Shown here piece after piece: positions 1-42,934 of a DNA stretch of 42,934 bases. Within the stretch, counting starts at the first letter, position 1. Each line of letters begins with the position of its first letter. The DNA is from Candidatus Levybacteria bacterium RIFCSPLOWO2_01_FULL_38_21 (GTDB lineage: Bacteria; Patescibacteriota; Microgenomatia; Levybacterales; UBA12049), in assembly GCA_001782475.1 (NCBI GenBank), contig MFOT01000015.1, forward strand, positions 1 through 42,934, written 5' to 3'. Under the pieces are notes generated by a model. That model had not been told where the DNA came from, did not search any database, and saw nothing but the letters and a program-made list of their open reading frames with translations. A program made the translations under genes and the position numbers.

Positions 1-372
1 ATTATAAACAAAGATAATATTTTAAAATTTAAGAGGAGCTCTTATCTTATAAATACTGCCCGTGGCGGATTAATAGAAACAGAAGCAATACTTCTTGGAC
101 TTGATCAGGGGATTCTTGAGGGCGTAGGACTTGATGTATTGGAAGAAGAAGATGAACTGCATGAAGAGGTATCAATTTTAACTAAAGCTTCCCAACAGAA
201 TATTAATTTAAAAACCTTACTATACGACCACATACTAATCAGACATCCAAAAGTAATTGTTACCCCCCATAATGCCTTTAATTCAAAGGAGGCTATGGAA
301 AGAATTTTAAATACAACAATTAAAAATATAAAATCATTTATAAAAAATAAACCTATTAATATAGCAGAGTGA
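1..372 (+). CDS. D-2-hydroxyacid dehydrogenase, C-terminal part
   Basis: Open from the window edge, so the N-terminal part is missing. The visible 123 residues are the end of the NAD-binding domain and the C-terminal catalytic lobe of the D-isomer-specific 2-hydroxyacid dehydrogenase family. The stretch NTARGGLI near residue 18 is the family hallmark after the cofactor site, LDVLEEE follows, and VTPHNAFNS near residue 88 carries the expected catalytic His. Members reduce 2-keto acids with NAD(P)H, for example pyruvate to D-lactate. The substrate cannot be fixed from this fragment; D-lactate dehydrogenase fits a fermentative CPR lifestyle by inference. Its TGA stop overlaps the GTG start of the enolase-like gene (GTGA), so the two are probably translationally coupled. 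Confidence 0.85.
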   Translation: MINKDNILKFKRSSYLINTARGGLIETEAILLGLDQGILEGVGLDVLEEEDELHEEVSILTKASQQNINLKTLLYDHILIRHPKVIVTPHNAFNSKEAMERILNTTIKNIKSFIKNKPINIAE

Positions 373-1415
373 AAATTAAAGATCTGGAACCAGACAAGGC
401 TTTAGCTTCATTAGGCAGCGAAACCGTAAAAGTTGTTATAAAACTTGAAAATAGAGAAACGGCAGATGTTTCAATTCCGACTGGCATTTCTGCAGGAAAA
501 TATGAGGCACGTAAGGTTTCGGCAGATGAGGGAATATATCAAATTCAGAAAATCAAACACCTGATTATTAATCACAATTGGACACAAGAAACATTAGATG
601 CCCAGCTTGAGGATTTATCTCTGGGTGCAAATGCCTCCCTGGCAATATCGGCATCTTTTTGGAAAGCAATATCAAGAATCAATTATAAGCAAAAACTTAA
701 GTTTCCAAAGCTCATGCTTCTTCTTTTTGAAGGAGGAAAACATGGAAATCCAAATATTTCCATGCAGGAGTTTATGATTATAGAGGAATCTTTAAAAGAT
801 GCCATAGAAGATTTTAGAAGATTGAGAAATTTTTTGGAAAAAAAAGGGCTCGAGAGTACTGTTGGAGCAGAGGGTGGATTTTCGCCTCTTAGCTTTAACG
901 ATATTCAGGCACTTAAGACAATAGAAAAAATTTTTCCAAATAGACAAATAGCTCTTGATGCGGCAGCAAGTTTTAAAAAAGGAACTATACCAGATTATGA
1001 TCTTATTCTTTCGAAATACAAAATTGCGTCTTTGGAAGATCCTTTTTCGGACGAAGAATGGGATCTTTGGGTAAAATTTTGTACGAGATTCGGTAAAAGA
1101 GTTATGATAGTTGGAGATGATCTTACGGCTACCAACACCGAAAGAATTAATAAAGCAGTTAGTCTTAGGGCAATTAACGCTGTTGTTATAAAACCCAACC
1201 AAAACGGTACAATTTCTGGGACCATTAAAGCTGCAGAAATTGCTAAAAAGGGGAATATAAAAATCGTAGTTTCTCATAGGGGAGAAGAAACTATAGACAA
1301 TTGGATTGTTGATTTTGCAATAAAGATAGAAGCTGATTTTGTTAAATTCGGCGGAATGGATCGTGGGGAAAGAATAGCAAAATACAATAGGCTGTCCGAG
1401 CTTGGAATGGTTTAA
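369..1415 (+). CDS. eno: short, divergent enolase
   Basis: A 348-residue enolase-superfamily protein, about 70 residues shorter than normal enolase. Enolase converts 2-phosphoglycerate to phosphoenolpyruvate in glycolysis. Family motifs appear in order: substrate loop GISAGKYEA (39-47), SLGANASLAIS (84-94), H125 and QEFMI with E134, AEGGFSP with E168, the metal ligands D197 (LDAAAS), E223 (LEDP) and D250 (GDDL), catalytic K275 (IKPNQ), H303 (VSHR) and K326 (VKFGG). All residues I would require for catalysis are therefore present. The usual N-terminal LDSRGNPT motif is gone, and the segment between D197 and E223 is much shorter. The start is GTG, overlapping the previous stop. It could be a true enolase or a relative with another substrate. 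Confidence 0.8.
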   Translation: MKIKDLEPDKALASLGSETVKVVIKLENRETADVSIPTGISAGKYEARKVSADEGIYQIQKIKHLIINHNWTQETLDAQLEDLSLGANASLAISASFWKAISRINYKQKLKFPKLMLLLFEGGKHGNPNISMQEFMIIEESLKDAIEDFRRLRNFLEKKGLESTVGAEGGFSPLSFNDIQALKTIEKIFPNRQIALDAAASFKKGTIPDYDLILSKYKIASLEDPFSDEEWDLWVKFCTRFGKRVMIVGDDLTATNTERINKAVSLRAINAVVIKPNQNGTISGTIKAAEIAKKGNIKIVVSHRGEETIDNWIVDFAIKIEADFVKFGGMDRGERIAKYNRLSELGMV

Positions 1416-1451
1416 TCGAAAATTCATTTACAATAAATATATAAGTTATTA

Positions 1452-1457
1452 TATAAT
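1452..1457 (+). promoter_or_regulatory. -10 box TATAAT for the small basic protein
   Basis: A consensus -10 hexamer ends exactly 6 nt before the ATG at 1464. Transcription would start at or next to the start codon, giving a leaderless mRNA. A weak -35 (TTTACA at 1427-1432) lies a little far upstream. Confidence 0.5.
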
Positions 1458-1463
1458 GAGCTT

Positions 1464-1655
1464 ATGGCAGGCAAGTCTACCTCAAAGATTCTGCCCAAGA
1501 AGCCCACCTTAAAAAGAAAGTATAAAAACGGTGGCATGATTTATCTTCAAAAAGGTTATGTAAGGAAAAAGACGGGCAAATATGTTAATTCTCATTTTAA
1601 AACTAAACCGGACGATAATATTCGAAACAATAGGAAGTATATTTTAGGATATTAA
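1464..1655 (+). CDS. small basic hypothetical protein
   Basis: 63 residues, rich in Lys and Arg. The second half (YVRKKTGKYV, then HFKTKPD and NN) resembles a short motif common in small bacterial proteins of unknown role, of the pattern GY.RKDG.YV..HYR..PD....NN. No membrane segment or signal peptide is visible. It stands alone between the enolase-like gene and the CAP-domain gene. The start is chosen because a TATAAT box ends 6 nt upstream. I assign no function. Confidence 0.6.
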   Translation: MAGKSTSKILPKKPTLKRKYKNGGMIYLQKGYVRKKTGKYVNSHFKTKPDDNIRNNRKYILGY

Positions 1656-1735
1656 ATCATAAAGGGTGTGCAATATAAGCGTTGATTCTAAAATAGATAT
1701 TTATCGGTCTTTAGGCTTGTAAAAAAGTAAAATAA

Positions 1736-1764
1736 TTGGACAAATATCAAAAAGTTAGTAATAC
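1736..1764 (+). promoter_or_regulatory. promoter of the CAP-domain gene
   Basis: TTGGAC (1736-1741), 17-nt spacer, TAATAC (1759-1764), then 6 nt to the TTG start at 1771. The spacing supports both the TTG start and leaderless transcription. Confidence 0.5.
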
Positions 1765-1770
1765 CAGAAA

Positions 1771-2421
1771 TTGAGTAAACTAACCTTGGGTCATCTAATA
1801 AACAAATTTAATAAAAATACATTAAAGATAAAGCCCAGCTCTTTAATTTTAGTTGTACTTCCTTTTCTTTTGTTGATTGCCAGTTTTTCAAAGAATACTT
1901 TTAGTGTTATTAAGATAAATAAAGAAATTGCGCAAGGAACTCGGGCAAGTACAGCATTGAATATACCAACTCCCACTGTTGTTTCAACTACACGTCCAAC
2001 TCAAACGCCGACTAAGATTCCTCTTCCCACCCCTTTTCAAACTCAAGCTGCTCAGCCTTCAAATAATCAAGATTTATCAAGTGCAGTTAACGCTTTTAGA
2101 AGTAAAAACGGATTAGGCGCGCTTTTATCAGACAACACCTTGTGTTCTATAGCGCAAAATAGAATTAATGAGAATGCAGCATTAGGACAACTTGATAACC
2201 ATGCGGGACTTGATAAATACTTTAGGGGACAAGCAGAATTTAAATCTATGGGAGAAAATTTGCACTGGGCGACCTACAGCGAAACAGCAACAGAAATTGT
2301 TGAAAACGGGTGGGCAAAATCACCGGGGCATTTGGCAAATATGCTTGATTCCAAATGGCAGTATGGATGCGGAGGACAGGCAGGATCATACTTTGCCTCC
2401 TTCATTTTCGGATCAAAATAA
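1771..2421 (+). CDS. membrane-anchored CAP (SCP/PR-1) domain protein
   Basis: 216 residues. A hydrophobic segment at about 24-42 is a signal anchor, a Thr/Pro-rich linker spans about 66-95, and the rest is a CAP domain. CAP hallmarks are the first His in NHAGLD, GENLHWA with the Glu, and a second His in SPGHLANML. Such proteins are extracytoplasmic; in bacteria (YkwD-like) their activity is mostly unknown. The start is TTG, chosen because no ATG precedes the anchor and because a promoter ends 6 nt upstream. The stop is followed within 25 nt by the NUDIX start. Confidence 0.8.
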   Translation: MSKLTLGHLINKFNKNTLKIKPSSLILVVLPFLLLIASFSKNTFSVIKINKEIAQGTRASTALNIPTPTVVSTTRPTQTPTKIPLPTPFQTQAAQPSNNQDLSSAVNAFRSKNGLGALLSDNTLCSIAQNRINENAALGQLDNHAGLDKYFRGQAEFKSMGENLHWATYSETATEIVENGWAKSPGHLANMLDSKWQYGCGGQAGSYFASFIFGSK

Positions 2422-2428
2422 AAACTTC

Positions 2429-2437
2429 TGTTATAAT
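2429..2437 (+). promoter_or_regulatory. extended -10 box for the NUDIX gene
   Basis: TGTTATAAT, an extended -10 (TGn plus TATAAT), ends 6 nt before the ATG at 2444. No good -35 is seen, as is usual for extended -10 promoters. Confidence 0.5.
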
Positions 2438-2443
2438 TCTTTC

Positions 2444-2878
2444 ATGAGAAAAGGAGTAGACCATATTGGGATTGGTGTTGTTTTCTTTTGTCATAATGGC
2501 AAAGGGAAATTTATAATGAGTAAAAGATCCAAAAAAACTCGCGATGAGCATGGCAAATGGGATCCGGGAGGAGGAGGTATGAAATTTGGGGAATCCATCG
2601 ATGGTGCATTAAAAAGAGAAGTAAAAGAAGAATACTGCACGAATATAATTGAATCGGAATTTTTAGGATTTAGAGATGTTCACAGAACAGACGAAAAAGG
2701 AAATAAAACCCATTGGATTGCTTTAGATTTTAAAGTTTTTGTAGATGAAAATAAGGTTAGAAACGGGGAGCCAAAAGCACATGAGGAAATCGGATGGTTT
2801 TCTCTAAATAATTTACCTAACCCACTTCATTCTCAATTCCCAAATTTCATAAAGAAGTATAGAAAATTTTTAATTTAG
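2444..2878 (+). CDS. NUDIX hydrolase
   Basis: 144 residues from ATG 2444. The frame stays open further upstream but would then run through the CAP gene, so the internal ATG just after the promoter is preferred. The Nudix box is clear: G then E of FGES, then REVKEEY with the metal-binding Glu residues, the final Gly being replaced by Cys. The preceding KWDPGGGGMKFGE is typical. NUDIX enzymes hydrolyse nucleoside diphosphates linked to another group, often to clean up damaged or excess nucleotides. The substrate cannot be told. Confidence 0.85.
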   Translation: MRKGVDHIGIGVVFFCHNGKGKFIMSKRSKKTRDEHGKWDPGGGGMKFGESIDGALKREVKEEYCTNIIESEFLGFRDVHRTDEKGNKTHWIALDFKVFVDENKVRNGEPKAHEEIGWFSLNNLPNPLHSQFPNFIKKYRKFLI

Positions 2879-2961
2879 CTTTCTTACTGTTTGGTTGCAC
2901 CTACAAGAGTTGCCGTTTGAAGATTTTTTTCCGGTGGATTATCCATTCCTGTAATTATACA

Positions 2962-3612
2962 TCACTTGCCCGTTTTTACTGCAGGAACCGAAATTTTTGT
3001 AACAGTCAGGAATGCAATGAGAAATGGAATAATGTAAAGAATACTTCCCCATCCAATCCAATTCATATATTGTCTGAGCGTTTCGTTTGTTTTATCAATA
3101 AAATTAAAGTCTACGATATGCCATAACTGTACATTTTTGATATGCATTACGTATTCATGAATTATTTTCGGGATGGAAATACACGCAATAACAATTCCCC
3201 AAATAGCTCTTGATTTTGAAATAATATGTCTGCTGCTTACATGTGTAAAGATTAGATACCAGATAAAAAAATTTTCGAAAACATTAGGAAAGAAAAATAA
3301 AAGAGGTTTTATATGAAAAAGAAAATAGAGAAGCACACCGCTTGTTCTGAAAGCGTAAAAAAATACCGCAATCTTTTTTGCTGTTTTGTCTTTCCAGCCT
3401 CTGACTGTTATTATTGCTACGGTCAAATACGTTATATCCATTGCCTTGTCCCACACCTGGTAAACGTCGTAACTGAAGCTTTTTGAGGTATGCAGAAAAT
3501 CCCAATCATATCCATCCAAAAGCGCGGATAACAAGATACCCAAAAGAGGCCACTTAAAAATCAATAATGCAGCACCGATTCGAATCAAAGAGAATACTAC
3601 AAAAGATTCCAT
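2962..3612 (-). CDS. multi-pass membrane protein, unknown
   Basis: 216 residues with about six hydrophobic segments and many aromatic residues (FFFPNVFENFFIWYL). A charged loop follows the first two segments (DGYDWDF). No family is recognised and no catalytic motif stands out. It is convergent with the NUDIX gene, and downstream of a small hairpin near 3619-3635. It follows the DUF3175 gene on the same strand with a 32-nt gap and may be cotranscribed with it. Confidence 0.6.
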   Translation of the reverse strand: MESFVVFSLIRIGAALLIFKWPLLGILLSALLDGYDWDFLHTSKSFSYDVYQVWDKAMDITYLTVAIITVRGWKDKTAKKIAVFFYAFRTSGVLLYFLFHIKPLLFFFPNVFENFFIWYLIFTHVSSRHIISKSRAIWGIVIACISIPKIIHEYVMHIKNVQLWHIVDFNFIDKTNETLRQYMNWIGWGSILYIIPFLIAFLTVTKISVPAVKTGK

Positions 3613-3644
3613 ATAAAAAGCATATTCCCTATGCTCTACTTGTC

Positions 3645-3923
3645 TTATCTATTATACAATTTCCTAAGCTCGATTTTTGTTTTCTCAAGCATCTTCTTTC
3701 TTTCGGGCTTTAAGTTTTTTCCAGTCCTGTTGATATAAAAATTAAGCATGCTCATTGCAGATTGAAATGGAGTAGTTTTCCGTCTTGTGCTTTCGTCTGC
3801 TGAGCGTTTAAGACTTTCGGCTATCCTTTTGGGATCATCCCAGGTAAATACTCCTTTTTCCAGATCAAGTGCAATACTAGTCTTTGTAACCTCATCTGAC
3901 CAGTATTCTTTCTTCCCTGTCAT
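3645..3923 (-). CDS. DUF3175 family protein
   Basis: 92 residues, full length for DUF3175. The characteristic order is present: YWSDEVT, LDLEKGVFTWDDP, IAESLKRSADEST, SAMSMLNFYINRTGKNL, then a basic helix. The family is small, soluble and found in diverse bacteria; no function is established. The promoter is an extended -10 at 3933-3941, placing the transcript start a couple of bases before the ATG. Confidence 0.85.
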   Translation of the reverse strand: MTGKKEYWSDEVTKTSIALDLEKGVFTWDDPKRIAESLKRSADESTRRKTTPFQSAMSMLNFYINRTGKNLKPERKKMLEKTKIELRKLYNR

Positions 3924-3932
3924 GATAAACTT

Positions 3933-3941
3933 ATTTTACCA
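3933..3941 (-). promoter_or_regulatory. extended -10 box for the DUF3175 gene
   Basis: On the minus strand TGGTAAAAT ends 9 nt before the ATG at 3923. A clear -35 is not seen. Confidence 0.4.
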
Positions 3942-4013
3942 CTAAAGAAAAATCTCCAAAGCAAATTTAAGATATTTTCTGATATAATCAACATCAATGA
4001 AAGAAGGAATTGA

Positions 4014-4193
4014 TTATTTTTTGGAAATTAAAGCGTACAAGTGTCCCAAGAGACTTAACCCCAAAAGAGCAAGTCCCCAGCGAACCGGATGAGGGTTTAT
4101 AATTGGTGAAGTAATTAAAATTCCTATACCTATGCCACCAATTACATGAACTATTGAATTATATCCTACGTGTTTTTGGAAATAGTCGGACAT
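4014..4193 (-). CDS. 59-residue mini membrane protein
   Basis: A soluble N-terminus (MSDYFQKHVGYN), a Gly-rich hydrophobic helix (HVIGGIGIGILI), a short polar turn (NPHPVRWG) and a second helix (LALLGLSLLGHLYAL). The same plan (His, then GxGxG helix, turn with Trp-Gly, second helix) occurs in the divergent 4387-4554 gene, so I infer they are related. Upstream is an unusually long Shine-Dalgarno match (AAAGGAGGTGATC, 4208-4220), but it sits about 19 nt from the ATG, longer than normal. Function unknown. Confidence 0.6.
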   Translation of the reverse strand: MSDYFQKHVGYNSIVHVIGGIGIGILITSPIINPHPVRWGLALLGLSLLGHLYALISKK

Positions 4194-4275
4194 TTTTTTG
4201 TACGTAAGATCACCTCCTTTAAACCCATTCTACTTTTACTTTAATACTAATTTTGATACCAAGTCAAATCTAAGG

Positions 4276-4308
4276 TCATCTCACCTCTAAGGTGGGATAG
4301 CTTTGCAT
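4276..4308 (-). other. possible 10-codon leader ORF
   Basis: On the minus strand a strong ribosome site (AAGGAGGAG, 4319-4327) precedes ATG at 4308 by 10 nt. The frame encodes MQSYPTLEVR and stops at 4276. It lies upstream of the 59-residue protein gene, and its codons overlap a hairpin. It may be a leader peptide, or chance in an SD-rich gap. Confidence 0.25.
4278..4298. repeat. hairpin with CACCTC-AGGTG core
   Basis: Nine-base arms (ATCTCACCT / AGGTGGGAT, one wobble) around a CTA loop. The 13-nt core CACCTCTAAGGTG (4282-4294) differs by one base from the central unit of the repeat at 12531-12593. It sits between two divergent mini genes and could be an operator, an RNA hairpin or a copy of that repeat. 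Confidence 0.6.
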
Positions 4309-4325
4309 AATAATTTTTCTCCTCC

Positions 4326-4355
4326 TTGATTATTTTTAAAAGATATGTCTAAGAT
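4326..4355 (+). promoter_or_regulatory. possible promoter of the 55-residue protein
   Basis: TTGATT (4326-4331), 18-nt spacer, TAAGAT (4350-4355). It would give a leader of about 25 nt containing the strong SD (GAGGAGGTGAT) just before ATG 4387. Confidence 0.35.
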
Positions 4356-4386
4356 AGAGTAGGATAAGAGAGGAGGTGATTATTAA

Positions 4387-4554
4387 ATGAATGCGAAAAC
4401 GAAAGAGTGCTTTAAGCCCCATGTTTTAATGCACAGTTTATTTGGACTGGGACTTGGAATAGTTCTTGTTGCGCTTATCCCATCTCTTAACGTGGCTTGG
4501 CTTGGGCTTGTTTTAATGGTAATAGCTGTGGTGTTGGATTTTGTGCGCAAGTAA
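4387..4554 (+). CDS. 55-residue mini membrane protein
   Basis: Two hydrophobic helices separated by a short turn: HSLFGLGLGIVLVALIP, then LNVAWLGLVLMVIAVVL, ending in the basic FVRK. The layout matches the divergent minus-strand mini protein. A near-perfect Shine-Dalgarno (GAGGAGGTGAT) lies 10 nt before ATG, much stronger than for other genes here. The YvlD-like gene follows 19 nt downstream on the same strand and may belong to the same transcript. No function can be assigned. Confidence 0.65.
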   Translation: MNAKTKECFKPHVLMHSLFGLGLGIVLVALIPSLNVAWLGLVLMVIAVVLDFVRK

Positions 4555-4573
4555 AAAATCTTAACAGAAATTT

Positions 4574-4903
4574 ATGAGTATTTTGCTAAATTGGTTAGTT
4601 AGCGCCTTGGTTATAATAAGTGCAGCATATATCTTACCGGGAGTTCATGTGGCAAGCTTTATGACTGCTCTTGTAACAGCGCTTGTTTTGGGTATTATAA
4701 ACGCGATTCTCAAACCTATACTTATTATTCTTACACTTCCAATTAATTTTCTGACTTTGGGGTTATTTACTCTTATAATTAATACACTCTTGATTCTTCT
4801 TGCGGCAAAAATTGTCCCCGGATTTAGAGTTGATGGGTTCTGGTGGGCTCTTCTTTTCGGAATAGCCCTTTCAGTAGCAAACTCCGTCCTAAACAAATTA
4901 TGA
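4574..4903 (+). CDS. YvlD / phage holin 4 superfamily membrane protein
   Basis: 109 residues with four hydrophobic segments. The pattern ILPGVHVASFMTALVTALVLGIINAILKP, then LTLPINFLTLGLFTLIIN and PGFRVDGFWWALL is typical of the YvlD family (Phage_holin_4_2 in domain databases). Despite the database name these are ordinary small membrane proteins, often envelope-stress linked; function unsettled. Its TGA stop overlaps the ATG of sodN (ATGA), so the two are translationally coupled. Confidence 0.8.
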   Translation: MSILLNWLVSALVIISAAYILPGVHVASFMTALVTALVLGIINAILKPILIILTLPINFLTLGLFTLIINTLLILLAAKIVPGFRVDGFWWALLFGIALSVANSVLNKL

Positions 4904-5352
4904 AAAGAATTATATTATTTATTTCAAAATTACTGCCGAGTCAGAGAGTATTTGCGCATTGCGATGTACCATGCGGAATTTATGATCCAAAACCTGCACA
5001 AATTGCCGCTGCTACAGTTTTTAAGATGGTTGAGAAAATTCAAAATGATCTACTAAAAGATAACCCAACAGTCCAAGATAGAAATGCATTCGTCAGAATG
5101 GTATTAACAAAAGAAGAACACACAAGAAAATGCAAAGAAGAACTTCTTATACTTTGGACTGATTATTTCAAAACTGAACATATTTCGTTATTTCCAAATC
5201 TTCATGAAACATTTTGGAAAGCAGCAAAACTTTGTTCTAAAAATAAACAGGAAGTAAGTCTTGAGGCAGCGCAAGAATTGGTTAAAGCAGTCGATGAAAT
5301 AGCAGAAATGTTTAAAAAAGCAGCGTCAGACGCGGCTAAGGCTTCAAAATAG
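4900..5352 (+). CDS. sodN: nickel superoxide dismutase precursor
   Basis: 150 residues starting at ATG 4900 in the overlap with the previous stop. Residues 20-28 are HCDVPCGIY, the nickel-hook signature of Ni-SOD: the new N-terminal His after cleavage, Cys2 and Cys6 ligands, Pro5 and Tyr9. The first 19 residues form a propeptide that must be removed, leaving about 131 residues, slightly longer than the about 117 of Streptomyces SodN. The rest is helical (four-helix bundle in the family). The enzyme dismutes superoxide to oxygen and peroxide. The next gene encodes the matching protease, overlapping by one base, which supports the call strongly. Confidence 0.93.
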   Translation: MKRIILFISKLLPSQRVFAHCDVPCGIYDPKPAQIAAATVFKMVEKIQNDLLKDNPTVQDRNAFVRMVLTKEEHTRKCKEELLILWTDYFKTEHISLFPNLHETFWKAAKLCSKNKQEVSLEAAQELVKAVDEIAEMFKKAASDAAKASK

Positions 5353-5648
5353 TGAGTTTTAATATCTTCAATTTTTTTCCACTCCAGAAATTTCGCATAG
5401 AAGAAAACAGCATGAGTCCGTTTCTCAAACCTGGAGATACAGTCCTAATTTCCAGATTTGGAAAAATAAAAATTGGAGATGTGGTTGTTTTTGAAGTTAA
5501 TGACAAACATTATGTAAAACGTATCGAAAAAATAAAAGGAGATAAATATTTTTTGACAGGAGACAATAAAAAAGAAAGTATAGACAGCAGAAGGTTTGGA
5601 TGGATCGAAAAAAAGGATATAATTGGAAAAGTCATTGCCAATTTTTAA
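5352..5648 (+). CDS. sodX: Ni-SOD maturation protease, S24/S26 type
   Basis: 98 residues from a GTG start that overlaps the sodN stop by one base. It has the signal-peptidase fold signature: ENSMSPFLKPGDTVLI with the catalytic Ser, KIGDVVVFE, and HYVKRIEKIKGD with the general-base Lys, then LTGDN. No membrane segment is evident, unlike LepB. Such proteins (SodX/CbiX-type annotation: nickel-type superoxide dismutase maturation protease) cleave the Ni-SOD propeptide before the His of the nickel hook. Adjacency to sodN makes this role likely. Confidence 0.88.
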   Translation: MSFNIFNFFPLQKFRIEENSMSPFLKPGDTVLISRFGKIKIGDVVVFEVNDKHYVKRIEKIKGDKYFLTGDNKKESIDSRRFGWIEKKDIIGKVIANF

Positions 5649-5703
5649 TTTTTATTTTTCAATTTTCAATGAAAATTTTAAATTTAAAATTTCAAATTTA
5701 GGT
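5641..5703. repeat. degenerate heptanucleotide tract, 9 units
   Basis: Nine consecutive 7-nt units in strict phase, starting ATTTTTA and passing through ATTTTCA to TTTCAAA. The left half is T-rich and the right half is its approximate inverse, so it can also fold. It begins at the sodX stop and ends at the base before the methyltransferase ATG. Confidence 0.85.
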
Positions 5704-6224
5704 ATGAATTTTATTCTTTTTAACCTAGTAATTATTTTAGTCGTAATTATCCTGTTTGTCGTATTGTCGTGGGTTTGGCCGCCGAATAGTCCATGGGCGC
5801 CGTGGTGGAGAACAAACAGAAAAACTGCTCGGGCAATTTGTAAACTTGCCGGCATATCAAAAAAAGACATAGTTTATGATCTTGGATCAGGAGATGGAAC
5901 TTTTCTTATAACAGCAGCAAAAGAGTTTGACGTGAAGGGCATGGGAATAGAGATTGAGCCGACTCGTTATTTTATTTCAAAAATTAGGATTATTCTCAAT
6001 AATTTGTCTCCCAAAGTCATGATAAAACGGAAAAATTTTTTTGATGAGAATTTATCAGAAGCAACGGTTGTTGTGGTCTATCTTGTTCCAAAAACATTAG
6101 ATCTTTTATTACCAAAATTCGAAAAAGAACTCAGAAAAGGAACAAGAATTGTAAGTTATAAATACCAACTAAATCTCAAATCTCAAATCTCAAATCTCAA
6201 AAATAACCTGTTTCTTTACAGGAT

Positions 6225-6228
<4 letters not shown>
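5704..6228 (+). CDS. membrane-anchored SAM-dependent methyltransferase
   Basis: 174 residues from ATG 5704; an upstream in-frame start would translate the heptamer tract and is not preferred. An N-terminal membrane segment is followed by PPNSPWAPWW, motif I VYDLGSGDG with GTFLITAA, then GIEIEP (acidic end of strand 2) and a VVVYLVP stretch. This plan resembles the one-TM lysine methyltransferases of the FAM173/ATPSCKMT type; the bacterial substrate is unknown. The C-terminal region contains (AAATCTC)4, which replaces the expected sequence with NLKSQISNLK before the terminal LFLYRI. The last four bases overlap the convergent FemAB gene. Confidence 0.8.
6171..6198. repeat. (AAATCTC)4 inside the methyltransferase gene
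   Basis: Four perfect heptamers. Because 7 is not a multiple of 3, the coding frame cycles through all three readings of the unit. Confidence 0.95.
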
Positions 6229-7258
<1,030 letters not shown>

Positions 7259-7262
<4 letters not shown>

Positions 7263-9100
7263 GTAAATTCTAAAGAATTATTTTCTAAAATCGGAAGATT
7301 TTTGGAAAGGACTCTTTCGGGAAGTTCAAGAATGAATCGTGAGACAATATTGGAAGTTCGTTGTCCAAAGAAAAGTCTTTTTCGGCAGTATGTTAAAAAT
7401 AATCTTTCTTTTGCCCGAGTCATACCAACATAGCAAAGTCTTCTTTCTTCCTCAAGCTCGTTTTTATCCATAAGACTTCTTGAATGAGGAAAAAGACCTT
7501 CTTCCATGCCAACCATAAATATAACAGGAAATTCAAGCCCTTTTGCAGCATGGAGCGTCATTAAATTTACCGCATCTTTTTTCTCTCCATTCTTGGGATG
7601 ATCTGGCAAATACTCTTGTTCAACCAAGGCCACATTCTCTAAAAATTGTGTTATGTCCGAAAATTCTATAGCAACCGAACTAAGTTCTTTTATATTCTCA
7701 AGTCTTGCTCTGTCTTCCTCGTCTTTCTCATCATACAAAGAAAGATAATCTGTTTTACTCAAAACTTTATCCAGAATTTCAAGAGTCGGTGTTGCTTCAG
7801 CCTTTTCCTCTTTAAAATCTTGCGAAAACTCAATAAACTTACTTAATCTTCCTTTGCCCAGCTTCTCAATTCGTTTAAAAGAAACTGTATCTTTTGGATT
7901 TGCAATAAGTCTTAAGTATGCCAAAACATCTTTTATTTCGCGTCTTTCATAAAATCTTGTCCCGCCGATTAAAATATAAGGTACCCCTCGGTGCAAAAAT
8001 ACTTCTTCAATTGCACGGGACTGGGCATTAGTTCTGTAGAGAACCGAAAAGTCAGAATAAGAAAAGCTGGGGTTTTTTGATTTAATTTCAATAATTTTAT
8101 TTACTATAAACTCTCCTTCATCATGTTCGTTTTGCGATTCATATAAGGCAACATCTTCTCCTTTGGGATTCTCTGTCCAGAGATCAAGTACAGGGTGAGA
8201 AGTATTTTTGGAAATAACAGAAGATGCGGCGTCAAGTATTTTTTGGGTTGATCGGTAATTTTGAGAAAGAGAAAAAGTTTGCGTATCTTTAAAGCCCTCT
8301 TTAAATTTTGAAAGATTTTGAAAATCGGCACCCCGCCAGGAATAAATACTCTGGGAAAAATCTCCGACCACGCAGACATTTGGAGATTCTGTTCCTGCCA
8401 GCATTTTTGTCAGCGTATATTGCGCATGGTTTGTGTCCTGATATTCGTCAACTAAAATATATTTAAATTTGCCTTGATATTTCCTAAGAGTATGGGGATT
8501 TTTGTCGAAAAGTTCTATGGTTTTTAAAATTAAATCATCAAAATCCAAAGCACCGTTTTCCGAAAGCAGTTTTTGATAGATTGGATATATTCTCGCTACA
8601 GTTTGCTGAAAATACCCCTTGGCGTAATTTATATATTCAGAAGATGTTATTAATTGATTTTTTGCTTCGGATATTGTTGTTAAAATCGATGAGGGCTTAA
8701 AATCTTTCGTTGAAATGTCAAGAATTTTCATTGCCTGTTTTACCGCATCGACTTGATCCTGCTCATCATAAATTACAAAATTTTTAGGAATGCCGATATA
8801 CAGACCTTCAATTCTTAAAATCTTGCTACAAAGAGAATGGAAAGTGGCAATTGTGGGTTGTGAACTTTTGGAAAATTTTTGGACTCTTTCTTTCATTTCG
8901 TTTGCAGCTTTATTTGTAAAAGTAACCATAAGAATATTAGTTGGTTCAACTAAAAGAACATTTATTAGATAAATAACCTTATAAGTTAAAACTCTTGTCT
9001 TGCCAGATCCGGCGCCTGCTAAGATAATCGCAGGACCCTCGGTCTTAAGAACTGCTTTTTTTTGATCGGGGTTTAAGTCCTTGAGAAAGTCTTTGTCCAT
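7259..9100 (-). CDS. uvrD: UvrD/PcrA-like superfamily 1 DNA helicase
   Basis: 613 residues, about 100 shorter than typical PcrA/UvrD. All SF1A motifs are present: LNPDQKKAV (Q motif), Walker A AGAGSGKT (28-35), VTFTNKAA, Walker B DEYQDT (218-223), GDFSQSIYSWRGAD (246-259), NYRST, MTLHAAKGLEFPVIF and the final YVGMTRAKERLFL. It is a 3'-5' DNA helicase for excision repair and replication-fork restart. The C-terminal tail that binds partners is reduced. The ATG is preceded by TATTAT on the minus strand 5 nt away, overlapping the tpiA promoter. It is followed by the coupled FemAB gene. Confidence 0.93.
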
Positions 9101-9110
9101 ACTCTATAAT
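9081..9110 (+). promoter_or_regulatory. tpiA promoter, shared with divergent uvrD
   Basis: TTGAGA (9081-9086), 18-nt spacer, TATAAT (9105-9110), then a 25-nt leader to ATG 9136. The -10 is nearly palindromic (TATTAT on the other strand, 5 nt from the uvrD ATG), so both promoters overlap here. Confidence 0.5.
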
Positions 9111-9135
9111 AGAGAAACTCAAGTTATTGTACCAT

Positions 9136-9849
9136 ATGAAAAAACTTTTTATTATAGCCAACTGGAAGTCAAATAAAACCATAGAAGAGGCAGAAAAATG
9201 GCTTCATGATTTTTCCGAAATTCTATCATCCAGCCCTCTAGATCTCTTAAATAAAGAGATAATAGTCTGTCCATCATTTGCTGTTTTGGAGCATGCAGGC
9301 TATTGTTCTAAAAATTTAAAACTTCCAATAAAATTAGGAGCACAAAATATCTCGCGATTTGAAAAAGGAGCTTATACGGGAGAAGTGAGCGCAGAAATGT
9401 TGGAGAGCTTAGTTATGTATTGTATTGTAGGACATTCTGAAAGACGAAAATATTTTGGAGAAACTGATGATGATGTTATTGAAAAAATAAAGCTTCTTTT
9501 GGAATACAAAATTACGCCCGTTCTTTGCATTAGCGATTTGTCACAATTGGACTCTTATATTAATAGAGGGAAACAAATTATAGAAAGATCTAAGGAAATA
9601 ATCTTTGTTTATGAGCCCCCCGATGCGATTAGTGGAGGCGGAGACTACAAACCTGATTCTCCGGAAGATGCAAATTTGAATGCCGGTAAAATAAAAGAAC
9701 GAATTGGAGAAATAAAAATTTTATACGGCGGAAGTGTAAATTCAGATAATGTTGCCTCTTTCTTCTCTCAACCAAACATAGAGGGTGCATTAGTGGGACA
9801 AGCAGGTCTTGATCCTCTCGAGTTTTTAGGAATCATTAAAAATGCTTAA
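9136..9849 (+). CDS. tpiA: triosephosphate isomerase
   Basis: 237 residues from ATG 9136; a TTG nine bases upstream is less likely. Active-site residues are present: N9 and K11 in ANWKSNKT, H100 in VGHSERRKYFG, and the catalytic base E160 in VYEPPDAI. LYGGSVNSDN and GALVGQAGL bind phosphate as usual. The flexible loop 6 after the Glu is divergent: instead of the normal PVWAIGTGK it reads PPDAISGGGDY. The enzyme interconverts dihydroxyacetone phosphate and glyceraldehyde 3-phosphate. Its end overlaps the LCP gene by 8 nt. Confidence 0.92.
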   Translation: MKKLFIIANWKSNKTIEEAEKWLHDFSEILSSSPLDLLNKEIIVCPSFAVLEHAGYCSKNLKLPIKLGAQNISRFEKGAYTGEVSAEMLESLVMYCIVGHSERRKYFGETDDDVIEKIKLLLEYKITPVLCISDLSQLDSYINRGKQIIERSKEIIFVYEPPDAISGGGDYKPDSPEDANLNAGKIKERIGEIKILYGGSVNSDNVASFFSQPNIEGALVGQAGLDPLEFLGIIKNA

Positions 9850-10927
9850 AAAAATCGTAGCTGTTCTTCTTGGCATTATAATTCTTTTTTTTGTTGGAAA
9901 AGCTGTTGTTAAAATTGCAAAAATTTCTCCGTTTTTATTTCAACTCCTGTTTAATAGAGATATAAAACTTAAGACAAATGACGACCATATAAATGTGCTT
10001 CTTTTGGGAATTGGAGGGAAAAATCACGAAGGCCCAAATCTTACAGATACAGTAATTTTTGCAAGTCTTTCTACAAAAGGAGATAAAGTTACACTGGTTT
10101 CTATTCCTCGTGATTTATGGGTGTCGGATTTAAATGCAAAAATTAATACAGCCTATTCTACAGGAGAAAGCAAAAGACAAGGGGGAGGTCTCGTGTTGGT
10201 AAAAGCCGTTGCTTCGAAAATTGTTAATCAGCCGATTGATTATGTTCTCAGAATTGACTTTGATGGTTTTGTTAAGGCAGTAGATTTAGTTGGAGGTCTT
10301 AATGTAAATGTTGAAAGAACTTTTGATGATTTTGAATATCCGATCGACGGAAAAGAAGAAGACCCCTGCGGTCATAGCGATGAGGAGCTTAAAGAACTTG
10401 CAACCTCCTCTTCTCAGCTTGAAGCTTTCCCTTGTAGATATTCTGATACCCATTTTTATAAGGGAGAGCAGAAGATGGATGGAAAAACCGCTCTTCAGTT
10501 TGTAAGATCCCGCCATGCACAAGGCGTTGAGGGCTCTGATTTTGCAAGAAGCAAAAGACAGGAGAAAGTGATTAAAGCTTTTAAAGACAAGATATTTTCT
10601 CTTCAGACACTTGCAAATCCAGCAAAAGTGATAAGTCTTTACGATATATTAAAGGGAAGTATAGATACAGATATAAAAGATGATGAATTCGATGATTTTA
10701 TAAGACTTGCGTCAAAAATGAACAAAGCGCAAACAGAAAATGCAGTATTAGACACAGGAGACAGTGAAAAAAAACGGCCAGGTCTTTTAATAAATCCTCC
10801 CACAGGGGAAGAATACAATTTTGAATGGGTACTTATTCCAAAAGCAGGAAATGGGAATTTTTCGGAAATTCAAAAGTATATTGATTGCGAGATTAAGATT
10901 GGCAGTTGTTCAATCACTGCGAAATAA
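9842..10927 (+). CDS. LytR-CpsA-Psr (LCP) family protein
   Basis: 361 residues. One N-terminal membrane segment (about 4-20) anchors an extracytoplasmic LCP domain. Motifs: VLLLGIGGKNHEG, DTVIFASL, the signature VSIPRDLWV with its Arg-Asp, KINTAYS, then VDLVGGLNVNV and ALQFVRSRH with GSDFARSKRQ. LCP proteins transfer lipid-linked polysaccharides to the cell wall. Two Cys near 177 and 198 flank an insert and may form a disulfide. It overlaps tpiA by 8 nt and runs into the convergent DUF2298 gene. Confidence 0.92.
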   Translation: MLKKIVAVLLGIIILFFVGKAVVKIAKISPFLFQLLFNRDIKLKTNDDHINVLLLGIGGKNHEGPNLTDTVIFASLSTKGDKVTLVSIPRDLWVSDLNAKINTAYSTGESKRQGGGLVLVKAVASKIVNQPIDYVLRIDFDGFVKAVDLVGGLNVNVERTFDDFEYPIDGKEEDPCGHSDEELKELATSSSQLEAFPCRYSDTHFYKGEQKMDGKTALQFVRSRHAQGVEGSDFARSKRQEKVIKAFKDKIFSLQTLANPAKVISLYDILKGSIDTDIKDDEFDDFIRLASKMNKAQTENAVLDTGDSEKKRPGLLINPPTGEEYNFEWVLIPKAGNGNFSEIQKYIDCEIKIGSCSITAK

Positions 10928-13226
10928 TTTTATATATTTTACTTCTCCCATTTTGGTAAATTATCTTTCCTATTTTTGAAAACCTCAGCTCATCTAAATT
11001 CGGATATTTTTGATATTCCAGCTCCCCAATAAATACATAGGAAATTTTATATTTATCAATTAGCTCTTTTGTCGTGTTTATATCGGGATTTTCATACAGT
11101 GTTTGTACTTCGGTAATTCTTGGCGAGGGTGTATCATATGTTCCTCTCCATAGCCATTCATGAACCGTCCATCCTAAAACAGTCGGAAGCCCAGTATTTG
11201 CCGAAACCCTTGCAAAATCTGTATAAGAATCTCCTTGTGCTTCAAGAATTACCGGTTGATTTTTTATATTTTTATTAATCCAGACAATTGCATCATAGTC
11301 ACTAGGATAAAGATTTTTAAGATATTTGGTTCCGTCAAGTCCTAATTGCGTTTTTAGCTCGCCGTAAAAAGAGCCTATGGCAAAATACGGGTAGATCATA
11401 ACTAAAATCAAAAATAAAATAGAAAATATAAAAAATACAAAGCGAAACAATTTGAAATTTGAAATTTGAAATTTAAAATTGATAATTATTCTTGTGATGA
11501 TATACCCGGATGCAATCGAGAGCATAATGAATGACTGGTAGACAAGCTTAAACATTGTATTTGCCCTGTAATGCGCAGGATAGATGTCTTTTATGTAGAC
11601 TAGCTCGGGGATTATTATCAATACAGTTGATAAAATAATCAGTAAAAAAACAAAAATATCAGATATAGTCAAATTTTTAATTTTTAATTTTAAATTTTCA
11701 ATAAGACTTAAATTTTTAATTTTTAATTTTTGAAATATAAAGATAATAAAAGATACTGCCCAGAAGTAAAAAAATCCATAGAGAATCATAATTTGCCACC
11801 AGGGAGATTTCTGGCAATGGTCTGCCTCAAAAATAAAGGGCCCAAGTTTTCCTGCCTTTACTAAAAAATCAGGAGGACAGACTATTCCGATCCCCGAAAC
11901 GAATGGTTTGAAGAAATGATTAAATGGATAAGAGAAAATAAAAAAACCAAAAAACAAAACAGCTATAGTTAAAAACCAGTTTTCTATACGAAGTTTTTTT
12001 AAAGAAAAAAAGAGTACGAGGGCTGCCAGCAAAAGGTAAATTATTCCGTCCCACGCATTCGTCATGTACATTATTGCTAGCAAAAATGCTAGCAATAAAA
12101 TTTCAAATTCAAAATTCCAAATTCTAAATAAATCCCAATTACCTAAATTCAAAAATCCAAAAGTTTTATTATTGGAATTTATTTGTGATTTGTGACCTGC
12201 CTTGCCGGCAGGCAGGTTTGTGATTTGTGATTTAGTAATTAATGACAATAGTAGCGCAATTGTTAACAATACAAACGGTATATCTAAAACATGTCCGTGA
12301 AGATCTGAAACAACAAACGAGTAAGATGGAAACTCATGAATAGTGTTACGGATAAAACGAGTGGCATTAGGATACCAATAATTATTCGGAAATGTTGAGA
12401 GTGAGAATGGCAAGTGCCAAAAAGGAACAGGATTTTCTCCTGAGTAATTTTTAAAAAAAGCATAAATTGTCTGAAAATTTCCGGAAAGAGAAACTAAAAA
12501 ACCAGTGAGAAGACCGGCAGTAATCGAAAACCACCTCAGAGGAGTCGTCAAGCTCCACCTCTGAGGTGACCGAATGGGCTCCTCAGAGGTGAGTATTGAA
12601 ATGAGGTTTGCGCCTATCGAAAAAGAGCCGGTAAAAGTAAACGCAAAAATTGTTGCGACCATTAAATTAAAAGTGATATTTGAAGGAATGTTGGAAAGTT
12701 TTGTTAAAACAGCTGTTGTTAAATGACCAAAATAATAATAATTTATTGGCAGTGGTGTAAACCAAATATCTTTGGGAGGGAAAAATTCACTTCTTAAAAT
12801 AGAATTTAAAATCCCAAAATCCATGTATTTTTCAAGTCCGTGAATATCAGGTTGGAAGGACCGCACATAAGACCAGAAGAGAAAAGCAATGGTAAATATA
12901 ATTTCCTCCAAAATAAAAATTGCCCAATTTTTTTTCAATATCATTAAAAACTTTTTCAGTCCGTCATTTTTCTTTCTAATAATAAATGCGAAGTTTAAGA
13001 TTGCGAAAAAAATCAATATCAGAGCAGAAGTTAAAAATGAAAAAGGAGCAATATGTAATAGTCCCAAAATAAAAATTGTGTAAGAAACAACCCCAATCCC
13101 CAAAATTTTTGAAAATACGTACCCCCTATCAAAAAAGTTTTTGAATATAGAAAATGTAAGAGGAAGAAAAGCTACGCCAATTATAAAAAACGTACCCCAC
13201 CATTTAGAAATTTCTAAAATTTCCAT
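10914..13226 (-). CDS. DUF2298 (Chlor_Arch_YYY) large membrane protein
   Basis: 770 residues with many membrane segments. The YYY motif that names the family is visible in PINYYYFGHLTTAVLTKL, with further family blocks HEFPSYSFVVSDLHGHVLDIPF and YMTNAWDGIIY. The C-terminal soluble part carries ANTGLPTVLGWTVHEWLWRGTY and a KYKISYVFIGELE segment. The family looks like GT-C glycosyltransferases or their relatives; the reaction is not established. The gene is interrupted in frame by several repeats (heptamer tracts, a 21-nt palindrome and a 62-nt palindromic cassette), all in loops between membrane segments. It ends convergent to the LCP gene. Confidence 0.85.
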   Translation of the reverse strand: MEILEISKWWGTFFIIGVAFLPLTFSIFKNFFDRGYVFSKILGIGVVSYTIFILGLLHIAPFSFLTSALILIFFAILNFAFIIRKKNDGLKKFLMILKKNWAIFILEEIIFTIAFLFWSYVRSFQPDIHGLEKYMDFGILNSILRSEFFPPKDIWFTPLPINYYYFGHLTTAVLTKLSNIPSNITFNLMVATIFAFTFTGSFSIGANLISILTSEEPIRSPQRWSLTTPLRWFSITAGLLTGFLVSLSGNFQTIYAFFKNYSGENPVPFWHLPFSLSTFPNNYWYPNATRFIRNTIHEFPSYSFVVSDLHGHVLDIPFVLLTIALLLSLITKSQITNLPAGKAGHKSQINSNNKTFGFLNLGNWDLFRIWNFEFEILLLAFLLAIMYMTNAWDGIIYLLLAALVLFFSLKKLRIENWFLTIAVLFFGFFIFSYPFNHFFKPFVSGIGIVCPPDFLVKAGKLGPFIFEADHCQKSPWWQIMILYGFFYFWAVSFIIFIFQKLKIKNLSLIENLKLKIKNLTISDIFVFLLIILSTVLIIIPELVYIKDIYPAHYRANTMFKLVYQSFIMLSIASGYIITRIIINFKFQISNFKLFRFVFFIFSILFLILVMIYPYFAIGSFYGELKTQLGLDGTKYLKNLYPSDYDAIVWINKNIKNQPVILEAQGDSYTDFARVSANTGLPTVLGWTVHEWLWRGTYDTPSPRITEVQTLYENPDINTTKELIDKYKISYVFIGELEYQKYPNLDELRFSKIGKIIYQNGRSKIYKIISQ
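11451..11478. repeat. heptamer tract in the DUF2298 gene (a)
   Basis: TTTGAAA three times, then TTTAAAA, in 7-nt phase; encodes the INFKFQISNFKLF loop. Confidence 0.92.
11672..11731. repeat. heptamer tract in the DUF2298 gene (b)
   Basis: Units AATTTTT, AATTTTA and AATTTTC from 11672, and three AATTTTT units from 11711. They encode KLKIKNL repeats in a loop. Confidence 0.9.
12071..12098. repeat. perfect 11-bp inverted repeat in the DUF2298 gene
   Basis: TTATTGCTAGC (12071-12081), loop AAAAAT, GCTAGCAATAA (12088-12098). A strong hairpin inside the coding sequence, immediately next to a heptamer tract. Confidence 0.9.
12099..12161. repeat. heptamer tract in the DUF2298 gene (c)
   Basis: Nine units in 7-nt phase, beginning AATTTCA, AATTCAA, AATTCCA, AATTCTA and then more degenerate. 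Confidence 0.85.
12182..12230. repeat. GC-rich 21-nt palindrome framed by (TTTGTGA)2
   Basis: A 21-nt near-palindrome (CCTGCC...GGCAGG, 12196-12216) is flanked on each side by the identical 14-mer TTTGTGATTTGTGA. The same 21-mer in reverse complement occurs at 18771-18791. Here it encodes LPAGKAG. Confidence 0.95.
12531..12593. repeat. triple palindromic cassette in the DUF2298 gene
   Basis: CACCTCAGAGGAG (12532-12544), the perfect palindrome CACCTCTGAGGTG (12556-12568) and CTCCTCAGAGGTG (12580-12592) lie in about 62 nt. The outer units are inverted copies. The cassette encodes about 21 extra residues (TSEEP to PLRWF) without breaking the frame. Confidence 0.9.
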
Positions 13227-13251
13227 TATCCGTTATTATATAAAATTTTAT

Positions 13252-14805
13252 TCAATTTATTTTGAACAAATATGATTCTAATTGCTTATTAACATTTATT
13301 AAAGATACAGTTTTTCCATTTGGGAATTCTTCCGCAAGTTTTTCTAAGATGAAAGAGTATTCAGGGTATATTACAAACATAGTTGGTTTTGTCCTATCTA
13401 TAAGAGAAATAACTATATGGTTTTTGTCTTTTGCAAACATTAGGTTTTTTTTATCGATATTAGGAAGAAGAAATCTTAAGGTTGGATAATCGGGATAAAG
13501 ATAGGGAATTGTGTAAAAATAAACAATGGAATTTTTGCTCTCATTTATTATATAATTTGAGACTTCGGTTGAAATCCGTGATCCTATATCTGCAATGGAA
13601 TTTTTTGGAGAAAGGAAAAAGCAAGCGTTTAGATTAAATAATATTATCGCAGCTATTGAAGAAAAAATGAGGATAGACTCCACATATTTTTTGAAAGGAA
13701 AAAGATTTAGTAATTTTGAAAATTTAAATATCCCAAGAGATATAAAAATGTAAAGTAATGGTAAACCTATTACAAATCGAGGCAGAAAAATAGGAGATGG
13801 AATTGATGTCAGAATTTGCCCAAGCAATGAAATTATAAACCATAAAAAAAGAAAAACTTTTATTTTTGTTTTGAGTCTTAAAACCGCAAATAAACCAAAA
13901 ATAAGAAAGAAGATACTAACCCAATCTATTAATTGTCCCTTGTAGCCGTATTGTGCGCTGTTGTCTCCCGAGAAAATATCAAACGTTTTTCTCGTTTGTT
14001 CAACAAATAGTCCTAAGTCGTTTTCGTTGTAGTTCGTCCATTCTTTTGCGGGCTTTGAGAAAATATAAACAGTTTCAGTTCTGTTCAAAAAGGTATTCGG
14101 GTGATTTATAAAAAATAATATTTGTGGAAGATATATCAAGAAAGACATCAAGAGAATTAATAAGACATTCAATATTCTTTTTTTAACACCTTCTTTGTTA
14201 ACCAGATAAAATACTAAAGGAATAGCTACTAATAAGGGCAGAATACGGATCGCATAATAAGAATATAAACCAAAACCAGCAAATACTCCCGAGAGAACAA
14301 ATGACAATTTTTTTTCAGTCTTAAGTCCATGGAAAAGAAAATAAAAACAAGCTATAAGAAAAAAAGTTGCCTGAACGTATGATATCCCAAGCCGGCTTAA
14401 AGCAATCCAAAGGTGGGATGTGGCTAGCAGGATTGTTGCTAACAAAGCAACTTTTTCTTCAAACATCGATTTTAAAAAGAGATAAAAAAAAGGAAGAGTG
14501 ATAACTCCGAAAATAGCTGAACCAATCCTATCTCCTGCTATGTTTTGCGCAAATAATTTCATTGTTATTGCGCGGGGTACAAAAGATAGAAGAGGTAAAT
14601 CAGCCCAACCGATTCCAATTAGATTGTCAACAGGGTTCTTTAGAAATTCTATAGCTTGAAGAGCAGTTTCTGCTTCATCTCCATGAACTACATTGGGAAT
14701 AGAGTCGAGTTTGTAAAAATAAAGAAAGAAGATAAATACTATTAAACCAAGTAGAAAAAGAAATTTATAAACTTTAATGTTTTTCTGATGTAATAAATAG
14801 TCCAT
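13252..14805 (-). CDS. GT39-type (ArnT/PMT-like) membrane glycosyltransferase
   Basis: 517 residues from ATG 14805; an upstream TTG at 14832 is possible. The N-terminal membrane segment is followed by SIPNVVHGDEAETALQA, the acidic motif after TM1 that binds metal and lipid-phosphate sugar in GT-C enzymes. About ten more hydrophobic segments follow, then a C-terminal soluble part. Such enzymes move a sugar from a polyprenyl-phosphate donor onto protein or lipid outside the membrane. Either start overlaps the preceding gene, in the same operon. Acceptor and donor are unknown. Confidence 0.8.
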   Translation of the reverse strand: MDYLLHQKNIKVYKFLFLLGLIVFIFFLYFYKLDSIPNVVHGDEAETALQAIEFLKNPVDNLIGIGWADLPLLSFVPRAITMKLFAQNIAGDRIGSAIFGVITLPFFYLFLKSMFEEKVALLATILLATSHLWIALSRLGISYVQATFFLIACFYFLFHGLKTEKKLSFVLSGVFAGFGLYSYYAIRILPLLVAIPLVFYLVNKEGVKKRILNVLLILLMSFLIYLPQILFFINHPNTFLNRTETVYIFSKPAKEWTNYNENDLGLFVEQTRKTFDIFSGDNSAQYGYKGQLIDWVSIFFLIFGLFAVLRLKTKIKVFLFLWFIISLLGQILTSIPSPIFLPRFVIGLPLLYIFISLGIFKFSKLLNLFPFKKYVESILIFSSIAAIILFNLNACFFLSPKNSIADIGSRISTEVSNYIINESKNSIVYFYTIPYLYPDYPTLRFLLPNIDKKNLMFAKDKNHIVISLIDRTKPTMFVIYPEYSFILEKLAEEFPNGKTVSLINVNKQLESYLFKIN

Positions 14806-16348
14806 GATACTTAAATTTATAATTACCAACAAAATCTATATACTTACCATTAGGAAATTTACTTAAAAGCTGATTCACCTGGGATATTTCTGGATATTGG
14901 AGTACTAAAAAATCGCTGTTTCTCAAGAGAGGAAATGCATAAGGGAAATAGTCTGTTTTTATTTTGTAAAGATTGCCAGTTCTAAAAAGAAGTTCCTTTC
15001 CAATGTGATAGGCAGGATAAGCAGAGACAAAAATACGAGACTCTTTTTTTGCATTTTCTTTTATCAAAGAATCAAGATATACGCTATCTGTAAGTATGCT
15101 TATGTTTTGGTCTTCTTTAATCATTTTCTGAACCGAAATTAAATTGCTAAACCCAAATAGAAAAATCAATCCCAATATAAGCGCTGAATGATATTTAATT
15201 TTTTTAAATGTGAGGCCGATACCTATAGAGATTATCAATGCAATAAATGGAAACGAAATATAAATTCTATGAAAAGCACCTACAGGAACGGTTAAAACCA
15301 TTCCAAGGAAAAATGTAGTAAAAAATATGAAAGGAGGGTATAGATATATAGTATTCTGTTTTATTTTTCTTAAAAAAATCGAAATACAACATGCAACTCC
15401 AATTATTAATATAATAAAAGTTAAATAGTTAAAAAGAGCCTGATGTCCAAAATAATATTCATTAATTCCTCCGATATCTTTGGTGAACAATGACTTAAAG
15501 TTTATTTGTGCAGCATTGGCAATTACCGAAAAGAAGCTTACCCCATTCTTAAATTGTTGTTGTGCTTCTGTGGAATTTAAAAGATTTACTTGATTGACCC
15601 GTTGGATAAAAAAGTTGTCTTTTGTAATTGCATAAAATATAAAAGGAAAAATTATCAACAATGAAATAATTAGGGATACGCCGAAAAGCTTAACATACTT
15701 TAACGTTTTTTTACTGGCGGCCTCAAATAATATAAAAAATAACAGAAGTGGCAAGGTAATATAGGATGATGAGTAAGTAAGGTAAGACAAACCTATAAAT
15801 ACGCCGCATAAAATAGCGTAAATTATTCTTTCTTTTTTAATAATTAGAAGAAAATAATAAAAACTCGCAATGAAAAAAGCAGTGCTACTTATAAAGTGAA
15901 GACCAAGACTTGAAAGATATAAATTCGGAGCGAGTAAAATATAAATTAAAAGCAGCAAAAATTGTTGTAACCCCCTTTTTACAAAATATATTTTTCCAAT
16001 CAAATAAAGATATACAACGGTAATTATATGGTAAGGCCACGTTGAAATTCTTATGCTTTCTAATGAAGGGCCTAGAACCTTTAAAAAAATTTTCTGAATA
16101 AAGAAATAAAATACGGGAAATTGCGTGAGCCAGTCCTGTTTATTTGGAACAACCGAAAACCAGTCAATCTTACTTGAGGGTGGAAGAAAAAAAGATATGT
16201 ACGCTGTTATGAATTCATCTTCCTGATAGTGAAATTTAAAACTTGAGAAGTAATAAAGAAGCGATAGATAAGCTATGATTAAAATACTGATTAATGCTAC
16301 TTCCTTAGTATTAATCTTTTTAGATAAAAGCTTAATTATTTTTTGCAT
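14774..16348 (-). CDS. GT-C-like multi-pass membrane protein
   Basis: 524 residues. After the first membrane segment comes HYQEDEFITAYISFFLPP, with an acidic pair in the place expected of GT39 enzymes, then about ten hydrophobic segments and a soluble tail. I infer a lipid-sugar-dependent glycosyltransferase. It overlaps both neighbours on the same strand (13 nt upstream, 32 or more downstream), so three membrane genes form one transcript. Confidence 0.65.
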   Translation of the reverse strand: MQKIIKLLSKKINTKEVALISILIIAYLSLLYYFSSFKFHYQEDEFITAYISFFLPPSSKIDWFSVVPNKQDWLTQFPVFYFFIQKIFLKVLGPSLESIRISTWPYHIITVVYLYLIGKIYFVKRGLQQFLLLLIYILLAPNLYLSSLGLHFISSTAFFIASFYYFLLIIKKERIIYAILCGVFIGLSYLTYSSSYITLPLLLFFILFEAASKKTLKYVKLFGVSLIISLLIIFPFIFYAITKDNFFIQRVNQVNLLNSTEAQQQFKNGVSFFSVIANAAQINFKSLFTKDIGGINEYYFGHQALFNYLTFIILIIGVACCISIFLRKIKQNTIYLYPPFIFFTTFFLGMVLTVPVGAFHRIYISFPFIALIISIGIGLTFKKIKYHSALILGLIFLFGFSNLISVQKMIKEDQNISILTDSVYLDSLIKENAKKESRIFVSAYPAYHIGKELLFRTGNLYKIKTDYFPYAFPLLRNSDFLVLQYPEISQVNQLLSKFPNGKYIDFVGNYKFKYHGLFITSEKH

Positions 16349-17970
16349 ACATTTTTAATATTATAAATTTTATATTGCGCGCTTTCATATTTTTTTGATA
16401 AATTTACTTCAAAGAAATTGTAGTTTATTGGGAAATCGTATTTTTCAGAGGTATTTATTTCGACATAATTAATTTTGTTTTTTAATGCTTCACTACAAAA
16501 TAGATTCAAACTTGTGGAATTCAAAAGAGATTTTCTAAGATTGTCTCTTGTTAAAGTATCGTATCCTGCAGACCAGGCAAAATATGGCCAGCCGAGAAAA
16601 ATTTTTCTTCCTGCCAGAGATGCTGGATCATAAAGATATTGAGAATTTAAAAAAACCGAGTCTTTGGATGTATTTTCTTTAATCCATTTTACATCGGGAT
16701 TAACCGGATAGTCTGCAAGGATAATTTTACTATCATTATAAACTGGGAAAAAATCAATTAGTCCAGGGAGTATCAGAAAAAAGAATAAAACAATAAGGAT
16801 TGGCTTCAGTACAACACTTCTTTTCCACAACCAAACAAGAGCGAAGGCAGAAAACATGACACCTGCCAGCATAAAATAATTAAAAAATTTATGATTTGCG
16901 GCAATCTCCGGAGAGAATTGGATTAAATTCCCTATTACAAAAAAAGTGAAAAAAACCATAAAAATCTTCTTTGTGTTTTTGTTGGACAGGAAAAATCCAA
17001 TCGGAATTAATATTGAATGGAGTCCAAGATTGTAAAACCAATATTTTATAAAAGAAAAGAACGTTAAATTAAAAGAAGCAAGATATCCCGGCGAAAAAAA
17101 AGGTTTAAACGTTGCTGTCCCGGATTGAAGATATAGGTATTGAGGGATAGCAATAATTCCGGCAGTCATCAAAATGATTAAACCAGAAATTCTCAGTCCC
17201 CTAAAAAATAAACCTAATAGAATTAAAACGATTGCCGTCATTAAAAATACAGCTAAATGAAAATAGAAAAAAAATCCCAAAATTATTCCAAGTAAAATAC
17301 TTATTTTAAAATTTATTTTTTGTTTTTTTAGAATCGGCATCAAAAATAAATAAATAATAAAAAGAGAAATTGCAAAAGCTCCTGCTAAGTGTCTTTGATT
17401 CGTGTAAATATTTAAGTTCCAAAATGCAGAAACAATTTTTCCATCATAGGGGCCAAAAGATGGGAAAGTTGGATTGGTTATTACATCTCTTAGCGAATCG
17501 AAAGATAAAGGGTGAAGCTTGAAAAATTCTAGAAAAGATAGCGATCCATTGAAAAGGAAAAAAATTACAGATAGGATCCCCACGAATTTACTGTGGAAAA
17601 GTTTTTTAGCTAACAAATAAATCATTATCAATAAACTAAAAAAACCAAAAGTGCTCAAAATATTCAAAGAGTAATCTATTCTGACTCCTAGTTTTTCTAA
17701 GAACCCAACAAGAAAATAGAAAAGAAAATGATAGTGAATTGGTTCTTCCGGGAAAAGAGGGTACTGGGGAGGAAAATTAAATCCCAGAGAAAAAGATCTT
17801 ATAAGGGGGATTGTACTTGCAAAATCGCTCCAAGCTTTTGTTGCGATTAACATTGACCCTGCTTTATAGGAAAAAGTAGAAAACATGAGCCAGAAACTGA
17901 AAAGAAAAGAAAAAACAACTATACAAATTTCTAAGAGTTCTTCTTTGAGATGTTTTTTTAAACTTTTCAT
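16336..17970 (-). CDS. large membrane protein, GT-C/DUF2298-like
   Basis: 544 residues. The segment NFPPQYPLFPEEPIHYHFLFYFLVG after the first membrane helix resembles the YYY-type motif of DUF2298 proteins, and the C-terminal part (PDVKWIKENTSKDSVFL, LFLGWPYFAW-like) matches the tail of the DUF2298 protein downstream. I therefore infer a distant relative with a similar job in envelope glycan assembly. It is the first gene of the three-gene overlap set. It follows a 212-nt gap rich in inverted repeats. Confidence 0.6.
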   Translation of the reverse strand: MKSLKKHLKEELLEICIVVFSFLFSFWLMFSTFSYKAGSMLIATKAWSDFASTIPLIRSFSLGFNFPPQYPLFPEEPIHYHFLFYFLVGFLEKLGVRIDYSLNILSTFGFFSLLIMIYLLAKKLFHSKFVGILSVIFFLFNGSLSFLEFFKLHPLSFDSLRDVITNPTFPSFGPYDGKIVSAFWNLNIYTNQRHLAGAFAISLFIIYLFLMPILKKQKINFKISILLGIILGFFFYFHLAVFLMTAIVLILLGLFFRGLRISGLIILMTAGIIAIPQYLYLQSGTATFKPFFSPGYLASFNLTFFSFIKYWFYNLGLHSILIPIGFFLSNKNTKKIFMVFFTFFVIGNLIQFSPEIAANHKFFNYFMLAGVMFSAFALVWLWKRSVVLKPILIVLFFFLILPGLIDFFPVYNDSKIILADYPVNPDVKWIKENTSKDSVFLNSQYLYDPASLAGRKIFLGWPYFAWSAGYDTLTRDNLRKSLLNSTSLNLFCSEALKNKINYVEINTSEKYDFPINYNFFEVNLSKKYESAQYKIYNIKNVCKK

Positions 17971-17984
17971 AACCTAATTTTCTT

Positions 17985-18008
17985 CTTCTTTTCTGCCGAG
18001 AAAAGAAG
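17985..18008. repeat. perfect 10-bp inverted repeat upstream of the GT-C genes
   Basis: CTTCTTTTCT (17985-17994), loop GCCG, AGAAAAGAAG (17999-18008). On the minus strand it lies just before the ATG at 17970. Confidence 0.8.
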
Positions 18009-18061
18009 CAAAAGCTCTCGCCTAGTCCCGTTTCATGCTTTCAAAATTAAACTCGTTCTTC

Positions 18062-18101
18062 GGGGGATTTCACCCCCTCCTTGATAAACAAGGAATCCCC
18101 C
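18062..18101. repeat. bipartite GC-rich hairpin in the 17971-18182 gap
   Basis: Outer arms GGGGGATT (18062-18069) and AATCCCCC (18094-18101), inner stem CCTTG (18079-18083) and CAAGG (18089-18093). A competing pairing of GGGGG with CCCCC (18073-18077) is possible. The rest of the gap holds no gene that I can see. It may terminate the pil operon or be a dispersed repeat. Confidence 0.7.
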
Positions 18102-18182
18102 TGAATCACTCATTTAATTTCTCATGCATTCAACTTCGAAAAGGCGATTCAAAACTTAACGTCCTTTGTTCGATTGCAAGAC

Positions 18183-19493
18183 TTAAGACTCTTTAATAAT
18201 CAATTCTGCTACTTTTTGCCCGAGTTCCACTGCATAATTTGTACCCCTATCCCACGGGTACACTTGCTGGATATTCGCAAGATAAATATTTTTAAGGGGA
18301 GTTTCAAAAGGCGGAACAATTCTAGAATAGTTCACGGGGATTATTGGTTGGGCAAATGGAACCTTAAAGAGTTGAGAATTGATAATTGAAAGTTGATAAT
18401 TTGGATTAATTTTTTTAAGAAACGGATCATATATTTTTAAAAGTTCATCTTTGTCCATTTTCATATACGTATGATCAAAAGGCAAATAGTTTCCCAAATA
18501 AATAATATGTTCGTTATTATAATTCTTTTTATCCATAAAATTAGTATGCTCAACTATTGCCGTTATCGGACTTTCCTGATCGCAGATACTAAGCCAGTAG
18601 GTGCCGTCTTTTAAAAATTGGTTTTTAAGTCTTAATACTAAATTGATCGCCCCAAGACCTTTTAGTGATAGCAATTTATCTTTATATTCTTTTGGTAAAT
18701 CCGGAGTTATTTTAATGAAAGAAAATGAAGGAAGAGTCACGATAACTTTATCAAAATTTATCATTGACGACCTGCCTGCCGGCAAGGCAGGTTTACCATT
18801 GACCATTTTGTATTTTATCTTGACTGATTTATCACCGCCTCTTATTTCCTCAACTTTGGTATTGAAGAAAAATTTACCGCCCTTTTTTTTACATTCTTTA
18901 ACTAAAGATTCTGCAAAGCTTAAAAACCCACCATACGGATACATTAAGTTTGGCGTTCTTTTTTTTATCCGCGCCCAAAACCACGCAAGAGATATGTCTT
19001 TTGCAAAATCTCCGAATTTGTTTTTAAGCTGTGGCTCCCAGATTTTCTTATAAGCATTTTTCCCCATTGTTGTTAAAAGAAATTCATCAGTTTTTATCTT
19101 TTCAAGAGGTTTCCAAAACGGATTAATTCTTAAAAACCCAATTGTACCTGCCATTTTTATACGATCCACAAAAGAGAGCTTTGGAAAAGTAAGAACATTA
19201 ATTGGGGAGTCGAGTTGATATATTTTGTTGTCCACATACACTGATGTTTTTGGTCTTTTTTTAAGAATTTTATAATTTATTTCCCTAGCAAGATTTACAA
19301 CTTCATAATCATTGGAAAACCAGTGGTGATAATGTTTTTCCAAAGACCAACCCCACTCCTTTATCCGAAATCCTACTGCAAGTCCTCCCGGGCCTGAATC
19401 CTTTTCAAAAATAAAAACTTCGTGACCCTTCTTTAAGAGTTCAAAAGAGGCAGATAGTCCTGTAAATCCCGCTCCAACAATTGCTATCTTCAT
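18183..19493 (-). CDS. FAD-dependent amine-oxidase-like oxidoreductase
   Basis: 436 residues. The N-terminus is a Rossmann FAD site (IAIVGAGFTGLSASFELLKKGHEVFIFEK) followed by PGGLAVGF, and a C-terminal FAD motif is seen in NIYLANIQQVYPWDRGTNYAVELG. The fold is that of protoporphyrinogen oxidase, phytoene desaturase and UDP-galactopyranose-mutase-like proteins; heme synthesis genes are not in view, so sugar or isoprenoid chemistry is equally open. Its ATG overlaps the stop of the FN3 surface protein gene (ATGA). Repeats add a KPALPAGRSS loop (21-nt palindrome) and a NYQLSIINSQL loop (heptamers). Confidence 0.78.
   Translation of the reverse strand: MKIAIVGAGFTGLSASFELLKKGHEVFIFEKDSGPGGLAVGFRIKEWGWSLEKHYHHWFSNDYEVVNLAREINYKILKKRPKTSVYVDNKIYQLDSPINVLTFPKLSFVDRIKMAGTIGFLRINPFWKPLEKIKTDEFLLTTMGKNAYKKIWEPQLKNKFGDFAKDISLAWFWARIKKRTPNLMYPYGGFLSFAESLVKECKKKGGKFFFNTKVEEIRGGDKSVKIKYKMVNGKPALPAGRSSMINFDKVIVTLPSFSFIKITPDLPKEYKDKLLSLKGLGAINLVLRLKNQFLKDGTYWLSICDQESPITAIVEHTNFMDKKNYNNEHIIYLGNYLPFDHTYMKMDKDELLKIYDPFLKKINPNYQLSIINSQLFKVPFAQPIIPVNYSRIVPPFETPLKNIYLANIQQVYPWDRGTNYAVELGQKVAELIIKES
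18370..18404. repeat. heptamer tract in the oxidoreductase gene
   Basis: Units AGTTGAG, AATTGAT, AATTGAA, AGTTGAT and AATTTGG in strict 7-nt phase. Confidence 0.88.
18771..18791. repeat. 21-nt palindrome in the oxidoreductase gene
   Basis: Exact reverse complement of the 21-mer at 12196-12216, with arms CCTGCC and GGCAGG. Here it encodes PALPAGR. Confidence 0.95.
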
Positions 19494-20848
19494 AAGGTAG
19501 ATGCACCCCGAGAAAGAAGAAATATAAAGAAGCCCAGTACTGAAAGGCCTATGCCAAATATACCTAAAAATATAGCTGATGAATTTCCAGGAGGAACCAC
19601 AGGGGATAAAATTGGTGCAATAGTTGCGATGGGAGGAGCAGTTGGGGAGATAGATGTTGTTGGCATAACCGTTGGAGCAGGCGTTGGACTTAGGGTTGGG
19701 GTTACAGTTAGAGTTACAACTGGGGTTGCAGATGGGGTTGCGCTTTCAACAACCTGACTTCCAGAAGCAAAAACAGTAAAAGATTGGGTTAGCGTCCTTA
19801 AAATTCCGGAAACATCTCTTGTAACTATAGTAATAGTATGATCCCCGGGTGATAATGCAGTTGTGGGCCTAAAATTCCAATTCCCATAAATGTCTGTTAC
19901 TACTTGAGCTTTTATATTCTCCAAAGAACGGATTGTTATATCAACAGTACTGTTTGGAAGAGCTGTTCCGGAGAACTTAGGTTGCGAATCCGTAAACGTT
20001 TGATTATTTTTTGGTATATTAATTTTTGGAGTTTTTTCTGTGGTTGATACCTGAAAAGCTGAAGAAGGAAAACCAGCTGATGCGGACTGGGAAGCTGTTG
20101 GTAAGTTACCTTGGGTAAAGTCATAGTCGCTCCCTAAAGTGATAACAGGAATTTCTTCAGATTCCGAAACGCTAAGTTTTGCATTTGAAACTAAAGAGTC
20201 TTCTCCCAAAACAAATATTCTAAAAACAGTTTCATTGGAAAAAATAAAATAAGAGGTGAGACTTCCTGTTTTTAGGGAATTTAAAAAAAGAAAATAAGAT
20301 CCATTAATTGCAAAAGTGGAAATAGTTTGAGAATTATCTGATGTTAAATATATTATTGCCTCAGAAGGTTTATCCCCATTTGGTAAAATAACCTCCCCTT
20401 TTATTGTTTTTTCTAAAGAAGAGCCCTCAATCGCGGGAGCAGTCTTTATAATAAAAGGCCCCTCTTTTTGTAAAAAATCTTTAGAGCCAGAGGTAATAGA
20501 AAAATAATAATTTGTAGAAGGCTCTAGATTTTTAACTGTAATATAATGAATTTTGTGTTCCTTTAAAGATCCTTGCCTATCTCTATCGTCTAGTGCTGTT
20601 AGCCCTAGTTTTTTATCTTTTCCAAAATTAACTGAGCCAATCACATTTTCCGCCGTTTTGTAAGAAACTGTAAATGACGTACTTGATATATTAGATATTC
20701 TTATATTTTCCGGAGTTTCCGATGGACCAGCTTTACTGGTTAAAATTGCTCCTGTTTTGACTAGATAAGAAGTTATTGCTATTCCAATAACAATAAGAAA
20801 TATTCCTAAAAGAGTTGGAATGCGCTTACTCCAAATATTTTCTCTCAT
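19490..20848 (-). CDS. FN3/Ig-like surface protein with two membrane anchors
   Basis: 452 residues. An N-terminal membrane segment (about 11-30) precedes a fibronectin type III domain (about 43-137, with NLEPSTNYYFSITSG typical of its last strands), a carboxypeptidase-regulatory-like segment, and an Ig-like domain (about 270-360; TPKINIPKNNQTF, SGTALPNSTVDITI). A Pro/Thr/Ser linker (about 365-415) leads to a C-terminal membrane helix and a short RGAST tail. It lies in the operon with pilN and pilO and overlaps the genes on both sides, so it may be a pilus-associated surface component or adhesin. Confidence 0.8.
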   Translation of the reverse strand: MRENIWSKRIPTLLGIFLIVIGIAITSYLVKTGAILTSKAGPSETPENIRISNISSTSFTVSYKTAENVIGSVNFGKDKKLGLTALDDRDRQGSLKEHKIHYITVKNLEPSTNYYFSITSGSKDFLQKEGPFIIKTAPAIEGSSLEKTIKGEVILPNGDKPSEAIIYLTSDNSQTISTFAINGSYFLFLNSLKTGSLTSYFIFSNETVFRIFVLGEDSLVSNAKLSVSESEEIPVITLGSDYDFTQGNLPTASQSASAGFPSSAFQVSTTEKTPKINIPKNNQTFTDSQPKFSGTALPNSTVDITIRSLENIKAQVVTDIYGNWNFRPTTALSPGDHTITIVTRDVSGILRTLTQSFTVFASGSQVVESATPSATPVVTLTVTPTLSPTPAPTVMPTTSISPTAPPIATIAPILSPVVPPGNSSAIFLGIFGIGLSVLGFFIFLLSRGASTL

Positions 20849-21135
20849 AGGTTTTCTCCTGGTATTTCACTCGCAGACTCAGTACTTATATTTTCTATTA
20901 ATGCACTTTCAGTTGATTCCCGGCTTTTTACTTGAAAAATCGGCTCTACGCTTTTTCTCTCCTTAAGTTTGTCGATAATTTTTGTATCAAAGTCCGGATT
21001 TATAGGAGCTATTTTTTCTTTAACAGGCTTTGTTATTGTAGAAGATATAAAATTATGGTAAATACTAAAACCAACCCAAGCAACTATCAAGACAAAAGTT
21101 GAAATAACTAGAAATAAAATATCTCTTTGTTTCAT
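20845..21135 (-). CDS. small membrane protein of the pilus operon
   Basis: 96 residues: a single N-terminal membrane helix (about 7-27), then a charged, probably disordered periplasmic-type tail. It occupies the place after pilO where pilP lies in Gram-negative type IV pilus operons, but there is no pilP domain or lipobox. Its end overlaps the next gene by four bases, and it starts 3 nt after pilO stops. Role in pilus assembly inferred from position only. Confidence 0.6.
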   Translation of the reverse strand: MKQRDILFLVISTFVLIVAWVGFSIYHNFISSTITKPVKEKIAPINPDFDTKIIDKLKERKSVEPIFQVKSRESTESALIENISTESASEIPGENL

Positions 21136-21138
21136 AGC

Positions 21139-21762
21139 CTATTCTTTAAAATATGCAGTTCCTCTAATGTCCATTTGTAGATTACCCGGCTGACTCCCGC
21201 GATTAATGGAAAGAGTGTCTAAGGATATGACCCTTTGCATATTTGATAGAGCGCTAATAAAATTAATTAAATTTTCATAGGTTCCTTTTGCTGAGATCGA
21301 AAAGGAAAAGGTTGAATATTTCTTCCCTCTTTTAGAAAAATTTGCTGCTTCAACTTGAAGACTCTGGAGTCTTGTAATTTCTATTTCTGTTTTGCCTACT
21401 ATTGATTGTAATTGCCCTATTAAAAGAGGCACTTGTGGGCGTCTTGGGACAGCCGCCAAAACAATAGGAATATCATTTTGTATAATGTTATACTTTTCCT
21501 GAAGAGATGAAAGATTTGCGATTTTTTCCGTAAGTTGTTGATCAACGAATTTAGCATCCGATAGTTCTTTTTTAAGTCTCGCAATAGTCGATAAAGTAGG
21601 ATTAATAGCAAATAAACCAAAAATAGATAGAGCTAGTAATGAAAAAACAATACTAGAGAGTCTTCGTGTTTTTTCCTCCTTAAAATCAGGCAAAAGTTTG
21701 TAGTATTTATTATTTTTTATATTTTTAAAAACAGTGCTTATATCGTATTTTGAGACTTTCAT
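21139..21762 (-). CDS. pilO: type IV pilus inner-membrane protein PilO
   Basis: 207 residues: short cytoplasmic N-terminus, one membrane helix (about 37-55), coiled-coil (about 58-95), and a ferredoxin-like domain with FSFSISAKGTYENLINFISALSNMQRV, the typical PilO block. PilO pairs with PilN to form the alignment complex linking PilM and the assembly ATPase to the pilus. It starts 1 nt after the end of pilN on the same strand. Confidence 0.85.
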   Translation of the reverse strand: MKVSKYDISTVFKNIKNNKYYKLLPDFKEEKTRRLSSIVFSLLALSIFGLFAINPTLSTIARLKKELSDAKFVDQQLTEKIANLSSLQEKYNIIQNDIPIVLAAVPRRPQVPLLIGQLQSIVGKTEIEITRLQSLQVEAANFSKRGKKYSTFSFSISAKGTYENLINFISALSNMQRVISLDTLSINRGSQPGNLQMDIRGTAYFKE

Positions 21763-21763
21763 A

Positions 21764-22306
21764 CTATTGCTCCTTAAGATTTGCCGTGATGCTTACTGTA
21801 ATAAGAGCATTGGATAATTTGTTTTCTATTTTTTCTATGCTAACATTCCCAATAGATGAATAGTTTTTTAAAGAATTAACAAAAGTTGTAAGAGAAGGAA
21901 CAAATTGAAAATTTGCGCTTATTTTGACATAATTTTCTGTTAAGACAAGCTCGTTAAAGGTCATACCCGCGGGAGCAAATTCCACTATGTCCGAAAAGAG
22001 TTTAACTTTTTTTTCTCCTGAATCTGAAAATGTTGATATAACAGAGAGCCTATCCTGTAAATTTCTATATGTTTCCTCTCTGTCTTTTAAGTATCCAACA
22101 ATTGCTTCCTCTTGTTTTATTTTTGAATGAAGATCAATAAGCTGTCTATCCAATGTAAACCGGTACAAAAAAGCAGATAATGCAATAACCTCTGTAAGAA
22201 TTACCACGAGCCTGCCAATTGTTAATGCCCAATCAATAAATTTGTCAAAAATACTTCCTCGCCTGTTACCCAAAAGATTTATAGAAGGATGGTGGTTTTT
22301 CGGCAC
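21764..22306 (-). CDS. pilN: type IV pilus assembly protein PilN
   Basis: 180 residues from a GTG start. The N-terminus contains SINLLG, the PilN INLL motif that docks on PilM, followed by a membrane helix (about 30-50), a coiled-coil and a periplasmic-type ferredoxin-like domain (FNELVLTENYVKISANF, LTTFVNSLKNY). It heads the operon; pilM, normally just upstream, is not here. A strong promoter ends 6 nt before the GTG, which fixes the start. Confidence 0.87.
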   Translation of the reverse strand: MPKNHHPSINLLGNRRGSIFDKFIDWALTIGRLVVILTEVIALSAFLYRFTLDRQLIDLHSKIKQEEAIVGYLKDREETYRNLQDRLSVISTFSDSGEKKVKLFSDIVEFAPAGMTFNELVLTENYVKISANFQFVPSLTTFVNSLKNYSSIGNVSIEKIENKLSNALITVSITANLKEQ

Positions 22307-22312
22307 ACCTTT

Positions 22313-22341
22313 AGTCTAAGGATTTTTAAAACTTTTGTCAA
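22313..22341 (-). promoter_or_regulatory. pilN operon promoter
   Basis: Minus strand: TTGACA (22336-22341), 17-nt spacer, TAGACT (22313-22318), 6 nt to the GTG at 22306. A consensus -35 with ideal spacing; leaderless, although AAAGGTG just before the start could also serve the ribosome. Confidence 0.65.
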
Positions 22342-22353
22342 AGAGAAATGAAG

Positions 22354-22614
22354 TTATTTTTTTCTGGTTTTTTTAACTTTTTTCCTTATCAACTTTGAGA
22401 GTTTAGATTTAAGTCTTGATGCTTTATTCTTATGGATAATATTTTTTTTGGCGGCTTTATCAATCATTTTTATTGCCTCAATCACCAATTTTTCTGTTTT
22501 ATTTTTCTGCGCCTTTTTAACAGCAGATTTAAAAAGATTTTCTATTTTTTTATTTTCCGCTGTTCTTACTTTATCCTTTCTCAATTTTTTTCGAGCACCT
22601 TTTGTTACTGGCAT
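22354..22614 (-). CDS. rpsT: 30S ribosomal protein S20
   Basis: 86 residues, normal length for S20 and very basic. Recognised by the opening MPVTKGARKKLRKDKVR, the AENKKIENLFKSAVKKA helix and the IDKAAKKNIIHKNKASRLKSKL block. S20 is a primary 16S rRNA-binding protein of the small subunit. It is divergent from murJ, and its promoter ends 6 nt before the ATG. Confidence 0.93.
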   Translation of the reverse strand: MPVTKGARKKLRKDKVRTAENKKIENLFKSAVKKAQKNKTEKLVIEAIKMIDKAAKKNIIHKNKASRLKSKLSKLIRKKVKKTRKK

Positions 22615-22620
22615 GGGCAG

Positions 22621-22649
22621 ATTTTACCATGCTATACTATTAAACACAA
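22621..22649 (-). promoter_or_regulatory. rpsT promoter
   Basis: Minus strand: TTGTGT (22644-22649), 17-nt spacer, extended -10 TGGTAAAAT (22621-22629), then 6 nt to the ATG at 22614. Confidence 0.6.
22630..22638 (+). promoter_or_regulatory. extended -10 box for murJ
   Basis: TGCTATACT ends 12 nt before the murJ ATG (22651). No clear -35. It overlaps the divergent rpsT promoter. Confidence 0.4.
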
Positions 22650-22650
22650 T

Positions 22651-24309
22651 ATGGTTCAGAACCTTTTTAAGAAAAGCCTCGGAATACTGCTTTCCCGCCA
22701 GACAAATATTTTAACAGCCGCATTTATAATTATGGCAACGATAATACTCTCTCAAGTATTGGGTCTTGTAAAGCAAAGACTTCTGATTTCGATTTTTGGG
22801 GCATCAAACACATTGGGAATTTATCTTGCTTCATCCCGTCTTCCGGATTTTTTATTTCAGCTTATTATTGCCGGAGCACTGTCTTCGGCTTTTATTCCTG
22901 TCTTCTCGGATTATTTAGAAAAAGGAAAAAAAGAAGAAGCTTACAAAGTTGCATCCACTATTCTTATTTTAGGACTTATTGCATTTTCTATACTTGCTGT
23001 TATTCTATTTATTTTTTCTAATACTTTTTCAAGAATCCTTTTTCCGGGTTTTCCTGCGGACCAGTTAAATTTATTGGCAAACTTAATGAGAGTAATAATT
23101 ATTGGAGAACTGCTTTTTATATTTGGGAGTTTTTTTTCAGCAGTTCTCCAATCGTATAATCATTTTTTTATACCCGGATTTGCCGCTGCCTTATATAATT
23201 TTGGAATAATTATTGCGATTATTTTTTTTCATTCTACTTTAGGTATTTATTCTGCAGCTTACGGAGTTATATTGGGAGCTCTTATTTTTGTTGTTGCTCA
23301 GATTCCTCTTATGGCCCGTGTTAAATTTAATTTTAAACCATCTTTATCTTTTAGAGAAAAGGGAGTAATTCAGATACTAAAGCTTATGTGGCCAAGGACA
23401 ATTTCGATTGGTGTTTTTCAGTTGGGGACAGTAATTACTGTTACATTAGTTTCTTTTCTTCAAGATCCTGGAAGAAAATATGTAATTTTTGATATTGCCC
23501 AAAGTCTTTATTTTGCGCCTGTTGTCTTGATTGGCCAAGCTATCGCTCAGGCTGCATTCCCGGTTTTATCAAGAGAAAAAGATAGGCTAGAGTATTTTAA
23601 AGCAACATTTATAACAAGCTTTACCCAGATGCTTTATCTTATACTTCCTTTATCTGTTCTTTTTCTGGTTTTAAGAATTCCAATAGTTAGACTCGTCTAT
23701 GGAGCACCAAAATTGGATTGGGCTGCAACAGTATTAACAGGAAAAACACTCGCCTTTTTTAGTATGTCCATTTTTGCACAATCTCTTATTTATCTTGTTT
23801 CTCGCGGTTTTTATGCACTTCATGACACGAAAATTCCTCTTTTCGTAGGCTCTCTTACAACAATACTTATGATAGGACTTGGTGCTATATTTATTTTTGT
23901 TTATCATTTGGGAGTTGAGAGTTTAGCGATAGCAGTTTCTATAGCAACAATTGTTAATCTTTTAGTTTCCCTCTTTTTACTTGATATTAAAATCGGAGGA
24001 TTTAAGAGATTAGAATTTTTACTTTCCGTATCAAAAATTTTTCTAGCCACCATTTTTACCGGTTTTGCACTTTACATTCCGATAAAACTTTTAGATCAAT
24101 TAGTTTTTGATACAACGCGTACAATAAACCTCTTAGCTTTAACTGGAATCTCTTCCTTTGCCGGGCTTTCTCTTTACCTTTTCTTAACGTGGCTTTTTGA
24201 TGTTAAGGAAGCATCAACATTTCTTCTGATTTTTAGGAAGATAGGAAACTGGAGAGAGATACTTACAAAAAGCGAAGAAACCATCGACGGCACCCATATT
24301 AAAGTTTAA
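22651..24309 (+). CDS. murJ: lipid II flippase MurJ
   Basis: 552 residues from ATG 22651; the frame is open further upstream but that part is antisense to rpsT. About 14 hydrophobic segments, with MurJ/MviN landmarks: SQVLGLVKQRLLISIFGAS, ASSRLPDFLFQLIIAGALSSAFIPVF near the start, IAQAAFPVLSRE in the middle, and ARGFYALHDTK-like SRGFYALHDTKIP. MurJ moves lipid II across the membrane for peptidoglycan synthesis. The stop overlaps the next ATG (TAATG). Confidence 0.93.
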   Translation: MVQNLFKKSLGILLSRQTNILTAAFIIMATIILSQVLGLVKQRLLISIFGASNTLGIYLASSRLPDFLFQLIIAGALSSAFIPVFSDYLEKGKKEEAYKVASTILILGLIAFSILAVILFIFSNTFSRILFPGFPADQLNLLANLMRVIIIGELLFIFGSFFSAVLQSYNHFFIPGFAAALYNFGIIIAIIFFHSTLGIYSAAYGVILGALIFVVAQIPLMARVKFNFKPSLSFREKGVIQILKLMWPRTISIGVFQLGTVITVTLVSFLQDPGRKYVIFDIAQSLYFAPVVLIGQAIAQAAFPVLSREKDRLEYFKATFITSFTQMLYLILPLSVLFLVLRIPIVRLVYGAPKLDWAATVLTGKTLAFFSMSIFAQSLIYLVSRGFYALHDTKIPLFVGSLTTILMIGLGAIFIFVYHLGVESLAIAVSIATIVNLLVSLFLLDIKIGGFKRLEFLLSVSKIFLATIFTGFALYIPIKLLDQLVFDTTRTINLLALTGISSFAGLSLYLFLTWLFDVKEASTFLLIFRKIGNWREILTKSEETIDGTHIKV

Positions 24310-24878
24310 TGACTTTAGCATCAAATAATAAAAAACAAATAAAAGTTGCATTTGTTGGGACGAGTTCTGTTGGAAAGACTAGTCTTCTTTGGGAATATAA
24401 AAAAAGAATGAAAAACAATCCTTCTGTAGCCTTTGTTCATGAGGCAGCAAGAGATTTTTTTAAAGATAATCCAACTGTTAAGAAAAGATTTGCAAAAGAT
24501 GCGTCAGAAAAAATTCAATCGCTGATGTTAAAAAGAGAAAAGAAAGCTCATATGTCCAGAGCAAAAATAATTTTATGTGACAGGTCTGTAATAGATGCCG
24601 TGGTTTATGTAAAATCCACAGGAGATTTAGAAGGAGCAAGGGAATTATTGGAAAAAGTTAGATTTTGGTTACCTACTTATTATAAGTTTTTTCTTTTGGA
24701 TCCTACTGATATTATTTATGAGAAGGACAAGATTCGGCAAGAAGATAAAAAAGTAAGACAAGCCCTTCATAAAGCATTTTTAGAATTTTTTCAAGAATCC
24801 GGAATTCCATACGAATTATTAAGCGGCAATATAAAAGAAAGAAGTGCAAAAGTTGATAAAGTACTTGGTATTATATAG
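24309..24878 (+). CDS. NadR-like AAA ATPase/kinase
   Basis: 189 residues with Walker A GTSSVGKT (17-24), a HEAARDFF block after strand 2, and LCDRSVIDAVVY, all typical of the AAA_28 / NadR kinase-like P-loop group. Members phosphorylate small molecules (NadR: nicotinamide riboside) or are uncharacterised. The ATG overlaps the murJ stop. The last 35 codons exist again as a fragment at 27093-27197, next to lepA. Confidence 0.75.
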   Translation: MTLASNNKKQIKVAFVGTSSVGKTSLLWEYKKRMKNNPSVAFVHEAARDFFKDNPTVKKRFAKDASEKIQSLMLKREKKAHMSRAKIILCDRSVIDAVVYVKSTGDLEGARELLEKVRFWLPTYYKFFLLDPTDIIYEKDKIRQEDKKVRQALHKAFLEFFQESGIPYELLSGNIKERSAKVDKVLGII

Positions 24879-24945
24879 CCTCAATCTCTGATATAATTTC
24901 TCCACCATGGATCAAAGTAAGATTTGGAATTTTGTAATTCAATAA
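24774..24945 (+). repeat. left copy of the ATPase-lepA junction duplication
   Basis: 24774-24826 (53 nt) is identical to 27093-27145. Similarity continues, with divergence and a small gap, through the ATPase end, an extended -10 (TGATATAAT) and the first codons of lepA. Confidence 0.9.
24907..24945 (+). pseudogene. remnant of a lepA start
   Basis: ATG followed by 11 codons (MDQSKIWNFVIQ) and a stop. It aligns with the start of the real lepA (MDQKNIKNFAII), in the same distance and context after a TATAAT box and CTCCAC. The rest of the gene is missing and replaced by the two-gene insert. The stretch 24946-25084 holds no gene; a weak promoter (TTGAAA 25008, TACAAT 25029) may serve the next gene. 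Confidence 0.75.
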
Positions 24946-25084
24946 GTTAGTAATTGATTAATCCTTAAATATGACTGCATAATCTCAGAATTTAATTTTA
25001 TACTATATTGAAAAAAGATAAAAATGATTACAATAGTGTCCAAGGATATAATTCTAGAAGGAATCGTCTGTCTCACAAGAAAGA

Positions 25085-25975
25085 ATGAGAATTGGTATTT
25101 TTTCTTCATTTATCGAGCAAGATGCTTTTACTTTGGTTAATGCAATTTGTTCTAGTGTAATAAATGGCGAGATTCCTAACTCACGCGCCACTTTTATTTT
25201 TTCAAACCGTGAGAGAGGAGAAAGCCCAGTAACAGATGGGATTCTTGATGAAGTCGCAAGTCTGGGTGTTCCGAATGTCCTAGCCTTTTCTTATAAGGAG
25301 TTTTTACCGGAAGAAAAAAAGTTAGCAAGAAAAAAAGAAAGAGAAGAAGATGACAGCTCTTCTATAATTGCCTGGCGTAATAAATACGGCGAGGAAGTTA
25401 TGAGAAGATTGCCGCAGACTGACATAGATCTACTTCTTGGTGATATGACCATCTGGGGCGAGAATATGTGTGAAGGTCGAACCGCGATAAATTTACATCC
25501 TGCTCTTCCTGGTGGACCACAAGGAGGATGGTACAACGTCGTATGGGATCTTATTGAAAATAATGCGAATGAAACGGGAGTTATGATGCATTTCGTGACT
25601 CCGGTTCTTGATCAAGGACATCCGGTTGCATTTTGTCGATTTTCAATAAGAGGTTCGAGGTTTGATCATTTGTGGGAACAATTGCCAGAAAATAAAGGAG
25701 AGTTGCGAGAGTTAATTCAAGAGGGACGATCTCAAAAAGAAAAAGCAACAAACCCTCTATTTAGAGCTATAAGAGAAGAAGGATTTATTCGGGAAATTCC
25801 GCTCGTTATTCAAACAACAAAGGCTTTTGCGCAAGGAGCAGTAAGAGTAGAAGGTGGTTTAGTAATTGACAGGAATGGTCAAGTATTGAAGGAAGGCCAC
25901 GATTTAACTGGGCCAATAGATGAAATAATTAAACCAAAAACTGAAGGGAATTTACCCCAAAAGGGAATGAAATGA
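25085..25975 (+). CDS. formyltransferase-like protein (PurN fold)
   Basis: 296 residues. Residues 115-185 match the core of the glycinamide ribonucleotide formyltransferase fold: LLGDMTIWGE, NLHPALPGG with N136 and H138, and VTPVLDQGHPVAF with D176. These are the Asn, His, Asp residues that catalyse formyl transfer from 10-formyl-tetrahydrofolate. A long insert (about 75-105) and a C-terminal extension (about 190-296) are not standard PurN. The substrate is unknown. It overlaps the next gene by ATGA. The pair lies between the two copies of the ATPase-lepA junction, so it looks acquired. Confidence 0.7.
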   Translation: MRIGIFSSFIEQDAFTLVNAICSSVINGEIPNSRATFIFSNRERGESPVTDGILDEVASLGVPNVLAFSYKEFLPEEKKLARKKEREEDDSSSIIAWRNKYGEEVMRRLPQTDIDLLLGDMTIWGENMCEGRTAINLHPALPGGPQGGWYNVVWDLIENNANETGVMMHFVTPVLDQGHPVAFCRFSIRGSRFDHLWEQLPENKGELRELIQEGRSQKEKATNPLFRAIREEGFIREIPLVIQTTKAFAQGAVRVEGGLVIDRNGQVLKEGHDLTGPIDEIIKPKTEGNLPQKGMK

Positions 25976-27069
25976 TAAAGCCAAAGGTTTTATTCACAGA
26001 TGGAGAAGGACCGATTGTTTTTAAAGATTTAGCTGCCGACATGACCGAAAGAGTTGTCCCTGGTTTTTTTAAGGTATTAAGTTTTTATGATGATTATCTA
26101 GCCGAAATTGGAAGAGAAGGTTATCAAGCGGGAGACACTTTGGCGCTTGTTGTTCCGCATTTTCTTGCTCATGGCGTAACAGATGAAGATATAACAGAAG
26201 AAGCTAAGGATGCTCAAGTTTGCAAAGGTGTTAAAGAATATGTTGATGGATTAAAAAAAGATGGTTGGGAGATTAGAATAATTTCAACTGCTTATAGCCA
26301 AATGTGGGAATTGGTGGGGGATTATTTAGGAATATCAATGGATAAAATTGCTTGTACTGAATTAAATTTAGCATCACTTCGCAAAATGTTCGGTACTCAG
26401 GAGTTTTATGAAAGAGTAAGACAAACGGAAGAAAGAGTTCTTGCCGCTCTTCCGCTTTGGGAAGAAGCAATGGTAGAGGTAAATGATAATGACAGTCCGG
26501 TTGTAAGAGTGTTAGAAAGTGAAAAATTTGCGCATCTTCGCGAAGAACTAGACAATCTTTACTGGAGAGATCTTCCAGAACAAGGTTACAAAACTCTCGA
26601 GGCCGTAATAGTAATGGGAGGTCGAAGAAAAATAGATGCCGCATGGCAATCCGCTCGCGATTTAGGAGTCAAAATATCTGATATTCCGTATGTCGGAGAC
26701 AGTATTACCGATGATGCAATGCATACATATCTAGCCGAAGAAGGAGGTCTACCAATTGCAATTAACGGAAATGCTTATGCACTTAGAAATGCTAAAGTTG
26801 CTGTAGCAACGGAGGATATGCGTAACTTAAGACCCGTTCTTGATGCATGGCAGCAAGGTGGTTTTGAAGGAGTGCAGAATTTTGTGCGAGCATATAGCGA
26901 GATGACTTTTCCAATAGCTAAAGAACGGGCACCAATATCAGAAGTAACAAATCAAGCGTATTACGACTTAATTAATCTAGCAAATCAAGAGGGTTTTGAT
27001 AAAATTCTGGCTACCCATAAAAAATTCCGTATACTTGTTTGTGGTGCGGCGACTGCAAGGCTGGGGTGA
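25972..27069 (+). CDS. HAD-superfamily protein of the COG4030/EhaR type
   Basis: 365 residues. HAD motifs: I FTDGEGP (D10, E12), II IISTAY (S105/T106), III K220 (GGRRK), IV YVGDSITDD (D243, D247). The DGEGP form with YDDYLA and GYQAGDTLAL following strongly recalls the methanogen EhaR family (COG4030), whose motif I reads DCEGP. That family is a predicted phosphohydrolase without a settled substrate. Motif IV is standard, and NGNAYALRNA follows. The last about 55 residues go beyond the HAD core. It is coupled to the formyltransferase-like gene; together they suggest a short pathway on a phosphorylated small molecule (inference). Confidence 0.7.
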   Translation: MIKPKVLFTDGEGPIVFKDLAADMTERVVPGFFKVLSFYDDYLAEIGREGYQAGDTLALVVPHFLAHGVTDEDITEEAKDAQVCKGVKEYVDGLKKDGWEIRIISTAYSQMWELVGDYLGISMDKIACTELNLASLRKMFGTQEFYERVRQTEERVLAALPLWEEAMVEVNDNDSPVVRVLESEKFAHLREELDNLYWRDLPEQGYKTLEAVIVMGGRRKIDAAWQSARDLGVKISDIPYVGDSITDDAMHTYLAEEGGLPIAINGNAYALRNAKVAVATEDMRNLRPVLDAWQQGGFEGVQNFVRAYSEMTFPIAKERAPISEVTNQAYYDLINLANQEGFDKILATHKKFRILVCGAATARLG

Positions 27070-27092
27070 AAAAATGACAAGGTTTCCACAAT

Positions 27093-27197
27093 GCATTTTT
27101 AGAATTTTTTCAAGAATCCGGAATTCCATACGAATTATTAAGCGGGACTCTCAAAGAAAGAATTAAGAGAATCGATAAAGTGCTGAGCATGATATAA
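27093..27197 (+). pseudogene. fragment of the NadR-like ATPase end
   Basis: 35 codons including the stop: AFLEFFQESGIPYELLSG identical to the intact ATPase, then KERIKRIDKVLSMI versus KERSAKVDKVLGII. No start and no Walker A. It ends overlapping the lepA -10 box. It is the right copy of the junction duplication. Confidence 0.85.
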
Positions 27198-27198
27198 T
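27190..27198 (+). promoter_or_regulatory. extended -10 box for lepA
   Basis: TGATATAAT ends 9 nt before the GTG at 27208. The left duplicate keeps the same box before the broken lepA start. Confidence 0.45.
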
Positions 27199-27207
27199 TT
27201 CTCCACA

Positions 27208-29010
27208 GTGGATCAGAAAAATATTAAGAATTTTGCGATTATTGCTCATATTGATCATGGTAAATCAACATTGGCAGACCGTATTATGGAGATATGCGGT
27301 GCCATTCCCGAAAAACACGAGGAGCAAATATTAGATAGCCTAGAGCTTGAACGGGAGCATGGAATAACTATAAAACTTAAGGCAATCCGTCTCAACTATC
27401 AACTATCAACCCCGCAATCGGGGTCAACTATCAACTATCAACTGAATCTTCTTGATACCCCGGGCCATGTGGATTTTTCCTACGAAGTTTCAAGATCCCT
27501 GGCGTCTGTTGAAGGAGCATTGTTAATCGTTGACGCAACACAAGGAATTCAGGCTCAAACCCTTTCCAATTTTAACTTGGCAATTAATGCTAAACTGTCA
27601 ATCATTCCCGTTATCAACAAAATTGACATGCCTTCTGCAAATATTGTCAAGACAACTTCGGAACTTATGGATTTAGGATTTAAAAAAGATGAAATTATAA
27701 AAGTTTCAGCCAAAACCGGAGAAAATGTTGAAAACTTGCTTTCGGAAATTATTGAAAAAATTCCTCCACCCAAAATCATTTCTCAAAAACTTTCCGCTCT
27801 GATTTTTGACTCAAGCCTCGATCCATACAAAGGAGTTATTGCAACAGTAAGACTTTTTGGCGGCTGTCTAAAACTTGGGGAGGAAATCTCTTTTTTAGCA
27901 ACTAAAGCCAAGGGTGCCATTCTGCAAGTTGGTTATTTGACCCCGCAACCGCATTATATACAAGAGTTAAAGGAGGGTGAAATTGGTTTTATTGCCACAA
28001 ACATAAAAGATTTACCACAGGTTAGAGTTGGTGATACGATAACTCATCCAAAAGAAATCGTAGAACCACTACCTGGGTATCGGGAAGCAAGACCTGTTGT
28101 TTTTCTTTCTTTTTTTCCTACCGATTCATCGGATTTCCAAAAAATGAAAGATGCTTTTGAAAAACTTAAACTAAATGATGCGGCTCTTATGTATTCAGCT
28201 GAATCTTCTGCTAGCTTAGGACAGGGTCTTCGTGTCGGTTTCCTTGGTCTTTTGCATGCTCAGATTACTCAGGAAAGACTTGAGCGTGAATATGGTCTTG
28301 ATATTGTAGTAACTTCACCATCTGTTAACTTTATCATCGACGGAAAGACAATTAACAAACCTTCCGAATTTAGTCCAAGCCCACACTCTAAAGTTAGGGA
28401 GCCATATGCCAAGATTACAATTTTTGCTCCCCAAAAATACTACGGACAAATAAACGAACTGATTTATAAAAAGAGGGGAGAAATTAGGCATTTTGAAAAT
28501 ATTGGCGCGTCTTTAAAGATTGAAGCGGTCATTCCGCTTCTTGAAATATTGATCAGTTTTTATGACGAGCTTAAATCTCAAACTTCGGGTTTTGCCTCCT
28601 TTGACTTTGAAGTAATTGGTTACCGCGATGCTAAATTGGTAAAGCTAGATATTTTAGTAAATTACGAGCCGGTTGAGGGGCTTGCTCAAGTAATTCCGGT
28701 TGAAAAAGCTGAGGAATTCGGTAGGAAACTGGTGGAAAAATTAAAGGAGGAAATCCCCCGTCAAAATATTCCGATTGCCATACAGGCTGTTATTAATTTT
28801 TCGAAAATAAAAGGAGGAGTAGGCGGAAAAATTTTGGCACGTGAGACAATTCCAGCATATCGAAAGGACGTTACAGCAAAACTCTATGGCGGCGATATTA
28901 CGCGAAAAACGAAACTTTTGGAAAAACAGAAAAAGGGTAAAAAACGAATGAAGAAATTTGGTCAAATAGAGATACCACAGGAAGCTTTTCTAGCAGTGTT
29001 AAAGATTTAA
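27208..29010 (+). CDS. lepA: elongation factor 4 (LepA)
   Basis: 600 residues from a GTG start. GTPase motifs: AHIDHGKST (13-21), REHGITIK (switch 1), DTPGH (83-87), NKID (G4). The LepA-specific C-terminus is present (REIRHFENIGA-like region, GKILARETIPAYRKDVTAKLYGGD, RKTKLLEKQKKGKKRMK). EF4 acts on the ribosome, back-translocating or aiding initiation under stress. A repeat adds about 12 residues (QLSTPQSGSTIN, 65-76) between switch 1 and DTPGH, just before the conserved NLLDTPGH strand. Confidence 0.95.
   Translation: MDQKNIKNFAIIAHIDHGKSTLADRIMEICGAIPEKHEEQILDSLELEREHGITIKLKAIRLNYQLSTPQSGSTINYQLNLLDTPGHVDFSYEVSRSLASVEGALLIVDATQGIQAQTLSNFNLAINAKLSIIPVINKIDMPSANIVKTTSELMDLGFKKDEIIKVSAKTGENVENLLSEIIEKIPPPKIISQKLSALIFDSSLDPYKGVIATVRLFGGCLKLGEEISFLATKAKGAILQVGYLTPQPHYIQELKEGEIGFIATNIKDLPQVRVGDTITHPKEIVEPLPGYREARPVVFLSFFPTDSSDFQKMKDAFEKLKLNDAALMYSAESSASLGQGLRVGFLGLLHAQITQERLEREYGLDIVVTSPSVNFIIDGKTINKPSEFSPSPHSKVREPYAKITIFAPQKYYGQINELIYKKRGEIRHFENIGASLKIEAVIPLLEILISFYDELKSQTSGFASFDFEVIGYRDAKLVKLDILVNYEPVEGLAQVIPVEKAEEFGRKLVEKLKEEIPRQNIPIAIQAVINFSKIKGGVGGKILARETIPAYRKDVTAKLYGGDITRKTKLLEKQKKGKKRMKKFGQIEIPQEAFLAVLKI
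27393..27438. repeat. (CAACTAT)2 - GC hairpin - (CAACTAT)2 in lepA
   Basis: Two CAACTAT units on each side of the hairpin CCCCG CAAT CGGGG (27410-27423). Same design as the element at 12182-12230: a GC palindrome inside heptamer pairs. Confidence 0.93.
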
Positions 29011-29013
29011 AAG

Positions 29014-30156
29014 TTAGAGAGCAAAAAGAAGAAAGCCTCCAATAATTGCAAGGATTATGCCAAAAACTCCTATTCCGATTATTACATCCGAAGGACCAGG
29101 AGCCATGGTTGGGGTAGGTGTTGTTACAACAGGAGGAGGAGATGGTTGGGCAGCATTAACAGTGATTGTTTGTGTGCAGGTTGTAGCACTGCTTACTCCA
29201 CCGCTATCATCTGTTAAAGCGGCAGTTGCCGAAAAAGTGCCAGCATTGTTGTATGTATGGGAGATTTGAGCACTTACCGTGCTTGTTCCAATACCTCCTC
29301 CCTCTGTCATGTCCTGCACTGCGCCGTCTCCAAAGCTAAATGCTACTTTATTTATTGTTCCGTCCGAATCACTGCCTGATGCTGTAAGTGTTATTGAATA
29401 TGGAGCAGTACCGCTCGTCTCTCTATCAAGAGATAAAGCAGTACAAGTTGGCGATTGATTAACCGGTCCTCCCGGACCCGGTGTTGTTGTTGGCGTAGGC
29501 GAAACCTGTGGTGTTTCTGTTGGTGCAGGAGATAGCGTCGGAGTTATCCCTTGTGTTGGCGTAGGAGTAAGAGTTTCAGCTTCTGTTATGGTTACACTTG
29601 CTGGATTTGTTGTTGATAAAACGTTTGTATTAAATTGGTCTCCTTGGCTTGTTAAGACTTGAGTCTGGCTATCAAAAGTAATTTTTGTAGGCGTACCCGG
29701 ATCAGTGATCGCTGTCGCTTTTAATGTTAACGTACCAATTTTTGTTTGTTTTTGTATTGATGCTGTTGGATTTGAGCCAACTGCAAGATCTACTGTGATT
29801 TTACCCGCAGGGTCATATGTTGGCACAGGTGGTTTACTGGGATCAAAACCCGGGAAAACAGTTGTATTAATAACAAATCCGTCGCCTGATTTTGTTAATT
29901 TTGTCGTGTCATAATCGATAACTAAATGAACAAAACTTACAAAATTGCTGCCTGGATCCATCATAACGTCAAAGCTTACATCTTGACCTTTGCTTACTGT
30001 AGCAGTAAGAGGCTGAAAAGAAAGTGTTGTAGATGGCGCGGCTCGGCTTTTAATTTCCTGCTGTTTTTGAACAAGATAGACTGTAAGGGGAATTGCTATA
30101 AGAAGAATTGCTGCAAGGCCGAATAGGATTAGTTTTTTCGGAGTAAATATCGACAT
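29014..30156 (-). CDS. cohesin/PKD surface protein
   Basis: 380 residues. The N-terminus has a membrane helix (about 10-28) ending in the IKSRA motif, then a cohesin-type domain (about 40-190; VSKGQDVSFDVMMDPG, FVSFVHLVIDYDTTKL, GTLTLKA). A TP-rich linker leads to a PKD domain (about 240-330; VAFSFGDGAV, ISHTYNNAGTFSATA), another linker, and a C-terminal membrane helix. The plan is that of CPR cell-surface proteins; probable role in attachment or binding of extracellular material. It is convergent with lepA, 3 nt apart. Confidence 0.82.
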   Translation of the reverse strand: MSIFTPKKLILFGLAAILLIAIPLTVYLVQKQQEIKSRAAPSTTLSFQPLTATVSKGQDVSFDVMMDPGSNFVSFVHLVIDYDTTKLTKSGDGFVINTTVFPGFDPSKPPVPTYDPAGKITVDLAVGSNPTASIQKQTKIGTLTLKATAITDPGTPTKITFDSQTQVLTSQGDQFNTNVLSTTNPASVTITEAETLTPTPTQGITPTLSPAPTETPQVSPTPTTTPGPGGPVNQSPTCTALSLDRETSGTAPYSITLTASGSDSDGTINKVAFSFGDGAVQDMTEGGGIGTSTVSAQISHTYNNAGTFSATAALTDDSGGVSSATTCTQTITVNAAQPSPPPVVTTPTPTMAPGPSDVIIGIGVFGIILAIIGGFLLFAL

Positions 30157-30219
30157 ATAAGCCTTAATTTATCGTATAGAAGAAAAAACACTATGTCAAG
30201 CATACTTAACTATAGGTTA

Positions 30220-30248
30220 TTGACAGCGAGAATATTTTGTTGTATAAA
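30220..30248 (+). promoter_or_regulatory. groES-groEL promoter
   Basis: TTGACA (30220-30225), 17-nt spacer, TATAAA (30243-30248): a near-consensus vegetative promoter immediately before a CIRCE-like operator. Confidence 0.75.
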
Positions 30249-30249
30249 T

Positions 30250-30276
30250 TTAGCAATCACTTCTTAAGAGTGATAT
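30250..30276 (+). promoter_or_regulatory. degenerate CIRCE operator (HrcA site)
   Basis: TTAGCAATC, 9 nt, GAGTGATAT. Compared with CIRCE (TTAGCACTC-N9-GAGTGCTAA) there is one mismatch on the left and two on the right. It covers the likely transcription start of groES. Confidence 0.75.
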
Positions 30277-30295
30277 TTTTTCGGTTTAGAAAGCT

Positions 30296-30595
30296 ATGGC
30301 AGGGAAAAATAAAATTAAACCACTTTTTGACAATGTTCTTATAAGACCGCTTGAAGCAGAAGAAAAAACTCCAAGTGGTATTATTCTTCCAGATTCTGCG
30401 AAAGAGAAGCCGCAGATTGGTGAAGTTATGGCAGTGGGACCGGGCGCAACAAACAATGATGGAAAACTAATTCCAATGATGGTAAAAGTAGGACAAAAAG
30501 TTATGTATAAAAAATGGGGGGGTAATGAAGTAAAAGTTGATAAAGAAGAGTGGGCAATTGTTGAGCAAAAAGACATATTAGCCGTTGTCGGCTAA
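30296..30595 (+). CDS. groES: co-chaperonin GroES
   Basis: 99 residues, normal length. KPLFDNVLIRPLEAEEKTPSGI starts the barrel and includes the mobile loop (TPSGIILPD) that docks on GroEL; GEVMAVGPG follows. It caps the GroEL ring during ATP-driven folding. The CIRCE-like site upstream predicts HrcA control. groEL follows after a 78-nt gap of low-complexity repeats. Confidence 0.96.
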   Translation: MAGKNKIKPLFDNVLIRPLEAEEKTPSGIILPDSAKEKPQIGEVMAVGPGATNNDGKLIPMMVKVGQKVMYKKWGGNEVKVDKEEWAIVEQKDILAVVG

Positions 30596-30599
30596 ATTG

Positions 30600-32299
<1,700 letters not shown>

Positions 32300-32326
32300 G
32301 GGAATTTTTAAAGTTATCATTCTCTT

Positions 32327-32335
32327 TGGTATAAT
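32327..32335 (+). promoter_or_regulatory. extended -10 box for the PEGA/SH3 gene
   Basis: TGGTATAAT, 14 nt before ATG 32350. No clear -35. Confidence 0.45.
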
Positions 32336-32349
32336 AAGTTCCACCCATT

Positions 32350-33177
32350 ATGAAAAGACTTCTTTTTTACATTATCCCCTTTTTAGGAGTATTGATTACC
32401 TTCGCCGCTATCGTATTATTTTTTAATCAGAATTCCGGCAAAGGAGCTTTACAGGTAACTGCTGTTCCCCAAAGCAAAGTATATTTAAGCGGAAAGTTAA
32501 TTGGAGAAACTCCGCTTTGTAAGTGTGATCCAAAGGATGTGATTCCTATCGGTACTTATAGGATTAGATTAACTCCAAAAGAGGGAAACTTAAAGCCCTA
32601 TGATGAGCAGATCGTAATTAATAAGTCGACTTTGACAGTTGTTGATAGAACTTTAGGAGAAAATTCATCAGGAAGTGTGATAACATTGGTACCCCTTTCA
32701 AATAAAAAAGAAATAGAGCTTATGGTAATTTCTTTTCCGGATAAGACAAATGTATTTTTAGATAATAATCAAAGGGGAGTAACACCTATTCTGCTTAAAG
32801 ACGTAACAGAATCGGATCATGAACTAAAGCTTACAAAAGATGGATATCTTGATAAAACCTTGCGGATCAAAACCACATTGGGTTTTAGGTTAAAGTCAGT
32901 CGTTTTTTTAAGTGTAAATCTTAATATCGCAAGCTCTTCTGCTCAGTCGTCCTTGTCTTCCCCGCAAGAAGTCAAAATTGAAAAAGTAAAAATTCTTGAT
33001 ACACCCACAGGATTTTTAAGAGTAAGAGAAGATAGTTCTATTACATCTTTAGAAATTGGAAGAGTATCTCCGGGAGATAGTCTTGAATTAGTAACTGAAA
33101 AAGAGGGATGGTTTCAGATAAAAATGACGGATGGAAAAACAGGATGGGTCAGTAGTCAATACGCCAAAAAAGAGTAA
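32350..33177 (+). CDS. PEGA and SH3b domain membrane-anchored protein
   Basis: 275 residues. One N-terminal membrane helix (about 5-25), then two PEGA repeats (about 33-100 and 118-180; VYLSGKLIGETPL and VFLDNNQRGVTPILL are the repeat cores), a Ser-rich linker (about 195-210) and a C-terminal bacterial SH3 domain (about 215-275; FLRVREDSS, GWFQIKMTDGKTGWVSSQY). PEGA and SH3b domains are extracytoplasmic and often bind cell wall. Function inferred: envelope attachment. The stop abuts the convergent UbiA-family gene. Confidence 0.82.
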   Translation: MKRLLFYIIPFLGVLITFAAIVLFFNQNSGKGALQVTAVPQSKVYLSGKLIGETPLCKCDPKDVIPIGTYRIRLTPKEGNLKPYDEQIVINKSTLTVVDRTLGENSSGSVITLVPLSNKKEIELMVISFPDKTNVFLDNNQRGVTPILLKDVTESDHELKLTKDGYLDKTLRIKTTLGFRLKSVVFLSVNLNIASSSAQSSLSSPQEVKIEKVKILDTPTGFLRVREDSSITSLEIGRVSPGDSLELVTEKEGWFQIKMTDGKTGWVSSQYAKKE

Positions 33178-34122
33178 TTAAGGAGCTATAAAATAAACTA
33201 CCCCAATTACTAGAAATACCCAAATAATGACAGTTATTAAAAGAGGCCTGTCTGATAAAAGGACTTTTTCAGGGCTTTCTCCTTCATGTTTTTCATAAAT
33301 ATCCTGAATATAGCGCATTAGTCCATAGACAACAGGAGCAATTGTTATCATTAGCCATTTTCGATAGAAAAATGCTGGAAAAAAATCCGGAAGAAAAATC
33401 TTAAGACCCAATTGAAATCCTTTCGGATTTTCTAAAAATGTAAAAAGAGAGTAAAAAACAAATGTCGAGGTTGCAAATGTAGTAGCATAGACATCAAGCA
33501 GTCTTTCCGAATAATGAGAAAGAGATTTTCGAATACTTGCAATATTTGCATCTTTTACTTGAGAAACTAGAGTGAGTTCTGATTTTCTTTTACCAACTGC
33601 CAAGAAAAGAGAAAGAGAAATTGCCGTTAGTAGAAGCCAAACAGAAATATGAAATCCCGAAGCAAATTCACCTGCGTATACCCTTAAAATGTAGCCAGTT
33701 GCTATTGCTAAAATATCTGCAACTGCGATAGCCTTTAAGAAGAATGAGTAGAAAAATTGAAGCAATAAGTAAATTAAAGTAATTATAGAAAATGTTAGAG
33801 TAACATACTTTAGTCCTACAAAAAGAGATCCTAGTGCAAGAATTGCTGCAATAAAAATAGCAAGAGTTAACGGAATATCATTATGGGCAAGGGGCCTAAA
33901 TTTTTTAAATGGGTGAAGCCGGTCGCTTTTAATATCGAAAATGTCGTTTATTATATAAGTTGCAGAAGATAAACCGCATAAAACAACAAATCCTATCAAA
34001 ACTTTATCCAAGACCAAGGGGTTAAAGAGTTCGCCAGAAAAAGTTATCGCGGCAAATATCGCCAAATTTTTTATCCACTGCCTAGGCCTTAAAAGTCGAA
34101 TTGTATTAAATATTAGTTTCAT
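33178..34122 (-). CDS. UbiA-family prenyltransferase, DPPR synthase-like
   Basis: 314 residues from ATG 34122, chosen because GAGAGG lies 7 nt upstream; a TTG at 34137 is possible. RLLRPRQWIKN at the start and NDIFDIKSDRLHPFKKFRP (59-77) are the motif of decaprenyl-phosphate phosphoribosyltransferase (first UbiA Asp motif). About nine membrane segments follow. The enzyme makes polyprenyl-phosphate-ribose, precursor of the lipid-linked arabinose used by GT-C enzymes. It overlaps the WecA/TagO-like gene by 17 nt. The partner oxidoreductases (DprE1/2-like) are not seen here. Confidence 0.82.
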   Translation of the reverse strand: MKLIFNTIRLLRPRQWIKNLAIFAAITFSGELFNPLVLDKVLIGFVVLCGLSSATYIINDIFDIKSDRLHPFKKFRPLAHNDIPLTLAIFIAAILALGSLFVGLKYVTLTFSIITLIYLLLQFFYSFFLKAIAVADILAIATGYILRVYAGEFASGFHISVWLLLTAISLSLFLAVGKRKSELTLVSQVKDANIASIRKSLSHYSERLLDVYATTFATSTFVFYSLFTFLENPKGFQLGLKIFLPDFFPAFFYRKWLMITIAPVVYGLMRYIQDIYEKHEGESPEKVLLSDRPLLITVIIWVFLVIGVVYFIAP

Positions 34123-35182
34123 TATCATTCCTCTCAAGCGCAGAGTGTAAAAATAGTAAGAATCCGCCGACTATAATAATTACCATGATAACTGCAAAAA
34201 GCTTTCCTTTACTCGTCAATAACAAAGAAAGAGAACCTAATATAGCAGAAATAATCCAGTAAAACAATGCAATCCTTCGTTGCCCGTATCCTAAGCCAAG
34301 TAGAAGATGATGGAGATGCTTCTTGTCATGCCAGAATGGAGATTTACCCGAAAGAATTCGCCTTACGACCGTAATTACCCCGTCAATCATTGGGACCCCC
34401 ATTACTAATATTGCCGTAGCAAGCTTGGCGCTTGAAAGTATAGATAATGCTCCAAGCAAAAGATAGATCGAGGTAGCCCCGTACCCGGGAAAAATTTTAG
34501 CAGGATAAAAATTAAAAATTAAAAAACCTAAAGACGCTCCCGCAAGAATAAAAGAAAGTTTTGCTGAGATTAAATTTGTCTGATCTATAACAGGAAACCT
34601 TAGGCTTAGTATTCCTATTACGATAGCTGATATCGCAACTATTCCCGGCATCTGCCCATCTACACCCTTACTCCAATTAAGCATGTTCATTACCCATACA
34701 AGCCAGATTAATGCAATAATGTCTGAAATTACAAGGATAGAATGATGTCCGAAAAAATCAAACGCGAATCTAAATATGTTAAGGTAGAGAGTTCCACCGA
34801 AAGGATTTGTAATAAATTGTATCCCTACTCCGCTTCCGACAATTATCAGTCCCGCAATTATATTAAAAATAAAACGAACATAAGGAGATAAATCATACTT
34901 ATCGTCTAAAACGCCGACAAGAAGAGAAATAAAAGATGCTAGAAACAACGCTATTACAATTTTTGTTAAGGGAAGAAATAAAATTCCCGCAACAAAAACT
35001 CCGATAAACAGAGGAATCCCTCCTCCTCTTGGAATGGGTTTTTTATGAAGAATTGCAGGATGCTTATGTTTTTTAGGATCATCAATAATTCCCAACCTTT
35101 TAATAAAAATAAGAGATAGAGGTGTGACGGCAACAACTGTAATAAAAGAAATTAGAAAAGGCAAAAAAATTACTTCGTACAT
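34106..35182 (-). CDS. WecA/TagO-like polyprenyl-phosphate sugar-1-P transferase
   Basis: 358 residues, about ten membrane helices. Family motifs: HKKPIPRGGGIPLF (46-59), DDK (93-95), NMLNWSKGVDGQ (166-177) and HLHHLLLGLGYGQRR near 293-307, the His-rich cytoplasmic loop of WecA/TagO enzymes rather than MraY. It starts lipid-linked glycan synthesis by moving a HexNAc-1-phosphate from UDP-sugar onto polyprenyl phosphate. It fits the surrounding envelope-glycan genes. Confidence 0.87.
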   Translation of the reverse strand: MYEVIFLPFLISFITVVAVTPLSLIFIKRLGIIDDPKKHKHPAILHKKPIPRGGGIPLFIGVFVAGILFLPLTKIVIALFLASFISLLVGVLDDKYDLSPYVRFIFNIIAGLIIVGSGVGIQFITNPFGGTLYLNIFRFAFDFFGHHSILVISDIIALIWLVWVMNMLNWSKGVDGQMPGIVAISAIVIGILSLRFPVIDQTNLISAKLSFILAGASLGFLIFNFYPAKIFPGYGATSIYLLLGALSILSSAKLATAILVMGVPMIDGVITVVRRILSGKSPFWHDKKHLHHLLLGLGYGQRRIALFYWIISAILGSLSLLLTSKGKLFAVIMVIIIVGGFLLFLHSALERNDNETNI

Positions 35183-35536
35183 TTATGTAATTAACTGAAT
35201 CGTTCTTATGATAAAAAGAAAGGATAAGAAAGCAATAAGAATGCTTAATACTGCAAGCATCCGAGATATTATTTGCGATTTTTTATAAATAAAAGAGAGA
35301 ATAATTGCATTAAAGATTGCAACAAAAATGGCAATTCCCAGTGGAATAAAAATTGTAAATGTTGTTCCAAGTCTTTTCTCCCCCCATGGTAATTGGTTAA
35401 AAAGAGGTATATAAGGGGGGAGCAATCTGATGTTTAACAGAACATAAATAAAAATAAGAAGGATCAGTATTAGAGTTACGAGGAATCCTCCTGATATTAC
35501 TTTATCTTTCTTAGCTTCATTAAAAAAGCCGTTCAT
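35183..35536 (-). CDS. small three-helix membrane protein
   Basis: 117 residues: membrane helices at about 16-36, 57-80 and 88-112. Between the first two is LPPYIPLFNQLPWGEKRLG, a motif I associate with small membrane proteins in CPR gene neighbourhoods of this kind. It ends one base before the WecA-like start and overlaps the GT39 gene by 17 nt, so it belongs to the glycan operon. No function known. Confidence 0.65.
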   Translation of the reverse strand: MNGFFNEAKKDKVISGGFLVTLILILLIFIYVLLNIRLLPPYIPLFNQLPWGEKRLGTTFTIFIPLGIAIFVAIFNAIILSFIYKKSQIISRMLAVLSILIAFLSFLFIIRTIQLIT

Positions 35537-37004
35537 AGATAAGAACGTTGTCTATTTTTACCCCTTTGCCATAATTGTACAAAGAGAAAGGAATTTGATT
35601 TTGGTCGGGCATTATAATAATGAATTTAGGTTTTTTTCTAGCTAATGCTTCTTTCGTATTATTAATTCCATCCCTGTACCCACTTATATGATATGCAACA
35701 GCATAGCGGCCAGGAGGAAGCTTACCAGAGAGCGTATATACCTGAGCATTGTTACCCCAAATAAAGACATTTTCATCTTTTATGCTTTTAGTTTTTATAA
35801 ATTGGGCAAGTTCGTAATCGACAGGAGTCTTTCTGTCAAAAAAGCCTCGGTACTGCGCAACTGTTTCTCTCCCTGTTAAAAACCTGAAGAAATTTTGGTA
35901 ATAAGAAAAAGTCTTTCCGTAAAATGAGAAGTTTGCGAGGATCAAATAAAATGAGATTATAAAAATTACAATAAGAGGAAATTGATACTTTTTTTCCCAA
36001 AACAATAGCCCTATTAAAAGAGAAAAGCTTGGAATAATAATTAGAACATAGTGGGTATAGGAACGCCCCGCAAATAATGCGTTAAAAAGAGAAAAAGCAA
36101 ACCATATTAGAATGAAAAGAGCAGATTTTGAAAACTTATTTCTTCTTATAAGAAGAAATAGTGTGAATGATATGAGAAGTAGTAATTTAAAAATAAGAAG
36201 ACCTTGAGGAATTATAAATTTGTTTCCATATCCCACATATCCCACATTTTGAACAAATATCGCTTCTAGAAAATATTTAAAAACAGAGAATCCATTAAAA
36301 AGAAAAAATAAGGCAGAAATAATTATCGGAAAAAGAAATCCCAATACCAACGGCATCAGAAAATAAAGACGATTATAGACAATTTTTTTAAGGTTTGAAA
36401 TATTCTTAGGTAAGTTTAAGATAAAAAGAAAAACAAAAAAAGCGGCGAAATCAAAAATACCGACGATTTTGAATAAAAAAGAAATACCAAGGAGAAAACC
36501 AGATAAAACAAGCACTTTATTATTTATTTTTTCTTTTGTGTCAAAAATTAGCAAACCTGCGAGGATTATAAAAAGTAGCATAAAGTTTTCGGCATTTGCA
36601 ATATTCCCTTCTACAAGAGGCAGTGCGAAGAGAAAACCAAAAATCGATGTCGAAAGTATAGCAATTTTATTACCTCTTCCTTTTTCCTGAAAAAGTTTTT
36701 TTGAAAGTGCATAGAAAGCAATTAAAGCAAGTATTCCAAAGACAACAGATACAAGTCTTAACCAAAATTGATCCGAGTTAAAAAAAGAATAGAGAATATA
36801 AAGAAGTGGCGGTTTGTTATCCCAAATGTCCCTATATAAAAGCCGACCATTTCTAATAGCAATTCCTAGAACTTGATATATTCCCTCGTCTCCGTACCAA
36901 TAAGGTTCAAAAAGAGAGGGGAAGCGAAGTAGAAAAAAAATAAAAGATGCTACTAGCAGAAACCAGAACTCTCTGTTTTTTTCTACCTTTGCTAAAAATT
37001 TCAT
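35520..37004 (-). CDS. GT39-type membrane glycosyltransferase
   Basis: 494 residues. After TM1 comes LFEPYWYGDEGIYQVLG, the GDE acidic motif of GT39/ArnT, followed by LYRDIWDNKPPLLY, the second conserved block of the PMT_2 (Dolichyl-phosphate-mannose-like) domain. About eleven membrane segments and a short soluble C-terminus. Likely transfers a sugar from polyprenyl phosphate to surface acceptors. It starts the glycan operon running toward 33.2 kb; the intergenic element at 37022-37078 lies upstream. Confidence 0.85.
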   Translation of the reverse strand: MKFLAKVEKNREFWFLLVASFIFFLLRFPSLFEPYWYGDEGIYQVLGIAIRNGRLLYRDIWDNKPPLLYILYSFFNSDQFWLRLVSVVFGILALIAFYALSKKLFQEKGRGNKIAILSTSIFGFLFALPLVEGNIANAENFMLLFIILAGLLIFDTKEKINNKVLVLSGFLLGISFLFKIVGIFDFAAFFVFLFILNLPKNISNLKKIVYNRLYFLMPLVLGFLFPIIISALFFLFNGFSVFKYFLEAIFVQNVGYVGYGNKFIIPQGLLIFKLLLLISFTLFLLIRRNKFSKSALFILIWFAFSLFNALFAGRSYTHYVLIIIPSFSLLIGLLFWEKKYQFPLIVIFIISFYLILANFSFYGKTFSYYQNFFRFLTGRETVAQYRGFFDRKTPVDYELAQFIKTKSIKDENVFIWGNNAQVYTLSGKLPPGRYAVAYHISGYRDGINNTKEALARKKPKFIIIMPDQNQIPFSLYNYGKGVKIDNVLIYERLF

Positions 37005-37021
37005 ACGTTCAATTCATTCAG

Positions 37022-37078
37022 TATGACCCTGAGCTTGGGCTTCGACTGAGCTCAGCCGAATGTCCCGAACGGGTCATA
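37022..37078. repeat. 57-nt element with perfect inverted ends
   Basis: TATGACCC (37022-37029) and GGGTCATA (37071-37078) are perfect inverted ends. Inside is the palindrome CTGAGCTCAG and a TTCGACTGAG segment. The right end supplies the stop codon of the GT2 gene. It resembles the TTCGAC...CTCAGG element in grpE. Confidence 0.8.
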
Positions 37079-38567
37079 TTTTTTCTGTTACTTTATATTC
37101 TAACCTTTTTCCCAGCATAAGTTGAGTGTGAGAAATGAGAGCGGGTAAAGTAGAAAAGAAAAATCCTACAATTGGAAGAAGTATAAATTCAAGCGGGAAA
37201 AGAAACTCGCGAGTTTTATTTAAAGACTGATGCTTGGGTCTTCCCCTAAAATCAATAATCACGAGTATTAAAAGAGCAAAAAGACACGATGTTAATATTG
37301 CCCCTGCCATGCCGGGAAGTCTATAACCAAGAGTCGTTCTTGAGAAAACAGGATTGATAAATGGAATTATATTTGCTGCAATTGTTATTATAAACCAATT
37401 AACCGGCCATAAGAAATGATCAATAAGAACATTGTAGAGCATAATAGTTTTTCTAATAAAAGGAACATTGGGGACTGTTAGCCACCATTTTATAAAGAGT
37501 GGATCATCCGATACTCCCCATGACCATCGCCTTTCCTGATCATATTTATTTTTAAGACTTTTAAGATAACCTTGGGAAAGAGGGGCGTCCATCGAAGTTT
37601 TTAAAAAAATTGGTTCAACCCAAGCATTCCCTTTAAGTTTATAAAAAGCCTTGAAGAATATTCTGTAATCTTCGGGAATAGCGTCTTTATCCCAGTAATC
37701 AATTTCCTTTAATAATTTAAAAGAGAGGGAATAAGTGGAGTTGGCAACCAGTTTATCGTGCTGTACGAGAACTGCGGTTCTCCATATGCTTCCAAAAAAG
37801 GCTATAATACGTGTTGGAGCCGGAATTTTCCAGAAATTATTATAGTTCACATTTGCCGATTGCCAGAATTTATTATAACGCTTCCCATCGGTTAAGAAGC
37901 TGTGTGTTAAATAGGCAAAATACTGTCTGTCAAAAATTGAATCGGCATCAACAGACGACACTGTTGCAAAATCTAAATCAATTAAGCCCTTTTTAATTAA
38001 TTTTTTATAAACTTGTTCTCCTGCATAAGCTTCGTTTGAGGACTTGCCTTTTACCTCACCCTTTATATCGGGATGGTAGGTTACGAAAACATCGCCGAAT
38101 GTATTTTTGAATTCTTTGATAAGTATATTTGCTTTTTTCTTTGCCTCTTGTTCTCTTTTTTCCATTGCAAGAACTACAAATAGTCTCTTTGTAGGAAAAG
38201 TCTGAGCTACTATCGCTTTTAATGTTGTTCGGAGTTTTTCTATACCTTCTTGATAATTAGGAATAATTATAATATGGTTTATTTGCTCAAAACCCGAGAG
38301 CTTAGAAGATTTCTCTAGCCAATTTTGATTTTCCGCCTCTTTTATTTTACCTGAGGAAATAAATGCAGTTATTGCGACAGAAAAAGATTTATAGAGCCAA
38401 TAGACATCAAAAAACAAAATAAAATAAGCAACAACGTAGGGAATTGTTAAAGACCCCCATATGGGAAATAAAATTAACGTCCAGGAAAAAAATCCCGGCA
38501 GTATTTCCAAGAGCCTTCTCGTTTTTATTGGGTATCTTGTGAAAATTTTATTAAAGAAGTCTGTCAT
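37074..38567 (-). CDS. membrane GT2 family glycosyltransferase
   Basis: 497 residues. Two N-terminal membrane helices, then a GT-A domain: IIIIPNYQEGIEKLRTTLKA, VSSVDADSIF with the metal-binding DAD, AIPEDYRIFFKAF with the base ED, and QERRWSWG, the QxxRW motif of processive synthases. Membrane helices follow. This is the cellulose synthase/chitin synthase-like plan; product unknown. The ATG overlaps the stop of tatD (ATGA). Confidence 0.85.
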   Translation of the reverse strand: MTDFFNKIFTRYPIKTRRLLEILPGFFSWTLILFPIWGSLTIPYVVAYFILFFDVYWLYKSFSVAITAFISSGKIKEAENQNWLEKSSKLSGFEQINHIIIIPNYQEGIEKLRTTLKAIVAQTFPTKRLFVVLAMEKREQEAKKKANILIKEFKNTFGDVFVTYHPDIKGEVKGKSSNEAYAGEQVYKKLIKKGLIDLDFATVSSVDADSIFDRQYFAYLTHSFLTDGKRYNKFWQSANVNYNNFWKIPAPTRIIAFFGSIWRTAVLVQHDKLVANSTYSLSFKLLKEIDYWDKDAIPEDYRIFFKAFYKLKGNAWVEPIFLKTSMDAPLSQGYLKSLKNKYDQERRWSWGVSDDPLFIKWWLTVPNVPFIRKTIMLYNVLIDHFLWPVNWFIITIAANIIPFINPVFSRTTLGYRLPGMAGAILTSCLFALLILVIIDFRGRPKHQSLNKTREFLFPLEFILLPIVGFFFSTLPALISHTQLMLGKRLEYKVTEKI

Positions 38568-39358
38568 ATATTAAAGATATTATGAGCGTTCTCTGTTGTT
38601 TTCTCAATTATTTTTTCAAATGAGACACTTTTAATTTTTGCTAAAAACTGCCCAACAATTATAACACAAGAGGGCTCATTTCTTCTACCTCGATGGGGAA
38701 TAGGGGCTAAAAAAGGGCTATCTGTCTCCGCAACTATTTTATCAAGCGGTGTATATCTGACCAGATCAGAAAGAGAAGTATCTTCTCCGGGAGGAAGACC
38801 TTTATATGTAATATTTCCGTCAAAACCAATATAAAAACCTAAATCTAAAACTTTTTTTAAAAAATCAATATTCCCGGACATACAGTGAAACATTCCGGGA
38901 GGATTTAAAAGTTCAGTTTTATAAGCAGAAAGAATCTTAAGAATATCTTTTCCAGCATGACGATTGTGGATCTGAAGAGGAAGTTTTAATTTCAGCGATA
39001 GCTCAATTTGTTTTACAAAAACATCTTTTTGAAGTTTCGGATCAACAATATCATTGCTTTTATACCTAAAATAATCGATTCCCGTTTCTCCTATCCCGAC
39101 CACTTTTGGATTTTTCGAAAGATTTTCAAGTTCAGAAAGCCAGTCTTTCCCGAGTTTATCTGCATGATGGGGATGAACACCGATTATTGCATAAAGGTTG
39201 TCGTATTTTTCCGCAAGTTCAATAGCTTTTTTACTCGAGTCAATCTTAGTTCCTACATTTATTATTTTTTTAACTCCAGCATAAAAAGCTCTTTTAATAA
39301 CTTCATCATAGTCTTTCTCAAAAGCGCGGAAATTTAAATGGCAATGAACATCAACCAT
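38564..39358 (-). CDS. tatD: TatD family hydrolase
   Basis: 264 residues, normal length. Metal-binding residues: DVHCHLNF (His5, His7), GETGIDYFR (Glu), LQIHNRHA (His), MFHCMSGN (His) and ETDSPFLAP (Asp). TatD is a 3'-5' exonuclease in DNA repair and turnover. It lies between metG and the GT2 gene and overlaps the latter by four bases. Confidence 0.93.
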   Translation of the reverse strand: MVDVHCHLNFRAFEKDYDEVIKRAFYAGVKKIINVGTKIDSSKKAIELAEKYDNLYAIIGVHPHHADKLGKDWLSELENLSKNPKVVGIGETGIDYFRYKSNDIVDPKLQKDVFVKQIELSLKLKLPLQIHNRHAGKDILKILSAYKTELLNPPGMFHCMSGNIDFLKKVLDLGFYIGFDGNITYKGLPPGEDTSLSDLVRYTPLDKIVAETDSPFLAPIPHRGRRNEPSCVIIVGQFLAKIKSVSFEKIIEKTTENAHNIFNI

Positions 39359-39414
39359 AAAAAATAAATATTAAAAATAAAAAATCAAAAACACAAGTTA
39401 AGAATTAAAAGTTA
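39359..39414. repeat. AT-rich heptamer-like gap between metG and tatD
   Basis: The 56-nt gap is mostly A runs broken with a 7-nt period (AAAATAA, AAAATCA, AAAACAC, AAGTTAA and so on). No other signal seen. Confidence 0.6.
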
Positions 39415-40872
39415 TTATATTCTTGGAAATAAAAGATTTTGAGATTTAATATTGGGTCTTTTGAATTGGTCTTCGATTTTTTCTGCGGTTTTCGGTAAGA
39501 AAGGTTCTAGAAGAGCTGCGATTTCCTGAATTTGATCAACCGAATGAGCAAGAACAGATTTTAGCCTTGGATCTACGCTTTTTAAAAGATCCCAGGGTCT
39601 CTCATCATCAATAAATTTATCCAAACTCGCGATCTTTTTCCATACAAAGGAAAGAGCATCATTAAATCGAAACTGCGAGATTGCATCGGAATATTCTTCG
39701 ATAGGAATAATATGACCGGAGTCTCTATCCATAGATCCCATCTGTACATAATTTGAATTTTCGCAAAGCTTTGCAACCCGGGCTATTAAATTTCCCAATC
39801 CGTTTGCCAAATCAGCATTATAAAGTTCTTTAAATTTCTTATACGAAAAATCTCCATCTGCAAACGGAGATATATATCTTAAAAAATAATACCGCAGGGG
39901 ATCAGAACCATATTTATCGATAAGTTCTATTGGATCAATCACGTTTCCCAATGTCTTTGACATTTTTTTACCATTTACGGTTATATATTCGTGAACAAAA
40001 ATACTTTTTGGAAGGGAAAGTCCGGCAGATAAGAGAAAGGCAGGCCAATAAACTGCATGGAATCTTAAGATTCCTTTTCCAATTACATGCAAATCCGCAG
40101 GCCACCATTTTTTGTATTTTTTATCATCCTTCTGCAATGCAGAACCGAATCCTATTCCGCTTTGATAAATATTAAGGGCATCAAACCAAACATACATTTT
40201 CTGTTCATTATCGCCCGGAACGTTCACTCCCCAGTTTCTCGCTCTTTTATTGGATCTTGAAATACTTATGTCCTTAAGACCCTCTTTAATAAAGGAAAGA
40301 GCCTCATTTTTTCTATTCTCCGGAACGATTTTTATTTTGTTGGATTTTAAAATTTCCTCAATTTCTTTTTGATATTTTGAAAGTTTAAAAAAATAATTCT
40401 CTTCACTAATTTTTTCAAGTTTCCTCCCCGGATGTTCAAAGCACTCTTCATTTTCGTTTAACTCACTTTTTTCATAAAATAGTTCGCACCCTACGCAATA
40501 AAGCCCTGCGTATTGTTTTTTATAAATGTCCCCATTTTTAGAACAAAGTTCCCAAAGTTTTTGTGAGGATTTATGATGATTAGGATCGCTCCCTCTTTGA
40601 AAAACATCAAACTTTACGTTTAATTTTTTAGCCAAATCTTTAAACAATTTGCTGTTTCTATCAACAAGCTTTTGAACAGGAATTTTTTCCTCCTCGGCTG
40701 CCTGGACATTTTTTAAAGCATTTTCATCTGATCCGCACAAAAGGAGGACATCCTCGCCCATCTGTGTATGAAATCTTACGATAGTATCAGATTGTACAAA
40801 TTCCATTGCATGACCAATGTGAGGTTTTGCATTGACATAAGGAATCGCATTTGTAATGTAGAATTTATTCAT
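39415..40872 (-). CDS. metG: methionyl-tRNA synthetase
   Basis: 485 residues, short form without the C-terminal tRNA-binding domain. HIGH motif PHIGHAM (17-23), KMSKT (303-307, Thr for the usual Ser), and a single zinc knuckle C126, C129, C144, H147 (CVGCE...CFEHPG). LHVIGKGILRFHAVYWPAFL is typical of MetG. Charges tRNA-Met. The promoter ends 6 nt before the ATG. tatD follows after 56 nt. Confidence 0.95.
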   Translation of the reverse strand: MNKFYITNAIPYVNAKPHIGHAMEFVQSDTIVRFHTQMGEDVLLLCGSDENALKNVQAAEEEKIPVQKLVDRNSKLFKDLAKKLNVKFDVFQRGSDPNHHKSSQKLWELCSKNGDIYKKQYAGLYCVGCELFYEKSELNENEECFEHPGRKLEKISEENYFFKLSKYQKEIEEILKSNKIKIVPENRKNEALSFIKEGLKDISISRSNKRARNWGVNVPGDNEQKMYVWFDALNIYQSGIGFGSALQKDDKKYKKWWPADLHVIGKGILRFHAVYWPAFLLSAGLSLPKSIFVHEYITVNGKKMSKTLGNVIDPIELIDKYGSDPLRYYFLRYISPFADGDFSYKKFKELYNADLANGLGNLIARVAKLCENSNYVQMGSMDRDSGHIIPIEEYSDAISQFRFNDALSFVWKKIASLDKFIDDERPWDLLKSVDPRLKSVLAHSVDQIQEIAALLEPFLPKTAEKIEDQFKRPNIKSQNLLFPRI

Positions 40873-40878
40873 GAGGTA

Positions 40879-40907
40879 ATTCTATCAGAGAAAATATATT
40901 CGAACAA
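40879..40907 (-). promoter_or_regulatory. metG promoter
   Basis: Minus strand: TTGTTC (40902-40907), 17-nt spacer, extended -10 TGATAGAAT (40879-40887), then 6 nt to the ATG at 40872. Confidence 0.6.
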
Positions 40908-40916
40908 GAATTGGGG

Positions 40917-41252
40917 TTATTTTTTATAATTAAAAAATAACTCTAGAGTTATGAATAGAATTAAGAGCATAATTAAAAAGAATATGTGGGTTAGGTCTAA
41001 AAATCTAAGCAGAAGATAGGTTGAAACAAAAAGACCAATAAATATTCCTCTTCTAAAATTACTCAAGAGAAAAGAGAAAAGAAAAAAGAGAGAGGTAAAA
41101 ATCAGGAGGAAGAAAAGGGGAGGCATGGTAAATGAAAAATTAAAAATGGAAAATGAAAAATCGGGGGAAAGAGATATCAATATATATAAAAAAATTGCTA
41201 AAGAAAAAAAACCACCGACTAAAAGCCAAATTGGTCTTTTTCGCCGTCTCAT
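40917..41252 (-). CDS. small membrane protein with basic N-terminus
   Basis: 111 residues: MRRRKRP followed by membrane helices at about 9-28, 43-62 and 66-106 (the last probably two). A heptamer tract (41130-41164) encodes the FSFSIFNFSF loop after the first helix. No family assigned. It lies between metG (same strand) and the divergent hrcA operon. Its promoter ends 6 nt before the ATG. Confidence 0.6.
   Translation of the reverse strand: MRRRKRPIWLLVGGFFSLAIFLYILISLSPDFSFSIFNFSFTMPPLFFLLIFTSLFFLFSFLLSNFRRGIFIGLFVSTYLLLRFLDLTHIFFLIMLLILFITLELFFNYKK
41130..41164. repeat. heptamer tract in the small membrane protein gene
   Basis: AAATGAA, AAATTAA, AAATGGA, AAATGAA, AAATCGG in strict phase. 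Confidence 0.88.
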
Positions 41253-41258
41253 ATTGTT

Positions 41259-41267
41259 AGTGTAACA
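41259..41267 (-). promoter_or_regulatory. extended -10 box for the small membrane protein
   Basis: Minus strand TGTTACACT, ending 6 nt before the ATG at 41252; no clear -35. Confidence 0.4.
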
Positions 41268-41292
41268 TAAAGTTTGATATAAAAATTACCCC

Positions 41293-41321
41293 TTGACAGG
41301 AATTAGCACTCATGCTATATT
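41293..41321 (+). promoter_or_regulatory. hrcA-grpE-dnaK promoter
   Basis: TTGACA (41293-41298), 17-nt spacer, TATATT (41316-41321), preceded by TGC (extended -10). The -10 lies inside the CIRCE element, so HrcA binding would block RNA polymerase. Confidence 0.8.
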
Positions 41322-41329
41322 AGTGCTAA
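41303..41329 (+). promoter_or_regulatory. CIRCE operator
   Basis: TTAGCACTC, 9 nt, TAGTGCTAA: one mismatch to CIRCE in the right arm. It is the HrcA binding site and gives autoregulation of the operon. Confidence 0.93.
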
Positions 41330-41330
41330 T

Positions 41331-41353
41331 CAATCCCGATCAAGTCGGGATTG
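41331..41353 (+). repeat. hairpin in the hrcA leader
   Basis: CAATCCCGA (41331-41339), loop TCAAG, TCGGGATTG (41345-41353): perfect 9-bp arms just after CIRCE. It could stabilise the mRNA 5' end or be a dispersed palindrome. Confidence 0.75.
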
Positions 41354-41375
41354 CAAATCAAAAATTCGAAATCTT

Positions 41376-41417
41376 AAATTCTAAATAAATTACAAATTAT
41401 AAATACTAAATTCAAAA
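41376..41417. repeat. heptamer tract in the hrcA leader
   Basis: Six 7-nt units (AAATTCT, AAATAAA, TTACAAA, TTATAAA, TACTAAA, TTCAAAA). The leader from hairpin to ATG is otherwise featureless. Confidence 0.8.
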
Positions 41418-41459
41418 AAGTTTAGGATTTAGGTATTAGAAATTAGAGTTTGAATAGAT

Positions 41460-42191
41460 ATGCACAATCTCACCCAAAGACAGATTGAAATTCTAAGAAA
41501 TCTTATAGAAGAATATATAGAAACTGCTTTGCCAGTGGGTTCTGAAACGCTTGAAAAAAAGCGAAATATTTCAGCTTCTCCTGCAACCATTCGAAACGAA
41601 ATGGTAAAGCTGACGGATTTGGGTTATCTTCAAAAGCCTCACTCGTCTTCGGGCCGCATACCAACCCCCGCAGGTATGAAATTTTATGTTAACCAGCTAA
41701 TGAAAGAAAAGGAAATTTCTGTTACAGAGGGAGTTGAACTTAAAGAAAAAGTTTGGGATTATAGAGCAACGCAGCAGCGGTTGTTAAAGGAAGTTGCAAG
41801 ATCCTTAGCAGAAAAAACTAAGGCTTTGGCGATTGCAACGACCGATGAGGGCGATTTTTTCTGCGCCGGTTACTCAAATATTTTAGACATGCCTGAGTTT
41901 TTTGATATAGATATTACAAAAAATCTTTTAAGCGTTGTAGATGAGTTGGGATATTTTGACAGTATTTTTTCAAAAATAGAAAATGATGAAGATATCCATA
42001 TTCTTTTTGGCGAAGAATTGGGTCCAAAACTTGCCGGCCCATATGGATTTGTTTTCGCCCATTATAAGACCCCAAAACATACGACCGGAGAAGTCGGAGT
42101 TATTGGTCCAACAAGATTAAACTACACAAATGTTGTTCCAACCGTAAGATACTTTAGTAATTTAATACAAGAATTAGCCGAAGGATGGTAA
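41460..42191 (+). CDS. hrcA: heat-inducible repressor HrcA, short form
   Basis: 243 residues against about 340 for typical HrcA. The N-terminal winged helix is intact: LTQRQIEILRNLIEEYIE, LPVGSETL, SASPATIRNEMVKLTDLGYL and HSSSGRIPTPAGMKFYV. The C-terminal part (GVIGPTRLNYTNVVPTVRYFSNLI) matches the end of the HrcA GAF-like domain, so the missing part is from the middle, the dimer/insert region. It represses chaperone genes at CIRCE, released when GroEL is busy. First gene of the operon. Confidence 0.92.
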   Translation: MHNLTQRQIEILRNLIEEYIETALPVGSETLEKKRNISASPATIRNEMVKLTDLGYLQKPHSSSGRIPTPAGMKFYVNQLMKEKEISVTEGVELKEKVWDYRATQQRLLKEVARSLAEKTKALAIATTDEGDFFCAGYSNILDMPEFFDIDITKNLLSVVDELGYFDSIFSKIENDEDIHILFGEELGPKLAGPYGFVFAHYKTPKHTTGEVGVIGPTRLNYTNVVPTVRYFSNLIQELAEGW

Positions 42192-42195
42192 CAAC

Positions 42196-42223
42196 AATTT
42201 AAAATTTCAAATTTAAAATTAAA
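42196..42223. repeat. heptamer tract between hrcA and grpE
   Basis: AATTTAA, AATTTCA, AATTTAA, AATTAAA in strict phase, ending 5 nt before the grpE ATG. Confidence 0.85.
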
Positions 42224-42228
42224 ATGAG

Positions 42229-42699
42229 ATGGCAAAGAAAAACACAAGACAAGATCATACAGAAGAGTTAACAAAAAAGAGTAAAGATCTTGAAAATCAT
42301 TTAAAAAGAGTTTTAGCAGATTATCAGAATTTAGAAAGGAGAGTATCCGAAGGAAGGCAAGAGTTAATAAAAGCAGCTAATAGAGGACTTATTTTAAGAT
42401 TATTACCGGCTCTTGATACATTAGTTATCGCACAAAAACATACAAACGATGAAGGACTTAAGCTTTCAATACAGCAATTATTCTCTATATTAGAAAAGGA
42501 GGGAGTTAAAAAAATAGAAACATTAGAAAAAAACTTTGACCCAAAATATATGGAATGCGTACAAACAGTAGAAGTCGACCCTTCGACAGGCTCAGGGCAA
42601 GAGGGAAAAGTTATAGAAGAATTAAAGGCGGGATATATGCTAAATGATAGTGTTTTAAGAGCAGCTCAAGTTTCAGTCGGAGGAAGTAGTAATACATAA
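42229..42699 (+). CDS. grpE: nucleotide exchange factor GrpE
   Basis: 156 residues. N-terminal long coiled-coil (about 10-65; LADYQNLERRV is the core), then LRLLPALDTL, a GVKKIETLEKNFDPKYMECV block and the C-terminal beta domain ending LRAAQVSVGG. GrpE releases ADP from DnaK. An in-frame repeat adds DPSTGSGQ (about 117-124) in the first loop of the beta domain. It lies 37 nt after hrcA and 13 nt before dnaK. Confidence 0.92.
   Translation: MAKKNTRQDHTEELTKKSKDLENHLKRVLADYQNLERRVSEGRQELIKAANRGLILRLLPALDTLVIAQKHTNDEGLKLSIQQLFSILEKEGVKKIETLEKNFDPKYMECVQTVEVDPSTGSGQEGKVIEELKAGYMLNDSVLRAAQVSVGGSSNT
42579..42598. repeat. palindromic element in grpE
   Basis: CCCTTCGACAGGCTCAGGGC: CCCT and AGGG ends with a TTCGAC core, GC-rich in an AT-rich gene. 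Encodes part of DPSTGSGQ. Related by eye to the 37022-37078 element. Confidence 0.75.
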
Positions 42700-42712
42700 T
42701 ACTTAATTTATT

Positions 42713-42934
42713 ATGGGAAAAATTATCGGAATTGACTTAGGAACAACAAATTCGGCAGCTGCGGTAATGGAGGGAGGATCTCCTAAGATTATCCATTCCT
42801 CAGAAGGAAGAAATGTTACTCCTTCTGTAGTTGATCCGATTTCTCACATTGTGGGAGATGTTGCAAAACATCAGTTAGTCTTAAAGCCCAAAAGAACCGT
42901 ATTTTCTGTTAAAAGATTGGTTGGACGAAAATTC
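42713..42934 (+). CDS. dnaK: chaperone DnaK, N-terminal part
   Basis: 74 residues, cut by the window end. [19 protein letters not shown] is the phosphate-1 motif of the Hsp70 ATPase domain, followed by [10 protein letters not shown] and [15 protein letters not shown], all in the usual places. Last gene seen in the hrcA-grpE-dnaK order; dnaJ may follow outside the window. Confidence 0.96.

Follow-up and report, generated by a model that had tools for sequence, protein, structure and literature searches.

A probable divergent GAR formyltransferase and a putative AF1437-family phosphohydrolase, both apparently drawn from purine operons of Patescibacteria, in an inserted gene pair of a Levybacteria genome

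Two described proteins stand closest to the gene pair considered here. One is PurN, the GAR formyltransferase, represented by the curated family TIGR00639 and by the E. coli structure 1cde; PurT is an alternative GAR formyltransferase. The other is AF1437 of Archaeoglobus (PDB 1Y8A), an uncharacterised archaeal protein of the HAD fold. Next to AF1437 stands SerB, phosphoserine phosphatase, which holds the carboxylate of its substrate through an arginine.

How does the present locus compare with these? The window, that is, the whole stretch of 42,934 nucleotides analysed, is the complete contig C15 of a genome of 788 kb (98% complete), here called G000. On its forward strand positions 25085–25975 encode a long, divergent PurN-type formyltransferase of 296 residues (FT), and positions 25972–27069 encode an AF1437/1Y8A-family HAD-fold protein of 365 residues (HAD), a probable phosphatase. 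The two frames share the ATGA of positions 25972–25975, just as the sequence-only reading had placed them, and its view that the proteins are made together holds up in the form of likely co-translation. These are true genes rather than chance open reading frames, since their homologues in G016 (Levybacteria RIFCSPHIGHO2_01_FULL_38_26, 98% complete) are adjacent, lie in the same order and are 53% (FT) and 63% (HAD) identical. The two families are thus neighbours elsewhere, as had been left to a search for co-occurrence, yet G016 is the only other genome in which they adjoin.

Is FT a PurN? Against TIGR00639 it scores 30.1 bits (E 3e-7), far below the cut-off of 150.1 bits, and Pfam and NCBIfam returned nothing but sub-threshold PurN matches. 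The operon-encoded PurN of another genome, G087, also falls under the TIGR00639 cut-off (123.8 bits). Searched as a profile against solved structures, FT matched PurN/GAR transformylases only; hhalign aligned it with E. coli PurN at E 3.5e-8. The best PDB match of an AF2 model built from a shallow alignment (pLDDT 77) was 1cde, the E. coli GAR transformylase (E 1.6e-10, TM 0.79 to the target), and the top matches of the fold search were mostly PurN structures. The model is predicted to have a formyltransferase fold together with its active site. The catalytic Asn136 and His138 (N-L-H, positions 25490–25498, forward strand) and Asp176 (25610–25612, forward strand) are invariant when FT is aligned with ordinary PurNs of Patescibacteria and of E. 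coli, which bears out the Asn-His-Asp set read earlier from the letters; the extra segments remarked upon at the same time are inserts near residues 60–100 and 188–215, together with a C-terminal extension. The alignment also places the N-terminal glycine-rich loop of PurN (GNGSN in E. coli), which is absent from all three FTs; in its place stands S-[ST]-F-[IV], without glycines. The pteridine-side segment is altered as well, GDM-I-G replacing AGFMRI. FT thus falls outside the curated description of PurN, in score and in loop, yet it probably works like PurN.

For HAD the closest match is AF1437, with phmmer at E 1.3e-21 and by profile at E 1.7e-37, the matches spanning both HAD segments. A predicted structure (pLDDT 82), which has the HAD fold and its motifs, placed AF1437 first by a wide margin (E 8e-19, TM 0.82 to the target), the SerB structures coming next. 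Pfam and NCBIfam gave only sub-threshold SerB and HAD matches; against SerB (TIGR00338) the score is 32.1 bits, the cut-off being 144.15. Motif I, DGEGP (positions 25999–26013, forward strand), supplies the nucleophile D10 and has a glutamate, E12, where the second aspartate normally stands. D10, E12, G13 and P14 are invariant in five members, AF1437 reads DWEGP, and the DxDx[TV] motif I of SerB gives way to DxEGP in all HAD members. T106, K220 and GDS-I-TD (D243/D247) complete a motif set that is invariant or nearly so among the homologues, much as had been described. The archaeal assignment, made there under the names EhaR and COG4030, stands in the form ‘AF1437/1Y8A family’; the name COG4030 was not found in the literature searched, nor did literature searches on the HAD family or its purine-operon context yield anything relevant. 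A C-terminal R-x-x-x-R-G motif looks common to HAD and AF1437, but this segment alone scores insignificantly.

What might the two proteins do? It had been held that no pathway brings them together. Going by the genomic context of their relatives, both belong to de novo purine synthesis, and the modification of a sugar-phosphate, which had also been suggested, finds no contextual support. In G016 they occupy a compact operon, purB-purK-purE-purC-purSL-purQ-FT-HAD-AAA_28 kinase-purM, where the gaps around FT and HAD are at most 2 nt or are overlaps of 4 nt. (Gene names in the purine operons are our reading of the translations, with profile or homology support for PurF, PurD, PurP, PurM, PurL, PurC, PurE, PurQ and PurB.) This genome carries a near-full purine operon plus PurD (L008, L056). 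PurF and PurH went undetected in it with E. coli and close-relative queries, as did PurP, so that its pathway is not demonstrably complete. Full-length FTs were found only in G000, G016 and G636; in the last, FT is flanked by purF and purD, in the order purF-FT-purD-purSL-purQ-purP-purP-purB-purE. Ordinary PurN was not detected in any of these three carriers (G636 is only 82% complete), whereas G018 and G087, which have HAD and no FT, possess it; this exclusion is one of three genomes against two. All three FT genomes carry Fmt, partial in G636.

A survey of 374 genomes of the class yielded full-length relatives of HAD in five (G000, G016, G018, G087 and G523); one more was found in G167, elsewhere in the phylum. 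Weak, partial matches to the FT and HAD profiles in many genomes were judged collectively and excluded as non-members, since they cover short stretches only; many lie in far longer frames, of a kind usual for P-type ATPases, or in frames of about 200 residues, as is usual for ordinary PurN. Leaving aside that of the window, three of the four class relatives (G016, G018 and G087) belong to purine operons, and in two cases FT is missing: purQ-HAD-HAD_2-purM in G018 and purN-purD-HAD-PfkB-purSL-purQ-purM in G087. From the ratio of operon to genome length (about 1–1.5% each), we estimate the chance of all three falling there at about 1e-6. The HADs of G167 and G523 lie outside purine clusters and form a separate pair, the sole supported one in a tree of few, highly diverged rows; the G087 protein is only about 23% identical to that of the window. 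Since FT occurs alone in G636, and HAD without FT in G018 and G087, the two are not obligate partners, and they give the impression of genes belonging to purine clusters, not of a dedicated two-enzyme system.

The gene that follows HAD belongs to a different family in each purine operon: PfkB in G087 (L010:10102-11052), resembling ribose-1-phosphate/nucleoside kinases, AAA_28 in G016 (L008:12648-13184) and a second HAD in G018 (L009:10456-11109). A three-gene FT–HAD–kinase module was considered and discarded, since BLASTP found no match between the window's AAA_28 kinase and that of G016.

How did the pair come to lie where it does in G000? Upstream is an AAA_28 small-molecule kinase-like gene (24309–24878, forward strand; Pfam AAA_28 E 2e-25; its G048 homologue is 69% identical), and downstream is lepA (27208–29010, forward strand), with homologues in 16 of 16 relatives searched. 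Local alignment revealed that the junction between these neighbours is present twice on the forward strand. The left copy (24748–24945) comprises the kinase 3' end and a decayed lepA start (ATG at 24907, reading MDQSKIWNFVIQ and then a stop); the right copy (27069–27234) comprises a decayed kinase 3' end and the real lepA start at 27208. The copies are 92% identical over 76 nt and 83% over 46 nt. G048 shares with the window the order murJ-kinase-lepA, but without the pair. With this unoccupied site for comparison, the duplicated kinase-3'/lepA-5' junction is the footprint of an insertion of the FT–HAD block. The congener G001 carries a divergent purM-purN pair in the same murJ–lepA interval (L116:8201-10163, G001:C17), with matches to TIGR00878 (E 2e-26), to TIGR00639 (E 6e-20) and to phage auxiliary-gene PHROGs (E 5e-19 and 8e-6). 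A phage or plasmid origin of the FT–HAD pair itself was considered and rejected: relatives of FT and HAD are absent from IMG/VR, HAD relatives from plasmids and FT relatives from phages, and neither protein matched a PHROG.

The genome that received the block has little of the pathway. PurF, PurD, PurM, PurP, PurE, PurL, PurQ, PurB, PurA and GuaB went undetected in G000, as did any AIRS_C domain, while PurH, PurC, GuaA, GlyA and Fmt are retained. PurC (G000:C24:11746-12645) and PurH (G000:C28:18628-20172) are isolated, the surrounding steps being undetected.

The explanation that we favour, with a probability of about 0.6 as a whole, has four parts. The origin of both genes would lie in the de novo purine operons of Patescibacteria of the Microgenomates type. 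FT would be a divergent GAR formyltransferase which, with N136, H138 and D176 serving as in PurN, takes the formyl group from 10-formyl-THF and passes it to the amine on the glycine part of GAR. HAD would be an AF1437-family phosphohydrolase with D10 as nucleophile, acting on a phosphorylated metabolite of the purine pathway, perhaps a purine 5'-ribonucleotide. The two-gene block would have been inserted between the kinase gene and lepA, duplicating the junction, and in G000 it would now be an orphan, either a remnant or a pair with some partial salvage role. The explanation draws on homology, fold, active-site residues, the operon context of relatives, the insertion footprint and the pathway genes that went undetected.

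Its parts are not equally firm. That FT is a GAR formyltransferase is probable, and the best reading of its context, given that no ordinary PurN accompanies it and that it lies between purF and purD. It is unlikely, by comparison, that FT is a PurN-fold enzyme with some other acceptor (a sugar nucleotide, an amine or another ribonucleotide), placed in purine operons through a shared folate supply. The missing glycine-rich loop, the changed pteridine-side segment and the retention of FT in G000 without PurD or PurM would fit such an enzyme; the flanking purF and purD of G636, the tight operon of G016 and the failure to detect ordinary PurN in either genome speak for GAR. The loss of the loop does imply that FT may bind GAR differently from PurN, probably in how it holds the phosphate. 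As for the window's own copy of the pair, it may be a remnant, whether orphaned or acquired. We would give something over one chance in three to its being a non-functional passenger, brought in by transfer and not yet decayed, which is compatible with the favoured explanation at the level of the families. The junction duplicated on both flanks, the pathway genes mostly undetected in G000 and the higher GC of the pair (39.7% vs 34.5% for the window, lepA and groEL themselves being at 38–42%) are as a passenger would have them; two intact reading frames with every catalytic residue in place, in a genome that still has PurC, PurH, GuaA and GlyA, are less so.

Which phosphate does HAD act upon? 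Its position in the purine operons of three of the four class relatives makes a purine-related substrate likely, and a small phosphate of the pathway is our best guess; that HAD is a purine-pathway phosphatase is nevertheless a tentative reading, a little short of even odds. The missing IMP cyclohydrolase of archaea has been discussed (PMC3261824), but HAD is rejected as that enzyme because it would be unneeded in G018, with a full PurH, and in G087, with a split PurH and two PurP. Indeed, HAD fills no constant gap: G018 has PurF, PurD, PurH and PurN, G087 has PurF and PurD besides, and in G016 neither PurF nor PurH was detected. A phosphatase with a regulatory or salvage role would accordingly fit better than a missing biosynthetic enzyme. 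A dedicated, hitherto unrecognised reaction on a pathway intermediate in Patescibacteria, replacing or bypassing a canonical step, would suit the gaps at PurF and PurH/PurP in G016; it is a long shot. Doubtful too, if slightly less so, is a phosphoserine phosphatase whose serine would pass to GlyA and yield glycine and one-carbon units for purine synthesis. Among curated profiles SerB gives three family members their best match (E 8e-8 to 3e-10), SerB structures are the next fold neighbours after 1Y8A, and GlyA is found in G000, G016 and G018. Set against this, the scores are 32–40 bits where 144 is the cut-off, motif I is DxE and not DxD, and no arginine is invariant anywhere in the five-member alignment.

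FT is a probable replacement for PurN that curated models overlook, so that an intact purine pathway in Patescibacteria may be taken for a broken one. The locus itself presents purine genes inserted at a housekeeping site, in a genome from which the greater part of the pathway has been lost. The uncharacterised HAD family of AF1437, for which a structure has been solved, gains a testable metabolic setting, and the dedicated purine reaction, if true, would be the first function for this archaeal–bacterial family.

How, finally, do the two proteins stand beside their described counterparts? With PurN, FT has in common the fold, the Asn-His-Asp set, an HxxxxxLDxG segment and, in G016 and G636 but not in the window genome, a purine-operon position, no ordinary PurN accompanying it in the genomes examined. 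It differs in its length (about 295 residues vs about 200), its inserts and C-terminal extension, its missing loop and a score of 30 bits against a 150-bit cut-off. HAD shares with AF1437 a full-length fold match, the DxEGP motif I, YxAGxTL and GDS-I-D; they are only about 24% identical, however, HAD is bacterial, and the purine-operon context is known here from bacterial genes alone. With SerB, its second-best fold match, HAD shares the core and the order of the motifs, but HAD is the larger protein, carries DxE in place of DxD and scores far under the cut-off of that family.
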